From assembly GCA_027592275.1 (NCBI GenBank), contig JAQCKF010000001.1:1-64000 (forward strand): 64,000 bases of DNA. Reading direction: 5' to 3'. This stretch comes from Pseudomonadota bacterium. Lineage in GTDB: Bacteria; Pseudomonadota; Gammaproteobacteria; Pseudomonadales; Pseudohongiellaceae. The position numbers were made by a program, and so were the translations under genes. Numbering within the stretch: position 1 is the first letter of the stretch; every line of letters begins with the position of its first letter. This document shows, piece after piece, positions 1 to 64,000 of this stretch. A model generated the notes under the pieces. The model did no database searches. It was not told the DNA's origin and was given only the letters and a program-made list of their open reading frames with translations.

Positions 1-762
1 CACCGAGAGCTTTTCGAAGCCAGTAATGCGGCTCGGCGCGTAAGTAGTAGCTGCTGCCAGTGAATCGACGGTCAGGAAGAATGTATCTTCGCCAGCTCCG
101 CCGGCAACCAAATCGCTAACGTTGAACGTGTCGTCAGCTGCAGTTGTTGAGTCTGTAGCAAACGCCTGGTCATCGCCAGCACCCAGAGTTTTGTTGTCCA
201 AACCTGTAGTGAGCGTATAAGTGCTGCCTGCGACTGAGGCGCTAGTTGTGCTTGCAGTTGCATTCGCTGCAGTAACAGTCGCGTCATCGCTAGTTACGCT
301 TGCGATCGCTGTAGTGCTTACATCGGCTTGCTCTAGAGTTAGTGTGTAGTAAGTAGCAACTTCTACTTTGTTATTAAAATTAGCAGCGTATGTACCTATG
401 GCCGTATCAGCTTCATCAAGCTTTGCCAGAAATTCAACTGATATGCGAACTACGTCAGCGCGAGTTCCGCCAGCGGCTAGCAAGCCCTCAACGATAGTTA
501 CGCCTTCGGCAAGCGCAGCGGCAGAAACGCCAGGAAGAAGGTTTGCAAGAAATTCCTCACCAAACTCAGCAGCTGTTTGGAAAGATGGGTAGGTTGCATT
601 GAATGTATCGCTAGTTGTCAGAATAGTCGCGATTTCGGCAAGAGACTTGCCCGCTTCAGACTTTGCAACCAATGATGTTAATAGAGTTGTACCAGGTGCC
701 GCGTTATACGCGCCAACTACCATTTCTATGATGGATTTACGTGTATCAGCTGTTATAGCCAT
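1..762 (-). CDS. S-layer-like / T1SS-exported surface protein, N-terminal part (C-terminus beyond window edge)
   Basis: Open frame on the minus strand from ATG at 762 to the window edge, absent from the ORF track because it is open-ended; AAGGAG RBS upstream. Begins MAITADTRKSIIEMVVGAYNAAPGTTLLTSLVAKSEAGKSLAEIATIL..., then low-complexity T/A/D/G-rich LTTGLDNKTLGAGDD...DTFNVSDLVAGGAGEDTFFLTVDSL...RITGFEKLSV, typical of S-layer/bluetail-type T1SS substrates. Confidence 0.75.
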   Translation of the reverse strand, partial: MAITADTRKSIIEMVVGAYNAAPGTTLLTSLVAKSEAGKSLAEIATILTTSDTFNATYPSFQTAAEFGEEFLANLLPGVSAAALAEGVTIVEGLLAAGGTRADVVRISVEFLAKLDEADTAIGTYAANFNNKVEVATYYTLTLEQADVSTTAIASVTSDDATVTAANATASTTSASVAGSTYTLTTGLDNKTLGAGDDQAFATDSTTAADDTFNVSDLVAGGAGEDTFFLTVDSLAAATTYAPSRITGFEKLSV

Positions 763-858
763 TTGTTACTCCTTGAGATGAAATCGATTTCATATTTTTT
801 TTCCAATGGTATGGCAGATACTCAGGCACTGCTCCCATCATCGGTATAGCTATCATAA

Positions 859-914
859 TCAGTACATCCCGTTGCCTATGTGATTAGAATCACATAGGCA
901 ACGGGATGTACTGA
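859..914. repeat. Perfect 27-bp inverted repeat with 2-nt spacer
   Basis: TCAGTACATCCCGTTGCCTATGTGATT (859-885) / AG / AATCACATAGGCAACGGGATGTACTGA (888-914), read directly. Confidence 0.95.
879..894. promoter_or_regulatory. CRP-type operator TGTGATTAGAATCACA
   Basis: Exact TGTGA-N6-TCACA at the centre of the 27-bp inverted repeat, upstream of the S-layer-like gene. Confidence 0.7.
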
Positions 915-1129
915 GAATTCTTTTTACATCCAAACAACATCACTCACACAGCGCGAGCAATAGAAGACATCGGCGGATAGTACAAGCTCTTGAGCGCTAA
1001 AACAACTATCGCTCCCTTTTTCTCACAGTATTACGCTAAATCCTTCTTTTGTTAGTGATTTTTGCTGAAATTTACGGCCTTTATAGGCCAGTAGATTGTG
1101 ACGAAATTGAGAGGCTTAAAATTGAGAGC

Positions 1130-2524
1130 CTAGAAAACCCAGCCAAAGCCTAGCGCAGCACTGGTATCTTTACTTCGGAACAACTCCAGGTTGCTGCGTT
1201 GCCGCTGATGATAGACGTTAATCATGAAATTAGCGCTGCTGCCCAACAGGTGGACAGGTCGCCTATACTCCAGTAAGAGGTAGCTGCGTTTTAGGGAACG
1301 TTTTGCACCCTCTTTCAGCAAGGGGCTGTAGCCTCTTCTATCTTCTATGTTGGTATGGCTAAGTTGAGCGCGTAGCGAGGCTGTCTGCAGGCTGTATTGC
1401 CAGCTTAGATTCGACTTCCAGGCGACTCTATCGCCACCTAGCCTGTCGCTATTGGCGGCAAAGTTATTAATTCGGCCCAAGTCCACACGGAGTTGCTGCC
1501 GCCCAGCACTGCCAAATTGTGGGCAGCTAACCCCTAGCGAAGCCTCGGTTTCCAAGCCGTCCAGGCGGTTTTCTCGGTGAAAGTCTTGATGTTGAACGGC
1601 TAGCTGGGAATAAGGGTTGCAGCGGCGATCACTTCCCAGCTGATAGCGAAAGCTGCTATCGAGCCCGGTAAACAGTGAGCTGCCCCCGTACTGGAGATGG
1701 TTCACGCCGGCAGCTGCCTGCCAGGAGTTGGTCCTACTTGGCTTCAGAAACTGATAGCTAGCGGCGAATTGCAATAGGTCGGACTGCGAATATTCGCTGT
1801 TGCGCGAACGTATCTCCGCTCCCCAGTTTTGTTGGCTCTCGGGGGCCAGTTGCCGCTGCTGATACGCTGCTCGCGTACTCAGATAGCCGCCACTGTGCGG
1901 TCTGAATTCAGGGTCGAGGCCTAGCTGAATGGGCTCCCCGGACAGGGTAAGGGTAATTTGCCCGGAATCCGGTGCGCCGTTGAGGTTGTTGTCATAACCG
2001 GCGAGTACCTCGGCCTGTAAGCTGGATTGACGGGTAAAGGCTCGCCACCGCTCTTGCCGGCTCTGCAGTGCAGCGTCGATGCCTTCAGGCAGATCTTCTC
2101 GTGCTATTAATTGTTGGTTCATCTCCAGCGCCGTAAACAGCTGGCCTTCTTCAAACAGCGCCTGAGCATAATCGATGGCGGCGGCGCCATTTCCTGGATT
2201 GAGCAGCAACGCCCTCTCGAGCGATTCCAGCGCGCCGGCAAGGTCCGAGTTACTGAGCTGGGCCGCACCATAGAGCGCGAAGAATTCGGAACTTTCCAGG
2301 CATTGGGCTAGCAGTTGGCTGATTTGCTGCTGCAAGGCGGCCGAATCGGCCTCTTCAGCTTGATAGAAGGCGGACAGATCGGGGCAGGCAGCGAAGGCGC
2401 TAAGGGGGAGCGAGCCTAGGGCTAGGAGAAATACCCACTGTAGGCGCTTGGCTACAGACCTTGCGAGCCTGATTTGCTTGTTCAATTCCGCGGTCATCCC
2501 TGAGTTAACTGGCTCATTAGTCAT
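1130..2524 (-). CDS. Periplasmic TPR domain plus outer-membrane beta-barrel protein (Slam/DUF560-like architecture)
   Basis: 464 aa; signal-like N-terminus, TPR-like repeats (SNSDLAGALESLERALLLNPGNGAAAIDYAQALFEEGQ), then alternating aromatic beta-strand pattern ending in GFGWVF. Confidence 0.65.
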   Translation of the reverse strand: MTNEPVNSGMTAELNKQIRLARSVAKRLQWVFLLALGSLPLSAFAACPDLSAFYQAEEADSAALQQQISQLLAQCLESSEFFALYGAAQLSNSDLAGALESLERALLLNPGNGAAAIDYAQALFEEGQLFTALEMNQQLIAREDLPEGIDAALQSRQERWRAFTRQSSLQAEVLAGYDNNLNGAPDSGQITLTLSGEPIQLGLDPEFRPHSGGYLSTRAAYQQRQLAPESQQNWGAEIRSRNSEYSQSDLLQFAASYQFLKPSRTNSWQAAAGVNHLQYGGSSLFTGLDSSFRYQLGSDRRCNPYSQLAVQHQDFHRENRLDGLETEASLGVSCPQFGSAGRQQLRVDLGRINNFAANSDRLGGDRVAWKSNLSWQYSLQTASLRAQLSHTNIEDRRGYSPLLKEGAKRSLKRSYLLLEYRRPVHLLGSSANFMINVYHQRQRSNLELFRSKDTSAALGFGWVF

Positions 2525-2585
2525 TGCGGCGATTATGGGTAATCACAGGGCTGCCTGCAATGTGAACAGGGGATAGAGTAAAAAA

Positions 2586-4607
2586 TTATCGCCGGCCACC
2601 GCTAAGCAAGCGCAGGTTTGGCTGAGAAGAGGAGTCGCCGGTGTCTTCGGGCTCGCCCAGGGACGGTGCGAAAAGAACATGGGGGGTCTTCAGGCCGCTT
2701 AGCAGATAGCTGCCTTGGGACTGCAGGGATTCGTCACGAAGCTGCCGCGCTGCACACTCGCCTATTAATACGGGCTGGGCAAGCTCGGCTGTCATTTCCT
2801 GAATGCGCAATACGACAGATACGGTTTCGCCTAGCAGGGCATGGGTACGGCGGTGTGCCGGGCCAATAGAGCCTATTAGCACTGGGCCCTGCTCTATGCC
2901 TATACCCAGAGCCATAGGCTCCAAGCCTTCCAGGGCATGTTCCGGCAACAGGTTTCGATAGACCGAGGCCTGCATCTCCTGACCTGCCGCCAGTGCCTGC
3001 GCCGCAGATTTTTGGTTATAGCCATCCCAAACGGCTAACAGGCTGTCGCCCTTAAATTCATGCACTCGCCCGCCATGGCGTTCGATGATTTCGGCGGCAC
3101 GGGTAAAGAAGTAGTGCAGCACAGCCGCAGGCTCTTCCGGAGGCCTGGATTCACTGAAGGCGGAAAAGTTACGCAGGTCGGCGCTTAACAGCGTCACATC
3201 ACAGCGCTGCGCGTTAATGCTAGAGCTGGGCAGGCTATAGGCTATCTCCCTGGCGATGTTGTCAGGCAGATAGCTATTCAAATTGGTATAGACACGGCTG
3301 CGCTCTGAACGCACCCTGCTAAGCTCAAACAATAGCAGAAAGCTGCCGGCTAAGGCGCCATAGAGGGCGGGGAAGAACCAGCCTAGCCAGAGATCTGCAC
3401 TTTGCAATAAAACCAGATGCAGTGTCAGTGCCGCAACGGGCAACAACACCGAAGCGATGGGCAGGCCATAGGCCTTGATGCGATCGCCGCTCAGGGCCAG
3501 CCGGTAAAGCGCCAGAGAAAATAGCAGACAAAGAAGGCCTTGAAGCATATTGGCACTGCGTGGCGTATAGGGCACTGCCATATCCAATAAGCTGCCCAGC
3601 ATGCGAGCCTGCAGCTCCACGCCGGTTGCTGCGCCGTTATAAGGCGTGGGCACTATGTCACCCATGCCAAAGGCCGTGCCGCCAATTAGCACCCAGGCAT
3701 TGTCGAGTAATCCGGAGTCGATATTGCCATTGATAACATCCACCGCAGATACGGCGGTATAGGCTGCGGGATCCTTGGCGAAGGAGATTCTCAGATTGCC
3801 ATCGCGGTCCAGCGGAACATCGAGGCCGGGGTAGGCATCAAACTTTAAAATATACGCCGGGTCCAGCGGGGAGCTGCCAGAGTCGATGGAGGCCTGCCAG
3901 GGACTGAAGTTGCTTGCCTGCAGGAAGGCAGTTAGCGCAAGTGCCGGATAGGCCTGCCCGTCTGCACAAACGATCGCGGGGGCTTTGCGCACTGCGCCAT
4001 CGGTGGAGATGATAGGGGTGATGTGGCCCTTAGGAACCGCGGCAAAGCCGCTGTGTGGAGCAAGATAGCCATTGGCAAGCGGCAGCGGCAGGCCCGTAGC
4101 TGCACTATTACAGCTAATACCTGAAATTGGGTGCGTCATTTGGCCCGCAGTGACACGTTGCCCGAGCTGGAGGGCCAGCACCTGAGCGATCACGGCACCG
4201 CGGGCATTTTGCAAGGAAGCAAGAAGCACATCGTCGCCGGGCCTTGCCTCAGGATAGACTATATCGTGAAGCTGCAGCTGGGCGCCGGCGGCATCAATCG
4301 CGTCTACTAAGGTAGCGATTTGATCTCTAGCCCAGGGCCAAGGACCTACTTCGGCCAGGCTTGCTTCATCGATAGCGACTATAATAATGCGTTCTTCAGG
4401 GGCTGTCTGAGGCGACAAGGTCCACCCTCTGGCGCCCAGACGCTCTTCCAGATTGACCAGGGTAGCACCGGAAACTAGAAAGAGACCCGAGCACAGCAAT
4501 AAGGCCGCAAGCAACACCAACAGGCGCGCCGCTGCTGGCGTAAGCTGCAGTAAAAAATGCAGAGGGTTGGCTGCTGTGTGAGTAGAGTCAGGCATACTAC
4601 TGGCCAT
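2586..4607 (-). CDS. CHASE2 domain-containing class III nucleotide cyclase
   Basis: 673 aa; extracytoplasmic CHASE2-like region (IIIVAIDEASLAEVGPWPWARDQIATLVD), TM helices, then cyclase domain (LLSADLRNFSAFSE...VHEFKGDSLLAVW...LLGETVSVVLRIQEM). Confidence 0.85.
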   Translation of the reverse strand: MASSMPDSTHTAANPLHFLLQLTPAAARLLVLLAALLLCSGLFLVSGATLVNLEERLGARGWTLSPQTAPEERIIIVAIDEASLAEVGPWPWARDQIATLVDAIDAAGAQLQLHDIVYPEARPGDDVLLASLQNARGAVIAQVLALQLGQRVTAGQMTHPISGISCNSAATGLPLPLANGYLAPHSGFAAVPKGHITPIISTDGAVRKAPAIVCADGQAYPALALTAFLQASNFSPWQASIDSGSSPLDPAYILKFDAYPGLDVPLDRDGNLRISFAKDPAAYTAVSAVDVINGNIDSGLLDNAWVLIGGTAFGMGDIVPTPYNGAATGVELQARMLGSLLDMAVPYTPRSANMLQGLLCLLFSLALYRLALSGDRIKAYGLPIASVLLPVAALTLHLVLLQSADLWLGWFFPALYGALAGSFLLLFELSRVRSERSRVYTNLNSYLPDNIAREIAYSLPSSSINAQRCDVTLLSADLRNFSAFSESRPPEEPAAVLHYFFTRAAEIIERHGGRVHEFKGDSLLAVWDGYNQKSAAQALAAGQEMQASVYRNLLPEHALEGLEPMALGIGIEQGPVLIGSIGPAHRRTHALLGETVSVVLRIQEMTAELAQPVLIGECAARQLRDESLQSQGSYLLSGLKTPHVLFAPSLGEPEDTGDSSSQPNLRLLSGGRR

Positions 4608-6030
4608 TCCAAAGCGTTAAACCCTGGATGTCTCCGTGCTGCAGTTGTTGCTCAAAAAAGTATCCGGCTTCGGTGCCATCGAGGCTAACCGCTCCGGCGA
4701 TCCGCTGGCTTTCTGTGCGGCTATGGAAGTAGCCCCCATCGAACAACCGGCCGCTGGCCACGAATTCAAGCTCACCGGTCAGGCTGTGACTCAGATTGAG
4801 CAGAGTGGCAAAGCTGTTTTCCTGAAAGTCTATATCCAGCGTGCCGCCGCCGACTTTCATCGCCACCACACCGCTGGAAGAATTATAGAAAGCCTGGGCA
4901 CTGCTTAATCCAAAGCTGACAACGGTAAGGCCTTTGTCCAGACGTTTGCTGCCATTTTCGCTGCGAAACAAGCCATAGTCGAGGTTGCCCACAGTCACTT
5001 CTCTTCCATTTCGAGCCTCATCGTAGGAGAGAGTGATGCGCTCCTGAGCATCGAGCCCGCCGTTGCTATAGCGCCCCCAGATCAGCTGTCGATCGGCTGC
5101 ATCGGCAATCGCTATGGCCTGGGTGGGTGTAAAATTAGCTGGCAGCTGACTCGCCGATTTTGCAAGATCGCTAGCGGCATTGTCTGTTACGAGAACCGCC
5201 GACAGCTCTTCGACACGCACCCCGTTATCCTCGGTGCTAGACGCTTCGTCAGCGCCTTGTGATCTGCGAATCGCCTGCTGAACCCCGGTGCGCATTGCTG
5301 TCATATTTTGCGCATCGGTTGCAGGGACAAGACGTGGCAGGGGCGTGCTGCCGTCCAGTTCGATGACTTCCATCGTTGCGCTGGACAGCTCTATGGAATT
5401 AGTGCTGCAGGGGCCGAAGGCATCGGCGCGGCAGTCTTCAGAAAACGGCGCCAGTACTATGGAGCCTTCATTTACCAGGGCTCTGGTACTGCCGGCTTTC
5501 GCGCTGACGGTAAAATCTGTGCCTCGCACGCCGATAGCGGCAATAGGTGTATTCAGGCGAAAGCGCTGGCGTGCCGCCTTGGCAGCCTTGCCGGAGATAG
5601 CCCGGGTTATGCCTTCGATCAGATCAAATTTGACTGTAGAAAGCGCCGGACGGGCAGGATCGTAGTCGTAGCGCGTTATTTCGAGGCGGCTATCTGGCCT
5701 TACGCTAACCAGGGCATCGTCTACAAAGCGGATGTGAACATGGCCGTTAGCGGACGTCACGATCTGGTCATGGACTGTAACCTGAGAGCCTGGCTTCACT
5801 GCTCGGGACAGCTTGCCCGAGCCGGACTCGATAGTCGCCCTGCCAAGAACCAGGCTTACCGTTCCCACCAATGCCGCAGGTTCTGTACCGGCTTGCTGCT
5901 GTTCTGACGTTTCAAGGCCATAAGTAGGCGTCGCTAGCAGGACGAGAATGAGCCCCGCAGAGGCAAATACGGCCTTGACGCCAATGAATCTGGCGTTTTT
6001 AACGAGCTTGATGAAGTGCCGATTAATCAT
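4597..6030 (-). CDS. FecR domain-containing periplasmic protein
   Basis: 477 aa with signal segment and FecR hallmark RQRFRLNTPIAAIGVRGTDFTVSA; overlaps the start of the cyclase gene by 11 bp. Confidence 0.85.
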   Translation of the reverse strand: MINRHFIKLVKNARFIGVKAVFASAGLILVLLATPTYGLETSEQQQAGTEPAALVGTVSLVLGRATIESGSGKLSRAVKPGSQVTVHDQIVTSANGHVHIRFVDDALVSVRPDSRLEITRYDYDPARPALSTVKFDLIEGITRAISGKAAKAARQRFRLNTPIAAIGVRGTDFTVSAKAGSTRALVNEGSIVLAPFSEDCRADAFGPCSTNSIELSSATMEVIELDGSTPLPRLVPATDAQNMTAMRTGVQQAIRRSQGADEASSTEDNGVRVEELSAVLVTDNAASDLAKSASQLPANFTPTQAIAIADAADRQLIWGRYSNGGLDAQERITLSYDEARNGREVTVGNLDYGLFRSENGSKRLDKGLTVVSFGLSSAQAFYNSSSGVVAMKVGGGTLDIDFQENSFATLLNLSHSLTGELEFVASGRLFDGGYFHSRTESQRIAGAVSLDGTEAGYFFEQQLQHGDIQGLTLWNGQ

Positions 6031-6234
6031 ATTCTAAACTTTAGGTGTACATTTATTTGAGAACTAGCCGAAATTAAAACCTATGCTGCTAAAAGTGCCT
6101 GGCTATTAATCTGACGGCTACTTTTACTCCCTGCTAACACCACGACTAGCATTACTTAGGGCGCTGTAGCATTAGCATGGCAATACGGCCTAATTCTAAT
6201 AGATGGTAAAATACCTCAGGGGCTGAGGCCGGGG

Positions 6235-6250
6235 CGTGATTCAAATCACA
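6235..6250. promoter_or_regulatory. CRP-type operator CGTGATTCAAATCACA
   Basis: GTGAT-N4-ATCAC palindrome in the divergent fecR/crp intergenic region; matches the 879-894 operator in both half-sites. Confidence 0.6.
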
Positions 6251-6270
6251 TAGCACCACAATACCCGCTT

Positions 6271-6298
6271 TTGCTATTTCATTTCAAGCACTTATAAT
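6271..6298 (+). promoter_or_regulatory. Predicted sigma70 promoter of the crp-family gene (TTGCTA-N16-TATAAT)
   Basis: -35 at 6271-6276, -10 at 6293-6298; operator centre 6242.5 lies about 62 bp upstream of the predicted start site near 6305. Confidence 0.5.
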
Positions 6299-6354
6299 GC
6301 GTCACCAGCCCTATTGAGAGCTGTTATCAGGTTTATGACCGGGCTCTATATTTG

Positions 6355-7056
6355 ATGATAGTCACTCCCGACTTGTTGCGCTCTTTCTCGATTCTGAAGA
6401 CGCTCGCAGACAATGACCTGCTAGGCCTCGCTCAGCAGTCATCCCTACGCAAGTTTACCCGGCGCGGCATCGTGCTGAATGCCGGCGAGAAAGAAGAACA
6501 TGTCTGCCTATTATTTGAAGGCAGGCTACAGGGCGTCGATTTTACCATCGATGGCCGTGAAGTAGGCCTGTATTTTGTGCAGCCTGGAGAGTTTTGCGGT
6601 GAGTTAGGATTGTTCGACCGTGGCCCACAGCCTGAATACGTTATCGCCTTAACGCCTTCCGTCGTTGTGTTCGTGCCAATGAGCGGCCTGCGGGAAATAA
6701 TGAACAAGACCCCCACTGTTGCCAATACCCTGGGGCTAAAACTGGCAGACCGAGTCAGGCAGATGATTTTTCAGCGCTCCTTGCTTGGCTTGCCGAATAT
6801 TCCGCAACGTGTGTGTTGCCAGCTGTGGGCGTTAGTGCCTAATAAGGACAAAGAATCCGATGCCGCCAGCGCTATTGCAAACCCGCCAACACATATGGAA
6901 ATAGCGATCATGCTAAGTATGAGCAGGGAGACGGTCACCCGCGTATTTCAGACTTTACAAAAGCGGCAGATAGTAAGACGGGACGGGTCTGCGAATTTGA
7001 TCATTAACGAAGTCAAAATATTAAAAGATATTGCTGAAGGAAAGGAATCGATCTAA
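6355..7056 (+). CDS. Crp/Fnr family transcriptional regulator
   Basis: Cyclic-nucleotide-binding fold (GEFCGELGLFDRGPQPEYVIA) and HTH with SRETVTR recognition helix. ORF track start at 6352 is TTG; ATG at 6355. Confidence 0.9.
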   Translation: MIVTPDLLRSFSILKTLADNDLLGLAQQSSLRKFTRRGIVLNAGEKEEHVCLLFEGRLQGVDFTIDGREVGLYFVQPGEFCGELGLFDRGPQPEYVIALTPSVVVFVPMSGLREIMNKTPTVANTLGLKLADRVRQMIFQRSLLGLPNIPQRVCCQLWALVPNKDKESDAASAIANPPTHMEIAIMLSMSRETVTRVFQTLQKRQIVRRDGSANLIINEVKILKDIAEGKESI

Positions 7057-7225
7057 ATAATTTCCTCCTTGGGCTTTACGCTTGGGCTAAGAATTGGCGG
7101 CAGGGTTGAATATCTGCGCTTGCCCCCAATTAAAGGCATCAAGCAGAAAAATTTGGAAACTACTCGAATTTACCAGCAAAACTCGCGGAAATTGCGAATT
7201 AGCAGAGACAAGAAGAATTAGCTAA

Positions 7226-8947
7226 ATGAATCAGAATAGCAAGACTACGAAATACCCAGAGCTCATTGCGGCATTAAAGGATGTTAAGAGTTACTTTATC
7301 CTTGCAGGCGTGTTCAGTGCCGCCATCAATATATTGATGCTGGTTCCAGTGATCTATATGCTGCAGGTATACGACCGGGTGATGTCCAGCGGGAGTCTTT
7401 CCACACTCACCAGCCTAACCCTGATCATGACAGCTCTGCTGATGGCAATGGGTGGTTTCGAATGGGTTCGTTCAAGAATATTAATCAGTGCCAGCAACCG
7501 AATCGAGAAAAATCTGCGTAAACGGGTTTCGGAAGCCGCGTTTAAACACTCTCTGTTGTCCGGCGGTGGAAGCGCTCAGCCGCTAGCCGACCTCACAGGT
7601 CTGAGGCAATTTCTGACGGGTAATGGCCTGTTCGCCTTTTTTGATGCTCCCTGGTTTCCCATCTATGTCGGCATAATGTTTATGTTTCACAGCTGGTTCG
7701 GCGTCTCGGCAATCATCGCCGGAATCATCATGGTTGCCCTGGCCTATACTAATGAAATCATGACCAGCAAGCGATTACAGGAGGCTAACACCCTCTCAAA
7801 CAAGGTGTCGAATCAACTAGGCGGCAGCCTACGCAACGCCGAAGTCATCGCCGCCATGGGGATGTCAGATGACATCAGGAACCGTCAAGAGGCTGGCTCA
7901 GATCAAGTTCTGTCACTGCAGACAGAAGCCAGCAGCCGAGCGGCAATAGTCGCCAATGTCTCAAAGTCCTTTCGCATGATCGTGCAATCGCTGCTGCTGG
8001 GTATGGGAGCGCTGCTGGCGCTTCGAGGAGAAATTTCTCCGGGGATGGTTATCGCAGGCTCCCTATTACTGGGGCGAGCACTCGCACCAATCGACCTGCT
8101 GGTGGGCACATGGAAGGGCTTTTCCATTGCCAGGGCCCAATATGCGCGGCTGGGGGAATTATTACTGGCCATACCGGCGGAGCAGGAGACCATGAGTCTT
8201 CCTGCTCCGGAAGGAAAGCTGAGTGCGGAACAGGTTGTAGTGTTTCCGCCGGGATCACAATTACCAGCTGTTAAAGGCGTGAGCCTGCAGTTGGATGCCG
8301 GAGAGGTTTTGGGTATTGTCGGACCAAGCGCTTCTGGCAAATCCAGCTTGGCGCGCGCCTTACTGGGAATCTGGCCAGCCCGCTCCGGCAAGGTTCGTCT
8401 GGATGGCGCCGACATTGCTATCTGGAACCGAGCCGAACTAGGCCCTCACATTGGCTATTTGCCCCAGGATATCGAGCTGTTTAGTGGCTCCATATCCGAG
8501 AATATTTCACGCTTCGGCGAGCTCTCGCCGGAGAAGATCGTCGCCGCCGCCAAGCTCTCGGGGGTGCATGAAATGATACTCGGCCTTCCCCAGGGCTACG
8601 ACACTGTGATTGGCGGTGTCGGTGGCGTTTTATCTGGCGGTCAGAGGCAGAGGATCGGGCTGGCGCGAGCGGTTTACGGTAACCCCAAGCTGATGATACT
8701 GGATGAGCCCAATTCCAATCTTGACGACCAGGGGGAAAAAGAATTGGTGGAGGCCATAAACCGAATCAAGCAGATCGGATGCACGGTAATAGTCATTACC
8801 CATCGTACGATGGTGCTGCAGTGTGTGGACAAGATACTCGTAATGAAGGATGGCGTGGCAGCAGCATTTGGGCCAAAAGATCAGGTTCTCGCCAGCTTGA
8901 TGGCTCCTGCCAAAACGCCGGCACCGGCTATAGCCAGCGGCGGATAA
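7226..8947 (+). CDS. Type I secretion system permease/ATPase (PrtD-like ABC transporter)
   Basis: 573 aa; TM domain plus Walker A GPSASGKSS, signature LSGGQRQRIGLARA, Walker B LMILDEPNSNLD. Confidence 0.92.
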   Translation: MNQNSKTTKYPELIAALKDVKSYFILAGVFSAAINILMLVPVIYMLQVYDRVMSSGSLSTLTSLTLIMTALLMAMGGFEWVRSRILISASNRIEKNLRKRVSEAAFKHSLLSGGGSAQPLADLTGLRQFLTGNGLFAFFDAPWFPIYVGIMFMFHSWFGVSAIIAGIIMVALAYTNEIMTSKRLQEANTLSNKVSNQLGGSLRNAEVIAAMGMSDDIRNRQEAGSDQVLSLQTEASSRAAIVANVSKSFRMIVQSLLLGMGALLALRGEISPGMVIAGSLLLGRALAPIDLLVGTWKGFSIARAQYARLGELLLAIPAEQETMSLPAPEGKLSAEQVVVFPPGSQLPAVKGVSLQLDAGEVLGIVGPSASGKSSLARALLGIWPARSGKVRLDGADIAIWNRAELGPHIGYLPQDIELFSGSISENISRFGELSPEKIVAAAKLSGVHEMILGLPQGYDTVIGGVGGVLSGGQRQRIGLARAVYGNPKLMILDEPNSNLDDQGEKELVEAINRIKQIGCTVIVITHRTMVLQCVDKILVMKDGVAAAFGPKDQVLASLMAPAKTPAPAIASGG

Positions 8948-9019
8948 AGCCGCTTGAAGAATTTAGCAAACAGAAAATAAACTCTCACCGCTTAATGGTG
9001 AATCTACTGGGAATTAGCC

Positions 9020-10357
9020 GTGATAGAGAATAAACCCGCCGCGTCAAAGGCGGACAACACAGAGGAGCTGGCGCACGTCGATACCAGCATGCAGATTCCG
9101 GTAAGGACCGGTCTAATTATCTTTTCCCTAGTGTTTGGAGTCTTCGGCTTTTGGGCCGCATTTGCACCTTTAGATTCCGCAGCACACTCCTCAGGCGTGG
9201 TGACTGTTGAATCCTACAAGAAGGTAATCCAACACCTCGAAGGGGGTATAGTCGGCCAGATCCTGGTGCGCAATGGCGACGTCGTCAAGGCGGGAGATAC
9301 GTTACTTGTGCTTAGTAACACGCAGCCTCTGGCACAGCTGGAGATTGCCAAGACACTGTTTGTGGCGCTAAAAGCCAGAGAGGCTCGTCTGCTGGCGGAG
9401 AGCGGCGGTAGCGAATCCATCGCCTTCGCTCCGGTGCTTTTGGAAGAGGGGTATGATGCTCAAGCCGAAATAGCTTCAGAGAGACAGATTTTCGTTGCCC
9501 GCAAGGCCGCTCGCGATGGCGAGGTGGAAGTTTTGGAGCAGCGTACGGAGCAACTGGCGTCCCAAGTTACCGGCCTGGAAGCTGTGCGTACAAGCAAGCT
9601 TGAACTGGCGGCATCATTTTCAGAAGAGCTTGTGGATGTGCAAGCGCTGCTCGATCAAGGCTTCGCCAACAAGCAACGACTTCGAGAACTGCAGCGTAGC
9701 TATTCTTCGTATACAGGTGAAGCGGCAGATTTGACCGCCAATATTTCCACGACTGAAATGCAAATTGGTGAGACTCGCCTGCAGATATTGCAACAGGATA
9801 AAAATTTCCTGAACGAGGTGGTAAGCGAGCTCGCTGAAGTCCAAAATCGGTTGAAAGACACCGAGGAGCGGATGATCGCCCTACAGGACATTGTTCGTCG
9901 AACAGCCATAACGACTCCGGTAGACGGCATTGTTAACGGCATGCAAGTGCATGGCGTGGGCGAGGTAGTAAAACCCGGTGCAAACATTACCGAGGTGGTT
10001 CCCCAGACCGATGAACTCATTATCGAAGCAAATGTCTCCCCAATCGATATCGATCGAGTAGCTGAGGGACAGGAAGCCACCATTACCTTTTCTGCCTTCA
10101 GCAGTGGCTTGATGCCTACTATCTATGGCACCGTGATAGGAATCTCTGCCGACAGATTGATCGATCAAACTAACGGAGCCCCTTACTATCTCGCGCGAAT
10201 TGAAGTCACGGAAGAGGGTATGGCTGATATGGGTGACCTGGTACTCGTTCCTGGGATGCCCGCCGAAGTATTTATTAATGCCGGTACGAGAACATTCCTG
10301 CAATATGTGCTTAAACCCTTTACCACTGCCCTCAGCCGCAGCTTTATTGAAGACTAA
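9020..10357 (+). CDS. Type I secretion HlyD-family membrane fusion protein
   Basis: 445 aa, GTG start; HLEGGIVGQILVRNGDVVKAGDTLL, coiled coil, AITTPVDGIVNGMQVHGVGEVVKPG. Confidence 0.92.
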   Translation: MIENKPAASKADNTEELAHVDTSMQIPVRTGLIIFSLVFGVFGFWAAFAPLDSAAHSSGVVTVESYKKVIQHLEGGIVGQILVRNGDVVKAGDTLLVLSNTQPLAQLEIAKTLFVALKAREARLLAESGGSESIAFAPVLLEEGYDAQAEIASERQIFVARKAARDGEVEVLEQRTEQLASQVTGLEAVRTSKLELAASFSEELVDVQALLDQGFANKQRLRELQRSYSSYTGEAADLTANISTTEMQIGETRLQILQQDKNFLNEVVSELAEVQNRLKDTEERMIALQDIVRRTAITTPVDGIVNGMQVHGVGEVVKPGANITEVVPQTDELIIEANVSPIDIDRVAEGQEATITFSAFSSGLMPTIYGTVIGISADRLIDQTNGAPYYLARIEVTEEGMADMGDLVLVPGMPAEVFINAGTRTFLQYVLKPFTTALSRSFIED

Positions 10358-10363
10358 TCAGAC

Positions 10364-11707
10364 ATGAAAGACTCTATCAGATGGCTTTTTTGCCTTAGCT
10401 TCGCGTCGAGTATTTCGATGGCGAGTATTGCTCAAGATTATGACTCTACGGGAATAACAGGGACAACACTCGAGGATTTTTTCAGCGCTGCCATCGATTA
10501 CAGTCCCCAGCTCAAGATCGCCGAGGAGCGGTTAAACATCGGTTCTGCGCGCACCAGCGCCGCCAAGGGTCAACTGCTTCCGCAACTAAGGGCCAATGCA
10601 AGCAGATCCGATAACCGCCGCAATGCATTAGGTGCAGTAGATACCTTCGATGGAGAACGTTACTCCATCACGCTGACTCAGGTACTGTTTAACTGGCAGG
10701 CATTTTCCGCGCGCAATGAAGCGTCCCTGCTAGAGGACCAGTTCGAAGCCGAGTATTTCGGAGAACTGGCATTTCTGTTAACCGATGTTGCCGAAAAGTA
10801 TTTTGATGTGTTGTTAGCAAGTGATGCCCTGAACTCTATAGCCAGTGAGTTAGATGCGGTGAGCAATCAGCTGGATCAGATTCAGAGTATGTATGACCGC
10901 CAACTGGCACAGATTACCGATTTGTACCAGGCCCAGGCGAGCCTCGCGGCGGTTGAGGCACAACAGCTACAGTTGCAAACTGAGCTGGCGATGCGACGCG
11001 AAGCCCTGCGTTCAGCCAGCGGTGTAGAAAGCGGGGATTTATACCGATTAAGCGACGAGACGAATATTCCGCCACTTGAGAACAGCATCAACTATTGGGT
11101 GCAACAGGCCGAGGAAAACAATCATCAGATTAGCGCCAGAGAGTACGCCGTGGAAGCTGCCGACAAGCGCATCGACCAGCGGCGTGGCGCTTATATGCCA
11201 CAGGTAAACTTCGTCGTTCAGCGCCAGGACTCCGATGTGGGTTTCGATAATAGACCCCAAGACAGAACTGATAATACCTATATTGGCCTGGATGTAACCA
11301 TTCCTCTGTATGCCGGCGGCAGTAATCGTGCTGGGGTTAGAGAAGCGACCAGCCAGCGCAGGATTGCCGAAAGCGAGCTGCGCCAGGTGCAACTTCAAGC
11401 TAATGAGAGAGTCCGCTCTGCGTATTTGCAGGTGCAGTCGGCTGAAACCATGATCGAGGCCGCCCGCAAATTGCTGGAATCGACAGAACTTACCTCCACC
11501 GCCATGCAGCGCGGTTTTGAACTCGGCGCGGTGACGAATGTGGATGTGTTAAATGCACTGCGTGATCAATTTCGAGCGGAGCGAGACCTGCAGAGAACTC
11601 GCTATGACCAAGTGAAATTTCTGCTTCTTCTAAAAAGAGAAGCCGGGTTGCTGAGCGCAGATGACATGCTTGAAGTTGGCGGTTGGCTCGAGCCTGCTGG
11701 CAATTAG
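10364..11707 (+). CDS. TolC family outer membrane protein
   Basis: 447 aa; signal peptide, TolC repeats (YSPQLKIAEERLNIGSARTSAAKGQLLPQL), VTIPLYAGGSNRAGVREA. Confidence 0.92.
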   Translation: MKDSIRWLFCLSFASSISMASIAQDYDSTGITGTTLEDFFSAAIDYSPQLKIAEERLNIGSARTSAAKGQLLPQLRANASRSDNRRNALGAVDTFDGERYSITLTQVLFNWQAFSARNEASLLEDQFEAEYFGELAFLLTDVAEKYFDVLLASDALNSIASELDAVSNQLDQIQSMYDRQLAQITDLYQAQASLAAVEAQQLQLQTELAMRREALRSASGVESGDLYRLSDETNIPPLENSINYWVQQAEENNHQISAREYAVEAADKRIDQRRGAYMPQVNFVVQRQDSDVGFDNRPQDRTDNTYIGLDVTIPLYAGGSNRAGVREATSQRRIAESELRQVQLQANERVRSAYLQVQSAETMIEAARKLLESTELTSTAMQRGFELGAVTNVDVLNALRDQFRAERDLQRTRYDQVKFLLLLKREAGLLSADDMLEVGGWLEPAGN

Positions 11708-11711
11708 ATCT

Positions 11712-12242
11712 ATGCTTGAGCTACATCGTCTCACCACTGAATATATTCAAATCGAAGATCGTTTTCGCCTTACCGGCGAAGATCAGCAAGGTAGGGCTCT
11801 GTGTCTTTGGTTAACACAGCGGCTCGCACTCAGAATTGTTGCCCATCTGGTGGATGCTATTGCCACTAGTTCCCCTGAGGCTATTCAGAACCCAAGCCAG
11901 GATCAAGATGTTAGCAAACTGCTTCAAAGCTTTGCCCAACAAGCAGCAGCTGCCGACTTATCGCCACAGGCTGCAGTACAAAGCAGTGCTGCTACGCAGT
12001 CCATGCTGATCAATGAAGTAGATATTACCCGCGCTGAGGGCGGGGCAGTTGGCCTGGTTTTCAAGAATCATGAAGAAATAAAAGTCGCTCTCAGTTTTCA
12101 ACTACAGCAATTGCGACAATGGCTATCCATTATTCATGCTCAATGGATAAAAGCGGAGTGGCCTAACTCTATTTGGCCTGAATGGATAGGCGAAAAAGCT
12201 CAACCGGTGGACTCGACAGATCCCAGTAATCCACTGCACTAA
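11712..12242 (+). CDS. Hypothetical protein linked to the type I secretion operon
   Basis: ATG at 11712 immediately after the TolC stop; 176 aa (MLELHRLTTEYIQIEDRFRLTGEDQQGRALCLWLTQRLALRIVAHLVDAI...); upstream part of the ORF track entry (from 11661) overlaps tolC and is unlikely to be translated. Confidence 0.75.
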   Translation: MLELHRLTTEYIQIEDRFRLTGEDQQGRALCLWLTQRLALRIVAHLVDAIATSSPEAIQNPSQDQDVSKLLQSFAQQAAAADLSPQAAVQSSAATQSMLINEVDITRAEGGAVGLVFKNHEEIKVALSFQLQQLRQWLSIIHAQWIKAEWPNSIWPEWIGEKAQPVDSTDPSNPLH

Positions 12243-12297
12243 TCTCTGCATTGTCTTGAATTCTTACGCGCCTGGTAAATCACCGACCAGCAGTTTA

Positions 12298-13026
12298 CTA
12301 GAAGTACAAATCGATAATATTGTGGGTAACTTCTTGCAGAGATAATTGCAGTTGCTCACGGGAATAGTGATAGAAACCCTCTGCATGACTGACCTGGGAA
12401 TCTAAGGTAAATGTTCGTCCCTTGTCCAACGCGAGGACGAGTTCTTCGTAGTTGTTCTCTTCATTTTGGCTCCCATAGACTGTCATTGCCTGTTCCTTAC
12501 GCGGCCTCTGGGCAGTGATGTCGATGAATAGATTGACTGGATTCTGTACGCCGATTTCATAGGAATAGGCATTGGTTCGGGCTGCCGCTTTCCCTAATTT
12601 TTGCACTGCCGACCATACTAATAGAGCTGTATTGCGGTGATCTGGATGCAACTCCAGCGGCCCAGGAAAGAAGATACTAGCTACACCAAGCTCACTAATT
12701 TTCTGACAAACTCTTTCTACGAGAGCTGCACTTACTGTCAGCCCACGGTCCGGCTGTTGCCAACTATCGACGCTGCTAATCCCTAAAATTTTTGCTGCCT
12801 GCTGCACTTCCTTGTTTCTTACATCCGCCAGACTTTCAGCGCTTCCGCCCAAGGCACCATCAGTCAATACCACCAGATGCGTCTGAATACCCTCTGCGTG
12901 TGCCTTCAGTAGGCTGCCGGCCATACCATAGGTCTCATCGTCGGCATGGGGTGCGAATACTAGCCAGGGTCCGCCCGGCAGCGGGGATGTCTCGAAGGGG
13001 ATGAGTATGTGTTCGGGATTTAGCAT
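12298..13026 (-). CDS. PIG-L/LmbE family deacetylase
   Basis: 242 aa; VFAPHADDETYGMAGSL and ELHPDHRNTA metal-site motifs. Confidence 0.9.
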   Translation of the reverse strand: MLNPEHILIPFETSPLPGGPWLVFAPHADDETYGMAGSLLKAHAEGIQTHLVVLTDGALGGSAESLADVRNKEVQQAAKILGISSVDSWQQPDRGLTVSAALVERVCQKISELGVASIFFPGPLELHPDHRNTALLVWSAVQKLGKAAARTNAYSYEIGVQNPVNLFIDITAQRPRKEQAMTVYGSQNEENNYEELVLALDKGRTFTLDSQVSHAEGFYHYSREQLQLSLQEVTHNIIDLYF

Positions 13027-13196
13027 GGTGAGCAGTATAAATCAGCTTGGTAAAAATTGTTGAATGCCGTGATTATAAGGGCTTGGAGCGGTAATTTTTA
13101 GTTTTTTCAGGCAATTCGTGGTTAAATTCGCAGCCTCACAATAGAACTAATTAGCAGACTCTTTTACTAACTACTAAGCACAATACTGGATCGGGA

Positions 13197-14003
13197 ATGC
13201 TACTTACTCTGCTACGTGAATGGATGCTGACACCGTTCACTCATTACCGACTCTTCCATAATTTCGCGAGACAGGATTTCCTGGCCCAATTCACGGCATC
13301 CATAGGCGGCTTTCTGTGGCTGATCATCACGCCGATCATCCACATCATGATCTATGCCTTCGTGTTTGGTGTTCTTTTTGGTCAGCGACCAGCGGCGGGA
13401 TTCGAAGAGAGCACGTTTGTCGTGTTCATGATGGTTGGCTACCTACCTTGGTTTGCCTTTGCCGACTCCATTGGTAAATCCACTGGTCTACTAATCGAGA
13501 AGGCGCCGTTAATCACCAAGGTGAAATTTCCAGTACAGATTATTCCCGTTGTGGGGTCGGTAATTCCCTATTTAACACACGCCATAGGCTTCGGCATACT
13601 GTTGGCGTACCTGGCCACTCAGGGTTACTGGAATTGGATGTGGTTCTATCTACCGGTTATCTTCTTCTTCCAGTTTTTATTCACATTGGGCTTGGTGGCT
13701 ATTCTCTCAGCGCTAAGTGTCTTCCTTCGCGATTTACAGCAATTGGTTGCTCTGGGCATCACCATCTGGTTTTTCCTAACGCCGATAATTTGGCCAATAT
13801 CTATTATCGAAGACGAGGCGCAGCGAGACATATTTTTGTTAAATCCCATGCATAGCTTCGTTAGCCTGTATCGTGAGATCGTTCTTCTAGGTCAGGTTAC
13901 GTTTATTCATCTGATAATAATAATCCCCGTCTCAATCATTACTTACTTTTTTGGTGGTTGGTTATTCATGAAGATCAAACAGGCGTTCGGCGATGTCCTC
14001 TAG
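13197..14003 (+). CDS. ABC-2 polysaccharide export permease (Wzm-like)
   Basis: 268 aa; 6-TM ABC-2 protein, LFGQRPAAGFEES..., typical O-antigen/capsule exporter permease followed by its ATPase. Confidence 0.88.
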   Translation: MLLTLLREWMLTPFTHYRLFHNFARQDFLAQFTASIGGFLWLIITPIIHIMIYAFVFGVLFGQRPAAGFEESTFVVFMMVGYLPWFAFADSIGKSTGLLIEKAPLITKVKFPVQIIPVVGSVIPYLTHAIGFGILLAYLATQGYWNWMWFYLPVIFFFQFLFTLGLVAILSALSVFLRDLQQLVALGITIWFFLTPIIWPISIIEDEAQRDIFLLNPMHSFVSLYREIVLLGQVTFIHLIIIIPVSIITYFFGGWLFMKIKQAFGDVL

Positions 14004-14030
14004 TTTACTTTTCCATAGCAGGAGTTAACT

Positions 14031-15248
14031 ATGCCTCGCGTATCTGTTCAGAATCTGAATAAGGATTTTAAAATTTATGAGCGACCTCAGGACAGGTTGT
14101 ACGAAATTATTCTGCGCGAGCAGCGGCACCAGCTTTACCATGTGCTGAGTGATATATCGTTCGCCGTTCCGGACGGCAAGAGCCTAGGAATCATCGGCGA
14201 CAACGGTGCTGGCAAATCGACTCTACTCAAACTTTTAGTTGGGACTCTACAACCCACCAGCGGCGAGATCACAATCGAAGGACAAGTCGCAGCACTACTG
14301 GAACTCGGCGCAGGTTTTCACCCGGAGTTTACTGGACGCAAGAACATCTATCTGAACGCGGCTCTATTAGGCGTGCCCGATGACAACATCGCCGAGATGG
14401 AGAGAGACATTATTGCGTTCTCCGAGCTCGACTATTTTATCGATAGACCAGTTAAGACTTACTCATCGGGCATGTATGTTCGACTCGCGTTCTCTATCGC
14501 GACAATGGTGCGCCCAGATATCCTCGTCATCGATGAGGCCCTGTCGGTTGGTGACATGGCGTTTCAGAAGAAGTGTGTGCAACGCATGAATGAGTTTCGT
14601 GAGCAGCGCAAGACCATGGTGTTCTGTAGCCACTCCATGTTTCACGTACAAGAGCTCTGCGATATCGCCATCTGGTTAGATAAAGGCAAGATTCAGGAGA
14701 TCGGCGACAGCGACAAGGTGGTGGGACACTACGAAGACTTCTGCAACAACAAGAAAACCTATAGCAGCATTAGAGAAGACATCCCCGGGGAGCTGCGTGC
14801 ATCCGAAGCTGCACAAAAAGAAGAGGTGCAGGACTGCCGTATCAACTCACTCTCTGTTAAGTCACTAGAGGGTAATGATATCACCACCATCAAGCCGCTT
14901 AGTGACGTGCTGCTGGAAATGGAAGTAGAGGTTCTAGTAGATAATATGGAGGGGCATTTCGGTTTCGCCTTCATGAAGTCTGCCGAGGAGCCGATTGCTT
15001 CCTTCCTTACTACCAATGGCGATGAGATAGAGATTGGTTCATTCGCCAAGGGAGACGTTTTTAAGGTCTCCCTTGTTGTCGAGAAGGTCGCCATGCGAGT
15101 AGGGGAGTTCTATGTGCTGGGTGGTCTTGCCGATAAGAGTGGCCTGCTGTGGTATGAGACCAAGTTCAGTAAGCTGCTAGCCATGGAGCCGAACAAGGGT
15201 GTCGGGCCGATGATCATGAAATGCGTGTGGCAGCTCGATAAAGACTAG
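14031..15248 (+). CDS. Polysaccharide export ATP-binding protein with C-terminal Wzt-like domain
   Basis: 405 aa; Walker A GDNGAGKST, VAALLELGAGFHPEFTGRKNIYLNAALLG, YSSGMYVRLAFSIATMVRPDILVIDEALSVGD; extra ~150 aa C-terminal domain. Confidence 0.9.
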   Translation: MPRVSVQNLNKDFKIYERPQDRLYEIILREQRHQLYHVLSDISFAVPDGKSLGIIGDNGAGKSTLLKLLVGTLQPTSGEITIEGQVAALLELGAGFHPEFTGRKNIYLNAALLGVPDDNIAEMERDIIAFSELDYFIDRPVKTYSSGMYVRLAFSIATMVRPDILVIDEALSVGDMAFQKKCVQRMNEFREQRKTMVFCSHSMFHVQELCDIAIWLDKGKIQEIGDSDKVVGHYEDFCNNKKTYSSIREDIPGELRASEAAQKEEVQDCRINSLSVKSLEGNDITTIKPLSDVLLEMEVEVLVDNMEGHFGFAFMKSAEEPIASFLTTNGDEIEIGSFAKGDVFKVSLVVEKVAMRVGEFYVLGGLADKSGLLWYETKFSKLLAMEPNKGVGPMIMKCVWQLDKD

Positions 15249-15262
15249 GCAGCCGCTGCTCC

Positions 15263-16357
15263 CTAGAGCTCGATTCCGTACTCTTCAACTCTCGCCTTCG
15301 CGGTATCTGGCAGCATGCCGTAAGGATCAACCTTATAGATTCTGGGTAAGGCATTCCCAGAGCGAATTTCTACGATCTCCATATAGGCCTGCCGTACTGT
15401 GTCCTCCGGCTCAACTGCATCTTCATCAAGCTCTAGAGAATCGGATTGTTGGCCTGTTAACGCAGTACTGCTGAATCGCTGTTTCGGATAGACAAAAATG
15501 GAATAGATGTTTGACGTGTTCGTGTCTACCCATTGCGTCAGTTCCTGGAGATTCTCGAATGGCACAATTTCAGCTATCTCCGCGCGATTGCTTATATCCT
15601 CCAGTTCTCGAAAAGCGATTATTGTTTCGATTAGCTCGTCGTCCAGCCCTGGCAGTAGCCGCATTGCTTCTCGAGTTGCTACATTGAGGTTTACGGTTCG
15701 CGTATTGCCGTAAATAGTGAATGCTGCATCTAAGTTGATCCCCTCAAGCAATTGAGCAAAACCACGCACGTGTAGAATTTCTTCTACGGTATCGAGCTCG
15801 GGGTTGTTACGAGGGATGTAGGCCTGATCCAATTCTAGATAGTAGTCCTTCTCCGCACCATTCAGGCCCTCCAAGTCATTCAGGTCTGTCCAATCTGTCC
15901 AGGCTGCAAGTAGATCTTGCACCTCTTCCGGTTCGGCGGCGTCCCCGCCCAGTAATTTTTCTATAAGCAACTGCATATTACGGCGTGGTATTCGATTCAG
16001 GTTTATCTTCCCTGCATGGTCGTAGATGCGAACTACCATGTTGTCAGGTGCTACGTAATTTAACTCCAACGGCTCTCCATCATAGCGGTAGTAAGGATTT
16101 AGTATCTCGCCTTCTTCGGTTTCCTCCAATTGCTGATCAATAGGCGCAGGCATACGCTCTAGCATGAGCTCCATCTCGGCAAAATTGACGGTAGCCATGA
16201 GCTGCGCCCAATCCTGACTAGCGTCGCGATTATGCGCCGCTGTCTGCGCCGACAACCTCACTTTACCCGCCATAGCGGTAACTAACACAGTCAGCAAAAC
16301 CGCCGTCCATAGGACGATTATAATGACAGAGCCTGCTTGTTTAAATGAGTTGTGCAT
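15263..16357 (-). CDS. gspK: Type II secretion minor pseudopilin GspK
   Basis: 364 aa; GSVIIIVLWTAVLLTVLVTAMAGKVR N-terminus; position at end of gsp cluster. Confidence 0.88.
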   Translation of the reverse strand: MHNSFKQAGSVIIIVLWTAVLLTVLVTAMAGKVRLSAQTAAHNRDASQDWAQLMATVNFAEMELMLERMPAPIDQQLEETEEGEILNPYYRYDGEPLELNYVAPDNMVVRIYDHAGKINLNRIPRRNMQLLIEKLLGGDAAEPEEVQDLLAAWTDWTDLNDLEGLNGAEKDYYLELDQAYIPRNNPELDTVEEILHVRGFAQLLEGINLDAAFTIYGNTRTVNLNVATREAMRLLPGLDDELIETIIAFRELEDISNRAEIAEIVPFENLQELTQWVDTNTSNIYSIFVYPKQRFSSTALTGQQSDSLELDEDAVEPEDTVRQAYMEIVEIRSGNALPRIYKVDPYGMLPDTAKARVEEYGIEL

Positions 16358-16362
16358 GCAAA

Positions 16363-17064
16363 TCAGAAACCGGTATTCGTCGTAGGACGAATACTTCGAT
16401 GCTGGTTGTTTTTAATACGTGCGACGATCTCTAGCTCTTCGTTCACATCTTCAAAGTCTCGTTCGGGAACAAAGTGAACATAGACTGCCAGGGGAAGGCT
16501 TAGCTGCTCTTCGCCTAGCCATTCATCAATCCAGAGTCTGTTCTCATTCAAGTCCTGATAGAGATAGCTAAACTCAGCGGTATAGTTTTCCAGGACTAGA
16601 ATCGGCTCGCTCTCACTTAACCTTTGGGTAGGGTTATCGCTAAACGCTGGAACAAGGCTCAGATAGACGCCTTCGTCTGCCACGGAATACATCTCCCAAA
16701 CGGTTAGCCCTGGGCTACGCTGCGGAGATACCGTCGATACGAAACTAAGATAGTCATCTTCCCCGTGGAAATAGATTTCGCGCCCGAGCGTGTCGAAATT
16801 CGTATAGCTATGTGGAAAAGCACCATGCAGCGCACGGTCTATCTGCAGCGCCGCTAGCGCCTGATCTAGGCTTTTATCTAATACATCGGAATTTCGATTC
16901 CAGTCATCGGCTACGATGAAAACACCTGAACTCAACAAGCCCAGAAGCAGCGCAGTCAACCCCAGGGAAAGGATTATTTCTACTAGAGTAAAACCTGCCT
17001 GTTTAGCTGTTTGGTTAACTGTTTGGTTAACTGTTTGGTTAACTGTTTGGTTAACTGTTCGCAT
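16363..17064 (-). CDS. gspJ: Type II secretion minor pseudopilin GspJ
   Basis: Prepilin motif GFTLVEIILSLGLTALLLG after an unusual (VNQT)4 leader. Confidence 0.88.
   Translation of the reverse strand: MRTVNQTVNQTVNQTVNQTAKQAGFTLVEIILSLGLTALLLGLLSSGVFIVADDWNRNSDVLDKSLDQALAALQIDRALHGAFPHSYTNFDTLGREIYFHGEDDYLSFVSTVSPQRSPGLTVWEMYSVADEGVYLSLVPAFSDNPTQRLSESEPILVLENYTAEFSYLYQDLNENRLWIDEWLGEEQLSLPLAVYVHFVPERDFEDVNEELEIVARIKNNQHRSIRPTTNTGF
17009..17056. repeat. Four perfect tandem copies of a 12-bp unit (gtttggttaact) inside the gspJ leader
   Basis: Read directly; encodes VNQTVNQTVNQTVNQT on the minus strand. Confidence 0.97.
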
Positions 17065-17070
17065 AAGCCT

Positions 17071-17457
17071 CTACTGTGGAAGATCCAATTGAATCCAACG
17101 GCTTCCCGCAATGACTTCATTGCGCTCTCGATTGATTATTTCGTAGGCTTGGAAGGCGTGCACAGAACTCTGTGTCTTTCGCTCTGCGTCTTCCAATAGA
17201 TCCAATGCACGAATCTGATAGCTATCGTCCTGAAGTATCTCTTCGACGTCCGAGTATTCATTTTCAAGCAGTGCGAAATTGGTAGCAGCTCGAACACGTG
17301 TGGCCTGCACCAAGCTTTGTTCTGAGCGCCACGAGAGTTGCTTGCTACCACCGACCAAAGAGAACAGTCCGCCAAGTACAAATCCAGTAATCGTGAGCGC
17401 CACAATTACCTCCAGAAGAGTAAAGCCTGCTTCAGCGTTGTGTGGTTTTTTCATCAC
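17071..17457 (-). CDS. gspI: Type II secretion minor pseudopilin GspI
   Basis: Prepilin motif GFTLLEVIVALTITGFVLGGL. Confidence 0.87.
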   Translation of the reverse strand: MMKKPHNAEAGFTLLEVIVALTITGFVLGGLFSLVGGSKQLSWRSEQSLVQATRVRAATNFALLENEYSDVEEILQDDSYQIRALDLLEDAERKTQSSVHAFQAYEIINRERNEVIAGSRWIQLDLPQ

Positions 17458-17993
17458 AATTCTCTATCAGGGTCGCCGCTGGAGACTCTGCCGGTGAACG
17501 GATCGATGTCGATGACGCCTGCTTGATCTTCCTGAGCGAATAGTAGCGTGCCGCCGGTGCTTCCGCCTTCAGGGTAGAATGTCACCTCGGTTTTTTCCTC
17601 GATCTCGATTTCTCTGTCGGTACTGTCACGAAAGCGCAGATTGACACCCGTGCCGTTCCACTGCGCTACGATATTACTGAGGCTGGCATATTCTTCTTCA
17701 TCTGCCTGCGCCATTTCATCAGCAGGTAATACATTGAAGCTAACGGTGCTCGCTTGCCCGGAAATTACCGCCGTGCGTCTTGCATAGTTGAGCAATGATT
17801 GGGCTTGACGAACTTGAGTACTGAAAGTGCGGGCTTCGAAGCCGCCGAGGTTCGGGACTACCATGACGCTAGCCGTGGCTATGATGGCGAGCACGAGAAT
17901 TATTTCGAGCAGCGTGAAGCCGCGCTGCTGTTTAGGCGTCAGCTGCCTAGGATTGGGTAAAGCAGCCGTTCTACAGGCCAATATCGGCGTCAT
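17454..17993 (-). CDS. gspH: Type II secretion minor pseudopilin GspH
   Basis: Prepilin motif GFTLLEIILVLAIIATASVMVVPNL; position between gspG and gspI. Confidence 0.87.
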   Translation of the reverse strand: MTPILACRTAALPNPRQLTPKQQRGFTLLEIILVLAIIATASVMVVPNLGGFEARTFSTQVRQAQSLLNYARRTAVISGQASTVSFNVLPADEMAQADEEEYASLSNIVAQWNGTGVNLRFRDSTDREIEIEEKTEVTFYPEGGSTGGTLLFAQEDQAGVIDIDPFTGRVSSGDPDREL

Positions 17994-18396
17994 CTTCTTC
18001 GCCGCCGCTCACGCCGTCAGCCCCGTAGGATAGTAGTGTGAACTCACGGCCATTGCCTTCATAGACATATTCATTGCCCCAAGGGTCTGTGGGAACAGCT
18101 CTACGCAGATAAGGGCCATTCCAAGATGCTCTGTCGGTATCATCCTCCATCAAGCCGTCCAGAGCATCTGGATACTCGCCGACATCAAGCCGATAAATAT
18201 CAAGCGCCGCTTCCAGTGTGGAAATCTCTGTCCTGGCGACATCGCGCATCGCCCCAGCCTGTTGATTAAACAAGTTCGGCGCAACCATTACCGCCAACAT
18301 TGCGATAATAGCCATCACCACGAGAATTTCGATGAGTGTGAATCCATCACTTCGCTGCAATCGCTTGTTCAATTCTTTGTCATTCAGGTAGTTCAT
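17971..18396 (-). CDS. gspG: Type II secretion major pseudopilin GspG
   Basis: GFTLIEILVVMAIIAMLAVMVAPNL...YRLDVGEYPDALDGL...WNGPYLRRAVPTDPWGNEYVY; canonical GspG. Confidence 0.95.
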   Translation of the reverse strand: MNYLNDKELNKRLQRSDGFTLIEILVVMAIIAMLAVMVAPNLFNQQAGAMRDVARTEISTLEAALDIYRLDVGEYPDALDGLMEDDTDRASWNGPYLRRAVPTDPWGNEYVYEGNGREFTLLSYGADGVSGGEEDDADIGL

Positions 18397-18425
18397 GATT
18401 AATGCCTATTTCTCTTGTTTAGCTG

Positions 18426-20540
18426 TTAGAAATCAGAGGCTTCGATTAGATCGGACGCCATGTCGAATCGATCGAGGATATCTTGATATTCTAACTCTGT
18501 TTCGGAGTTCAGATTGATGATCTCCGGTCTTAACACGATAAACAGTTCACGCCGTTCTACCGTTTCCTGCTGATAGGAGAAAAGCCTACCCAGCAGCGGC
18601 ACCCTATTCAGCCCAGGGACACCGGTATTCAAGTTCTCGATATCTGTCTGAATCAACCCACCGAGAACCACGTTTTCCCCATTGCGCACTACAACCGTCG
18701 TATTGATCTCCTGATTATTAAACACGGGGTTGTTGTTTACCCCAGTTGCGCCGCCATCTACTGAAGATAATTCCTGCCGAATAATCAAATTCACGATACC
18801 GTCGTTATTTATCTGCGGCGTGATAGACAACACGATGCCCGTATCGCGGTACTGAATGTTGGTCGTGGCTATACCACCCGTGCCAATAGACTGGCCCTGT
18901 TCCACGGGGACTTGCGAGCCGATCTGAATGTCACCCTCCTGGTTATTTGCCACTGTAAGCGATGGCCGGGCGAGCAATTGCACGTCGTTGTTAATGGCGA
19001 TCGCCTCCAGTGTTGCATCGACTTGCGCGGCACCATCGATGAAGGATTTGGTGAACAACAAACCACCAAGCTGCGGTACAAAGCCGGTCGATGCGTTGGT
19101 AGAAATTGGATCGACTGCGCTGTTAGCGGCTATGCGCGACCAATCCACGCCAAACTTCGTAGCCTCGCTGAGTGTGATCTGCGCGATTACAGCATTGATC
19201 ATCACCTGCAACGGAACCGCATCGAGTTGATTGATAGTCGTGAGTAGCTGTCGGTAGTCTCGCGCCGTGCTTCGAATTAACAAACTGTTTGTCGCTTCGT
19301 CTGCCACGATCTTCACGCTTAGGTTTGCTGAAACGACTGTATTAGTTGTAAAAACTGAAACCTCATCTGTGAGCTCAACAGAATCCAGCGCGTTAGTTTC
19401 AATGTCGTTGCCGCGATTCGTAGTTGCCAGCGCGTCATCATCGTCATCCTCAAATACCTCAGATAAAGTTTCTGCAAGCTCCACCGCACTCAGGTTATTT
19501 ACCTGATAGTGAAATAATTGCTCCACTTGTTCCTCGCCTACAGAATCTAGAATTTGCACCCATCGAGAGATCTCCTCGAAGCCGCGTGCTGCTGGCGCTG
19601 TAACAAGAATCCCATTGATCCGTTCTATTCCCTTAACCTGATAGGCCGGTGTTTCACCCTCGATAAGTAAGAGAATCTCGCTCAACTCCTCGGCAACTTC
19701 CAGCGCATTGGCATTGAACAACTGATAGAGATGAATCCCCTGATTCTGAAATGGGTCCGCATCAATAAGGAACAACAATTCGTTGATGCGTTGCAATTGG
19801 GATTCACTCGCCGATATAGCTAGCGTGCCATTGCCAACCAGAGTTCTCACCTCGCCATCTGGCGCAAGAAGCGGTTCGATAACTTGCACTGCTGCCTGTG
19901 TAGAGATAAAGGTCAGTGGCGTGATCTGCAGAATACGTGCGGCGGTACCCTGGCCTAAGGTGTCCGGCGTCGCTATTTCTACTGGCAGAGCGCTGTTAAT
20001 TTTGCGCGCATTGTAGACATTGCCCACCCGATTAAGAACTACACCGGCGTCCCGAGTTAGCAATCGAATTAATGGCCAGATATCTTCCTGACTCAAAGGG
20101 CGTGCTGAGGAAGTACGAATACTGACTTTGCTGTCGATCGTAGGATCGATAACGATACTCACGTCCAACGCAGCGGCGAGTTCTTCCAGCACGAGTCGAA
20201 GATCTGCCTGCTCGTAATTGAACTCGACGACGTTCCCGGTAAGAGTCTCTACAGGGATAGGCCCGAGTTCCGGTACGCCATCGTACTGCAATGGGGCGCC
20301 GTTACGGTTAATCTCATTGATGATTGCCTGTTGCTCAGCCGCAATATTGTCATCGGCTTCTGGCACTACAACAGCAGCGTTACGATTCGTCGCATTTTGT
20401 GCGACTGAATTGCTACTCGACTGTCCGCCATTGCCAGCACCTGGCTGTGCATCCAATACAGCGCAGGAAGAAAGCGCGAAACCAACTAGCAAAAGTGCTA
20501 GTGGGTTTTTTGTTGCTTGTAGAATTTGCTTAGACTTCAC
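18426..20540 (-). CDS. gspD: Type II secretion secretin GspD
   Basis: 704 aa lipoprotein-like N-terminus, N-domains, secretin domain VPLLGRLFSYQQETVERRELFIVLRPEII. Confidence 0.95.
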   Translation of the reverse strand: MKSKQILQATKNPLALLLVGFALSSCAVLDAQPGAGNGGQSSSNSVAQNATNRNAAVVVPEADDNIAAEQQAIINEINRNGAPLQYDGVPELGPIPVETLTGNVVEFNYEQADLRLVLEELAAALDVSIVIDPTIDSKVSIRTSSARPLSQEDIWPLIRLLTRDAGVVLNRVGNVYNARKINSALPVEIATPDTLGQGTAARILQITPLTFISTQAAVQVIEPLLAPDGEVRTLVGNGTLAISASESQLQRINELLFLIDADPFQNQGIHLYQLFNANALEVAEELSEILLLIEGETPAYQVKGIERINGILVTAPAARGFEEISRWVQILDSVGEEQVEQLFHYQVNNLSAVELAETLSEVFEDDDDDALATTNRGNDIETNALDSVELTDEVSVFTTNTVVSANLSVKIVADEATNSLLIRSTARDYRQLLTTINQLDAVPLQVMINAVIAQITLSEATKFGVDWSRIAANSAVDPISTNASTGFVPQLGGLLFTKSFIDGAAQVDATLEAIAINNDVQLLARPSLTVANNQEGDIQIGSQVPVEQGQSIGTGGIATTNIQYRDTGIVLSITPQINNDGIVNLIIRQELSSVDGGATGVNNNPVFNNQEINTTVVVRNGENVVLGGLIQTDIENLNTGVPGLNRVPLLGRLFSYQQETVERRELFIVLRPEIINLNSETELEYQDILDRFDMASDLIEASDF

Positions 20541-20555
20541 AATGTTCTCCGAGAA

Positions 20556-21761
20556 TTAGAAATCCACCGCATTCATGCTGAATACAGCTGACAGCATGGT
20601 GATGGTGATACCGCCAACTGCTATGGCGAGAATTATTATCAGGGCAGGCTGCAATGCAGCTACCAGACTAGAAATTTGATTACGCACGGTCGTGTCGAAT
20701 GTGGCGGCAGACTTTATAAGAATGTTTGCCGTTCGGCCTGACTCCTCCCCTACTGCAACCAACTGATGAAGCAGCGTTGGGAATTGATTTGTCTTCTCTA
20801 ACGAGGCGCCGAGTCCTGCTCCGCCCCTAACGTCCTCTTCTACCTGAACCAGGTGTGTCGCCAAGACGGTATTGCCAACAACTTCTCGCGATACACGCAG
20901 CGCACGAATTAAAGGGATACCTGCCCCTAATAGAGCGCCTAGTGTTCTCGCGAAGACTGCGCACTCTTTGTAGAGGATTAGCTTGCCCATCATCGGCAAA
21001 GACAGCATGAAGCCATCTTTCTTTAATTTAGATGCGGGTTCTTTGTCTAAGCGTTTCCAGAAGAACACCAGAAGAGCTATGAACACGATAATAAGGTAGC
21101 CGTAACTCTGAATGCCGCTACTTAGAGAGAGCAGGAAGGCCGCCGATGCCGGAATCTCACTGCCCGCATCCTCAAACATCGCAGCAAACTGGGGAACTAC
21201 AAAAACTAAGAGTAGAACGACAGAAAGTACACCGGTAATCAGCAGCACGATCGGATAGATCATTGCCGAAATAATTGCCTGGCGAGTCTTGGCACTAGTT
21301 TCTAAAAATTCCGCCAGATCGGGTAGCATCTTATCCAAAATACCGCCTTCTTCACCGGCGCGGACTATGTTGATGTACATCTTGCTGAAAACCTTCGGAT
21401 GAACTTCCATCGCTCCAGCAAGGCTTCTGCCTTCCTTCACCTCGCGCAGCAGACTCACAACAAGCTCGCGCATTGCTGAAGATTCTGTAATACCTTCTAA
21501 CAACCGTAGAGACCTATCAATCGGCACCCGTGCCTCGACAAGAGTGCACAGGCCATTTGTGAAATCCAACACGTCTGCCTGTGAGATGCGTTTGCGGCGG
21601 ATTTTTTCAGCGGCTTCTTTGGTTTCTTGTATCTTGACCGGTGTTAAATTCTTGCCTTTCAAGATGCGCACAGCTTCGCGCTCCGTATCAGCGCTTAGCT
21701 GACCGTTCAGCACTTTGCCCTGGGCATCGAAGGCCTGATATTTGAAATAGAGTGCGCTCAT
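20556..21761 (-). CDS. gspF: Type II secretion inner membrane protein GspF
   Basis: 401 aa; FKYQAFDAQGKVLNGQLSADTEREAVRILKGKNLTPV and VGEESGRTANILIKSAATFD. Confidence 0.95.
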   Translation of the reverse strand: MSALYFKYQAFDAQGKVLNGQLSADTEREAVRILKGKNLTPVKIQETKEAAEKIRRKRISQADVLDFTNGLCTLVEARVPIDRSLRLLEGITESSAMRELVVSLLREVKEGRSLAGAMEVHPKVFSKMYINIVRAGEEGGILDKMLPDLAEFLETSAKTRQAIISAMIYPIVLLITGVLSVVLLLVFVVPQFAAMFEDAGSEIPASAAFLLSLSSGIQSYGYLIIVFIALLVFFWKRLDKEPASKLKKDGFMLSLPMMGKLILYKECAVFARTLGALLGAGIPLIRALRVSREVVGNTVLATHLVQVEEDVRGGAGLGASLEKTNQFPTLLHQLVAVGEESGRTANILIKSAATFDTTVRNQISSLVAALQPALIIILAIAVGGITITMLSAVFSMNAVDF

Positions 21762-23251
21762 ATTGCTCTGGTTACCCGCACGACTTCTTCAGGTGTGGTC
21801 ATCCCATTGGCTAACTTCTCGAGGGCATCCTGCCTCAAAGTCCTCATTCCTTCTTTGATTGCCTCGTCGCGAATAATATTCGCATCGGCCCCCGAGGCTA
21901 TGTGATGACGAATCGCATCACTCATGATCAGTAGTTCATACAGGCCCACACGGCCTCGATATCCAGTCTGTCCACACCGCTCACAGCCACTGCCTCGTCG
22001 AATTTCACCAATCGAGTTCACTTCGATCTCTAGTGCTGTAGCTTCGTCTGTACTTAAGGGGTGAGTCTCGGCACAGTCAGTACAGACGCGCCTAACTAGC
22101 CTCTGTGCCTGTATAGCAAGCATGCTAGAGCTAATTAGATAACCTTGTACGCCCATGTCTTGCAGCCGCGTAACCGCTCCAGCTGCATCGTTGGTGTGCA
22201 GCGTTGAGAAAACTAGATGGCCGGTGAGCGCCGACTCGATCGCGATCTCCGCCGTCTCATGATCTCGAATCTCACCGATCATCAGCACATCGGGGTCCTG
22301 TCTAACGATAGAACGTAGGCCCTGTGCAAAACTTAATCCAATACTCGCGTTCGCTTGAATCTGGGTGATACCCTCCAATTGATATTCGACTGGGTCTTCA
22401 ACGGTAATTATCTTTTGCTTCTCATTGTTTATCTTCTCTAGCGTCGCATACAGCGTGGTCGTTTTGCCGCTACCTGTAGGGCCTGTTATCAGCACCATAC
22501 CGTGCGGCTGAGTTACGATGTTTTGATACTGGGCGAGAATTTTTTCGGGCATTCCCAATTGCTGCAGACTGACCGCAGTATCGCTTCTATCTAGTATTCT
22601 CAACACGACAGACTCACCGTGCACACCCGGGAGAGTCGACACGCGCATATCGAGTTGCTTAGCACCTACCTGATAATCTATGCGGCCATCCTGCGGCAAA
22701 CGCTTCTCACCGATGTCTAGCTTCGCCATAAGCTTCAAGCGCGACGCAACAGCGGTGTGTATCTTAATAGGCAAGCGTTCAATACGCGTCATGATGCCGT
22801 CGACACGACAGCGAATATCCAGATGATTCTCGTTAGGCTCGAAATGAATGTCACTGGCATCTAGATCAAGCGCTCTAGCGAAGAGGTGATTTACTAGTCG
22901 AATGATTGGCGCTTCCGATGCCAGGTCCGCGAGCGCCTCATCGTCTGCGAAACCAGAGACGAAAAGATCCTCATCTGAATTCTCTATTTGCGGTGAGAGT
23001 TCAGCGCGCCAGTGACGCATTAGGCGGCGCACTTCGTCTGCGGCGCCGATGCCGAATTGAATTTTCTCTTCCAAGATAAAGCGGATCTTTGCACGCAGTT
23101 CTATGCCCGGGGGCTGCTCGCAGATGAGTCTGCTAGATTCAGCAAAGTCCTGTGCAGGCACGATCCCTTCAGGCTCTAATAGCTGCCCGAAAATGGCGAG
23201 CGTCATTGCTGACGACTCTTCTACTAACACTTGATTATCAAAGTCAGTCAT
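21758..23251 (-). CDS. gspE: Type II secretion ATPase GspE
   Basis: 497 aa; GPTGSGKTTTLYATLEKIN, RQDPDVLMIGEIRDHETAEIAIESALTGHLVFSTLHTNDA, CxxC zinc site. Confidence 0.95.
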   Translation of the reverse strand: MTDFDNQVLVEESSAMTLAIFGQLLEPEGIVPAQDFAESSRLICEQPPGIELRAKIRFILEEKIQFGIGAADEVRRLMRHWRAELSPQIENSDEDLFVSGFADDEALADLASEAPIIRLVNHLFARALDLDASDIHFEPNENHLDIRCRVDGIMTRIERLPIKIHTAVASRLKLMAKLDIGEKRLPQDGRIDYQVGAKQLDMRVSTLPGVHGESVVLRILDRSDTAVSLQQLGMPEKILAQYQNIVTQPHGMVLITGPTGSGKTTTLYATLEKINNEKQKIITVEDPVEYQLEGITQIQANASIGLSFAQGLRSIVRQDPDVLMIGEIRDHETAEIAIESALTGHLVFSTLHTNDAAGAVTRLQDMGVQGYLISSSMLAIQAQRLVRRVCTDCAETHPLSTDEATALEIEVNSIGEIRRGSGCERCGQTGYRGRVGLYELLIMSDAIRHHIASGADANIIRDEAIKEGMRTLRQDALEKLANGMTTPEEVVRVTRAI

Positions 23252-23817
23252 CTGTTACTCGTAGCCTCTGCGACAAGGCCTTCACTTCGGGCAAAGCCAA
23301 CCACTGTAATTGAACCGCTGTATTGATTTCGGCTACGATTTACATTCAGTGCAGTCACTCTAAGCCTAGGCACTGAATTTTCCAGTCTCTCCAAGAAACG
23401 AGCCGTGTTCGCTTGGTCACTAGTAAGAAACGACATCTCCTGCCGTATAAACAACCAATCATCTGTCACTAAGCGATCGGCTAGGCGCGTCGAACTTACT
23501 GTGATACCTGAATCTCGTGCCAGCAATGAGAGTTCGCGTTGGATATTGGCCTCGACGATAGGGATCGTCTCGCCAGTGAAAGATTGGCGATTCAACTCAG
23601 CAATCTGCGACTCAACCTCAACACGCCGTTCTCGCCAGCTTGCCGTGTTCTCTATTAAGCGTTGTTCCCGGGCAATATCGATCTCCACGCTTTCAATATT
23701 ACCTTGCCTTTGGGCATATGCCGACGTGACCGCCGGCCAGCCACTTGTGACTGCGAATAGCAGAGCCACGGCAGCAGCTAGTAGTAAGATATTTCTTTCG
23801 CGTTTAGATATTTGCAT
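23248..23817 (-). CDS. gspM: Type II secretion protein GspM-like
   Basis: 189 aa; single N-terminal TM and coiled coil, between gspL and gspE. Confidence 0.7.
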   Translation of the reverse strand: MQISKRERNILLLAAAVALLFAVTSGWPAVTSAYAQRQGNIESVEIDIAREQRLIENTASWRERRVEVESQIAELNRQSFTGETIPIVEANIQRELSLLARDSGITVSSTRLADRLVTDDWLFIRQEMSFLTSDQANTARFLERLENSVPRLRVTALNVNRSRNQYSGSITVVGFARSEGLVAEATSNR

Positions 23818-23852
23818 TAATCTTATTTCTTCTCGGTTTTACTCTACTGCGA

Positions 23853-25181
23853 CTACTCATCTGGAAAGTAACGCACCATGTATCCCTCGAAATTAACCGT
23901 GCTTATTCTGAGGTCGATATAGTATCTTTGGTTGTTGGTTGCTCTTGAGAACACGACTTCGGTAAACATCGGGTCCTGTTCAAGGCGTTGCAATATAGCC
24001 TGCGGCTCGTTGCTACTTCCCTGAATTTTTATTAGGCCCTCTGAAACTTCCATCGAGGTAAGTGTGTCGGGTCGCAATATATTCTGTAGTGTAAACATCG
24101 CCTCACGCAGCCTCTGCTCGGGAAAGTCGCTAATTAATCCCCACTCGTTCTCGAAGCTGACAACAGCAGCCTGATCTTGCCGCGCATCGCTTGCCATCTC
24201 TCTTTGGATTTCCAACGTGTTCGCTAAGGATCTGAATTCCAACGACTGCAACAAGAAAGGAACATAGGCGATGAAAAGCAGCGCAACTACTGCAGCGGCG
24301 GCGGCTAGAGTTTGTTTTCCTTGAGCCGTTCTTCGCGTAGCGTTTAGTGCGCCATAGGGAAAGAAACAATATTCCTGATTCGCCTGAGCATCTATGCGAG
24401 AGTAGTAGTCTGCAGCATCTTTCAATTCGATTGCGTTTTTGGAAGAGTCTTGTGCCAGTGTTTCCTGCCACTGTTGTTGGAACACTTCTTGTTGTAAGTC
24501 TTGCTTGCGCACGTGCAACACAGCTTTGAGAATACTATCTTCTATCACTACACAAGTTTCAGTCTCCTCATCTACATCGAGGATTCTAATTCTCGCGCCG
24601 CTCTTGTCATTGGCCCCACTCGGGGTTTCACTACTGCCATTCATGAACCGCGGTTTTACTGCAGCAAGGAAAATGTCCTTCGCAGCGAAGGCGTCAAATA
24701 GATCGGACAATGTTGTCTCTAGCATCCACAGCGTGAGGTGTTCCTCGCCTTGCGTTGCCGAAAGCGAGTTGATGGCTAGAGATAGAGGTTCCTCTAGGCT
24801 GGGCAGAATACTATCGGCTTGAAGTTTTAGTGCAGAAACCAGATTTTCTTTCGCAACTCCGGGCATTGTGATTGTCGTTGCGACGAAAAAATTCGCTGGC
24901 AATAGCAACAAGGCGGCGGATTCTTTGCGTTGTTCAGCGGAAAGAGTTCTTAGTAATTCTGCGCAGGCCGCTGCTATTGACAGGGCATCAGTGCCTTCAA
25001 TCTCTACAGCATCCCTAGTTTCCAGGTGGACGATCTTGTTATCGAAAAGCAGGAAGCTAGTATCGATCTTCCTGACGAGATCCCGCCCGGAAGCACCTTT
25101 TATGAAGGTCCGTACTTGGGGCGGCAGATAGTCCGTCAATTGTTCTCGCAACTGCGAGTAGTCGAATGCAAAGCTGGGCAT
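23853..25181 (-). CDS. gspL: Type II secretion protein GspL-like (PilM/PilN-like fusion)
   Basis: 442 aa; actin-like N-terminal half, single TM (AAAAVVALLFIAYVPFLLQSL), ferredoxin-like C-terminal domain. Confidence 0.7.
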   Translation of the reverse strand: MPSFAFDYSQLREQLTDYLPPQVRTFIKGASGRDLVRKIDTSFLLFDNKIVHLETRDAVEIEGTDALSIAAACAELLRTLSAEQRKESAALLLLPANFFVATTITMPGVAKENLVSALKLQADSILPSLEEPLSLAINSLSATQGEEHLTLWMLETTLSDLFDAFAAKDIFLAAVKPRFMNGSSETPSGANDKSGARIRILDVDEETETCVVIEDSILKAVLHVRKQDLQQEVFQQQWQETLAQDSSKNAIELKDAADYYSRIDAQANQEYCFFPYGALNATRRTAQGKQTLAAAAAVVALLFIAYVPFLLQSLEFRSLANTLEIQREMASDARQDQAAVVSFENEWGLISDFPEQRLREAMFTLQNILRPDTLTSMEVSEGLIKIQGSSNEPQAILQRLEQDPMFTEVVFSRATNNQRYYIDLRISTVNFEGYMVRYFPDE

Positions 25182-25422
25182 AGAATTTGTTCTTAGTAAA
25201 ATTTTCAGTCCTGCAGCTTAGTAACCTTGAGCCGAAAAATTCAGCACCTCAATTCGGAGCTAAACTATTGAATAAATTGTTAAATCACTGATGTAAGACT
25301 CTTGTATCGGCAAAATAGTTTTAAGACGTAAATATGTTCTAAAACTCTCTGATGGCGAACTAATGCAGGCTGTGCGGAATTAACGGATGAAGAGCTTCTA
25401 AAGCGATGAGATAGACATAAAA

Positions 25423-25454
25423 AAGGCCGCTCAGAGCTAGCTCTGAGCGGCCTT
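25423..25454 (-). terminator. Rho-independent terminator downstream of dsbA
   Basis: Perfect palindrome AAGGCCGCTCAGAGCTAGCTCTGAGCGGCCTT followed on the minus strand by a T-run. Confidence 0.85.
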
Positions 25455-25473
25455 GGTATTGCTAAACGAGGCT

Positions 25474-26127
25474 TTATTCGCCAGCGCTTGAGAGCTGCTG
25501 ACGCTCTTTTTCTACAAGAAAATCAACAACATCAAGCATATCCGCCTGAGTTAGAACACTCTGGCCAGTGGCCACGAGGTATTTGCCATTAACAATCATG
25601 TTCGGCGTGCTGCGAATCTCGTAAGCCTGCATGCGCTGCTTAGCTTGGTTTACCTTCGTGCGCACCGAGAATGAGTTGAAGGATTTGGCGAATTCTTCTT
25701 CATTAATCCCATACTTCGCAAAAAGAGCTCCGATTTGGCCTTCGTTCTGCAGTCGGTTGCCTTCTATATTGATCGCATTGAAAACGTGCTCATGCACGAC
25801 GTCAAGGGCATCCATCGCCTCTGCTGTGTAGTAAACCTGAGCATGCACTTCCATCAGGCCGTTCCACATGGCCGGAAAGCGCCCAAAATCAACGTCTGCG
25901 GGCATTGTTGCTTCCCAGTTCGCTATAAGAGGCTCGAATCTAAAGCAGTGAGAGCAGCCGTACCAAAATACTTCCAGTACCTCGACCTTGCTTGAGTCAT
26001 TGGTATTTACAGGCGCAGCGAGCTCAGTGTAATGAGTGCCTGCAATGAATCTTTCTATCTGAGCAAAGCTAGAAAATGCCAGGGGCATTAGCAGTACAAA
26101 GGTTAAAACCTGTATTGATCGCTTCAT
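25474..26127 (-). CDS. dsbA: Thiol:disulfide interchange protein DsbA
   Basis: 217 aa; signal peptide, FWYGCSHCFRFEP active site, RSTPNMIVNGKYLV. Confidence 0.92.
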   Translation of the reverse strand: MKRSIQVLTFVLLMPLAFSSFAQIERFIAGTHYTELAAPVNTNDSSKVEVLEVFWYGCSHCFRFEPLIANWEATMPADVDFGRFPAMWNGLMEVHAQVYYTAEAMDALDVVHEHVFNAINIEGNRLQNEGQIGALFAKYGINEEEFAKSFNSFSVRTKVNQAKQRMQAYEIRSTPNMIVNGKYLVATGQSVLTQADMLDVVDFLVEKERQQLSSAGE

Positions 26128-26335
26128 TGTTTAACTCCGTCTCTTAGCTGTCTTGTTAGCTATGTAATCTATCTACGAATCTATCTGTTAATTTTTACGA
26201 ACTACAATTTACACTGTAAAAAACATTATCACAGCGTTTCGATCCCCGCTATCTCATTGACACCGATACATGACCGGTTCAGTGCAATAATCGATTCCCG
26301 CGGCGTTTGGGGGCTCGTTTAGGCCTATTTTAGTA

Positions 26336-26947
26336 CTAATTGAGGCCAGAAACGTAGCTGGCCAGCGCCTCTAGTTCCTTATCGGTAAGGCGCTCAACTA
26401 CAGTTCTCATCATCTCCCCGCCGTCATTCTGACGGACTCCCGATCTGAAATCCTTCAATTGCTGCAGTGTATATTCAGCATGTTGACCGCTCAGCGACGG
26501 GAATCCTGCGGGCGCATTACCCTTTCCTGTAGGTGAGTGACAAGCGGAGCACGCAGCAACGGCTATTTCGGAGTTTCCTGCGCGATAGAGCCTTTCAGCC
26601 AATTCTATCGACTCAGGGTCCGCGCCTTGTATTGTAGGCTGCTGAGAGGAGTACCATGCTGCGATGTCTTCCATGTCCTGATCTGACAGCGATAACACCA
26701 TGGAGGCCATGATGGCTCCGGCTCTAGCGCCAGATTTGAAGTCTTGAAGCTGTTTAACCATGTATCTAGCACTTTGGCCCGCGAGCTTCGGGTTCATCGC
26801 CAAAGGGCTGTTTCCATCCGCGCCATGACACGAACCGCACAGGGCAGATTTTGCCTGGCCCGCGGCAGCGTCGCCTTGGGCGAGGAGTAAATTAGGTATT
26901 AAGCCTACAAATGCGGCTGCAAGTACTACTATTACTGTTTTCTTCAT
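26336..26947 (-). CDS. Diheme cytochrome c4
   Basis: 203 aa; CGSCH and CSACH heme motifs; KLAGQSARYMVKQLQDFKSGAR. Confidence 0.93.
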   Translation of the reverse strand: MKKTVIVVLAAAFVGLIPNLLLAQGDAAAGQAKSALCGSCHGADGNSPLAMNPKLAGQSARYMVKQLQDFKSGARAGAIMASMVLSLSDQDMEDIAAWYSSQQPTIQGADPESIELAERLYRAGNSEIAVAACSACHSPTGKGNAPAGFPSLSGQHAEYTLQQLKDFRSGVRQNDGGEMMRTVVERLTDKELEALASYVSGLN

Positions 26948-27004
26948 GGGTTTTCCCGGTCACTTCCAACAAATTCAGATAAACTAGCGATCCAGCCAGT
27001 AGGC

Positions 27005-27097
27005 AGGGGACACTAACAACTTAACAACTTAAATCCGCGCCCGAAGATAGCTAACCACTTATTACTACTTTAAGTTGTTAAGTTGTTAGTGTCCCCT
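27005..27097. repeat. 93-bp palindromic repeat, copy 1 (29-bp perfect inverted arms)
   Basis: AGGGGACACTAACAACTTAACAACTTAAA (27005-27033) ... TTTAAGTTGTTAAGTTGTTAGTGTCCCCT (27069-27097). Confidence 0.97.
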
Positions 27098-27293
27098 TCT
27101 ACGCCTCTACGGCAACTCGCGGCCTAAGACATCTGCAGCGATTCGGGCAAAATATCACTAAATCGCGGACGCGAATTATAACGTAAAATGCGCAGTGACT
27201 CTATTTATCCTCGAATTCGACGATAGAGACTGGACTGATGCATCTCTGATACACAGTGCTGAGATTAAAGATTTTTCAAAAGGTATTAAAAAA

Positions 27294-27926
27294 ATGAATT
27301 TTAATCAGGTTGAGTTCGTAACAAGCGCGGCAAACCTAGAGGCCTGCCCAGACAATTCTCTGGCGGAGGTTGCCTTTGCCGGTCGCTCGAACGCGGGCAA
27401 ATCTAGCGCAATAAACACGATTACCGGCCACAGTCGCCTTGCCCGTATCAGTAAAACGCCCGGGCGTACTCAGCTCATCAACTTCTTCGCGTTGGGCGAA
27501 GGCAGACACTTGGTAGATCTACCCGGTTACGGTTTTGCCAAAGTACCGCTCAAGGTTAAAGACAAATGGCAACGCGAACTGGAACAGTATCTACGCCAGC
27601 GCGAGGCGTTAGTTGGCTTGATTCTGCTGAGCGATATTAGACATCCGCTTAAGGAGTTCGATCGCATGATGATCGATTGGGCAGTGCAATCCGACCTACC
27701 TTTACATATCTTGCTAACTAAATCGGACAAACTGAAAAGAGGTGCGGCACAAAACACACTACTGGCCGTGCAGAAAGAAGTTGCTACTCTGGACAATGTG
27801 ACGCTGCAGCTATTCTCTTCGCTAAAAAATGTCGGCGTTGACGAGGCAAAAGCAAAACTTAGCGACTGGCTAGCTTCGCCAGATATGATCGATGAGGCAG
27901 GGGACACTAACAACTTAACAACTTAA
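27294..27926 (+). CDS. engB: Ribosome biogenesis GTP-binding protein YsxC/EngB
   Basis: [54 protein letters not shown]. Likely start ATG at 27294 ([19 protein letters not shown]) rather than GTG at 27195. Confidence 0.93.
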
Positions 27927-27991
27927 ATCTGCGCCTGGAGATAGTTAACCACTTAATATTACTTTAAGTTGTTAAGTTGTTAGTGTCCCCT
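27899..27991. repeat. 93-bp palindromic repeat, copy 2, overlapping the 3' end of engB
   Basis: Identical 29-bp arms (27899-27927 and 27963-27991) with a diverged central 35 nt. Confidence 0.97.
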
Positions 27992-27992
27992 T

Positions 27993-30758
27993 CTAGTGCG
28001 CCTCGTCCCAATTGTCACCAACACCAACATCAACAACCAGAGGCACATCTAGTGCCGCCGCCGATGTCATTCGAAACTTTACTCCCTGGGTGAGTTGGTC
28101 GAGATCTTTCTCGCTCACTTCGAATACCAATTCATCGTGAACCTGCAATAACATCCGCGCATCAAGCTCACCCATTGCTAGCCAATGATCGATATCAATC
28201 ATCGCTCTTTTGATAATATCGGCGGCTGTGCCTTGCATAGGTGCATTGATCGCGGTGCGTTGCGCTGCCTTTCTTAACATGCCATTGCCGGCGTGAATGT
28301 CCGGTAGGTAGAGGCGTCGACCGAATAGTGTTTCGACATATCCTTTTTCGTCGGCCAATGCCTGAGTCTCATCCATGTACTTCCTAACACCAGGATATTT
28401 TTCAAAATAACGATCGACATACTCCGCCGCTTCCCCGCGGCTAATGTTTAGCTGATTGGCAAGACCGAAAGCCGACATGCCGTAGATCAAACCGAAGTTA
28501 ATTGCCTTCGCGCTTCGTCTTTGGTCAATGCTGACTTCATCGATAGCCACACCGAAAACATCTGCGGCTGTCGCCTTGTGAACATCTTGTGCATTTGAGA
28601 ACGCGCTGAGCAAGCCCTCGTCTTGCGAAAGATGCGCCATGATTCTGAGCTCTACTTGAGAATAGTCCGCGGCCAACATTTTATTCCCAGGATCGCAGAT
28701 AAATGCCTGCCTAACACGGCGTCCCTCTGCGGTACGAATCGGAATATTTTGTAAGTTAGGGTCGGTAGATGAAAGGCGACCAGTAGCTGCGACTGCTTGC
28801 TGAAAGGACGAGTGAATTCGCCCAGTGCCCTTGTTGATCTCGAGCGGGAGTTTATCTGTGTAGGTCGACTTCAGTTTGCTCAGTGATCGATGCTCCAGAA
28901 TGAGCTTCGGCAATTCGTAGTCTTTTGCTAATTCCTGCAATACAGGCTCGGCCGTTGAAGGCTGACCTGTTTTCGTTTTCTTTAGAATTGGCAGTTCTAG
29001 CTTCTCATAGAATATTGTTTGCAGTTGCTTCGGCGATCCTAAATTGAATTCCTCTCCGGCTATATCGAAGACTTGAAGCTTTAGTTTTTCTAGCTGTTTG
29101 CCTAGCTGCTTGCTGTGCTTAGCAAGCGCAACCGCATCTACACGAATACCATTACGTTCTACTTTATTCAGCACCTCGATCAGTGGCAGTTCATAATACT
29201 GATACAGGCCGAGAAGGTGTCCGTTGCTGCTCAAGCTTTGCTGCAAGATGGCAGACAGACGCAAGACATGGTCTGCTTTTTGTGCGGCGTATGGAGCGTA
29301 GTCTGAAAGCGCCACTTGCTCCGGACTAAGTTTGCCTCGACCCTTACCCAACAGGCTGTTGATATCTATAGGCGTCACCTCTAGATAATTTCTAGTTACC
29401 TGTGGCAGCTGATGCTTCGTTGCAACTGAGTTGGTGACATACGACGCTAGATGCACATCGTTCTTGACCGGCTGTAAGTTAATCTCGTAGTTTTTCAGAA
29501 CATGATCTATATGCTTTAGATCAAAGCCGACTTTTATGACCAATGGGTTTACCAGTATTGGCTTTAACTGATCCAGACATTCCGCACTATCGAGCTGGGC
29601 TGGCACATCATCGTAGTCATGTAAAAAGGGAATGTAGAAGGCCTTGCCCATTTGAATACAGATTGCGATGCCAAGAATTTTTTGATCAAGAAAATGATCG
29701 CCGATCGTTTCCAAGGAGATACTGAAGCTAGATGACGCTGCAACTTGATCGAGCAAAGATACAAAATCTTTTTTATCTAGAACTAATTTGTAGTCTACGT
29801 CTTCCTCTGCAATCAACACATCGACTTCTTCGATTGCTGATTCTTCAGTTGCGGGCTTCTTACTCTGAGGCGAGCCAGCCACACCCTGATCCTCCAGCGC
29901 TTTTACCCACGACTTAAATTCCATTTCTGAGAACAATTCGTGTAGCTTCTCTTGATTCTCCTGTGAGGCGACTAGCTCCGGTATTTTGACATCAAGAGGC
30001 ACATCCATCTTAATTGTTGCAAGCTCATAGGAGAGCCTAAGTAGGTCGATATTCTCGCGCAGTTTCTCTCCGACTTTCCCGCCTATCGCTTCTGCGTTTT
30101 CAATTATTCCTTCCATCGAGCCGTATTCCTGCAACCACTTAACAGCTGTCTTCGGACCAACGCTAGGCACGCCAGGAATATTATCTGACTTATCACCCAT
30201 GAGCGCGAGATAGTCGATGATTCTATCCGGCGCAACACCGAACTTTTCGACAACGGACTCACTGTCTAGCAGCTCGTTTGTCATAGTGTTGATCAGCGTG
30301 ACTTTGTCGTTCACAAGCTGAGCGAGATCTTTATCTCCCGTAGAAATTAGAGTAGAAATTCCCATCTCGGTTGCTTGCTGCGACAATGTACCAATTACAT
30401 CATCGGCTTCTACGTCGCTGATAATGAGAAGCGGCAGGCCCATGGCTTCGATAATTTGGTGTATCGGTTGAATTTGCGAGCGCAGCTCATCTGGCATTGG
30501 CGGCCGATTCGCTTTGTAATCCGTGTAAATTCTGCTGCGAAATGTTTTCCCCTTAGCATCAAAAATGATCGCAATATTGCTGTCCTCATAGTTCTTTATG
30601 AGACTGCGAATCATGTTGATGACTCCCTTCACTGCACCTGTCGGCTGCCCTTTACTGCTAACCAGAGGCGGGAGCGCATGGAATGCACGAAACAGATAGG
30701 AGGATCCATCTACTAGAATGAGTTGTTTTGATTCGGCCAACTTATTTTCCTTATACAA
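27993..30758 (-). CDS. polA: DNA polymerase I
   Basis: 921 aa; 5' nuclease domain (LILVDGSSYLFRAFHALPPL), DYSQVELRIMAHLSQD, RRSAKAINFGLIYGMSAFGL, LQVHDELVFEV. Start appears to be TTG. Confidence 0.97.
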   Translation of the reverse strand: MYKENKLAESKQLILVDGSSYLFRAFHALPPLVSSKGQPTGAVKGVINMIRSLIKNYEDSNIAIIFDAKGKTFRSRIYTDYKANRPPMPDELRSQIQPIHQIIEAMGLPLLIISDVEADDVIGTLSQQATEMGISTLISTGDKDLAQLVNDKVTLINTMTNELLDSESVVEKFGVAPDRIIDYLALMGDKSDNIPGVPSVGPKTAVKWLQEYGSMEGIIENAEAIGGKVGEKLRENIDLLRLSYELATIKMDVPLDVKIPELVASQENQEKLHELFSEMEFKSWVKALEDQGVAGSPQSKKPATEESAIEEVDVLIAEEDVDYKLVLDKKDFVSLLDQVAASSSFSISLETIGDHFLDQKILGIAICIQMGKAFYIPFLHDYDDVPAQLDSAECLDQLKPILVNPLVIKVGFDLKHIDHVLKNYEINLQPVKNDVHLASYVTNSVATKHQLPQVTRNYLEVTPIDINSLLGKGRGKLSPEQVALSDYAPYAAQKADHVLRLSAILQQSLSSNGHLLGLYQYYELPLIEVLNKVERNGIRVDAVALAKHSKQLGKQLEKLKLQVFDIAGEEFNLGSPKQLQTIFYEKLELPILKKTKTGQPSTAEPVLQELAKDYELPKLILEHRSLSKLKSTYTDKLPLEINKGTGRIHSSFQQAVAATGRLSSTDPNLQNIPIRTAEGRRVRQAFICDPGNKMLAADYSQVELRIMAHLSQDEGLLSAFSNAQDVHKATAADVFGVAIDEVSIDQRRSAKAINFGLIYGMSAFGLANQLNISRGEAAEYVDRYFEKYPGVRKYMDETQALADEKGYVETLFGRRLYLPDIHAGNGMLRKAAQRTAINAPMQGTAADIIKRAMIDIDHWLAMGELDARMLLQVHDELVFEVSEKDLDQLTQGVKFRMTSAAALDVPLVVDVGVGDNWDEAH

Positions 30759-30787
30759 TTTCGTAGGGATTTCGATTTACACTGCGC

Positions 30788-31648
30788 CTATTCGTAGAGG
30801 CATTGGTAAAAATCATCTGCTAGATTAGCGATAAATTCGCTATAGGCATTCCCGCTAGAGTTTACATTGCTGCCTAGCAGATCAACGGTAATTTGCTTCA
30901 ATTCGTGGCCATTCAACACCGTGCTAACCAAATCCGAGCTCGAGTCGAACTCCAATAGCAAACAAGAAGGTCTCTGGTCGTTCACCTGCCTTCGTAGCTC
31001 TATAGTTTCGCGAATACTTGGCTGAACTTCCGGATCTTGCAAAATGACCATGTCATGTTGTAGGCCAAACTGTTGCTCGAAATATTGGTAAGCATTGTGG
31101 TAGACAGCATAGCTCGTCGCAGATGGTGCCTGAAACTTCTGTTCGATTTGCCGGTTTCTGCTTTCAATTTCTCTGCTAAATTTTCCCAGATTCTGGCGGT
31201 AGGAAATCGCGTTGCCTGGATCCTTTTCCGCAGCCCGCTCAGCAATCGCTTTGGCAATTAGTACTGCGTTTGAACTATCTAGCCAAAGGTGGGCATCAAG
31301 CTGCCCATCACCGATGCTATGCAATTGCAGTCCGGGTGTATCGATAACTGTGATTGTCTTTGCTTTGAACCGAGCCTGCACAAAGAAATCGCTGATGTGG
31401 GTTTCAAACAGGGGGCCTATCCATACTGCTATGTCTGCCCGAGCTAAATTGATGCGATCAGAAGGTGACACGGTGAAGTGGTGGGGCGATTGCTGCGAAT
31501 CCACAATAGAAGAAACGCTGCCATATTCCTGCACAACTGCTTCAGCAATCATCTGCAGTGGCTTAATCGTCGTAACGATATTTACGTCAGCGCGACTGAG
31601 CGAACAAAGCAGGCTAGTTAACAAAAGAATGAAATAGGATTTAGGCAT
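30788..31648 (-). CDS. znuA: Zinc ABC transporter substrate-binding protein
   Basis: 286 aa; TTIKPLQMIAEAV, SPHHFTVSPSD, DAHLWLDSSNAVLIAKAIAE, divergent from znuCB. Confidence 0.88.
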   Translation of the reverse strand: MPKSYFILLLTSLLCSLSRADVNIVTTIKPLQMIAEAVVQEYGSVSSIVDSQQSPHHFTVSPSDRINLARADIAVWIGPLFETHISDFFVQARFKAKTITVIDTPGLQLHSIGDGQLDAHLWLDSSNAVLIAKAIAERAAEKDPGNAISYRQNLGKFSREIESRNRQIEQKFQAPSATSYAVYHNAYQYFEQQFGLQHDMVILQDPEVQPSIRETIELRRQVNDQRPSCLLLEFDSSSDLVSTVLNGHELKQITVDLLGSNVNSSGNAYSEFIANLADDFYQCLYE

Positions 31649-31808
31649 CGGTAAAATTCAGGCAGATCTAGTTATCTCTAGAGTCTCAGGCAGCAAGGGA
31701 TTATTTGACATCAATGCTATGATAACCCATTGTCCTGCCTGCTCCTACGCGAGTGAGAACGCGACAACATCTATAGTGCCACTGCCGAGGCTGTGACGAG
31801 TAATTCGA

Positions 31809-32615
31809 ATGAGTATTCCCGATAGCAGCGCTAATACGGCCTCCGATTCCACAAGCGATGTTCATGCCCCGGGTATTCTGCTCGCGGCAAAATCAATCAA
31901 CAAGGATTTTGCCGAGAAACGAATTCTCGAGAATATCAGCCTTACTATAGAGGAAGGCCAGATAGTCACCCTGATCGGTCCAAACGGGGCTGGCAAGACC
32001 ACTCTGGTACGAGTCGCCCTTGGACTGCTGCAACCCGACTCAGGCGCCATCTATCACAGACCCAAGCTGCGGATCGGCTATATGCCGCAGCGAGTCCACG
32101 TAGAACCCACGCTACCACTGACTGTTAACCGATTCCTTCAGCTCGCCAATCGGCAAGATAAAGTGCTGCTATCCAATACCCTGAAAGATTTGAAAATAGG
32201 CCATATTGAAGGCCAGCAACTAACGGCCATATCCGGAGGCGAGTTACAACGTGTACTGCTTGCGCGCGCCCTTCTGCGCAAACCTGAGCTACTTATTCTC
32301 GATGAGCCGGCACAAGGCGTTGATCTCGCGGGCCAAGCAGAGTTATATCAGCTCATTAGCGAGATTAGTGATAGACATCGCTGTGGGGTGTTAATGATTT
32401 CTCATGACCTCCATCTTGTCATGTCTTCTACCGATGAGGTCATCTGTCTCAATCATCATATTTGCTGCCACGGCAAACCCGAGCACGTCACCAATGACCC
32501 GGCGTACCTAAGCCTATTCGGCGCCAAAGCCTCCCAGAATCTCGCCGTCTATACGCATCATCACGATCATGAACACGGGATTGGCGGCAGCGTGAAGGAG
32601 CACAAACATGATTGA
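31809..32615 (+). CDS. znuC: Zinc ABC transporter ATP-binding protein
   Basis: Walker A GPNGAGKTTLVR, SGGELQRVLLARALLRKPELLILDEPAQGVD, His-rich C-terminal tail. Confidence 0.93.
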   Translation: MSIPDSSANTASDSTSDVHAPGILLAAKSINKDFAEKRILENISLTIEEGQIVTLIGPNGAGKTTLVRVALGLLQPDSGAIYHRPKLRIGYMPQRVHVEPTLPLTVNRFLQLANRQDKVLLSNTLKDLKIGHIEGQQLTAISGGELQRVLLARALLRKPELLILDEPAQGVDLAGQAELYQLISEISDRHRCGVLMISHDLHLVMSSTDEVICLNHHICCHGKPEHVTNDPAYLSLFGAKASQNLAVYTHHHDHEHGIGGSVKEHKHD

Positions 32616-33432
32616 TTCTATGGTGCTGTTCTTTACTACGAATTTCGTGCTCTACGCCCTAGTTGCCGGTATTTCTCTTGCGCTAGTGGCAGGACCGTTA
32701 GGCTCATTTATTGTATGGCGCCGCATGTCCTATTTTGGAGATACACTCGCACACTCTGCCTTGCTTGGAATAGCCTTGGGCTTGCTCACCGATAGCAATC
32801 CGCAGCTAAGCATAATAGTAAGCTGTCTTGTCTTCGCTTTCTTACTCACCTTATTAGACCGACGACCCTCTATTTCTACCGATACTTTATTAGGAATTTT
32901 GGCTCACAGCAGCCTCGCCCTTGGCATCGTAGTACTTGCGCTAGCCGATTCGGTTAGAGTCGATCTCGAAGCCTATTTGTTTGGCGCATTGCTCACCATT
33001 GGTAACGCCGATTTGATCTGGGTTTTGGTCGTTGTGTCTCTCGTAGCCATCGTTCTTTCGGTGTTTTGGAACGACTTCGTATCGATTACAGTTCACGCAG
33101 AAATAGCGGAAATAGAAGGCGCAAACGTAAATCGGCTCAATCTAATTCTAGTTTTGTTGATCGCATTAACTATCGCGGTATCGATGAAAATCGTAGGGGT
33201 GTTGTTAATAACATCGCTGCTGATTATTCCCCCTGCGGCGGCATGCTCGATGGCGTCTACGCCAGAGCAAATGGCAATAAGGGCGAGTATTATAGGATGC
33301 GTCTCTGTAGTGCTAGGCTTGATTTCGGCATTCTATTTCGATGTGCCGGTAGGGCCGTCAATCGTTGTTTTGGCTACATTAATTTTTCTTGCATTCTATT
33401 TTTATCCAAGCGTTCTAAAAAATAGAAACTAA
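32608..33432 (+). CDS. znuB: Zinc ABC transporter permease
   Basis: 274 aa; FIVWRRMSYFGDTLAHSALLGIALG and multiple TM helices; overlaps znuC. Confidence 0.93.
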   Translation: MIDSMVLFFTTNFVLYALVAGISLALVAGPLGSFIVWRRMSYFGDTLAHSALLGIALGLLTDSNPQLSIIVSCLVFAFLLTLLDRRPSISTDTLLGILAHSSLALGIVVLALADSVRVDLEAYLFGALLTIGNADLIWVLVVVSLVAIVLSVFWNDFVSITVHAEIAEIEGANVNRLNLILVLLIALTIAVSMKIVGVLLITSLLIIPPAAACSMASTPEQMAIRASIIGCVSVVLGLISAFYFDVPVGPSIVVLATLIFLAFYFYPSVLKNRN

Positions 33433-33439
33433 ATGTTTT

Positions 33440-34132
33440 TTACTTAACTAGTTCGCGAAAAGCCTTTATCAGGTCCTGGTCACGATACGGGGCTCGCATC
33501 ACTGCGTAGTAGTCGCCCTGTGGATTTATTACTGCGATGTGAGCACTATGTTCAATTAAATAATCCCCTTGGGCTACATCAACTTCAGCCTGCGGCCCAC
33601 CATGCTCATGCGTTGTTGCAGCTACCTCGGATTTCACTGCATCCCCGTAACCAACATACAACTGTGCCGCCAACTGCGCGATCTGCCCAGGGTCTCCACT
33701 GAGACCAATAAACTCTTCGTTGTAATTTGCCAAATAGGCAGCCATTGACTCAGGATTGTCTTGCTCGGGATCTACTGTTACGAGGAACACCCGCGGTTTC
33801 ACATCTTGGTTAAAATCCAAGCCCGCATAAAACTGACTCAATTCGGCCATCGTAAGAGGACAGATGTCCGGACAGTGCGTGAAGCCAAAGAAAACAAGAT
33901 TCCAACTCCCCTGAAGGTCGACTTTGGTGAAGAATTCTCCCTGCTGGTCGATCAGGCGAAATTCACTTAGGGTCCGCGCTTGTGGGTAGATAGTGACGCC
34001 TATTTCACGCAGCGCTGCTTCACGGGTTCGCTCTCCGCGCAGCTGAAAAAGGGCGATCAGAGCGATAACGACAAGAACATCGAATACTAGAAAGGCAATT
34101 AGTGCTGTCTTTCTCTTCGTAGTCAGTTGCAT
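33440..34132 (-). CDS. SCO1/SenC family copper chaperone
   Basis: NLVFFGFTHCPDICPLTMAELSQFY; FLVTVDPEQDNPE. Confidence 0.92.
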   Translation of the reverse strand: MQLTTKRKTALIAFLVFDVLVVIALIALFQLRGERTREAALREIGVTIYPQARTLSEFRLIDQQGEFFTKVDLQGSWNLVFFGFTHCPDICPLTMAELSQFYAGLDFNQDVKPRVFLVTVDPEQDNPESMAAYLANYNEEFIGLSGDPGQIAQLAAQLYVGYGDAVKSEVAATTHEHGGPQAEVDVAQGDYLIEHSAHIAVINPQGDYYAVMRAPYRDQDLIKAFRELVK

Positions 34133-34147
34133 GGGGAGAATTCTGGG

Positions 34148-35035
34148 TTAAATCAGGTAGTGATCAACAACCAAGGCGATGAAAAGCAGTGCCAGGTAGA
34201 GGATCGAGTAACGGAAGGTATCCATTGCGGTGCTTGGCTTTGGCTTGAACATGAGCAAACCAGACCAGCCGATGAAACCAGCACCCAGCGCAAGCGCCGA
34301 GACGAGATAGAGCAAGCCGCTCATTCCGGAGAAGAATGGGAAGACGCTTACGACTACCAGCATTAAGGTGTAGACGATGATATGAATCTTAGTTACGTGC
34401 TCACCGTGAGTAACGGGCAACATAGGCACGCCCGATTTCGCATATTCATCCTTACGGTGAATAGCCAGGGCCCAGAAGTGAGGAGGGGTCCAGGCAAATA
34501 TGATTAGAACTAGAATCAACGCACCGCCATCGATAGTGCCGGTTACGGCAGACCAGCCCAGTAGTGGTGGCATAGCCCCGGAGAGCCCACCAATAACGAT
34601 GTTCTGTGGCGTCGCGTGCTTCAAATAGCCCGTGTAGATAAATGCATAACCAACAAATGAAGCCAGCGTAAGCCAAGCACTCAGTGGGTTAACCCATAAC
34701 AACAATATTGCCATTCCCGCGACACCGATGACAATCGCGAATAGCGCGGCCTGCTTGGGCTCCACGCGACCCTGGGCGACCGGTCGGTTGTGAGTACGCT
34801 TCATGATTATGTCGATTTTTCGGTCGATCAGGTGGTTAACGACTGCACCCGAACCGGCAACTAGGGCAATGCCTAGGTTACCCAGAATAAGCACATCCAG
34901 AGGAACCATACCCGGTACTGCGAGAAACATGCCGACCAGAGAAGTCAGGATCATCAACATGACAACTCGCGGCTTGCACATCTCGTAGAAATCACGCCAG
35001 CTGCTACTGCTAATATTTGAAGCTATTTCGTTCAC
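34148..35035 (-). CDS. cyoE: Protoheme IX farnesyltransferase
   Basis: 295 aa; NHLIDRKIDIIMKRTHNRPVAQGRV, WTPPHFWALAIHRKDEYAKSGVPMLPVTHG. Confidence 0.95.
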   Translation of the reverse strand: MNEIASNISSSSWRDFYEMCKPRVVMLMILTSLVGMFLAVPGMVPLDVLILGNLGIALVAGSGAVVNHLIDRKIDIIMKRTHNRPVAQGRVEPKQAALFAIVIGVAGMAILLLWVNPLSAWLTLASFVGYAFIYTGYLKHATPQNIVIGGLSGAMPPLLGWSAVTGTIDGGALILVLIIFAWTPPHFWALAIHRKDEYAKSGVPMLPVTHGEHVTKIHIIVYTLMLVVVSVFPFFSGMSGLLYLVSALALGAGFIGWSGLLMFKPKPSTAMDTFRYSILYLALLFIALVVDHYLI

Positions 35036-35229
35036 GGGTCAACTTTTACGTTAAATAGGATGAGTTTCTTGAGCGGACTATAACAGATACTGAACCGCGT
35101 CTTTGTGTCGTGCTTTCGAAGCGCGGGCATTCAATCATGTTTGGCTTTGAATCTCAAGATCATTGCCTCGAACTGCCAGATTGTTTTACGCGTTTTTCTG
35201 GCAAAAATTGTACAAATCCCCGTCGCAAA

Positions 35230-35255
35230 TTTGACACTGACAGGAAGGTGTCAAA
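35230..35255. promoter_or_regulatory. Candidate operator TTTGACAC-N10-GTGTCAAA in the cyoE/coxB intergenic region
   Basis: Perfect 8-bp inverted half-sites with 10-bp spacer, in a 606-bp divergent noncoding region. Confidence 0.4.
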
Positions 35256-35641
35256 AATGCTTGATTTCGTGCATGTTTTAGGGGTTTTAGGCCGCAGATC
35301 ACTTGCAGTGAATACCAATATTCTATAGCATTCCGGTGCGCGTGAGGTGAGCGAAAAATCTTTGAATTCTCAGGTAATTTCGAGACTTTCAGAAGACTGA
35401 AACTTCCCCATCCAGATAATAATAATTTGCAAGGATAGCGGCGAGTCAAAACTTCGAATCGGGAATAACAATGGGGTCACTCATTGTCAAAGCCTGCCGA
35501 CAAAGTGATGGCATTAAGCTTCAATTCTTGTTCCTCTGGGACGCGATGTACATAACAACTAATTTCCCCTAGTGCTTGGCGATACTTTGTTTCCTCGACA
35601 CTAGGGATACGTTCGTAATTTTTTAGAAGGAAGGCGGGTTT

Positions 35642-37000
35642 ATGGCTTTAGCGGTCGTTATTTTCTTGTTGGTAATTGGATCAGTAATTTTCCATTTTGC
35701 CAGCCCTTGGTGGTTCACAGATATTGCAGCCGACTGGGGATCAATCGATTTAACTATTAACATCACTTTTTGGGTTACCGGAATAGTATTTGTCCTATTG
35801 AATCTATTTCTAGCCTACTGTGTGTACAAATTCCGGCAAAAAGACGGCCATAAAGCCGTTTATGAGCCTGAAAACCACAAACTGGAAATCCGGCTTTCAG
35901 CAATCACGACCCTCGGTGTCGTCTTGATGCTCGCACCGGGTCTATTTGTATGGGCTAGCATCGTTACCCCGCCTGACGATGCCGCCGAATTCGAGGCCAT
36001 GGGTCAGCAATGGCAGTGGGCATTCCGCTACCCAGGTGCTGACGGTATAATGGGCACTGCAGACACTCAGATGGTTACCGAGAGCAACCCTTTCGGTGTC
36101 AATGTTGAAGACCCGAACGGTCAGGACGATGTAATCGTTACTGCTCCGGAGATGCACCTTCCTCTGGATAAGCCAGTTAAAGCCTTGCTGCGCTCCAATG
36201 ACGTATTGCACAACTTCACTGTTCCTCAGTTCCGCGTAAAGATGGACTTGGTTCCTGGTCTGATTTCATACATATGGTTCGAGCCAAACAAGGCGGGCCG
36301 TTACGACATCATGTGTGAAGAGCTTTGTGGCATCGGTCACTTCGCCATGCGCGGTGCGGTAGTTATTGAAACTCAAGCCGAATACGACGTTTGGCTTGAT
36401 GCGCAGCCAACGTTTGCGGAAACACAGGCCGTTGCCGCTGCAGACCCAGCTGCCGGTCAAGCACAATATGCGCTTTGTGCAACCTGTCACGGCACCGAGG
36501 GTGAAGGCCTTCAACAGTTGAACGGGCCTAAATTAGCCGGTCAGCAAGCATGGTATATCGAAAGACAGCTTAAATACTTCAAGCAGGGCGTTCGAGGTGG
36601 TGAAGGAGATAGCCAAGCTGCGACAGGCATGGCAGGAATGGCGAACACGCTTGCCGACGACAATGCTATTCGCAACATGGCGGCTTACATCGCTTCACTG
36701 CCTGACACACCGGCCACACCAACTGTAACTGGTGACGTAGCAAATGGCGCTAGCATTTACGATCGTAACTGCGCTGCTTGTCACTTGGATAACGGTGACG
36801 GTACTTGGTACACCGATGCGCCAAAACTTGCGGGCATGAGCGATTGGTATTTTGTTACGCAGATCAGCAATTTCAGAGCTGGCATCCGCGGCTTACATCC
36901 GAGTGATGACTACGGCGAGCTGATGGTTGGTATGGCTACTGCCATGTCAGGGCTCGAGGAAATTGAAGACGTGGCGGCTTACATCAATACATTGAGATAG
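35642..37000 (+). CDS. coxB: Cytochrome c oxidase subunit II fused to a diheme cytochrome c domain
   Basis: 452 aa; CuA site MCEELCGIGHFAMRG; two heme motifs CATCH and CAACH; c4-like KLAGQQAWYIERQLKYFKQGVRGG. Confidence 0.94.
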   Translation: MALAVVIFLLVIGSVIFHFASPWWFTDIAADWGSIDLTINITFWVTGIVFVLLNLFLAYCVYKFRQKDGHKAVYEPENHKLEIRLSAITTLGVVLMLAPGLFVWASIVTPPDDAAEFEAMGQQWQWAFRYPGADGIMGTADTQMVTESNPFGVNVEDPNGQDDVIVTAPEMHLPLDKPVKALLRSNDVLHNFTVPQFRVKMDLVPGLISYIWFEPNKAGRYDIMCEELCGIGHFAMRGAVVIETQAEYDVWLDAQPTFAETQAVAAADPAAGQAQYALCATCHGTEGEGLQQLNGPKLAGQQAWYIERQLKYFKQGVRGGEGDSQAATGMAGMANTLADDNAIRNMAAYIASLPDTPATPTVTGDVANGASIYDRNCAACHLDNGDGTWYTDAPKLAGMSDWYFVTQISNFRAGIRGLHPSDDYGELMVGMATAMSGLEEIEDVAAYINTLR

Positions 37001-37087
37001 ATTGCCACAAAAAATTATTAGATAAGATTGTTAACGAATTTTAGCCATAGCTGGCTGATACAAAGATTATAGAGTTAGGAGGATTTA

Positions 37088-38878
37088 ATGGCTTACGTAC
37101 CATTAGCTGATCAAGATTCCGAAATGGAAATGCATCACCCCCATAGTTGGGTTACGAAATACGTTTGGAGCCAAGATCACAAGGTTATTGCCATTCAATA
37201 CGGTGGCATCGCCATCGCGGTTGGGGTTGTTGCATTGATTCTTTCGCTTCTAATGCGCATGCAATTGGGTTTCCCAGAGACATTTGATCTGATCGACCCG
37301 AGTTCCTACTACCAGTCGGTAACTATGCACGGCATGATTATGGTTGTTTACATGCTGACGGCGTTGTTGCTAGGCGGGTTTGGAAACTACTTGATACCGC
37401 TCATGTGTGGCGCGCGAGACATGGTGTTCCCGTTCCTGAACATGTTGAGTGTTTGGGTATACGCACTGTCGGTGATTATTCTTATGTCGAGTTTCTTCGT
37501 CAGCGGCGGGCCAACTGGGGCAGGGTGGACGTTATATCCTCCTCAGACTACCATGGCAGGCACACCTGGCCATGATATGGGCATCGTGTTGATGCTGCTC
37601 TCACTGGCCGTGTTTATTGTTGCCTTCACAATGGGCGGCCTGAACTACGTGACCACGGTTTTGCAGTATCGCTGCCGCGGCTTAACCATGATGCGTCTTC
37701 CTCTTACAGTTTGGGGAATCTTTATCGCGACAATTCTTGGTCTATTTGCATTCCCAGCGTTGCTTGTTTCGGCGATCATGATGCTATTCGATATACTCCT
37801 AGGCACTAGCTTCTTCATGCCAGCCGTTATCGAGTCAGGTACTCCACTTGATCACAACGGCGGTAGCCCGATCTTGTTCCAGCATTTGTTCTGGTTCTTC
37901 GGGCACCCTGAAGTGTACATCGTGGCGCTTCCGGCATTCGGTCTTGTTTCTGACGTACTCTCAACTCATGCACGAAAGAATATCTTCGGTTACCGCATGA
38001 TGGTTTGGGCGATCATCGCAATTGGCGGATTAAGCTTCGTCGTATGGGCTCACCACATGTATGTAAGTGGTATGCACCCCTACTTCGGCTTCTTCTTCGC
38101 CACGACCACATTGATCATCGCTGTTCCTACTGCACTTAAAGTTTACAACTGGGTGCTAACGCTTTGGGAAGGCGATATCCGACTGAACGCGCCAATGTAT
38201 TTCGCCATCGGATTTATCTTTACATTCATCCACGGTGGATTAACTGGTCTGTTTCTAGGTAACGTGGTTATCGACTTACCTCTTTCCGACACTTACTTTG
38301 TAGTTGCTCACTTCCATATGGTGATGGGTGTATCTCCGGTACTAGTTATCTTCGCTGCTTTGTATCACTGGTATCCGAAGGTTACGGGTCGCATGTTTCA
38401 TGAAGGTATGGCGAAGGCACACTTCTGGATTACTTTCCTAGGTACCTACGCAATCTACTTGCCGATGCACTACCTTGGCTTCTTGGGTGTTCCGCGTCGC
38501 TACTACGCAATGGGATCCACAGACTTTATCCCAGAGTCTGCGCAAGACTTGAACGCAGCGATCACAATCGCAGCGCTAATAGTGGGCGCAGCGCAGATCC
38601 TATTCTTCATCAACATATTCTGGAGCTTGCGTAATGGCAAGCCATCAGGGCCTAACCCTTGGGGTTCTGCCTCTTTAGAATGGCAGACACCTGATACTCC
38701 GCCTAAACATGGCAACTGGGGTGATGAGCTACCAACTGTTTATCGTTGGGCTTACGACTACAGCGTTCCAGGTGCACACGAAGACTTCATTCCACAGAAT
38801 GTGCCTGAAAGTGAAGAGCCAACTGCGGATGAGCAACACTTCGATCCTGATCATGACGCATCTAAGGCAGACGCATGA
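37088..38878 (+). CDS. coxA: Cytochrome c oxidase subunit I
   Basis: 596 aa; FWFFGHPEVYIVALPAFGLVS, HHMYVSGMHP, DTYFVVAHFHMVMG. Confidence 0.97.
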   Translation: MAYVPLADQDSEMEMHHPHSWVTKYVWSQDHKVIAIQYGGIAIAVGVVALILSLLMRMQLGFPETFDLIDPSSYYQSVTMHGMIMVVYMLTALLLGGFGNYLIPLMCGARDMVFPFLNMLSVWVYALSVIILMSSFFVSGGPTGAGWTLYPPQTTMAGTPGHDMGIVLMLLSLAVFIVAFTMGGLNYVTTVLQYRCRGLTMMRLPLTVWGIFIATILGLFAFPALLVSAIMMLFDILLGTSFFMPAVIESGTPLDHNGGSPILFQHLFWFFGHPEVYIVALPAFGLVSDVLSTHARKNIFGYRMMVWAIIAIGGLSFVVWAHHMYVSGMHPYFGFFFATTTLIIAVPTALKVYNWVLTLWEGDIRLNAPMYFAIGFIFTFIHGGLTGLFLGNVVIDLPLSDTYFVVAHFHMVMGVSPVLVIFAALYHWYPKVTGRMFHEGMAKAHFWITFLGTYAIYLPMHYLGFLGVPRRYYAMGSTDFIPESAQDLNAAITIAALIVGAAQILFFINIFWSLRNGKPSGPNPWGSASLEWQTPDTPPKHGNWGDELPTVYRWAYDYSVPGAHEDFIPQNVPESEEPTADEQHFDPDHDASKADA

Positions 38879-39489
38879 GCCTGATTAAGACACTCACCGA
38901 GAAGCCCTGGGAACGAAAGGGTGTAATTGGCGGGCTAAACCCGGAGGGCGCTTTCGAGTCGCCCCCGGAGCGCGTCGCGCTAGGTTTCTTCCTTACGATT
39001 GCTTCTGTGATTTTCTCGATGTTTGGCGTGAGCTACGTCATTCGAATGTCATTGCCGGATTGGGAGCCACTGGCCGAACCTTCTCAGCTATGGCTAAACA
39101 CTGGATTGCTTGCCATCAGTAGTATTTTATTCCAGTGGGCAAGAAATATAGCCAATGCAGGCAAACAGAAGAACTTAATGACCGCCTTTATCGGTGGAGG
39201 TGTGTTTGCCTTGCTGTTTATAGCAGGACAGATGGTTATCTGGGAAAACCTACAGGCTACGGGTTTTTATGTAGCCTCTAACCCAGCCAACTCATTCTTC
39301 TATCTGCTAACAGGTTTGCATATCGCTCACTTACTAGGTGGGCTTTGGGTGTGGAGTAAAAGTTCAATACGATTGATATCCGGAAGCAAGCCTGAAGACG
39401 TGCGCCTCAGCATCGAGCTGTGTACTTTATATTGGCACTTCTTGCTAATTGTCTGGTTGGTTATTTTTGCAATTCTTTCCAATACCTAA
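38875..39489 (+). CDS. Cytochrome c oxidase subunit III-like protein (copy 1)
   Basis: 204 aa; NSFFYLLTGLHIAHLLGGLWV ... LCTLYWHFLLIVWLVIFAIL; overlaps coxA stop. Confidence 0.85.
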   Translation: MSLIKTLTEKPWERKGVIGGLNPEGAFESPPERVALGFFLTIASVIFSMFGVSYVIRMSLPDWEPLAEPSQLWLNTGLLAISSILFQWARNIANAGKQKNLMTAFIGGGVFALLFIAGQMVIWENLQATGFYVASNPANSFFYLLTGLHIAHLLGGLWVWSKSSIRLISGSKPEDVRLSIELCTLYWHFLLIVWLVIFAILSNT

Positions 39490-39550
39490 TAGTTAATCAT
39501 TAGGGATTGGGGAAAATAGAGTTTAATTAGAACATTAATAGGAAATAAGA

Positions 39551-40216
39551 ATGAGCGAAGCAGCTATAAGCGGATCAAACTCGACCCTAGTGGACGATTG
39601 GAGCGCCGATAAACAGGCCTACCATGTGCCTTGGGGTAAGGCCATGATGTGGATCTTCCTAGTGAGTGATACCTTTATTTTCACTTGCTTTCTAACTGGC
39701 TATCTCCATGTTCGATTAACTACCACCGATCCATGGCCTCTGCAGAGTGAAATCTTTGCGCTTTCTTTCGGCGGCGATCCTATTCCGCTGATTTTGATCG
39801 CGATCATGACCTTTATACTGATTACCAGTTCTGGAACCATGGCGCTGGCGGTTAATTTCGGGTATCGCAGAGATAAGAAAAAGACATTCTGGTTTATGGT
39901 TGCTACCGCCGCCTTTGGTGCCTCATTCGTAGGCATGCAGGCATTTGAGTGGAGCAAGCTGATTCTGGAAGAGGGTGTAAGGCCTTGGGGTAACCCCTTT
40001 GGTGCGCCTCAGTTTGGGTCTGTATTTTTTATGATTACCGGCTTTCACGGTTTGCACGTAACCGCCGGTGTCATTTACTTGTTAACCGTTGCTTTCAAAG
40101 TAAAGAAGGGACACTACGACAAGAAGGGTTATGAGATTGTAGAGATTGCCGGTTTGTATTGGCACTTTGTGGATCTTGTTTGGGTATTCATTTTCGCATT
40201 TTTCTACTTATTGTAA
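39551..40216 (+). CDS. Cytochrome c oxidase subunit III (copy 2)
   Basis: 221 aa; SVFFMITGFHGLHVTAGVIYL ... IAGLYWHFVDLVWVFIFAFFYLL. Confidence 0.92.
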   Translation: MSEAAISGSNSTLVDDWSADKQAYHVPWGKAMMWIFLVSDTFIFTCFLTGYLHVRLTTTDPWPLQSEIFALSFGGDPIPLILIAIMTFILITSSGTMALAVNFGYRRDKKKTFWFMVATAAFGASFVGMQAFEWSKLILEEGVRPWGNPFGAPQFGSVFFMITGFHGLHVTAGVIYLLTVAFKVKKGHYDKKGYEIVEIAGLYWHFVDLVWVFIFAFFYLL

Positions 40217-40228
40217 TAGGGGACAGAA

Positions 40229-40633
40229 ATGTCATCTGAAGCAGGTCAACAACATCCCCTAGGGATTTATTACAAAATTTGGATTCTTCTGTTCGTATTG
40301 AGCTCGTTCTCGTACGCGGTTGATTTCTTTAATGTGCAGGGCGGCATGCGCTGGGGTCTAGTACTCCTGTTCATGGCTTTGAAGGCGGGCTTTATCGTTG
40401 CGATCTTCATGCACGTGGTTTGGGAAAGAATGGCGTTGGTTTTAACTATTCTTGGCCCTCCGCTTGTACTGCTACTACTTATCGGCCTTATGTCGGTCGA
40501 AGGTTTCTATATCTCTGGTGCACGAGTTCAGTATATGGGCCAGGACCCAAATCAAGTGGCTCTCACCCCAGCTGATCTTCACGGTGGTGGACATGGAGAG
40601 GAAGAAGAGCACGCAGAAGAGGAAGCACACTAG
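40229..40633 (+). CDS. Cytochrome c oxidase subunit IV-like small membrane protein
   Basis: 134 aa; three TM helices, KAGFIVAIFMHVVWERM, acidic/His-rich tail GGGHGEEEEHAEEEAH. Confidence 0.8.
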   Translation: MSSEAGQQHPLGIYYKIWILLFVLSSFSYAVDFFNVQGGMRWGLVLLFMALKAGFIVAIFMHVVWERMALVLTILGPPLVLLLLIGLMSVEGFYISGARVQYMGQDPNQVALTPADLHGGGHGEEEEHAEEEAH

Positions 40634-40649
40634 TTAGTGTGCTCTGCAT

Positions 40650-40682
40650 AAAAAAAGGCCGCTTCGAGCGGCCTTTTTTTAT
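40650..40682. terminator. Bidirectional rho-independent terminator between cox operon and aroE
   Basis: AAAAAAAGGCCGCTTCGAGCGGCCTTTTTTTAT: GC stem with TCG loop flanked by A and T runs. Confidence 0.92.
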
Positions 40683-40722
40683 GCCTGTCGAAAAGGCAAA
40701 ACACTGCTCGCTAAAAAGCTAA

Positions 40723-41556
40723 CTAGAATTGCTCTCGTAGGTGGGCCATAACGGAGGCAGTGTTTGGACGAACTCCTCGCCATAGTGCGAACGCTTCAGC
40801 CGCCTGTTCAACCAACATCCCTAGACCGTCGATACTTATGCTTGCTCCTTCCTTTTTCCCCCACTGCACAAAAGGCGTGTCGGTTGCCGAATACATCAGA
40901 TCATAACAACAGCAACCAGGCGCAATAAGATTCGCATCTAGCTTAGGCATTTCTCCGAGCAAGCTAGAAGATGTTCCATTGATGATCAGATCATAACTAC
41001 GGCCATTGTTTGCAACTTCTTGCAGCCTTGCATACGACATGGCTTCGATAGGTGCCATAGATTGCATCTCTTCAGCCAAGTGTTCGGCTTTAGATACGTC
41101 TCGATTAACGATCGTAATCGCCGAGGCTTGTTCATAAACTAGCGCGGCCATAATTCCGCGAACAGCACCGCCGGCACCTAGGATAAGCACCCTTTGGCCA
41201 CTAATCGCTACCTTATTATTCAGCTTAAGATCGGTCATGAGTCCAACGCCATCTGTATTGTCGCCACAGATGTCTCCGTTAGCGTCTAGGAATAGAGTAT
41301 TTACGGCTTGTGCTAACTCTGCCCTAGGGGAGCAACTCGCAACTAGTGCAAATGCATTCCCCTTGAAGGGAACCGTCACGTTCAATCCCCCTCCGCCGCC
41401 TGCAAAGAAATTTCTGACGAAGCCTTCAAATTCATTTTCTTCTAGAGGAATAGCCACGTAGCTCATCGTCTGATCTGTTTGCTGCGCAAACATGGAATGG
41501 ATCAGGGGCGATTTGCTGTGACTTACAGGATTGCCGAGTACTGCATATTTGGACAC
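40723..41556 (-). CDS. aroE: Shikimate dehydrogenase
   Basis: YAVLGNPVSHSKSPLIHSMFA, LNVTVPFKGNAF, GDNTDGVGLMTDL, ILGAGGAVRGI. Confidence 0.95.
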   Translation of the reverse strand: MSKYAVLGNPVSHSKSPLIHSMFAQQTDQTMSYVAIPLEENEFEGFVRNFFAGGGGGLNVTVPFKGNAFALVASCSPRAELAQAVNTLFLDANGDICGDNTDGVGLMTDLKLNNKVAISGQRVLILGAGGAVRGIMAALVYEQASAITIVNRDVSKAEHLAEEMQSMAPIEAMSYARLQEVANNGRSYDLIINGTSSSLLGEMPKLDANLIAPGCCCYDLMYSATDTPFVQWGKKEGASISIDGLGMLVEQAAEAFALWRGVRPNTASVMAHLREQF

Positions 41557-41616
41557 GGGTGATCTTTCTCTTCTTTCAATTTTCTTTCTATTTTTTAGGG
41601 GCTTCTACCTAGAAGA

Positions 41617-42558
<942 letters not shown>

Positions 42559-42587
42559 TTAACGACTTCATACCATCCAGCCCTAAT

Positions 42588-43154
42588 TCAGCGGATAACT
42601 CTTCCAGAGAGTAAGTCCCGCATCTCAGACGGCTTAGCCGCTTGTCCGAGATATCCATCTACTATGCCGGCTATCTTATCTGCAAATTTGTCTTCAAGTA
42701 TTAATCTAGATCTAATTTCTTCTTCGCCGGCTTCATTCGCCGATGTCGAGACGAGAGGCCCGCCGAATGCAAAGCATAACTCCTGCACAGCCAGGTGGGC
42801 GCTCACTCGTATCGCCACGGATTGATGATCACCCTTAATCCAGCCCGGTATCAACCTATCAGTGTCAGGAACTAGCCAGGTAACATGGCCCGGCCACGAA
42901 GCACTTAATGTGTCTCTGTGTTCTCTGCTCAGTTTACTAAGAAGCGGCTCGAATTGATCGATGCTCCCACTAACTAATATCAGCCCCTTATGTACTGGCC
43001 GATTTTTTAGACGAAGAATTTCGCTTACCGCGGGTTCACTGTGGGGGTCACAGCCTAGTCCCCAAACAGCCTCTGTTGGATAAGCGATAATATTACCTTG
43101 TTTCAGGTTCTGACAAGCTAGCTCAATGTTTAGCCTGGTCACTTTAATTCTCAC
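42588..43154 (-). CDS. tsaC: L-threonylcarbamoyladenylate synthase (YrdC/TsaC)
   Basis: GNIIAYPTEAVWGLGCDPHSEPAVSEILRLKNRPVHKGLILV; GPLVSTSANEAGE. Confidence 0.93.
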   Translation of the reverse strand: MRIKVTRLNIELACQNLKQGNIIAYPTEAVWGLGCDPHSEPAVSEILRLKNRPVHKGLILVSGSIDQFEPLLSKLSREHRDTLSASWPGHVTWLVPDTDRLIPGWIKGDHQSVAIRVSAHLAVQELCFAFGGPLVSTSANEAGEEEIRSRLILEDKFADKIAGIVDGYLGQAAKPSEMRDLLSGRVIR

Positions 43155-43455
43155 TCACCAATGAACAGCAATATTGCTCAAATTCGGTAATATTAACAAA
43201 GGAATTCCTGCAATGCCTTGTCTTAGGTTTAGGCTTGCACTTTTTCACTATTTGCAGAGCGTTCACTTTTTACTCTGTCTGCTAAGTCGGCATCTACCTG
43301 AAAGTATCTACTGCAGGTTTCATGTAACCTATATCGTTTTCTGATCCTACTAAAATGGCAGAAAATTGGCGGCTCTTCACAATCGAACTCTAGAAAATAG
43401 TGAAAGAGGAAACTACCGCAGACCTCTAGTCTATGCAAGAAAACTAGACTGAGCT

Positions 43456-44574
43456 CTAGCCCAACTTAAAGTAACGACCCCCCTCTTGGCGAATCAAGCC
43501 TGCTGCTTCAAGTTGAATAAGTTCCGCATTTAATTGAGTTATGCTGAGCCCACACTCACCTTGTATCGCTTGGAATAGACATCCCTGATGATCGATAGCC
43601 TTTAAGGCGATGAATTTCGAAGCCGCGTCGCTCTTTATACCTAGTGTACCTGTGCATGACTCTTCGCTTTTATTCCCTGCAGGTTCTTGGGCCAGACCAA
43701 GCTCGTCCAAAACATCCGAAGGCTCTTCGACCAATTTAGCTCCCTGCTTTATAAGCTGGTGACACCCGCGGCTCTGGGGGCTAGCAACGGGACCCGGCAC
43801 GGCAAAAACATCCCGGTTCTGTTCCATAGCTAATCTAGCGGTTATAAGCGACCCACTCTTTACATTGGCCTCTACCACTAACGTCCCGATCGCTAGTCCA
43901 CTAATGATTCTATTCCTTCTAGGGAAGTTACTAGGATAGGGAGGTGTACCAATTGGGAATTCCGACACAAGGGCGCCATTCTCGACTATGCGTTGCGCTA
44001 ACTTTTTATTCCCCGAAGGGTAGACACTATCAATTCCTGTCCCTATAACTGCGATAGTTTTCCTTCCGCTATCCAACGCTCCTTCGTGTGCTTTGCTGTC
44101 GATTCCTGACGCCAACCCACTACAAATTTGCAACCCTGCCTTACTTAGTTCCTGCGCCATCCAATAAGCATTCCTCTTTCCGTAAGTACTCGCCCTGCGG
44201 CTGCCCACGAGCGCGAAGTGTCTTCCTCCTAGAGCGCTAAGTGAGCCTTTCACGAAAAGTATTGGCGGGGCAGAGTCTATTTCGCGTAACAGGTTAGGAT
44301 AGTACTGTGATTCATAACAAACTAAATAATTTCTGTCTTTGGCAGCCCACTCTAATGCCACTTGGGTACTTCGTTGCAAACCGGCTTTGCTACTAACGCT
44401 ACCCAGTAATTCAATTTGCAAGTTGTCGAAACCTAGATCCTGGAACGTAGACCGTGGCAGTTCCATTAGCGTTTTGGCCGAGCCGAACTCTCTCAGTAGT
44501 TTCGAGATTATAGGGATCGGGATCTTCTTACTGTTGATCAACGTCAAGTAGTACAGACAAGTATCGGAGTCCAT
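43456..44574 (-). CDS. dprA: DNA-processing protein DprA
   Basis: ALVGSRRASTYGKRNAYWMAQEL, CSGLASGIDSKAHEGAL, FPRRNRIISGLAIGTLVVEANVKSGSLITARLAMEQNRDVFAVPG. ATG at 44574 preferred over non-ATG start at 44619. Confidence 0.94.
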   Translation of the reverse strand: MDSDTCLYYLTLINSKKIPIPIISKLLREFGSAKTLMELPRSTFQDLGFDNLQIELLGSVSSKAGLQRSTQVALEWAAKDRNYLVCYESQYYPNLLREIDSAPPILFVKGSLSALGGRHFALVGSRRASTYGKRNAYWMAQELSKAGLQICSGLASGIDSKAHEGALDSGRKTIAVIGTGIDSVYPSGNKKLAQRIVENGALVSEFPIGTPPYPSNFPRRNRIISGLAIGTLVVEANVKSGSLITARLAMEQNRDVFAVPGPVASPQSRGCHQLIKQGAKLVEEPSDVLDELGLAQEPAGNKSEESCTGTLGIKSDAASKFIALKAIDHQGCLFQAIQGECGLSITQLNAELIQLEAAGLIRQEGGRYFKLG

Positions 44575-44696
44575 TGTTGGTCCAAGGGTGATTCGAAATG
44601 ACGGCACTGCGCAACACAAAGCCCAGGGATAGCTGGGTTCTGAGGATTAACTAGCCTAAGACTAGTCTAGTAGATGAAGGGATGTGTGACGTAGTT

Positions 44697-45833
44697 TTAG
44701 GGGCTAACAACTTCGTTGAATAATTCAGCAGGCTCGCTGCTGGAGAGAATTACGGCATAACTCAGTTGATCGAAGGTCTTATAGACCAGCAACGTTCCAA
44801 CATCGTTACCGGGTATGGTCAGTCTGTCTTGATTGAACAGAGTACGCATTCTTTCCCGAAAGGCCATCTTCGCCCGCTCAACCTCGTCAGTCATGCGAGC
44901 GCCTTCTTTTTGAATTGACAATATGTCACCAACTACGAGATTGTCATCGTTACCAAGATTAATAACGACTGTGTCGAGTTGTGAAGCAAAGCTCTCTTCG
45001 CCTAGGAAGGCCACAATCTGACCTGAAAGATCTGAACTTGGCTCAGTAGGAAATATGGTCGCATTGATGCTGGACTCTTCTCTAATTAGTAAGCGGTCAC
45101 CAACTCGGATTTCCCTGGCACCATTGTTAACTAGCAACCTTCTCATATCGGACGCAACGTTTTCAACAATACTAGCAAACCCCAGATATTCCGTTTCTAA
45201 CCCCAGCACTTCTTCTTCGGTTGTGCTCAAGAGACCGAACGCGCGTTTCTTTTTCAGCCCTTCACCGTAGTAAGTACGGCCGACGCGATAGATTTCAAAG
45301 GTCGTTGTCCCTATTAGAAAAGATCCTCGGGCGAATATTTCATCCCCTGTACCTATCGTAAGATTGTCACCTACATTCGCTACGATATAAGGTGCGGCGT
45401 CTAATTGTGCGGCGCTAATAATTCTATTTTTGGTGAAACTGTTCTCGATAGATTCCAGTGGAATAGCAGGAATGGCACTCTGTAGAGCTTCTTCTCGAAC
45501 TTGAGGGGAAACCATTTCTACTTCCCGATCGCCTCGCTGCACGAGGACACGGGGGGTTCCGCCCAATATGCTTAGCTTCAATGTATCGCCAGGATAGATA
45601 AGATCAGGGTTATCTAAGTATTGATCCGGCTGCCAGATATCAATCCAACGTTCAGGATCTCGCAGGAATTGGCCTGCAATTTCCTATAACGTGTAGCCTT
45701 CTTCCACGATATAGCTAACAGGATAGTCATCAACAAGCATGCTCGTTTGCCCATGAGAAGACATAAATGTGCTCACGCTCGCTAGGCCTATTGCCAAAGC
45801 TAGTAGTAGTTGTCTGATTCCCAGATTTTTCAT
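44697..45833 (-). pseudogene. LysM-domain protein interrupted by an in-frame amber codon
   Basis: Frame from ATG 45833: MKNLGIRQLLLALAIGLASVS...YPVSYIVEEGYTL*EIAGQFLRDPERWIDIWQPDQYLDNPDLIYPGDTLKLSILGG...; TAG at 45684-45686 where LysM typically has Trp. The ORF track shows only the downstream part (44697-45581). Confidence 0.85.
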
Positions 45834-45946
45834 TCTTAGTCTTCCGCGCTAAAAAGCGTTGAGTTCATATGTTAGCAATACGCTATAATTATCACTAGAA
45901 GCAGTTCACATACTGCGTCACACTATTTTTGTAGGTTTTTACGACT

Positions 45947-46453
45947 ATGCCAATTTTACAAATTCTGGAATTTCCTGACCCCAGACTAAGGAAAATAGCC
46001 GAACCCGTTACTGTTTTCGACGAAAAGCTAGAAGTCTTGATCGAAGATATGCTCGAAACAATGTATGAGGCCGAGGGTATCGGGCTCGCTGCTACCCAGA
46101 TAGACGTTCATAAGCGTCTATTGCTAATAGATGTATCGGAGAATCGGGATAGTCCTCAAGTATTTATTAATCCACAAATTGAGATTCTTGAGGATGAGCT
46201 ATCCGAATATGACGAAGGCTGTCTCTCAGTGCCTGGTTTTTATGAAACCGTGTCTCGACCTCGGATGGTAAAGATAACAGCACAGGACTCTAAGGGCGAG
46301 AAGTTCGAACAAGTGGCCGAGGGCATTCTCGCGACCTGTATCCAACACGAAATAGATCATCTCGATGGCAAGTTGTTCGTCGACTATCTCAGTATACTGA
46401 AGAGGCAACGGATTCGCTCTAAGCTGGAAAAAGAGCATAAGAAGTCTGCCTGA
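45947..46453 (+). CDS. def: Peptide deformylase
   Basis: [49 protein letters not shown]. Confidence 0.97.
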
Positions 46454-46457
46454 AAAA

Positions 46458-47417
46458 ATGAAAAAATTGCGAATCTGTTTTGCAGGCACACCTGCTTTCG
46501 CTGCTGCGCATCTGCAAGCATTGCTGAAGGCAGGGCATCATGTGGTCGCGGTCTACACTCAGCCTGATCGCCCCGCTGGCCGCGGTAAAAAATTACAAGC
46601 TAGCCCCGTCAAACAGTTTGCTCTTGAGCATGGGCTCCCCGTTTTTCAACCATCAAGTCTAAGGCCCTTGGAAGAGACTGAAGCGTTAGTCTCTCTCGAT
46701 AGTGACTTGATGATCGTGGTTGCCTATGGACTTATCCTTCCAAAAACCATACTCGATACTCCAAGACTCGGCTGTCTAAATGTACATGCATCATTGCTGC
46801 CCCGTTGGCGCGGCGCCGCTCCAATCGAACGCGCATTGCTAGCTGGCGATAAAGTATCAGGGGTCACTATTATGCAAATGGACGAAGGGCTGGATACTGG
46901 CGCCATGTTGGACAAGGAGTCTGTAGAGATTGCCCCTACCAACAATCGCATCGACCTAGAAGAAAAGCTACAAATAGCGGGTCAAACGGCACTTCTAAGA
47001 ACCCTTAGCAACCTAGAAAAATATCAATCTGGGGCCACGATTCAGAATGATGAAGATAGCAACTACGCGGCGAAGTTAGAAAAGTCCGAGGCGTTTATTG
47101 ATTGGCGCATCAGTGCGTCGGAGATTGATCGTCAGATTCGCGCGGGCATAGGAAGAAACCCTGCCTATACGATATTAAACGATCAACGCCTTCGCATTCT
47201 CGAAGGATCTGTTTCCATTGATAACTCTGACGCCAAAGCAGGGCAGATAGTGGAAAGTGAAAAGTCACATTTCACTGTAAGCTGCGGTTCTGGAGCGCTC
47301 CAGGTACAACGAGTACAACTGCCGGGGAAGAAGCCCGCAACTGTAAAAGACATCAGCAATTCGCGCCCGGAATTATTTTCTCGCGACGTTACATTTAACT
47401 GTGAGCAACCAAAATAG
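46458..47417 (+). CDS. fmt: Methionyl-tRNA formyltransferase
   Basis: RICFAGTPAFAAAHLQALL, LNVHASLLPRWRGAAPIERALLAGD. Confidence 0.96.
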   Translation: MKKLRICFAGTPAFAAAHLQALLKAGHHVVAVYTQPDRPAGRGKKLQASPVKQFALEHGLPVFQPSSLRPLEETEALVSLDSDLMIVVAYGLILPKTILDTPRLGCLNVHASLLPRWRGAAPIERALLAGDKVSGVTIMQMDEGLDTGAMLDKESVEIAPTNNRIDLEEKLQIAGQTALLRTLSNLEKYQSGATIQNDEDSNYAAKLEKSEAFIDWRISASEIDRQIRAGIGRNPAYTILNDQRLRILEGSVSIDNSDAKAGQIVESEKSHFTVSCGSGALQVQRVQLPGKKPATVKDISNSRPELFSRDVTFNCEQPK

Positions 47418-48720
47418 AATGAGTAATAGCCGAGCCGTAGTTGCCAAGATACTTTGCTCCCTGCTTAACGATCGGGGCTCACTGAATACCCTACTCTGTA
47501 ATCACAAAGACCATCCAGAGTTTAGCCTGATCCAAGAGAGCAGCTACGGTTGCTGTCGCTGGTACTTCGCCTTGGAGACCTTGCTCGGGCAGTTACTCAA
47601 CAAGCCACTTAAGAAGCAGGATTTGGACATTAAATGTCTAATGATTTGTGCGCTCTATCAATTGAGAGAGTTGGAGGTTGCTGAATATGCCGTTATTAAC
47701 GAGTCAGTTTCCGCCGTAATGATCTTCAAGAAGCCATGGGCAAAAGGTTTAGTGAATGCCGTCTTGCGTGGCTATCAGCGCAAGAAAGACGAATTGGAGA
47801 AGGCGTTGACTGCCAGCAAGTCAAATGGAGATCTGGCATTTCCGAAATGGTTAGACTCAGAAATTAGCAGACAATGGCCAGAGCAGGCGTTATCTGTATT
47901 CCAAAACAGTAACCAGCGCCCGCCTATGACCCTGCGCGTTAACCTCGCTAGAAATTCTCGAGAGCAATATCTTGAATCACTAGCCCAAGCTGGCATTGTT
48001 GCAACTGCCGGGGCTTGGACGGATTCGGCTGTGTATCTTGATAAGCCAGCCCCCGTTACCGATTTACCTGGGTTCACTGAGGGCATGGTAAGTGTGCAGG
48101 ATGAGGCTTCACAGCTTGTGCCGAACCTACTCCAACTCGAGCCAGGTCAACTCGTCCTCGATGCCTGCGCCGCTCCGGGCGGCAAGAGCTGTCACATACT
48201 TGAAAGTGAGGGCTTACTTACATGTATGACCTCTATTGATATAAGCCAATCAAAGCTGGACCGAATACGAGAGAATTTGGAGAGGCTGGGGCTGGAGTCG
48301 AACTTGGTGGCTGCAGACGCCGGTGAACTGGAAGCATGGTGGGACGGCACATATTTCGATCGCATCCTTCTCGATGCCCCTTGCTCGGCAACTGGCGTCA
48401 TTCGTCGACATCCAGATATCAAACTGCTGCGCAAACCTGAGCAGGTCAAATCCCTGGCAGAAATTCAGTCTGGCCTACTGACTAAATTGTGGACTTGCCT
48501 CAAACCTGGGGGCCTGTTGCTCTATACCACGTGTTCTCTGCTACGGCAGGAAAACGAAGAGACTATTAGGCGTTTTCTCGATTCTACTGATAGCGCTAAA
48601 TATGAAGCCATAGCGGCCGATTGGGGAGTAGAATGTGCCTTTGGCAGGCAACTTCTCCCAGGTACAAGCTCAGGTCCTGATGGTTTCTTCTACGCGGTCT
48701 TACGAAAAGAGTTTGCGTAG
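47401..48720 (+). CDS. rsmB: 16S rRNA (cytosine-967-C5)-methyltransferase RsmB
   Basis: VSVQDEASQLVPNLLQLEPGQLVLDACAAPGGKSCHILE, LLDAPCSATGVIRRHPDIK, YTTCSLLRQENE. Confidence 0.95.
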   Translation: MSNQNRMSNSRAVVAKILCSLLNDRGSLNTLLCNHKDHPEFSLIQESSYGCCRWYFALETLLGQLLNKPLKKQDLDIKCLMICALYQLRELEVAEYAVINESVSAVMIFKKPWAKGLVNAVLRGYQRKKDELEKALTASKSNGDLAFPKWLDSEISRQWPEQALSVFQNSNQRPPMTLRVNLARNSREQYLESLAQAGIVATAGAWTDSAVYLDKPAPVTDLPGFTEGMVSVQDEASQLVPNLLQLEPGQLVLDACAAPGGKSCHILESEGLLTCMTSIDISQSKLDRIRENLERLGLESNLVAADAGELEAWWDGTYFDRILLDAPCSATGVIRRHPDIKLLRKPEQVKSLAEIQSGLLTKLWTCLKPGGLLLYTTCSLLRQENEETIRRFLDSTDSAKYEAIAADWGVECAFGRQLLPGTSSGPDGFFYAVLRKEFA

Positions 48721-48762
48721 AATTTCTAGATTCACCCGTTCGATAAATATTGTAAGGCCAGC

Positions 48763-50136
48763 ATGAAAATAATTATCCTCGGCGCCAACCAGGTTGGCAG
48801 CACCCTAGCCGAAACCCTGGCGAATGAGGCTAACGACATTACGGTTGTCGACGCAGACGCCGAGAAACTCCGCGAACTCAAAGACCATATCGATATAGGC
48901 ACCGTAGCCGGCCACCCTTCTCTGCCAGACGTTTTGGAGAAAGCAGGCGGGCAGGACGCCGATATGATCATAGCGGTAACCGAAAGCGACGAGATTAATA
49001 TGGTCGCCTGCCGCGTGGCCTACTCTCTGTTCCAGACTCCAAAGAAGATTTGCCGCATTCGCGCCTCTTCTTATCTTGTTTCAGATAAGTTGTTCGGCCA
49101 ACACGGTATTGCCGTGGATACTGTCATCAGTCCAGAGTTAATTGTCTCTAGCGACATCGAACGCTTGCTAGACCTGCCTGGTTCGTTACAGGTATTAGAT
49201 TTTGCGGATGGTAAAGTGCAACTCGTCGCTGTAAAGGCATACTACGGTGGCCCTCTCGTTGGCCAAGAAATTCGTTTACTACGGCAGCACATGCCATCTG
49301 TGGACACTCGCGTGGCGGCGATCTTTCGCAAGGACCGTCCAATAATTCCCGAAGGATCTACAGTTATCGAAGCTGATGATGAGGTCTTTTTCGTAGCAGC
49401 AACGAAAGACATTCGCGCATGTATGAGCGAACTACGACGCATGGACAAGCCCTATAAGAGATTGATGATCGCCGGTGGCGGAAATATCGGCATGCGCTTA
49501 GCCGAGAGTGTTGAAGATCGCTATCAGGTTAAGATTATTGAGAGAGACCTAGATCGATGTTCTTTAATCTCGGAAACCCTGAATCACGCTATCGTACTAA
49601 ACGGCGAAGCCTCCCAGCGCGATCTTTTAATTGAAGAAAACATTTCTGATACCGATGTGTTTCTAGCACTTACTAACGACGACGAAGCCAATATCATGTC
49701 TTCCCTTTTAGCTAAGAGGCTAGGCGCGAAGAAGGTCATGACGCTTATTAACAATTCCGCCTACGTCGATCTCGTCCAAGGTGGAGAGATCGACATTGCT
49801 ATTTCTCCACAACAGGCAACGATTGGAAAGCTGCTCGCACACGTTCGACGCGGCGATGTAGTAAATGTTCATTCTTTACGCAGAGGGGCCGCAGAGGCCA
49901 TGGAAGCAATCGCCCATGGTGATGAAGCTTCATCGAAAGTAGTAGGTAAAGCCATCGAAGATATCGACCTGCCGGAAGGTACAACTATTGGAGCAATAGT
50001 CCGCAACGATGAAGTACTCATTGCTCATGACAACACCGTCGTTGAGTCTGGCGATCACGTGATCTTGTTTCTTGTGGATCGCAAACGGATTCCTGAAGTG
50101 GAACGGCTGTTCCAGGTTGGTTTCAGCTTCTTCTAA
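48763..50136 (+). CDS. trkA: Trk potassium uptake regulatory protein TrkA
   Basis: [30 protein letters not shown]; duplicated RCK domains. Confidence 0.96.
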
Positions 50137-50150
50137 AAGCTACGAAAACT

Positions 50151-51605
50151 ATGCACGCTTCGATCATCATAAAAATATTAGGCCTATTGCTAATGCTCTT
50201 TAGTGCGTTAAGTAATTTGCCGCCATTGATCGTCTCTTATATCTATGCAGACGGCATGGCAAGCGTCTTCACGGATTCTCTACTTATTATTTTTAGCATT
50301 GGTTTCTTGATGTGGCTGGCGACCCTCAGGTCGCGCGCAGAGCTCGGCACACGAGATGGTTTTTTAGTCGTTACTCTGTTTTGGGTAGTCCTGGGCACCG
50401 CCGGTTCACTGCCGTTTATTTTTTCCCCTGCAGTAGAGCTGTCTATTACCGATGCAGTATTCGAGTCACTGTCCGGCCTTACCACCACTGGCGCTACAGT
50501 GATATCCGGTCTGGATGATTTGCCCAAGTCGATTCTATTCTATAGACAGCAGCTACAGTGGCTGGGCGGAATGGGCATCATCGTGCTAGCCATGGCATTG
50601 CTGCCAATGCTTGGTATTGGCGGCATGCAGCTCTACCGAGCTGAAAGTCCTGGGCCCGTGAAAGATAATAAGTTGGTGCCCCGACTTGCAGAAACAGCAA
50701 AGGCGCTTTGGTATATCTATCTCACACTAACGTTTGTTTGTGCGCTTGCGTACTGGATTGTCGGCATGGATCTATTCGATGCGATTAGCCATAGCTTCAC
50801 CACCGTTGCCATTGGCGGATTCTCTACTCACGATCTTAGCCTCGGTTATTTCGACAACCCCGCTGTGGATATCATTGCCATCATATTCATGTTTATCGCG
50901 GGCGTGAATTTTGCCCTGCACTTTACCGCTTGGCAAAGAAGGAGAATTGGTCATTATCTCTTCGATCCGGAATTTAAATTCTATGCATTTATTCTAGGAT
51001 CCGTCTCGGTTGTCACTGTAGCAGTGCTGTATTTTTCGGATGTTTATTCAAGCCTATTCGAGTCCACGGTAAAAGGCGTTTTCCAAGTTGTGTCTATGGC
51101 GACGACTACCGGATTCGCTACGGCTGATTTTAATTCATGGCCTCTATTCTTACCCTATGTGCTTCTCTATGCAGCCATCATAGGCGCCTGCGCCGGCTCT
51201 ACCGGCGGTGGTATGAAAGTCATACGCATCCTGTTGATCTTTAAACAAGGTCTTAGAGAAGTGCAGCGGCTGATTCATCCGCGCGCCGTTATACCTATCA
51301 AGCTTGGCGGGCAGCGCGTCTCCGATCGAATAGTCGAATCTGTTTGGGGTTTCTTCGCGGTCTATGTAATGGTGTTTATGGTTATGCTGCTAGCATTGCT
51401 TGCTACAGGGCTGGATATTGTTACAGCCTTCAGCGCTGTAGGCGCATGCATAAATAATTTGGGTCCAGGCCTCGCCGAAGTTTCGGTGACTTACAGCCAA
51501 CTCCCTGCGGCGGCGAAATGGATATTATGTTTTGCGATGCTATTGGGGCGGCTGGAGATATTTACTTTGCTTGTTTTGTTTACTCCAATGTTCTGGAAAC
51601 GATAA
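50151..51605 (+). CDS. trkH: Trk potassium uptake membrane protein TrkH
   Basis: FESLSGLTTTGATVISGLDDLPKSILFYRQQLQWLGGMGIIVLAMALLPMLGIGG; TGFATADF; GACAGSTGGGMKVIRI. Confidence 0.96.
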   Translation: MHASIIIKILGLLLMLFSALSNLPPLIVSYIYADGMASVFTDSLLIIFSIGFLMWLATLRSRAELGTRDGFLVVTLFWVVLGTAGSLPFIFSPAVELSITDAVFESLSGLTTTGATVISGLDDLPKSILFYRQQLQWLGGMGIIVLAMALLPMLGIGGMQLYRAESPGPVKDNKLVPRLAETAKALWYIYLTLTFVCALAYWIVGMDLFDAISHSFTTVAIGGFSTHDLSLGYFDNPAVDIIAIIFMFIAGVNFALHFTAWQRRRIGHYLFDPEFKFYAFILGSVSVVTVAVLYFSDVYSSLFESTVKGVFQVVSMATTTGFATADFNSWPLFLPYVLLYAAIIGACAGSTGGGMKVIRILLIFKQGLREVQRLIHPRAVIPIKLGGQRVSDRIVESVWGFFAVYVMVFMVMLLALLATGLDIVTAFSAVGACINNLGPGLAEVSVTYSQLPAAAKWILCFAMLLGRLEIFTLLVLFTPMFWKR

Positions 51606-51620
51606 GCTCTTTTCGTTCCT

Positions 51621-51764
51621 CTATCAATCACGAGCTAACGGCCTAGTTAAGGTGCATCTCCCAGGTTTAGTATCTCCAATGTTTGGACGCGTTAACCTAG
51701 TTTCATTTTTCTATCAATTGCGGGCAAGCGACTTAACTAAGGCACATCACTAAAGTTGAGTATG
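51621..51764. repeat. Diverged two-copy tandem repeat (90-bp period) downstream of trkH
   Basis: Copies 51621-51674 and 51711-51764 aligned by eye without gaps (CTATCAATcaCGaGCtAaCG... / CTATCAATtgCGgGCaAgCG...). Confidence 0.7.
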
Positions 51765-51772
51765 ATAAGAAA

Positions 51773-52588
51773 TTAGTAAAACTTTTTCCCATCTGGCTGT
51801 TTTCGAAATCGTTTGTATTCCCACTGATATTGCTCCACGGCCAGGAGTACACAGCCTTCTACAGACTTATTCAGTCCACGAACCGATGTGGGTAAGTCTT
51901 CGTTGTAGATCGCTTGATCCGCCTCTCGAATAATTAGCTTAAACCCTTCCCCTTTCGGTAGACGTACCGCACAGCCACAGAACACTCTGGCCTGCGAACG
52001 GGCTACGAGCTTGCTTACCAATGTCATCGTTAACGCTTGTTCACCAAAAAACTTGGCGAACTCTCCTCCTTCTTCATTCGGCACTTGGTCAGGCAAGACG
52101 CCAACCAACTCCCCTCTCTTCAGTGCCTTAAGCACCAATGAGACTCCCTTTATGTCAGTCGGTGCCAGTTTCATTCCACCGCGTGACCGAACTCGTCGTA
52201 GCAAGCGATCTAGCGCAAGCAGCTTCGGTGGCTGATACATGAAGGTCGATTCAATGTTCTGACTGACATAAACAGCGAATATTTCCCAATTACTCAAGTG
52301 GGGCGCCAACAATACGATGCCCTGACTGCTGTTCACGGCTTCCTGGAAGCTCTCAAGACCTTCAGTCTGAGTAACGAGCGAACAAACCTTTTCTAGCGGT
52401 AGCATCCACGACTTACCCATCTCCATTGCCGTACTCGCAGTACTAGTCAGGCTAGCTTTCGCAAGACGGGAGATTTCTTTAGCCGACAAATCAGGGAAAC
52501 AAACTTTTAGATTCTTTAGTGTCGTATCTCTTGCTCTATTGGGAAGATAATAGAGCATTGCTCCCCAGATCGAGGCTAGCCCATGCAC
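51773..52588 (-). CDS. Lysophospholipid acyltransferase, LpxL/HtrB family
   Basis: VLLAPHLSNWEIFAVYVSQ, GVLPDQVPNEEGGEFAKFFGEQALTM. Start uncertain: frame stays open upstream (ATVKYYFLLSFLFITAKLPLRVVHGLASIWG) with no ATG. Confidence 0.88.
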   Translation of the reverse strand: MHGLASIWGAMLYYLPNRARDTTLKNLKVCFPDLSAKEISRLAKASLTSTASTAMEMGKSWMLPLEKVCSLVTQTEGLESFQEAVNSSQGIVLLAPHLSNWEIFAVYVSQNIESTFMYQPPKLLALDRLLRRVRSRGGMKLAPTDIKGVSLVLKALKRGELVGVLPDQVPNEEGGEFAKFFGEQALTMTLVSKLVARSQARVFCGCAVRLPKGEGFKLIIREADQAIYNEDLPTSVRGLNKSVEGCVLLAVEQYQWEYKRFRKQPDGKKFY

Positions 52589-52874
52589 AACCCTCAGTGG
52601 TAGCTTCGCCGTTATAAAGAGGAATGAGAGTAGGAAATAGTATTTAACTGTGGCGATAATGATTTCTCATTTAGATAGATAGGGCGATAGAATTAGGGGG
52701 AAATGGAAGCATAATTCCCGTGTAGAAACAATCGGCCGAGTCTTTGTCACTATCCCCTTATCTGGCCCGCAGGTGGATTAGTTCGGGATAATCGAGGATA
52801 ATTGCAAGCCTTTGACTTTATAGTCATTTAACAATACAGACCATTCTAATCTATCCAAGCAAACCGGCCAACGC

Positions 52875-53804
52875 GTGAATAAGAATTTAGACAGTAGCAC
52901 CTTTCAAGGGCTCATTTTCGCCTTACAGCAGTTTTGGGCTGATCAGGGATGCGTCATCATGCAGCCTCTCGATATGGAAGTAGGCGCAGGGACATTCCAT
53001 CCCGCGACGTTTTTGCGTGCCATCGGACCAGAGACTTGGAATACCGCTTACGTTCAACCCTGTCGTCGACCTACTGACGGTCGGTATGGCGAAAACCCCA
53101 ATCGACTTCAGCATTATTATCAGTTTCAAGTACTGCTGAAGCCCTCTCCAAAGAACATCCAAGAACTCTACCTTGATTCGTTGCGCTCTCTCGGTATCGA
53201 TATGTCGATACACGATATCCGATTCGTCGAAGACAATTGGGAATCTCCAACTCTCGGCGCCTGGGGGTTAGGCTGGGAAGTATGGCTGAATGGAATGGAA
53301 GTAACTCAGTTTACTTACTTTCAACAAGTAGGTGGCTTGGAGTGTTACCCCGTGAGTGGTGAAATCACCTACGGCATCGAGCGAATAGCTATGTACCTCC
53401 AAGGGGTTGACAGCATCTATGACATTGTATGGGCAGACGGCCCCGATGGCGTGGTGACCTATGGTGATGTTTTTAAACAAAACGAAGTGGAGATGTCCGC
53501 ATTCAATTTTGAACATGTCGATGTAGACTCTCTTTTTCGCAATTTCGATGATAGCGAACGACAATGCGAGGCTCTCATAGATAAGCAGCTGGCACTTCCT
53601 GCCTACGAACAAGTACTAAAAGCCTCACACTATTTCAATTTACTCGATGCTAGGAATGCCATCTCGGTGACTGAACGTCAGCGCTTCATTCTTCGTGTGA
53701 GGACACTTGCACGCGCAGTGGCGGAAGCCTATTACGCCAGCCGCAAACAGCTCGGCTTCCCACTAGCCAGCGAAGCGCTCCGTAAGGAATTTTTGGAAAA
53801 ATAG
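52875..53804 (+). CDS. glyQ: Glycyl-tRNA synthetase alpha subunit
   Basis: [84 protein letters not shown] start. Confidence 0.98.
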
Positions 53805-53806
53805 TC

Positions 53807-55885
53807 ATGTCGAAACAAGATTTTCTAGTCGAATTGGGCACAGAAGAATTGCCTCCTAAAGCACTGCTCAAGCTCTCTAAGTCATTTCAGGCCGGTGTGG
53901 TAGAGGGCCTCAAGAAGGAGTCCCTGGCTCATGGCGAGGTGAAATCCTTCGCTACCCCTCGCCGATTAGCTGTATTAGTTTCTGCGCTGGATGCGAATCA
54001 GGCTGACAGGCTAACCGAAAAATTTGGTCCAGCTGTAAAAGCTGCGTTTGATGCTGATGGAAATCCCACACGCGCTGCGGAAGGATTCGCCAAGTCTTGT
54101 GGTGTGACCGTTGCCGACTTAGGCCGTGCTCCAAAAGACGGAGTAGAGAAACTTTGCTATTCGTCCACACTATCTGGCACGTCAGCAAATGAGTTATTGC
54201 CTGCAATCGTCGATGCCGCTCTCGCCAAACTACCTATTCCCAAAAGAATGCGGTGGGGGGCATCCAGAGATGAGTTTGTGCGCCCCGTCCACTGGTTAGT
54301 GATGCTCTTCGGTGAAGAAGTTGTTCCAACTACTATTATGGGAGTCAAATCAGGCGCCGATAGTTTCGGTCATCGTTTCCATCACCCCGATAGAATCCAC
54401 ATCAACAAGCCGAACGAATACGAGGCTCTTCTGCTGGAGCCTGGCAATGTAGTAGCCGATTTTGCTACACGTAGAGAGCTGATTCGCACTGCAATTGTCG
54501 CAGAGGGTGAGAAACTTAATGCCAATACCGTCGTTGATGAATCTCTTCTGGATGAAGTAACAGGGCTCGTTGAATATCCAGTTGCCTTAACAGGAAAATT
54601 CGATGAGTTATTTTTAAAGGTACCATCAGAAGCCCTCATTCTTGCAATGAAATCTCACCAGAAATGCTTCTATTTGTTGAACAAGCAGGATGAGTTACTG
54701 CCGTATTTCGTGACCGTAAGCAATATTCGTAGCAATGATCCTTCTCAGGTCACAAAGGGTAACGAGAGAGTAATTCGCCCTCGTCTCGCAGATGCGAAAT
54801 TTTTCTATGAGACTGATAAGCAAACATCCTTAGAAAGTCGGTTAGAACAATTAAAGAAAGTCGTGTTTCAAAAGAAGCTTGGCACTGTCTACGATCGCAG
54901 CTTAAGAGTCGCGAATCTAGCCAAATTTATAGCGATAGATACTAACGAAAACGAAGCGCAGAGTGAGAGAGCGGCCATGCTCTCTAAGTGTGATTTAGTC
55001 ACAAATATGGTCGGTGAATTTGCTGATCTACAGGGCTTAATGGGTTCTTATTATGCGGCAAATGATGGTGAGCCAGCGCTAGTAGCCACCGCCATTGGTG
55101 AGCAGTATATGCCCAAATATGCGGGTGGCGATCTCCCATCTACTACCATAGGCAGCATTTTGGCGATTGCCGATAAACTCGATTCGATTGTTGGGTTGTT
55201 TGCCATCGGCCAACCTCCAACCGGATCCAAAGACCCTTTCGCGCTTCGCCGCTCCGCCATAGGCGTATTACGCATTATGGTTGAGAACAAATTGGATCTA
55301 GACCTTCTAGCCTGCATCAAGGCTTCGTTAAAGGGGTTTGAGTCCCTAGAGGTTCAAGCCGATACAGCAGAAACAGTATTTGAGTTTATGCTTGAAAGGT
55401 TTCGCAGCTGGTATTCAGACGAAGGCATCCCTAGCAACGTTTTTCAGTCTGTTATGGAGATCAAGCCTCGCAAGCCCTATGATTTCGCAAAACGAATACA
55501 GGCTGTGTCTAGTTTCGTGCTGCTCGATGAATCAGCCGCGTTGGCTGTAGCGAACAAGCGAGTATCAAACCTTTTAGACAAGGTTGACCACGCTTCTCTT
55601 TCAATTGAGGTTAGCGAAGCTCTATTGGTTGATGACGCCGAGAAGATTTTATTTCAACAGTTGCGCGACAGAGAGCTGAGTACCACGCCTTTGTTCGAAG
55701 CTGGCGACTATACAACAGGGCTTGCAGAGCTTGCCCAACTAAAAGAATCCGTAGATGGTTTTTTCGATGATGTGCTTGTAATGTGTGACGACAAGTCCGT
55801 ACAAAATAATCGCATTGCACTGTTGCAGCGATTGCGCGATATTTTTCTTAAAGTAGCCGATATATCTTTCTTGCACACCTCTTAG
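53807..55885 (+). CDS. glyS: Glycyl-tRNA synthetase beta subunit
   Basis: DFLVELGTEELPPKALLKLS; KMRWGASRDEFVRPVHWLVMLFG-type motif; FGPAVKAAFDADGNPTRAAEGFAKSCG. Confidence 0.98.
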   Translation: MSKQDFLVELGTEELPPKALLKLSKSFQAGVVEGLKKESLAHGEVKSFATPRRLAVLVSALDANQADRLTEKFGPAVKAAFDADGNPTRAAEGFAKSCGVTVADLGRAPKDGVEKLCYSSTLSGTSANELLPAIVDAALAKLPIPKRMRWGASRDEFVRPVHWLVMLFGEEVVPTTIMGVKSGADSFGHRFHHPDRIHINKPNEYEALLLEPGNVVADFATRRELIRTAIVAEGEKLNANTVVDESLLDEVTGLVEYPVALTGKFDELFLKVPSEALILAMKSHQKCFYLLNKQDELLPYFVTVSNIRSNDPSQVTKGNERVIRPRLADAKFFYETDKQTSLESRLEQLKKVVFQKKLGTVYDRSLRVANLAKFIAIDTNENEAQSERAAMLSKCDLVTNMVGEFADLQGLMGSYYAANDGEPALVATAIGEQYMPKYAGGDLPSTTIGSILAIADKLDSIVGLFAIGQPPTGSKDPFALRRSAIGVLRIMVENKLDLDLLACIKASLKGFESLEVQADTAETVFEFMLERFRSWYSDEGIPSNVFQSVMEIKPRKPYDFAKRIQAVSSFVLLDESAALAVANKRVSNLLDKVDHASLSIEVSEALLVDDAEKILFQQLRDRELSTTPLFEAGDYTTGLAELAQLKESVDGFFDDVLVMCDDKSVQNNRIALLQRLRDIFLKVADISFLHTS

Positions 55886-55910
55886 CCGTGTTTAGTCAAA
55901 GCGAGCAACC

Positions 55911-56465
55911 ATGAAGATTATAGTGCTAGATCGTGATGGCGTTATCAATCACGACTCGAATGACTATATAAAATCAGCGGAAGAGTTCCTTCCCATCGAC
56001 AATAGCATCTTTGCCATAGCACGACTGTGTGCAGCTGGTTTTAAAGTCGTGGTAGCTACTAATCAATCTGGACTAGCTCGGAAGTATTTTAACGTAGAAC
56101 AGCTTTCTGAAATTCATCATTTGTTGTGTTCTATGGTCGAGGAGGCGGGGGGTGTCATTGATGGAATATTCTATTGCCCTCATCATCCGGATGAAGATTG
56201 TTCATGCAGAAAACCGAGAACAGGCCTCCTTCAACAGATCGAAAAAGAGCTCGCATGCAGGCTTCAGGGTTGCTACTTCGTAGGAGATAGCATGAAAGAT
56301 TTAGAGGCTGCTCTTGCTTTCGATTGTAACCCCATCTTGGTTCGAACAGGCAAAGGCTTAATTACCGAACAACTTCTGATTGAATCCAACGACTTGTCTG
56401 TACCTACTTACGACGATTTATCTATGGCTGTTTCGCACATTCTTGGATCGCAAGATGCTATCTAG
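55911..56465 (+). CDS. gmhB: D-glycero-beta-D-manno-heptose-1,7-bisphosphate 7-phosphatase
   Basis: LDRDGVINHDSNDYIKSAEEF; YCPHHPDEDCSCRKPRTGLLQQIEKEL; YFVGDSMKDLEAA. Confidence 0.94.
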   Translation: MKIIVLDRDGVINHDSNDYIKSAEEFLPIDNSIFAIARLCAAGFKVVVATNQSGLARKYFNVEQLSEIHHLLCSMVEEAGGVIDGIFYCPHHPDEDCSCRKPRTGLLQQIEKELACRLQGCYFVGDSMKDLEAALAFDCNPILVRTGKGLITEQLLIESNDLSVPTYDDLSMAVSHILGSQDAI

Positions 56466-57177
56466 ATTATTCCTGAGCTTACGATCCTTTGTTTTTTATG
56501 TCGGCTACTATTCCGGTACTGTTTTTATATCCGCTTTTTTCATCCTTTTATTCCCAGTCCTTCCACCTAAGGGACGTCATGTGTTCGCCAGCATCTGGTG
56601 TGGCTTTGTTTTGGGATGGTTACGAATTTGCTGCGGTGTTAGATATGTGGTTCATGGTCTTGAAAACCTGCCGAACACGCCAGCCATAATATTGGCAAAT
56701 CATCAAAGTAGTTGGGAGACGATTTTATTCTACAAACTCGTTTTCCCTGTATCCCCTATATTGAAGAAGGAGTTAACGCATATACCCTTTTGGGGTTGGT
56801 CTATGCGCCTTCTTAAACCCATAGCAATCGATAGGAGTAAGCCACGAGAAGCTGGTCGTTCATTGCTAATACAAGGTGTCGATCGAATTCAGAACGGAAA
56901 CTCGGTTATCATTTTTCCCGAGGGCAGCCGCTCCAAATTCGGTAGTGTTAATCGTTTTTCTCGTGGCGGCGCGAAACTCGCTATTGCGGCGAAAACTGGC
57001 ATCATTCCGATAGCTCACAATGCTGGATACTGTTGGCCAGCTCATGAGTTCATCAAAAGGCCTGGGATAGTTACCGTTGTGATTGGTCAGAGAATGGAGA
57101 TAGGTGAGCGAGACGCTAGTGAACTTACCGCTGATGTCGAAGGCTGGATACGCGAAAAGGTGGCTGAACTTAGCTAG
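56455..57177 (+). CDS. 1-acyl-sn-glycerol-3-phosphate acyltransferase (PlsC family)
   Basis: ATG at 56455; NHQSSWET, LKPIAIDRSKPREAGRSLLIQG, IIFPEGSRS. Confidence 0.92.
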   Translation: MLSRLFLSLRSFVFYVGYYSGTVFISAFFILLFPVLPPKGRHVFASIWCGFVLGWLRICCGVRYVVHGLENLPNTPAIILANHQSSWETILFYKLVFPVSPILKKELTHIPFWGWSMRLLKPIAIDRSKPREAGRSLLIQGVDRIQNGNSVIIFPEGSRSKFGSVNRFSRGGAKLAIAAKTGIIPIAHNAGYCWPAHEFIKRPGIVTVVIGQRMEIGERDASELTADVEGWIREKVAELS

Positions 57178-57234
57178 CGCTCATCCTGAGTGCTAGCTAG
57201 ACTCGATTTTCGTGTTTTCGCGGTTAGTAGGCTC

Positions 57235-59712
<2,478 letters not shown>

Positions 59713-59738
59713 TTAATATCGGATAATCTGACTAAAAA

Positions 59739-60821
59739 TCAAGATGTTATTGTACCACGTTCCACGTGGAACGTTGCCAGTTTGGGATGACCAGGAAGGC
59801 TATCCAGGATGCCGGCAATCTCCACACAGGTGACAAAAACTTGCCCCCCCATGCTCAGCAGTTGCGAAAGGATCGCAGTCCTGTTGTTCTGGTCCAACTC
59901 AGATGGCAGATCATCGACTAGGAAAATGCACTTCCTATCGAGCGCCTGGCTCAAAAGCAGGCCTTGCGCGATCTTCATAGTGCTGACCAGAATCTTCTGC
60001 TGACCCCTAGACAATATGTCGACAGCCCTGTTACGCCCAATCTTAAAAGAGAGGTCAGCCCTATGGGGCCCGCTCTGGGTTGCTCCATAACGAATATCAA
60101 TATCCCGGTTTTCCAGCAGAATATCTTTGAGCTCCTTATCAACATCCCAGCCGCTTTCGTAGTCAATTTTAAGAGACTCTACGTCAACGCCATTCATCTT
60201 TCGGTACAGCTCCAAAAACAAAGGAAGGAAGACGTGAAAATACTCTGTTCTAGCTCTATGTACTTTATTAGCTGCCAGGCATAACTCGGAATCCCAGGCG
60301 GCTATCTGACCAAGATCTGGAGAGCGCTGCTTCAACAGAAGGTTCCTATTCGCGAGGGATTTCTTAGTGCGCCGCCAATTCTCTACAAAACTATGTTCCA
60401 CGTGAAACACACCCCAGTCGAGGAACTGCCTACGTGCTTTGGGGCCCCCTTCTAGTAAAAGGAAGGAATTAGAATCTAATATCTGACAAGGCAGCTCTCG
60501 AGCAACATTCTCCCAGCTAGACTGCTTCTCTGATCGAAACTTCAAATTATGTTTCTGTCTACGGGACTTGCTAAGGCCAATCTCCTTCCCATCAATTAGC
60601 CTTGCAAAAACCACCGCCTCGTTTTTGTCACTGCTAATTAGAGGCTCTATTTTGCTAGTACGAAAAGACCTACCACTGGCTAGCAAGTGAATGGACTCAA
60701 GTATGCTGGTCTTACCCGAGCCATTCTCACCGTGAAGGATATTAACAGTAGGAATAGGTTCAATATCGAGGCCATCAATATTGCGAACCGCAGTAACGGA
60801 AAGTTTTTCTATAATACTCAT
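59739..60821 (-). CDS. recF: DNA replication/repair protein RecF
   Basis: LHGENGSGKTSILESIHLLASGRSFRTSK; LLEGGPKARRQFLDWGVFHVEHSFVENW; LVDDLPSELDQNNR. Confidence 0.98.
   Translation of the reverse strand: MSIIEKLSVTAVRNIDGLDIEPIPTVNILHGENGSGKTSILESIHLLASGRSFRTSKIEPLISSDKNEAVVFARLIDGKEIGLSKSRRQKHNLKFRSEKQSSWENVARELPCQILDSNSFLLLEGGPKARRQFLDWGVFHVEHSFVENWRRTKKSLANRNLLLKQRSPDLGQIAAWDSELCLAANKVHRARTEYFHVFLPLFLELYRKMNGVDVESLKIDYESGWDVDKELKDILLENRDIDIRYGATQSGPHRADLSFKIGRNRAVDILSRGQQKILVSTMKIAQGLLLSQALDRKCIFLVDDLPSELDQNNRTAILSQLLSMGGQVFVTCVEIAGILDSLPGHPKLATFHVERGTITS
59758..59773. promoter_or_regulatory. parS: parS-like centromere site CGTTCCACGTGGAACG
   Basis: Perfect palindrome matching TGTTYCACGTGRAACA at 14 of 16 positions; in the 3' end of recF. 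Confidence 0.85.
60394..60409. promoter_or_regulatory. parS: parS site TGTTCCACGTGAAACA
   Basis: Full match to TGTTYCACGTGRAACA, within recF. Confidence 0.93.
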
Positions 60822-60864
60822 AAGTAGACAAAACGAAATTGCGCCTTCAGTACGCTATAAGTAT

Positions 60865-61968
60865 CTATAGGCGCATCGGCATTACAACGTACAAAGCATC
60901 GCTACCTTCTTCTGCTTCTAGCAATGCACTGCTATTGGGGTCTGAAAGCGTAATACGCGCCCGCTTACTATTCAGTGTTGAAAGGACATCGATTAGGTAG
61001 CTGACATTGAAACCAATCTCTAAAGAGTCACCTTCGTACTCAACAGAAACAATCTCCTCCGCCTCTTCTTGCTCTGGGTTATTCGCAAGTATCTTCAATT
61101 CACCGTTAGATAGTAATACGCGTACGCCGCGATACTTCTCATTAGACAGTATCGACGCACGAGAAAAAGCCTGCCGCAGTTCCTGGCAGTTCCCTAGTAG
61201 AACCTTATTTCCTCCCTTTGGAAGGACTCGATTATAATCTGGGAATTTGCCGTCTACCAATTTCGAGGTGAAGGTAAATGCCGGTACCCTCGCTCGGATA
61301 TGGTTCTGACCGAAGGTAAGTGATATTTCTCCTGAATCATCTGTCAACAGACGAGCCATTTCCATAATGCCCTTCCGGGGCAGTATGAGTTGCTGAGGCT
61401 CAGAGATAGGGTTACTCATATCAAGCGTTTCCATAGCTAAACGATGGCCATCAGTAGCAACCACACGCAGATAGTCACCCGCTACTTCAAACAACATACC
61501 GTTCAGGTAATAGCGTACATCTTGTTGGGCCATCGCGAAGCTTGTGCTGTCTAGTAACTCGCGTAATTTGCTCTGGGCCATGGTGATAGAAAAAGTATCA
61601 GGCTCCTCGTCCACGGCCGGAAATTCTGACGCTGGCAGGGTAGTAAGTGTAAACCTACTTCGCCCTGATTTAAGGGTCACCTTATTATCAGTAAGTGATA
61701 GCTCGATAATGGCATCGTCAGAAAGGGATTTGCAAATATCCAAAAGCTTACGCGCCGGAACCGTAACCGCTCCTGATGTATACGCCTTATCAACGGTTAC
61801 TCGACCAACCAATTCGACCTCAAGATCAGTGCCCGTAAGTGATAGCTCACTCTCCTTCAGATCCAAAAGCACATTGGAGAGAACTGGAAGTGTTTGACGT
61901 CTCTCGACGACACCACTTACTAATTGCAGGGGCTTTAAAAAAGCCTCTCGTGAAATAACAAAATGCAT
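60865..61968 (-). CDS. dnaN: DNA polymerase III beta subunit (sliding clamp)
   Basis: MHFVISREAFLKPLQLVSGVVERRQTLPVLSNVLL ... ALYVVMPMRL. Confidence 0.99.
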   Translation of the reverse strand: MHFVISREAFLKPLQLVSGVVERRQTLPVLSNVLLDLKESELSLTGTDLEVELVGRVTVDKAYTSGAVTVPARKLLDICKSLSDDAIIELSLTDNKVTLKSGRSRFTLTTLPASEFPAVDEEPDTFSITMAQSKLRELLDSTSFAMAQQDVRYYLNGMLFEVAGDYLRVVATDGHRLAMETLDMSNPISEPQQLILPRKGIMEMARLLTDDSGEISLTFGQNHIRARVPAFTFTSKLVDGKFPDYNRVLPKGGNKVLLGNCQELRQAFSRASILSNEKYRGVRVLLSNGELKILANNPEQEEAEEIVSVEYEGDSLEIGFNVSYLIDVLSTLNSKRARITLSDPNSSALLEAEEGSDALYVVMPMRL

Positions 61969-62031
61969 TTCTTTGCTTTCCTTATCTATCTAAGCTGAAA
62001 CCTTCTAAACCCAGTCACTAACACACTAGCG

Positions 62032-63516
62032 TTAGCTTGATAGTGATCTCAGTAAATTATTATAGTCTTCTTGTATGTCTATAGAGCTACCACGGAGTTT
62101 CTTAACCTGCTTACAAGCATGCATTACGGTTGTATGGTCCCTACCACCAAAGGCATCGCCAATTTCCGGCAAGCTATGATTAGTCAATTCTTTAGAAAGG
62201 CACATCGCCACCTGGCGGGGCCTCGCTACTGAACGATTACGACGTTTAGAGAGCATGTCTGCCATTTTAATCTTGTAGTACTCCGCTACAGAGCGCTGAA
62301 TATTATCAATCGTCACTAACTTATCTTGCAGAGCAAAAAGATCGCGAAGGGCTTCTTTGATAAGATCTAGGTCAATTTTTTGACCGGTGAAATTGGAATG
62401 CGCTATAACGCGCTTCAATGCTCCCTCCAACTCTCGAACATTGGATCGAAGGCGCTGAGCTATGAACATAGCAACATCATTCGGCAATTCGATGTTAGAT
62501 AAAGCGGCCTTATTCATAAGGATTGCAGCTCTGGTTTCCAACTCCGGCGGCTCTACAGCAACCGTGAGCCCCCATCCGAATCTAGATTTCAATCGTTCTT
62601 CCAGGCCGTTAATCTCTTTGTGATAACGATCGCAGGTCAAAATGATCTGCTGCCCACCTTCGAGCAAGGCATTAAAGGTATGAAAGAATTCTTCTTGGGA
62701 TCGTTCCTTCCCAGCAAAGAACTGAATATCATCGATCAATAGAGCATCTACGGAACGATAGAAACGTTTAAATTCATTAATAGCATTCAATTGCAGTGCC
62801 GTTACCATGGTAGCAACGAAGGTCTCAGAGTGCAGATAGACAACCTTGGCGTCCGGCTTTTTCGCCACCAAATAATTCCCAATCGCATGCATTAAGTGAG
62901 TCTTACCTAACCCCACACCCCCATAAATAAATAGGGGGTTATAGGCATAGCCAGGGTTTTCCGCTACCTGTATTGCGGCCGCTCTAGCGAGTTGGTTGGA
63001 CTTGCCTTCAACGAAATTATCGAAAGTGTTTTCAACATTAAGCGCGCCCCGATGCCTGAGCTTGCCCTCGATAACGATGTCAACATTGCGCCTTGCCGAT
63101 TCCGCCGCCCTACTAGAGTTTAAAGCTATCATCGGCGCTGCTATCGTCTGTGCCTTTAGCTGATCATTAGCATTGTGAGTCTCGCTAATTCTCTCTTTTG
63201 GTTTGAGCTCACTGGCCATTGCTGATTGCGGCGCCACCCTCGCAACTCGCTGAGATGCATCACCACTAAATACTTCCAGTTGGATCTGAAGTGACGCCTC
63301 ACCCGAATCAGTTACAATTTGAGCAATTCGCGGTAAAAACTTTCCTTTTACCCAATCCAGAATAAATCGATTAGGGGCAAAGATGCGCAGGACTGACGAA
63401 TCGAGTTCTACGTGCAGTGGTCTTATCCACGTATTGAATTGTTGAGAGGGTAATTCTGCTTTTAAGCAGTCGATACATTCTTGCCAGATCGTTACAGCCA
63501 CGTTTTTCTTGCCCAC
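62032..63516 (-). CDS. dnaA: Chromosomal replication initiator protein DnaA
   Basis: 494 aa; [86 protein letters not shown]. Confidence 0.99.
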
Positions 63517-63937
63517 ATGAATTATTATTTTTCCAAAACAGGCAGCAATTCTATCGACTCAAGCTAGAGTTATCCACTGCCATATAAACAAAATTCTGTC
63601 TTTATCAATATGAGTTTATTGCATATTTATCAATGTGTTATATCACTTATTCTGATAAAACCCGAGTGGAAAAACACTTCTATTCACAGCAATTCTGACT
63701 AGTTGTCGATAACAAAGCTGTGGATAACTTGTTATTAAATTATGGATGAAGTTGTAGACAGCTATTTTGGCGAATATTCTGCGTGCTAGAATTTGGTTTT
63801 TCACCTCGATCACCGTAAGCCGACGTTTTATTCATGCAGGTATTACGTTGCATATTGACATTAAAACCTCTAACATTCGCGGTCCTATTTTCGAACCGTT
63901 TCTATCGGTTTGTTATTAAAGATTCGGATGAATTGAT
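63517..63937. other. oriC: Putative replication origin (oriC) between dnaA and rpmH
   Basis: DnaA boxes TTATCCACT (63570-63578), TTATCCACA on minus (63719-63727), TTATCGACA on minus (63704-63712); AT-rich 12-mer repeat TTTATCAATRTG at 63601-63612 and 63626-63637. Confidence 0.8.
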
Positions 63938-64000
63938 ATGAAAAGAACATTCCAACCAAGTGTATTAAAGCGAGCCCGAACTCACGGTTTTAGAGCGCGC
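63938..64000 (+). CDS. rpmH: 50S ribosomal protein L34 (partial, runs off window)
   Basis: ATG at 63938; MKRTFQPSVLKRARTHGFRAR. Confidence 0.97.
   Translation, partial: MKRTFQPSVLKRARTHGFRAR

Follow-up and report, generated by a model that had tools for sequence, protein, structure and literature searches.

Introduction

Several described systems resemble parts of the locus analyzed here. In Rhodospirillum centenum, the Crp homologue CgrA is encoded together with the guanylyl cyclase genes gcyB and gcyC in a cGMP circuit, binds TGTGA-N6-TCACA, and activates the cyclase genes as well as itself (PMC4681086). In Campylobacterota, clusters have been described that join a CHASE2 cyclase with FecR-domain and TPR proteins and a phosphodiesterase, and that description mentions no Crp-like gene, operators or secreted cargo (PMC9239204). 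The Crp-type regulator Clr of Sinorhizobium meliloti, described with CyaD1, CyaD2 and CyaK, is activated by both cAMP and cGMP; CyaD1 bears a CHASE2 domain, the target gene SMc02177 encodes a FecR-domain protein, and no secretion-system cluster is described (PMC5498481, PMC10127613). Finally, RsaA-type S-layers with a type I secretion system (T1SS) are found in Caulobacter and in Methylomicrobium album (Metal_0877-0880), with the PrtD, HlyD and TolC genes next to that of an RTX-type surface protein; the M. album paper mentions no FecR/CHASE2/Crp module (PMC13274458).

The locus studied here, from a marine member of the Pseudohongiellaceae, shares the Crp homologue and neighboring cyclase gene with the CgrA circuit, but has two sites where the CgrA regulon is broad (295 ChIP peaks, cyst development; PMC4681086), and unlike it contains FecR, CHASE2 and barrel genes and an atypical phosphate-binding cassette. 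As in Campylobacterota, a CHASE2 cyclase occurs with FecR-domain and TPR proteins; unlike there, no phosphodiesterase gene was seen in the window cluster. The combination of a Crp-type regulator with CHASE2 and FecR domains recalls S. meliloti. As in M. album, T1SS genes lie by an RTX-type surface protein with polysaccharide genes nearby (PMC13274458), although here lattice formation is putative. Cyclase-Crp loops acting through the same operator (CgrA) and CHASE2-cyclase/FecR/TPR clusters (Campylobacterota) are thus already known; no open-access paper was found that joins a CHASE2-cyclase/FecR/TPR set to its own Crp-like gene and to T1SS cargo. In the open-access literature we found no account of a FecR/CHASE2/Crp/T1SS S-layer circuit.

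Organization of the locus

The analyzed stretch of DNA (the window) is the first 64 kb, from base 1, of contig C1 in a genome of 3.2 Mb. The first-pass annotation had described two divergent gene series, with fecR, cyclase, TPR/barrel and S-layer-like genes on the minus strand and a Crp/Fnr-type regulator, T1SS and small-protein genes on the plus strand; places, strands and domains were all confirmed (Table 1). Profile searches gave E-values of 4e-12 for FecR (PF04773), 6e-38 for CHASE2 (PF05226) and 1e-9 for Guanylate_cyc (PF00211), and the regulator has cNMP_binding and HTH_Crp_2 domains. The crp gene is present as annotated, but its proposed TTG start at 6352 is less likely than the ATG at 6355, since orthologues mostly begin M-x-V-T-P-E-L-L.

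Table 1. Features of the cluster. Positions are those of the window, except in the last row.
Feature	Position	Strand	Basis or remark
S-layer-like / RTX-type secreted protein, N-terminal 254 aa only	1..762	-	gene cut by contig start
TPR + 14-strand outer-membrane barrel protein	1130..2524	-	domain match + predicted structure (pLDDT 87)
CHASE2 class III cyclase, atypical active site (HEFKGD; GETVSVVLR)	2586..4607	-	domain matches + alignment
FecR-domain protein	4597..6030	-	domain match; 11-nt overlap with cyclase
Local Crp/Fnr-type regulator, QPE cassette	6355..7056	+	domain matches + alignment + structure model
T1SS permease/ATPase, PrtD type	7226..8947	+	TIGR01842, 737 bits
T1SS membrane fusion protein, HlyD type	9020..10357	+	TIGR01843, 358 bits
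TolC-family outer-membrane protein	10364..11707	+	TIGR01844 220.9 bits (cut-off 225, just under); PF02321
Small protein, no family match	11661..12242	+	kept in about half of loci (19/40)
Predicted S-layer-like gene promoter: -10 TATGAT 857-852, start near 845	845..857	-	TAnnnT conservation
Perfect inverted repeat, 27-bp arms, around operator 1	859..914	.	common to nearest relative L034 only
Operator 1, TGTGATTAGAATCACA	879..894	.	centre at -41.5 of S-layer-like gene; at least 9/10 in 33/34
Predicted fecR -10 box TATTTT, start near 6201	6208..6213	-	TAnnnT at +29.5 in 38/39
Operator 2, TGTGATTTGAATCACG on fecR strand	6235..6250	.	-41.5 of fecR, about -62.5 of crp
Predicted crp -10 TATAAT, start near 6305	6293..6298	+	TATAAT-like box conservation, 21/32
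Crp-type sites upstream of Wzm-like gene (Marinomonas)	18920 (L172), 18798 (L175)		on reverse-complemented loci; no clear -10 at class II offset

The window copy of the S-layer-like gene is truncated by the contig start, and its C-terminus is therefore known from relatives only. Complete copies there are mostly 720-1560 aa long and share a conserved N-terminal domain; of five proteins of relatives that were scanned, four contain RTX repeats (PF00353), the window copy being incomplete. The T1SS neighbor and these repeats, seen in relatives, are RsaA-like traits; solved S-layer proteins gave no sequence match to the window protein, and the S-layer label of the secreted protein is one that we infer from sequence. 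In the nearest relative (L034:2868-6819) the gene is split over several frames, through either assembly errors or decay.

The barrel protein is predicted to consist of an N-terminal helix (signal), TPRs and a 14-strand barrel. A fold search returned as nearest solved folds BcsC (PDB 9b8a), which likewise combines TPRs with a barrel, and OmpG (PDB 2iwv), likewise a 14-strand barrel; at ~10% identity, with partial alignment, poor superposition and a short TPR region in the window protein, these likenesses do not amount to a family assignment. Membership of the Slam (surface lipoprotein assembly modifier) group was not supported: TPR_Slam matched weakly, in 2 of 27 members of the barrel family only (E about 0.07).

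The small protein gene overlaps tolC by 47 nt, and is placed elsewhere in L039, L050, L055 and L062. A PIG-L deacetylase and a Wzm/Wzt-like ABC pair (12298-15248) follow 3' of the T1SS genes, also in many relatives; these genes recall the LPS genes beside Caulobacter rsaA and possibly provide an anchor polysaccharide for the surface protein.

Conservation of the gene cluster

We sampled 99 Pseudohongiellaceae genomes and studied gene order in 40 loci. Cyclase orthologues occur in about two thirds of the genomes, with 50-97% identity in the 40 loci; the culturable Pseudohongiella nitratireducens also has the cyclase locus (L145), and the order S-layer-like/barrel/cyclase/fecR/crp/ABC/MFP/TolC is kept in nearly all loci, as far as contigs permit. 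The few rearrangements include an inversion of the T1SS genes in L065 and of the S-layer-like gene in L068. The first-pass annotation had named missing co-occurrence in relatives as grounds for giving up its reading. Co-occurrence is conserved: both local crp and cyclase are present in 67 genomes and neither in 27, against five mismatches (cyclase only in one, regulator only in four), although many genomes are draft or metagenome-assembled and the sequences are related, so that counts are not independent events. In all four regulator-only cases the contig breaks off within or close to the neighboring genes. Fisher's test, which ignores relatedness, gave p 6e-19. In an order-wide sample the regulator was found only in Pseudohongiellaceae and one other genus, and a class-wide sample held only distant cyclases, of which the three with readable motifs carry the ordinary Lys and Asn.

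Operators and promoters

Crp-type operators had been read upstream of the regulator and of the S-layer-like gene. Both are real and far above chance in relatives, where the best upstream match averages 9.85/10 for the S-layer-like gene and 8.8/10 for fecR/crp, versus ~6.8 in shuffles; the stretches ahead of the ABC, MFP, barrel and PIG-L genes match at chance level. A TGTGA-N6-TCACA site scoring at least 9/10 precedes the S-layer-like gene in 33 of 34 sequences, most often 118-133 nt ahead of its start codon, and TAnnnT occurs at +29.5 from the site centre in 29/33. Upstream of fecR, a site of this type was found in 39 of 41 sequences, with TAnnnT at +29.5 in 38/39; for either operator, every other offset has a mean below one. 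This offset and the usual distance from -10 box to start place both operators at -41.5, the class II position of E. coli Crp; all promoter positions here derive from conservation. The "regulator-upstream" site thus has position -41.5 relative to the divergent fecR promoter and about -62.5 relative to that of crp.

In the crp direction, a TATAAT-like box puts the start 60.5-62.5 from the operator 2 centre in 21 of the 32 sequences with a recognizable box, a predicted distance that is close to the class I position. Autoregulation of crp is not universal, because some relatives have no clear crp -10 box near operator 2. The last base of operator 2 on the fecR strand is non-A in 38/39, which suggests that a weaker site is maintained. 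Control of the T1SS genes by the regulator, also proposed at first, would be indirect at best, as these genes have no operator of their own in most relatives.

Two relatives (L053:14208 and L054:13768) carry an extra, perfect TGTGAN6TCACA ahead of the T1SS ATPase gene, at a distance of ~170-180 nt. The L059-L061 group has a 9/10 site upstream of the T1SS genes. The inverted repeat at operator 1 lies just upstream of the predicted start, and in L034 both arms carry changes that leave pairing intact.

Cyclase and regulator

Both metal-binding Asp residues (SADLRNF and GD in the alignment) and the catalytic Arg are present in 41/41 cyclases. The position that specifies the base holds Glu in all 41, not the ATP-specifying Lys of adenylate cyclases; chain 2w01 aligns with Glu there, and the second base-recognition position is Ala, Thr or Val, as usual in guanylate cyclases. 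The transition-state Asn is replaced by Thr, Ser, Ala or Gly in all 41, and the cyclases L212 and L213 of the own genome keep it. Judged by these residues, the local cyclase is not of adenylate-cyclase type. Guanylate cyclases carry Glu where adenylate cyclases have Lys, and one natural cyclase whose transition-state Asn is replaced by Ala is active (PMC4215837), so activity of the local cyclase is possible. PADLOC models for PycC and its effector match here, as they may match any class III cyclase or cNMP domain; an anti-phage Pycsar system was rejected, given the lack of an effector and a neighborhood made up of a secretion cluster. A second CHASE2 cyclase of the own genome (G000:C19, L189:4372-6730) is split within the CHASE2 domain into overlapping frames of 258 and 532 aa.

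We aligned the regulator to Crp via Mycobacterium and Corynebacterium Crp. It has Gln-Pro-Glu (QPE) in place of Glu-Arg-Ser in the cassette, of which the Glu (GEL) is kept; the phosphate-anchoring Arg is Pro in the orthologues (Thr in one), followed by an invariant Glu. The Thr/Ser adenine contacts of Crp are Met or Leu (Thr127-equivalent) and Thr or Ile in the regulator. With 66 bits against a cut-off of 266, it does not reach the Crp model NF008732. Its predicted structure (pLDDT 91) matches Crp-family structures, and the recognition helix S-R-E-T-V-T-R fits the Crp pattern R-E-x-x-x-R, with RETVTR, RESVSR and RERVTR among orthologues. It is the cassette Arg that secures the cyclic phosphate, and among regulators that have other ligands non-canonical cassettes are found (PMC2246266). 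Loss of this Arg and of the adenine contacts means that the regulator may bind no cyclic nucleotide, while conservation of the remodeled pocket (QPE, FCGEL) across two families suggests a kept function.

The ordinary cyclase-nucleotide-regulator link that had been assumed is not supported, as the phosphate-anchoring Arg and adenine contacts are gone and the cyclase departs from the adenylate-cyclase type. Since enzyme and regulator both have altered pockets, the messenger, if any, is probably not ordinary cAMP. Control of the regulator by cAMP thus appears unlikely; its input may instead be cGMP or another ligand, or it may be ligand-independent.

Proposed mechanism and alternatives

We propose that the cluster is probably a regulatory module that senses the envelope and has an activator of the Crp family to itself. 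The regulator would activate the S-layer-like gene from operator 1 (-41.5) and fecR-cyclase-barrel from operator 2, both in class II fashion; at operator 2 it would in most lineages also activate crp itself in a class I-type manner (about -62.5). Autoactivation of crp with read-through into the T1SS genes would then create positive feedback. The outer-membrane TPR-barrel and periplasmic FecR proteins may relay an envelope or surface signal to CHASE2 and thereby set the cyclase, and, as the least certain step, the cyclase product might control the regulator via the altered pocket; such a product would more likely be cGMP-like or non-canonical than cAMP. The first-pass interpretation is accordingly upheld for co-occurrence and the local regulator, and falls short on the nucleotide link as stated.

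To our knowledge, little has been learned about what turns on S-layers and comparable coats in proteobacteria, and CHASE2 ligands and FecR-cyclase coupling are largely unknown. With two operators, one regulator and one sensor operon, the module offers a compact and testable answer to how a coat is switched. With canonical nucleotide motifs gone from both partners, it also becomes directly testable what, if anything, passes from the FecR/CHASE2 cyclase to its Crp-family partner.

A less likely alternative is a ligand-independent regulator, comparable to Crp* mutants or DdrI, with a cyclase that is inactive or signals elsewhere and a linkage due to the same surface being served. The regulator lacks the cassette Arg and has Met or Leu at the Thr127 equivalent, where hydrophobic changes free Crp from its need for cAMP, and DdrI needs no cAMP to bind TGTGAN6TCACA (PMC11253593); the missing transition-state Asn of the cyclase points the same way. 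Conservation of the QPE/FCGEL pocket in two families, the invariant metal-binding Asp and catalytic Arg residues, and the fact that cyclase and regulator genes almost never part argue against ligand-independence. On the proposed module, a further idea that we hold to be unlikely is that the cyclase makes a non-cAMP nucleotide, that the QPE cassette forms a pocket for this or another new ligand, and that the pair changed together. If true, cyclase and regulator would form an unrecognized messenger-receptor pair reporting the envelope state to a two-promoter regulon.

That global cAMP-Crp reads the operators, with the local regulator binding something else, we consider improbable. Following the suggestion to look for a second canonical crp or cyaA, we found a canonical Crp in the own genome (G000:C2:107733, 347 bits), no class I CyaA there, and other class III cyclases, at least three of them with the ordinary Lys motif; the operators equal the Crp consensus. 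However, in 13 genomes where no canonical Crp passes the cut-off, the local cluster is retained wholly or partly, and of ten of their loci examined at length all ten have operator 2 and four a perfect operator 1. Two of these genomes are single-contig (G072 and G078), and in them the fecR and S-layer-like promoters are the only places with TGTGAY-N4-RTCACV; genome-wide in the own genome the operator pattern is near background (66 versus 53 in the control). Because Crp-less clades keep the sites and the recognition helix is of Crp type, the local regulator is the likely reader, and the claim of a dedicated local regulator apart from a global one, here of two operators, is strongly supported by these comparisons.

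Chance proximity of the regulator, cyclase, fecR and S-layer-like genes without regulatory connection, although module and T1SS are separable (T1SS inverted in L065, absent in Marinomonas), is highly improbable and effectively refuted by gene order, co-occurrence (with a p-value that ignores relatedness) and two conserved promoter architectures.

The module in Marinomonas and Neptunomonas

In Marinomonas and Neptunomonas, the fecR-cyclase-barrel genes and the regulator adjoin glycosyltransferase genes and a polysaccharide-type ABC transporter, and no T1SS or S-layer-like gene lies beside the module in these loci. Operator 2 is present in 7/7 loci, with a non-A last base, and a TATTAT-like box is one base nearer to it in most. 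The cyclases carry the same Glu and the same loss of the transition-state Asn. The proposed tie of the module to S-layer export hence holds in Pseudohongiellaceae but not here: since the same four genes sit by polysaccharide genes, the module is not S-layer-specific. It is portable, linked to a protein coat in one family and set in a polysaccharide neighborhood in another. In two Marinomonas loci (L172 and L175), Crp-type sites of 9/10 and 10/10 lie ~150-170 nt upstream of a Wzm-like gene, hinting at direct control of polysaccharide export.
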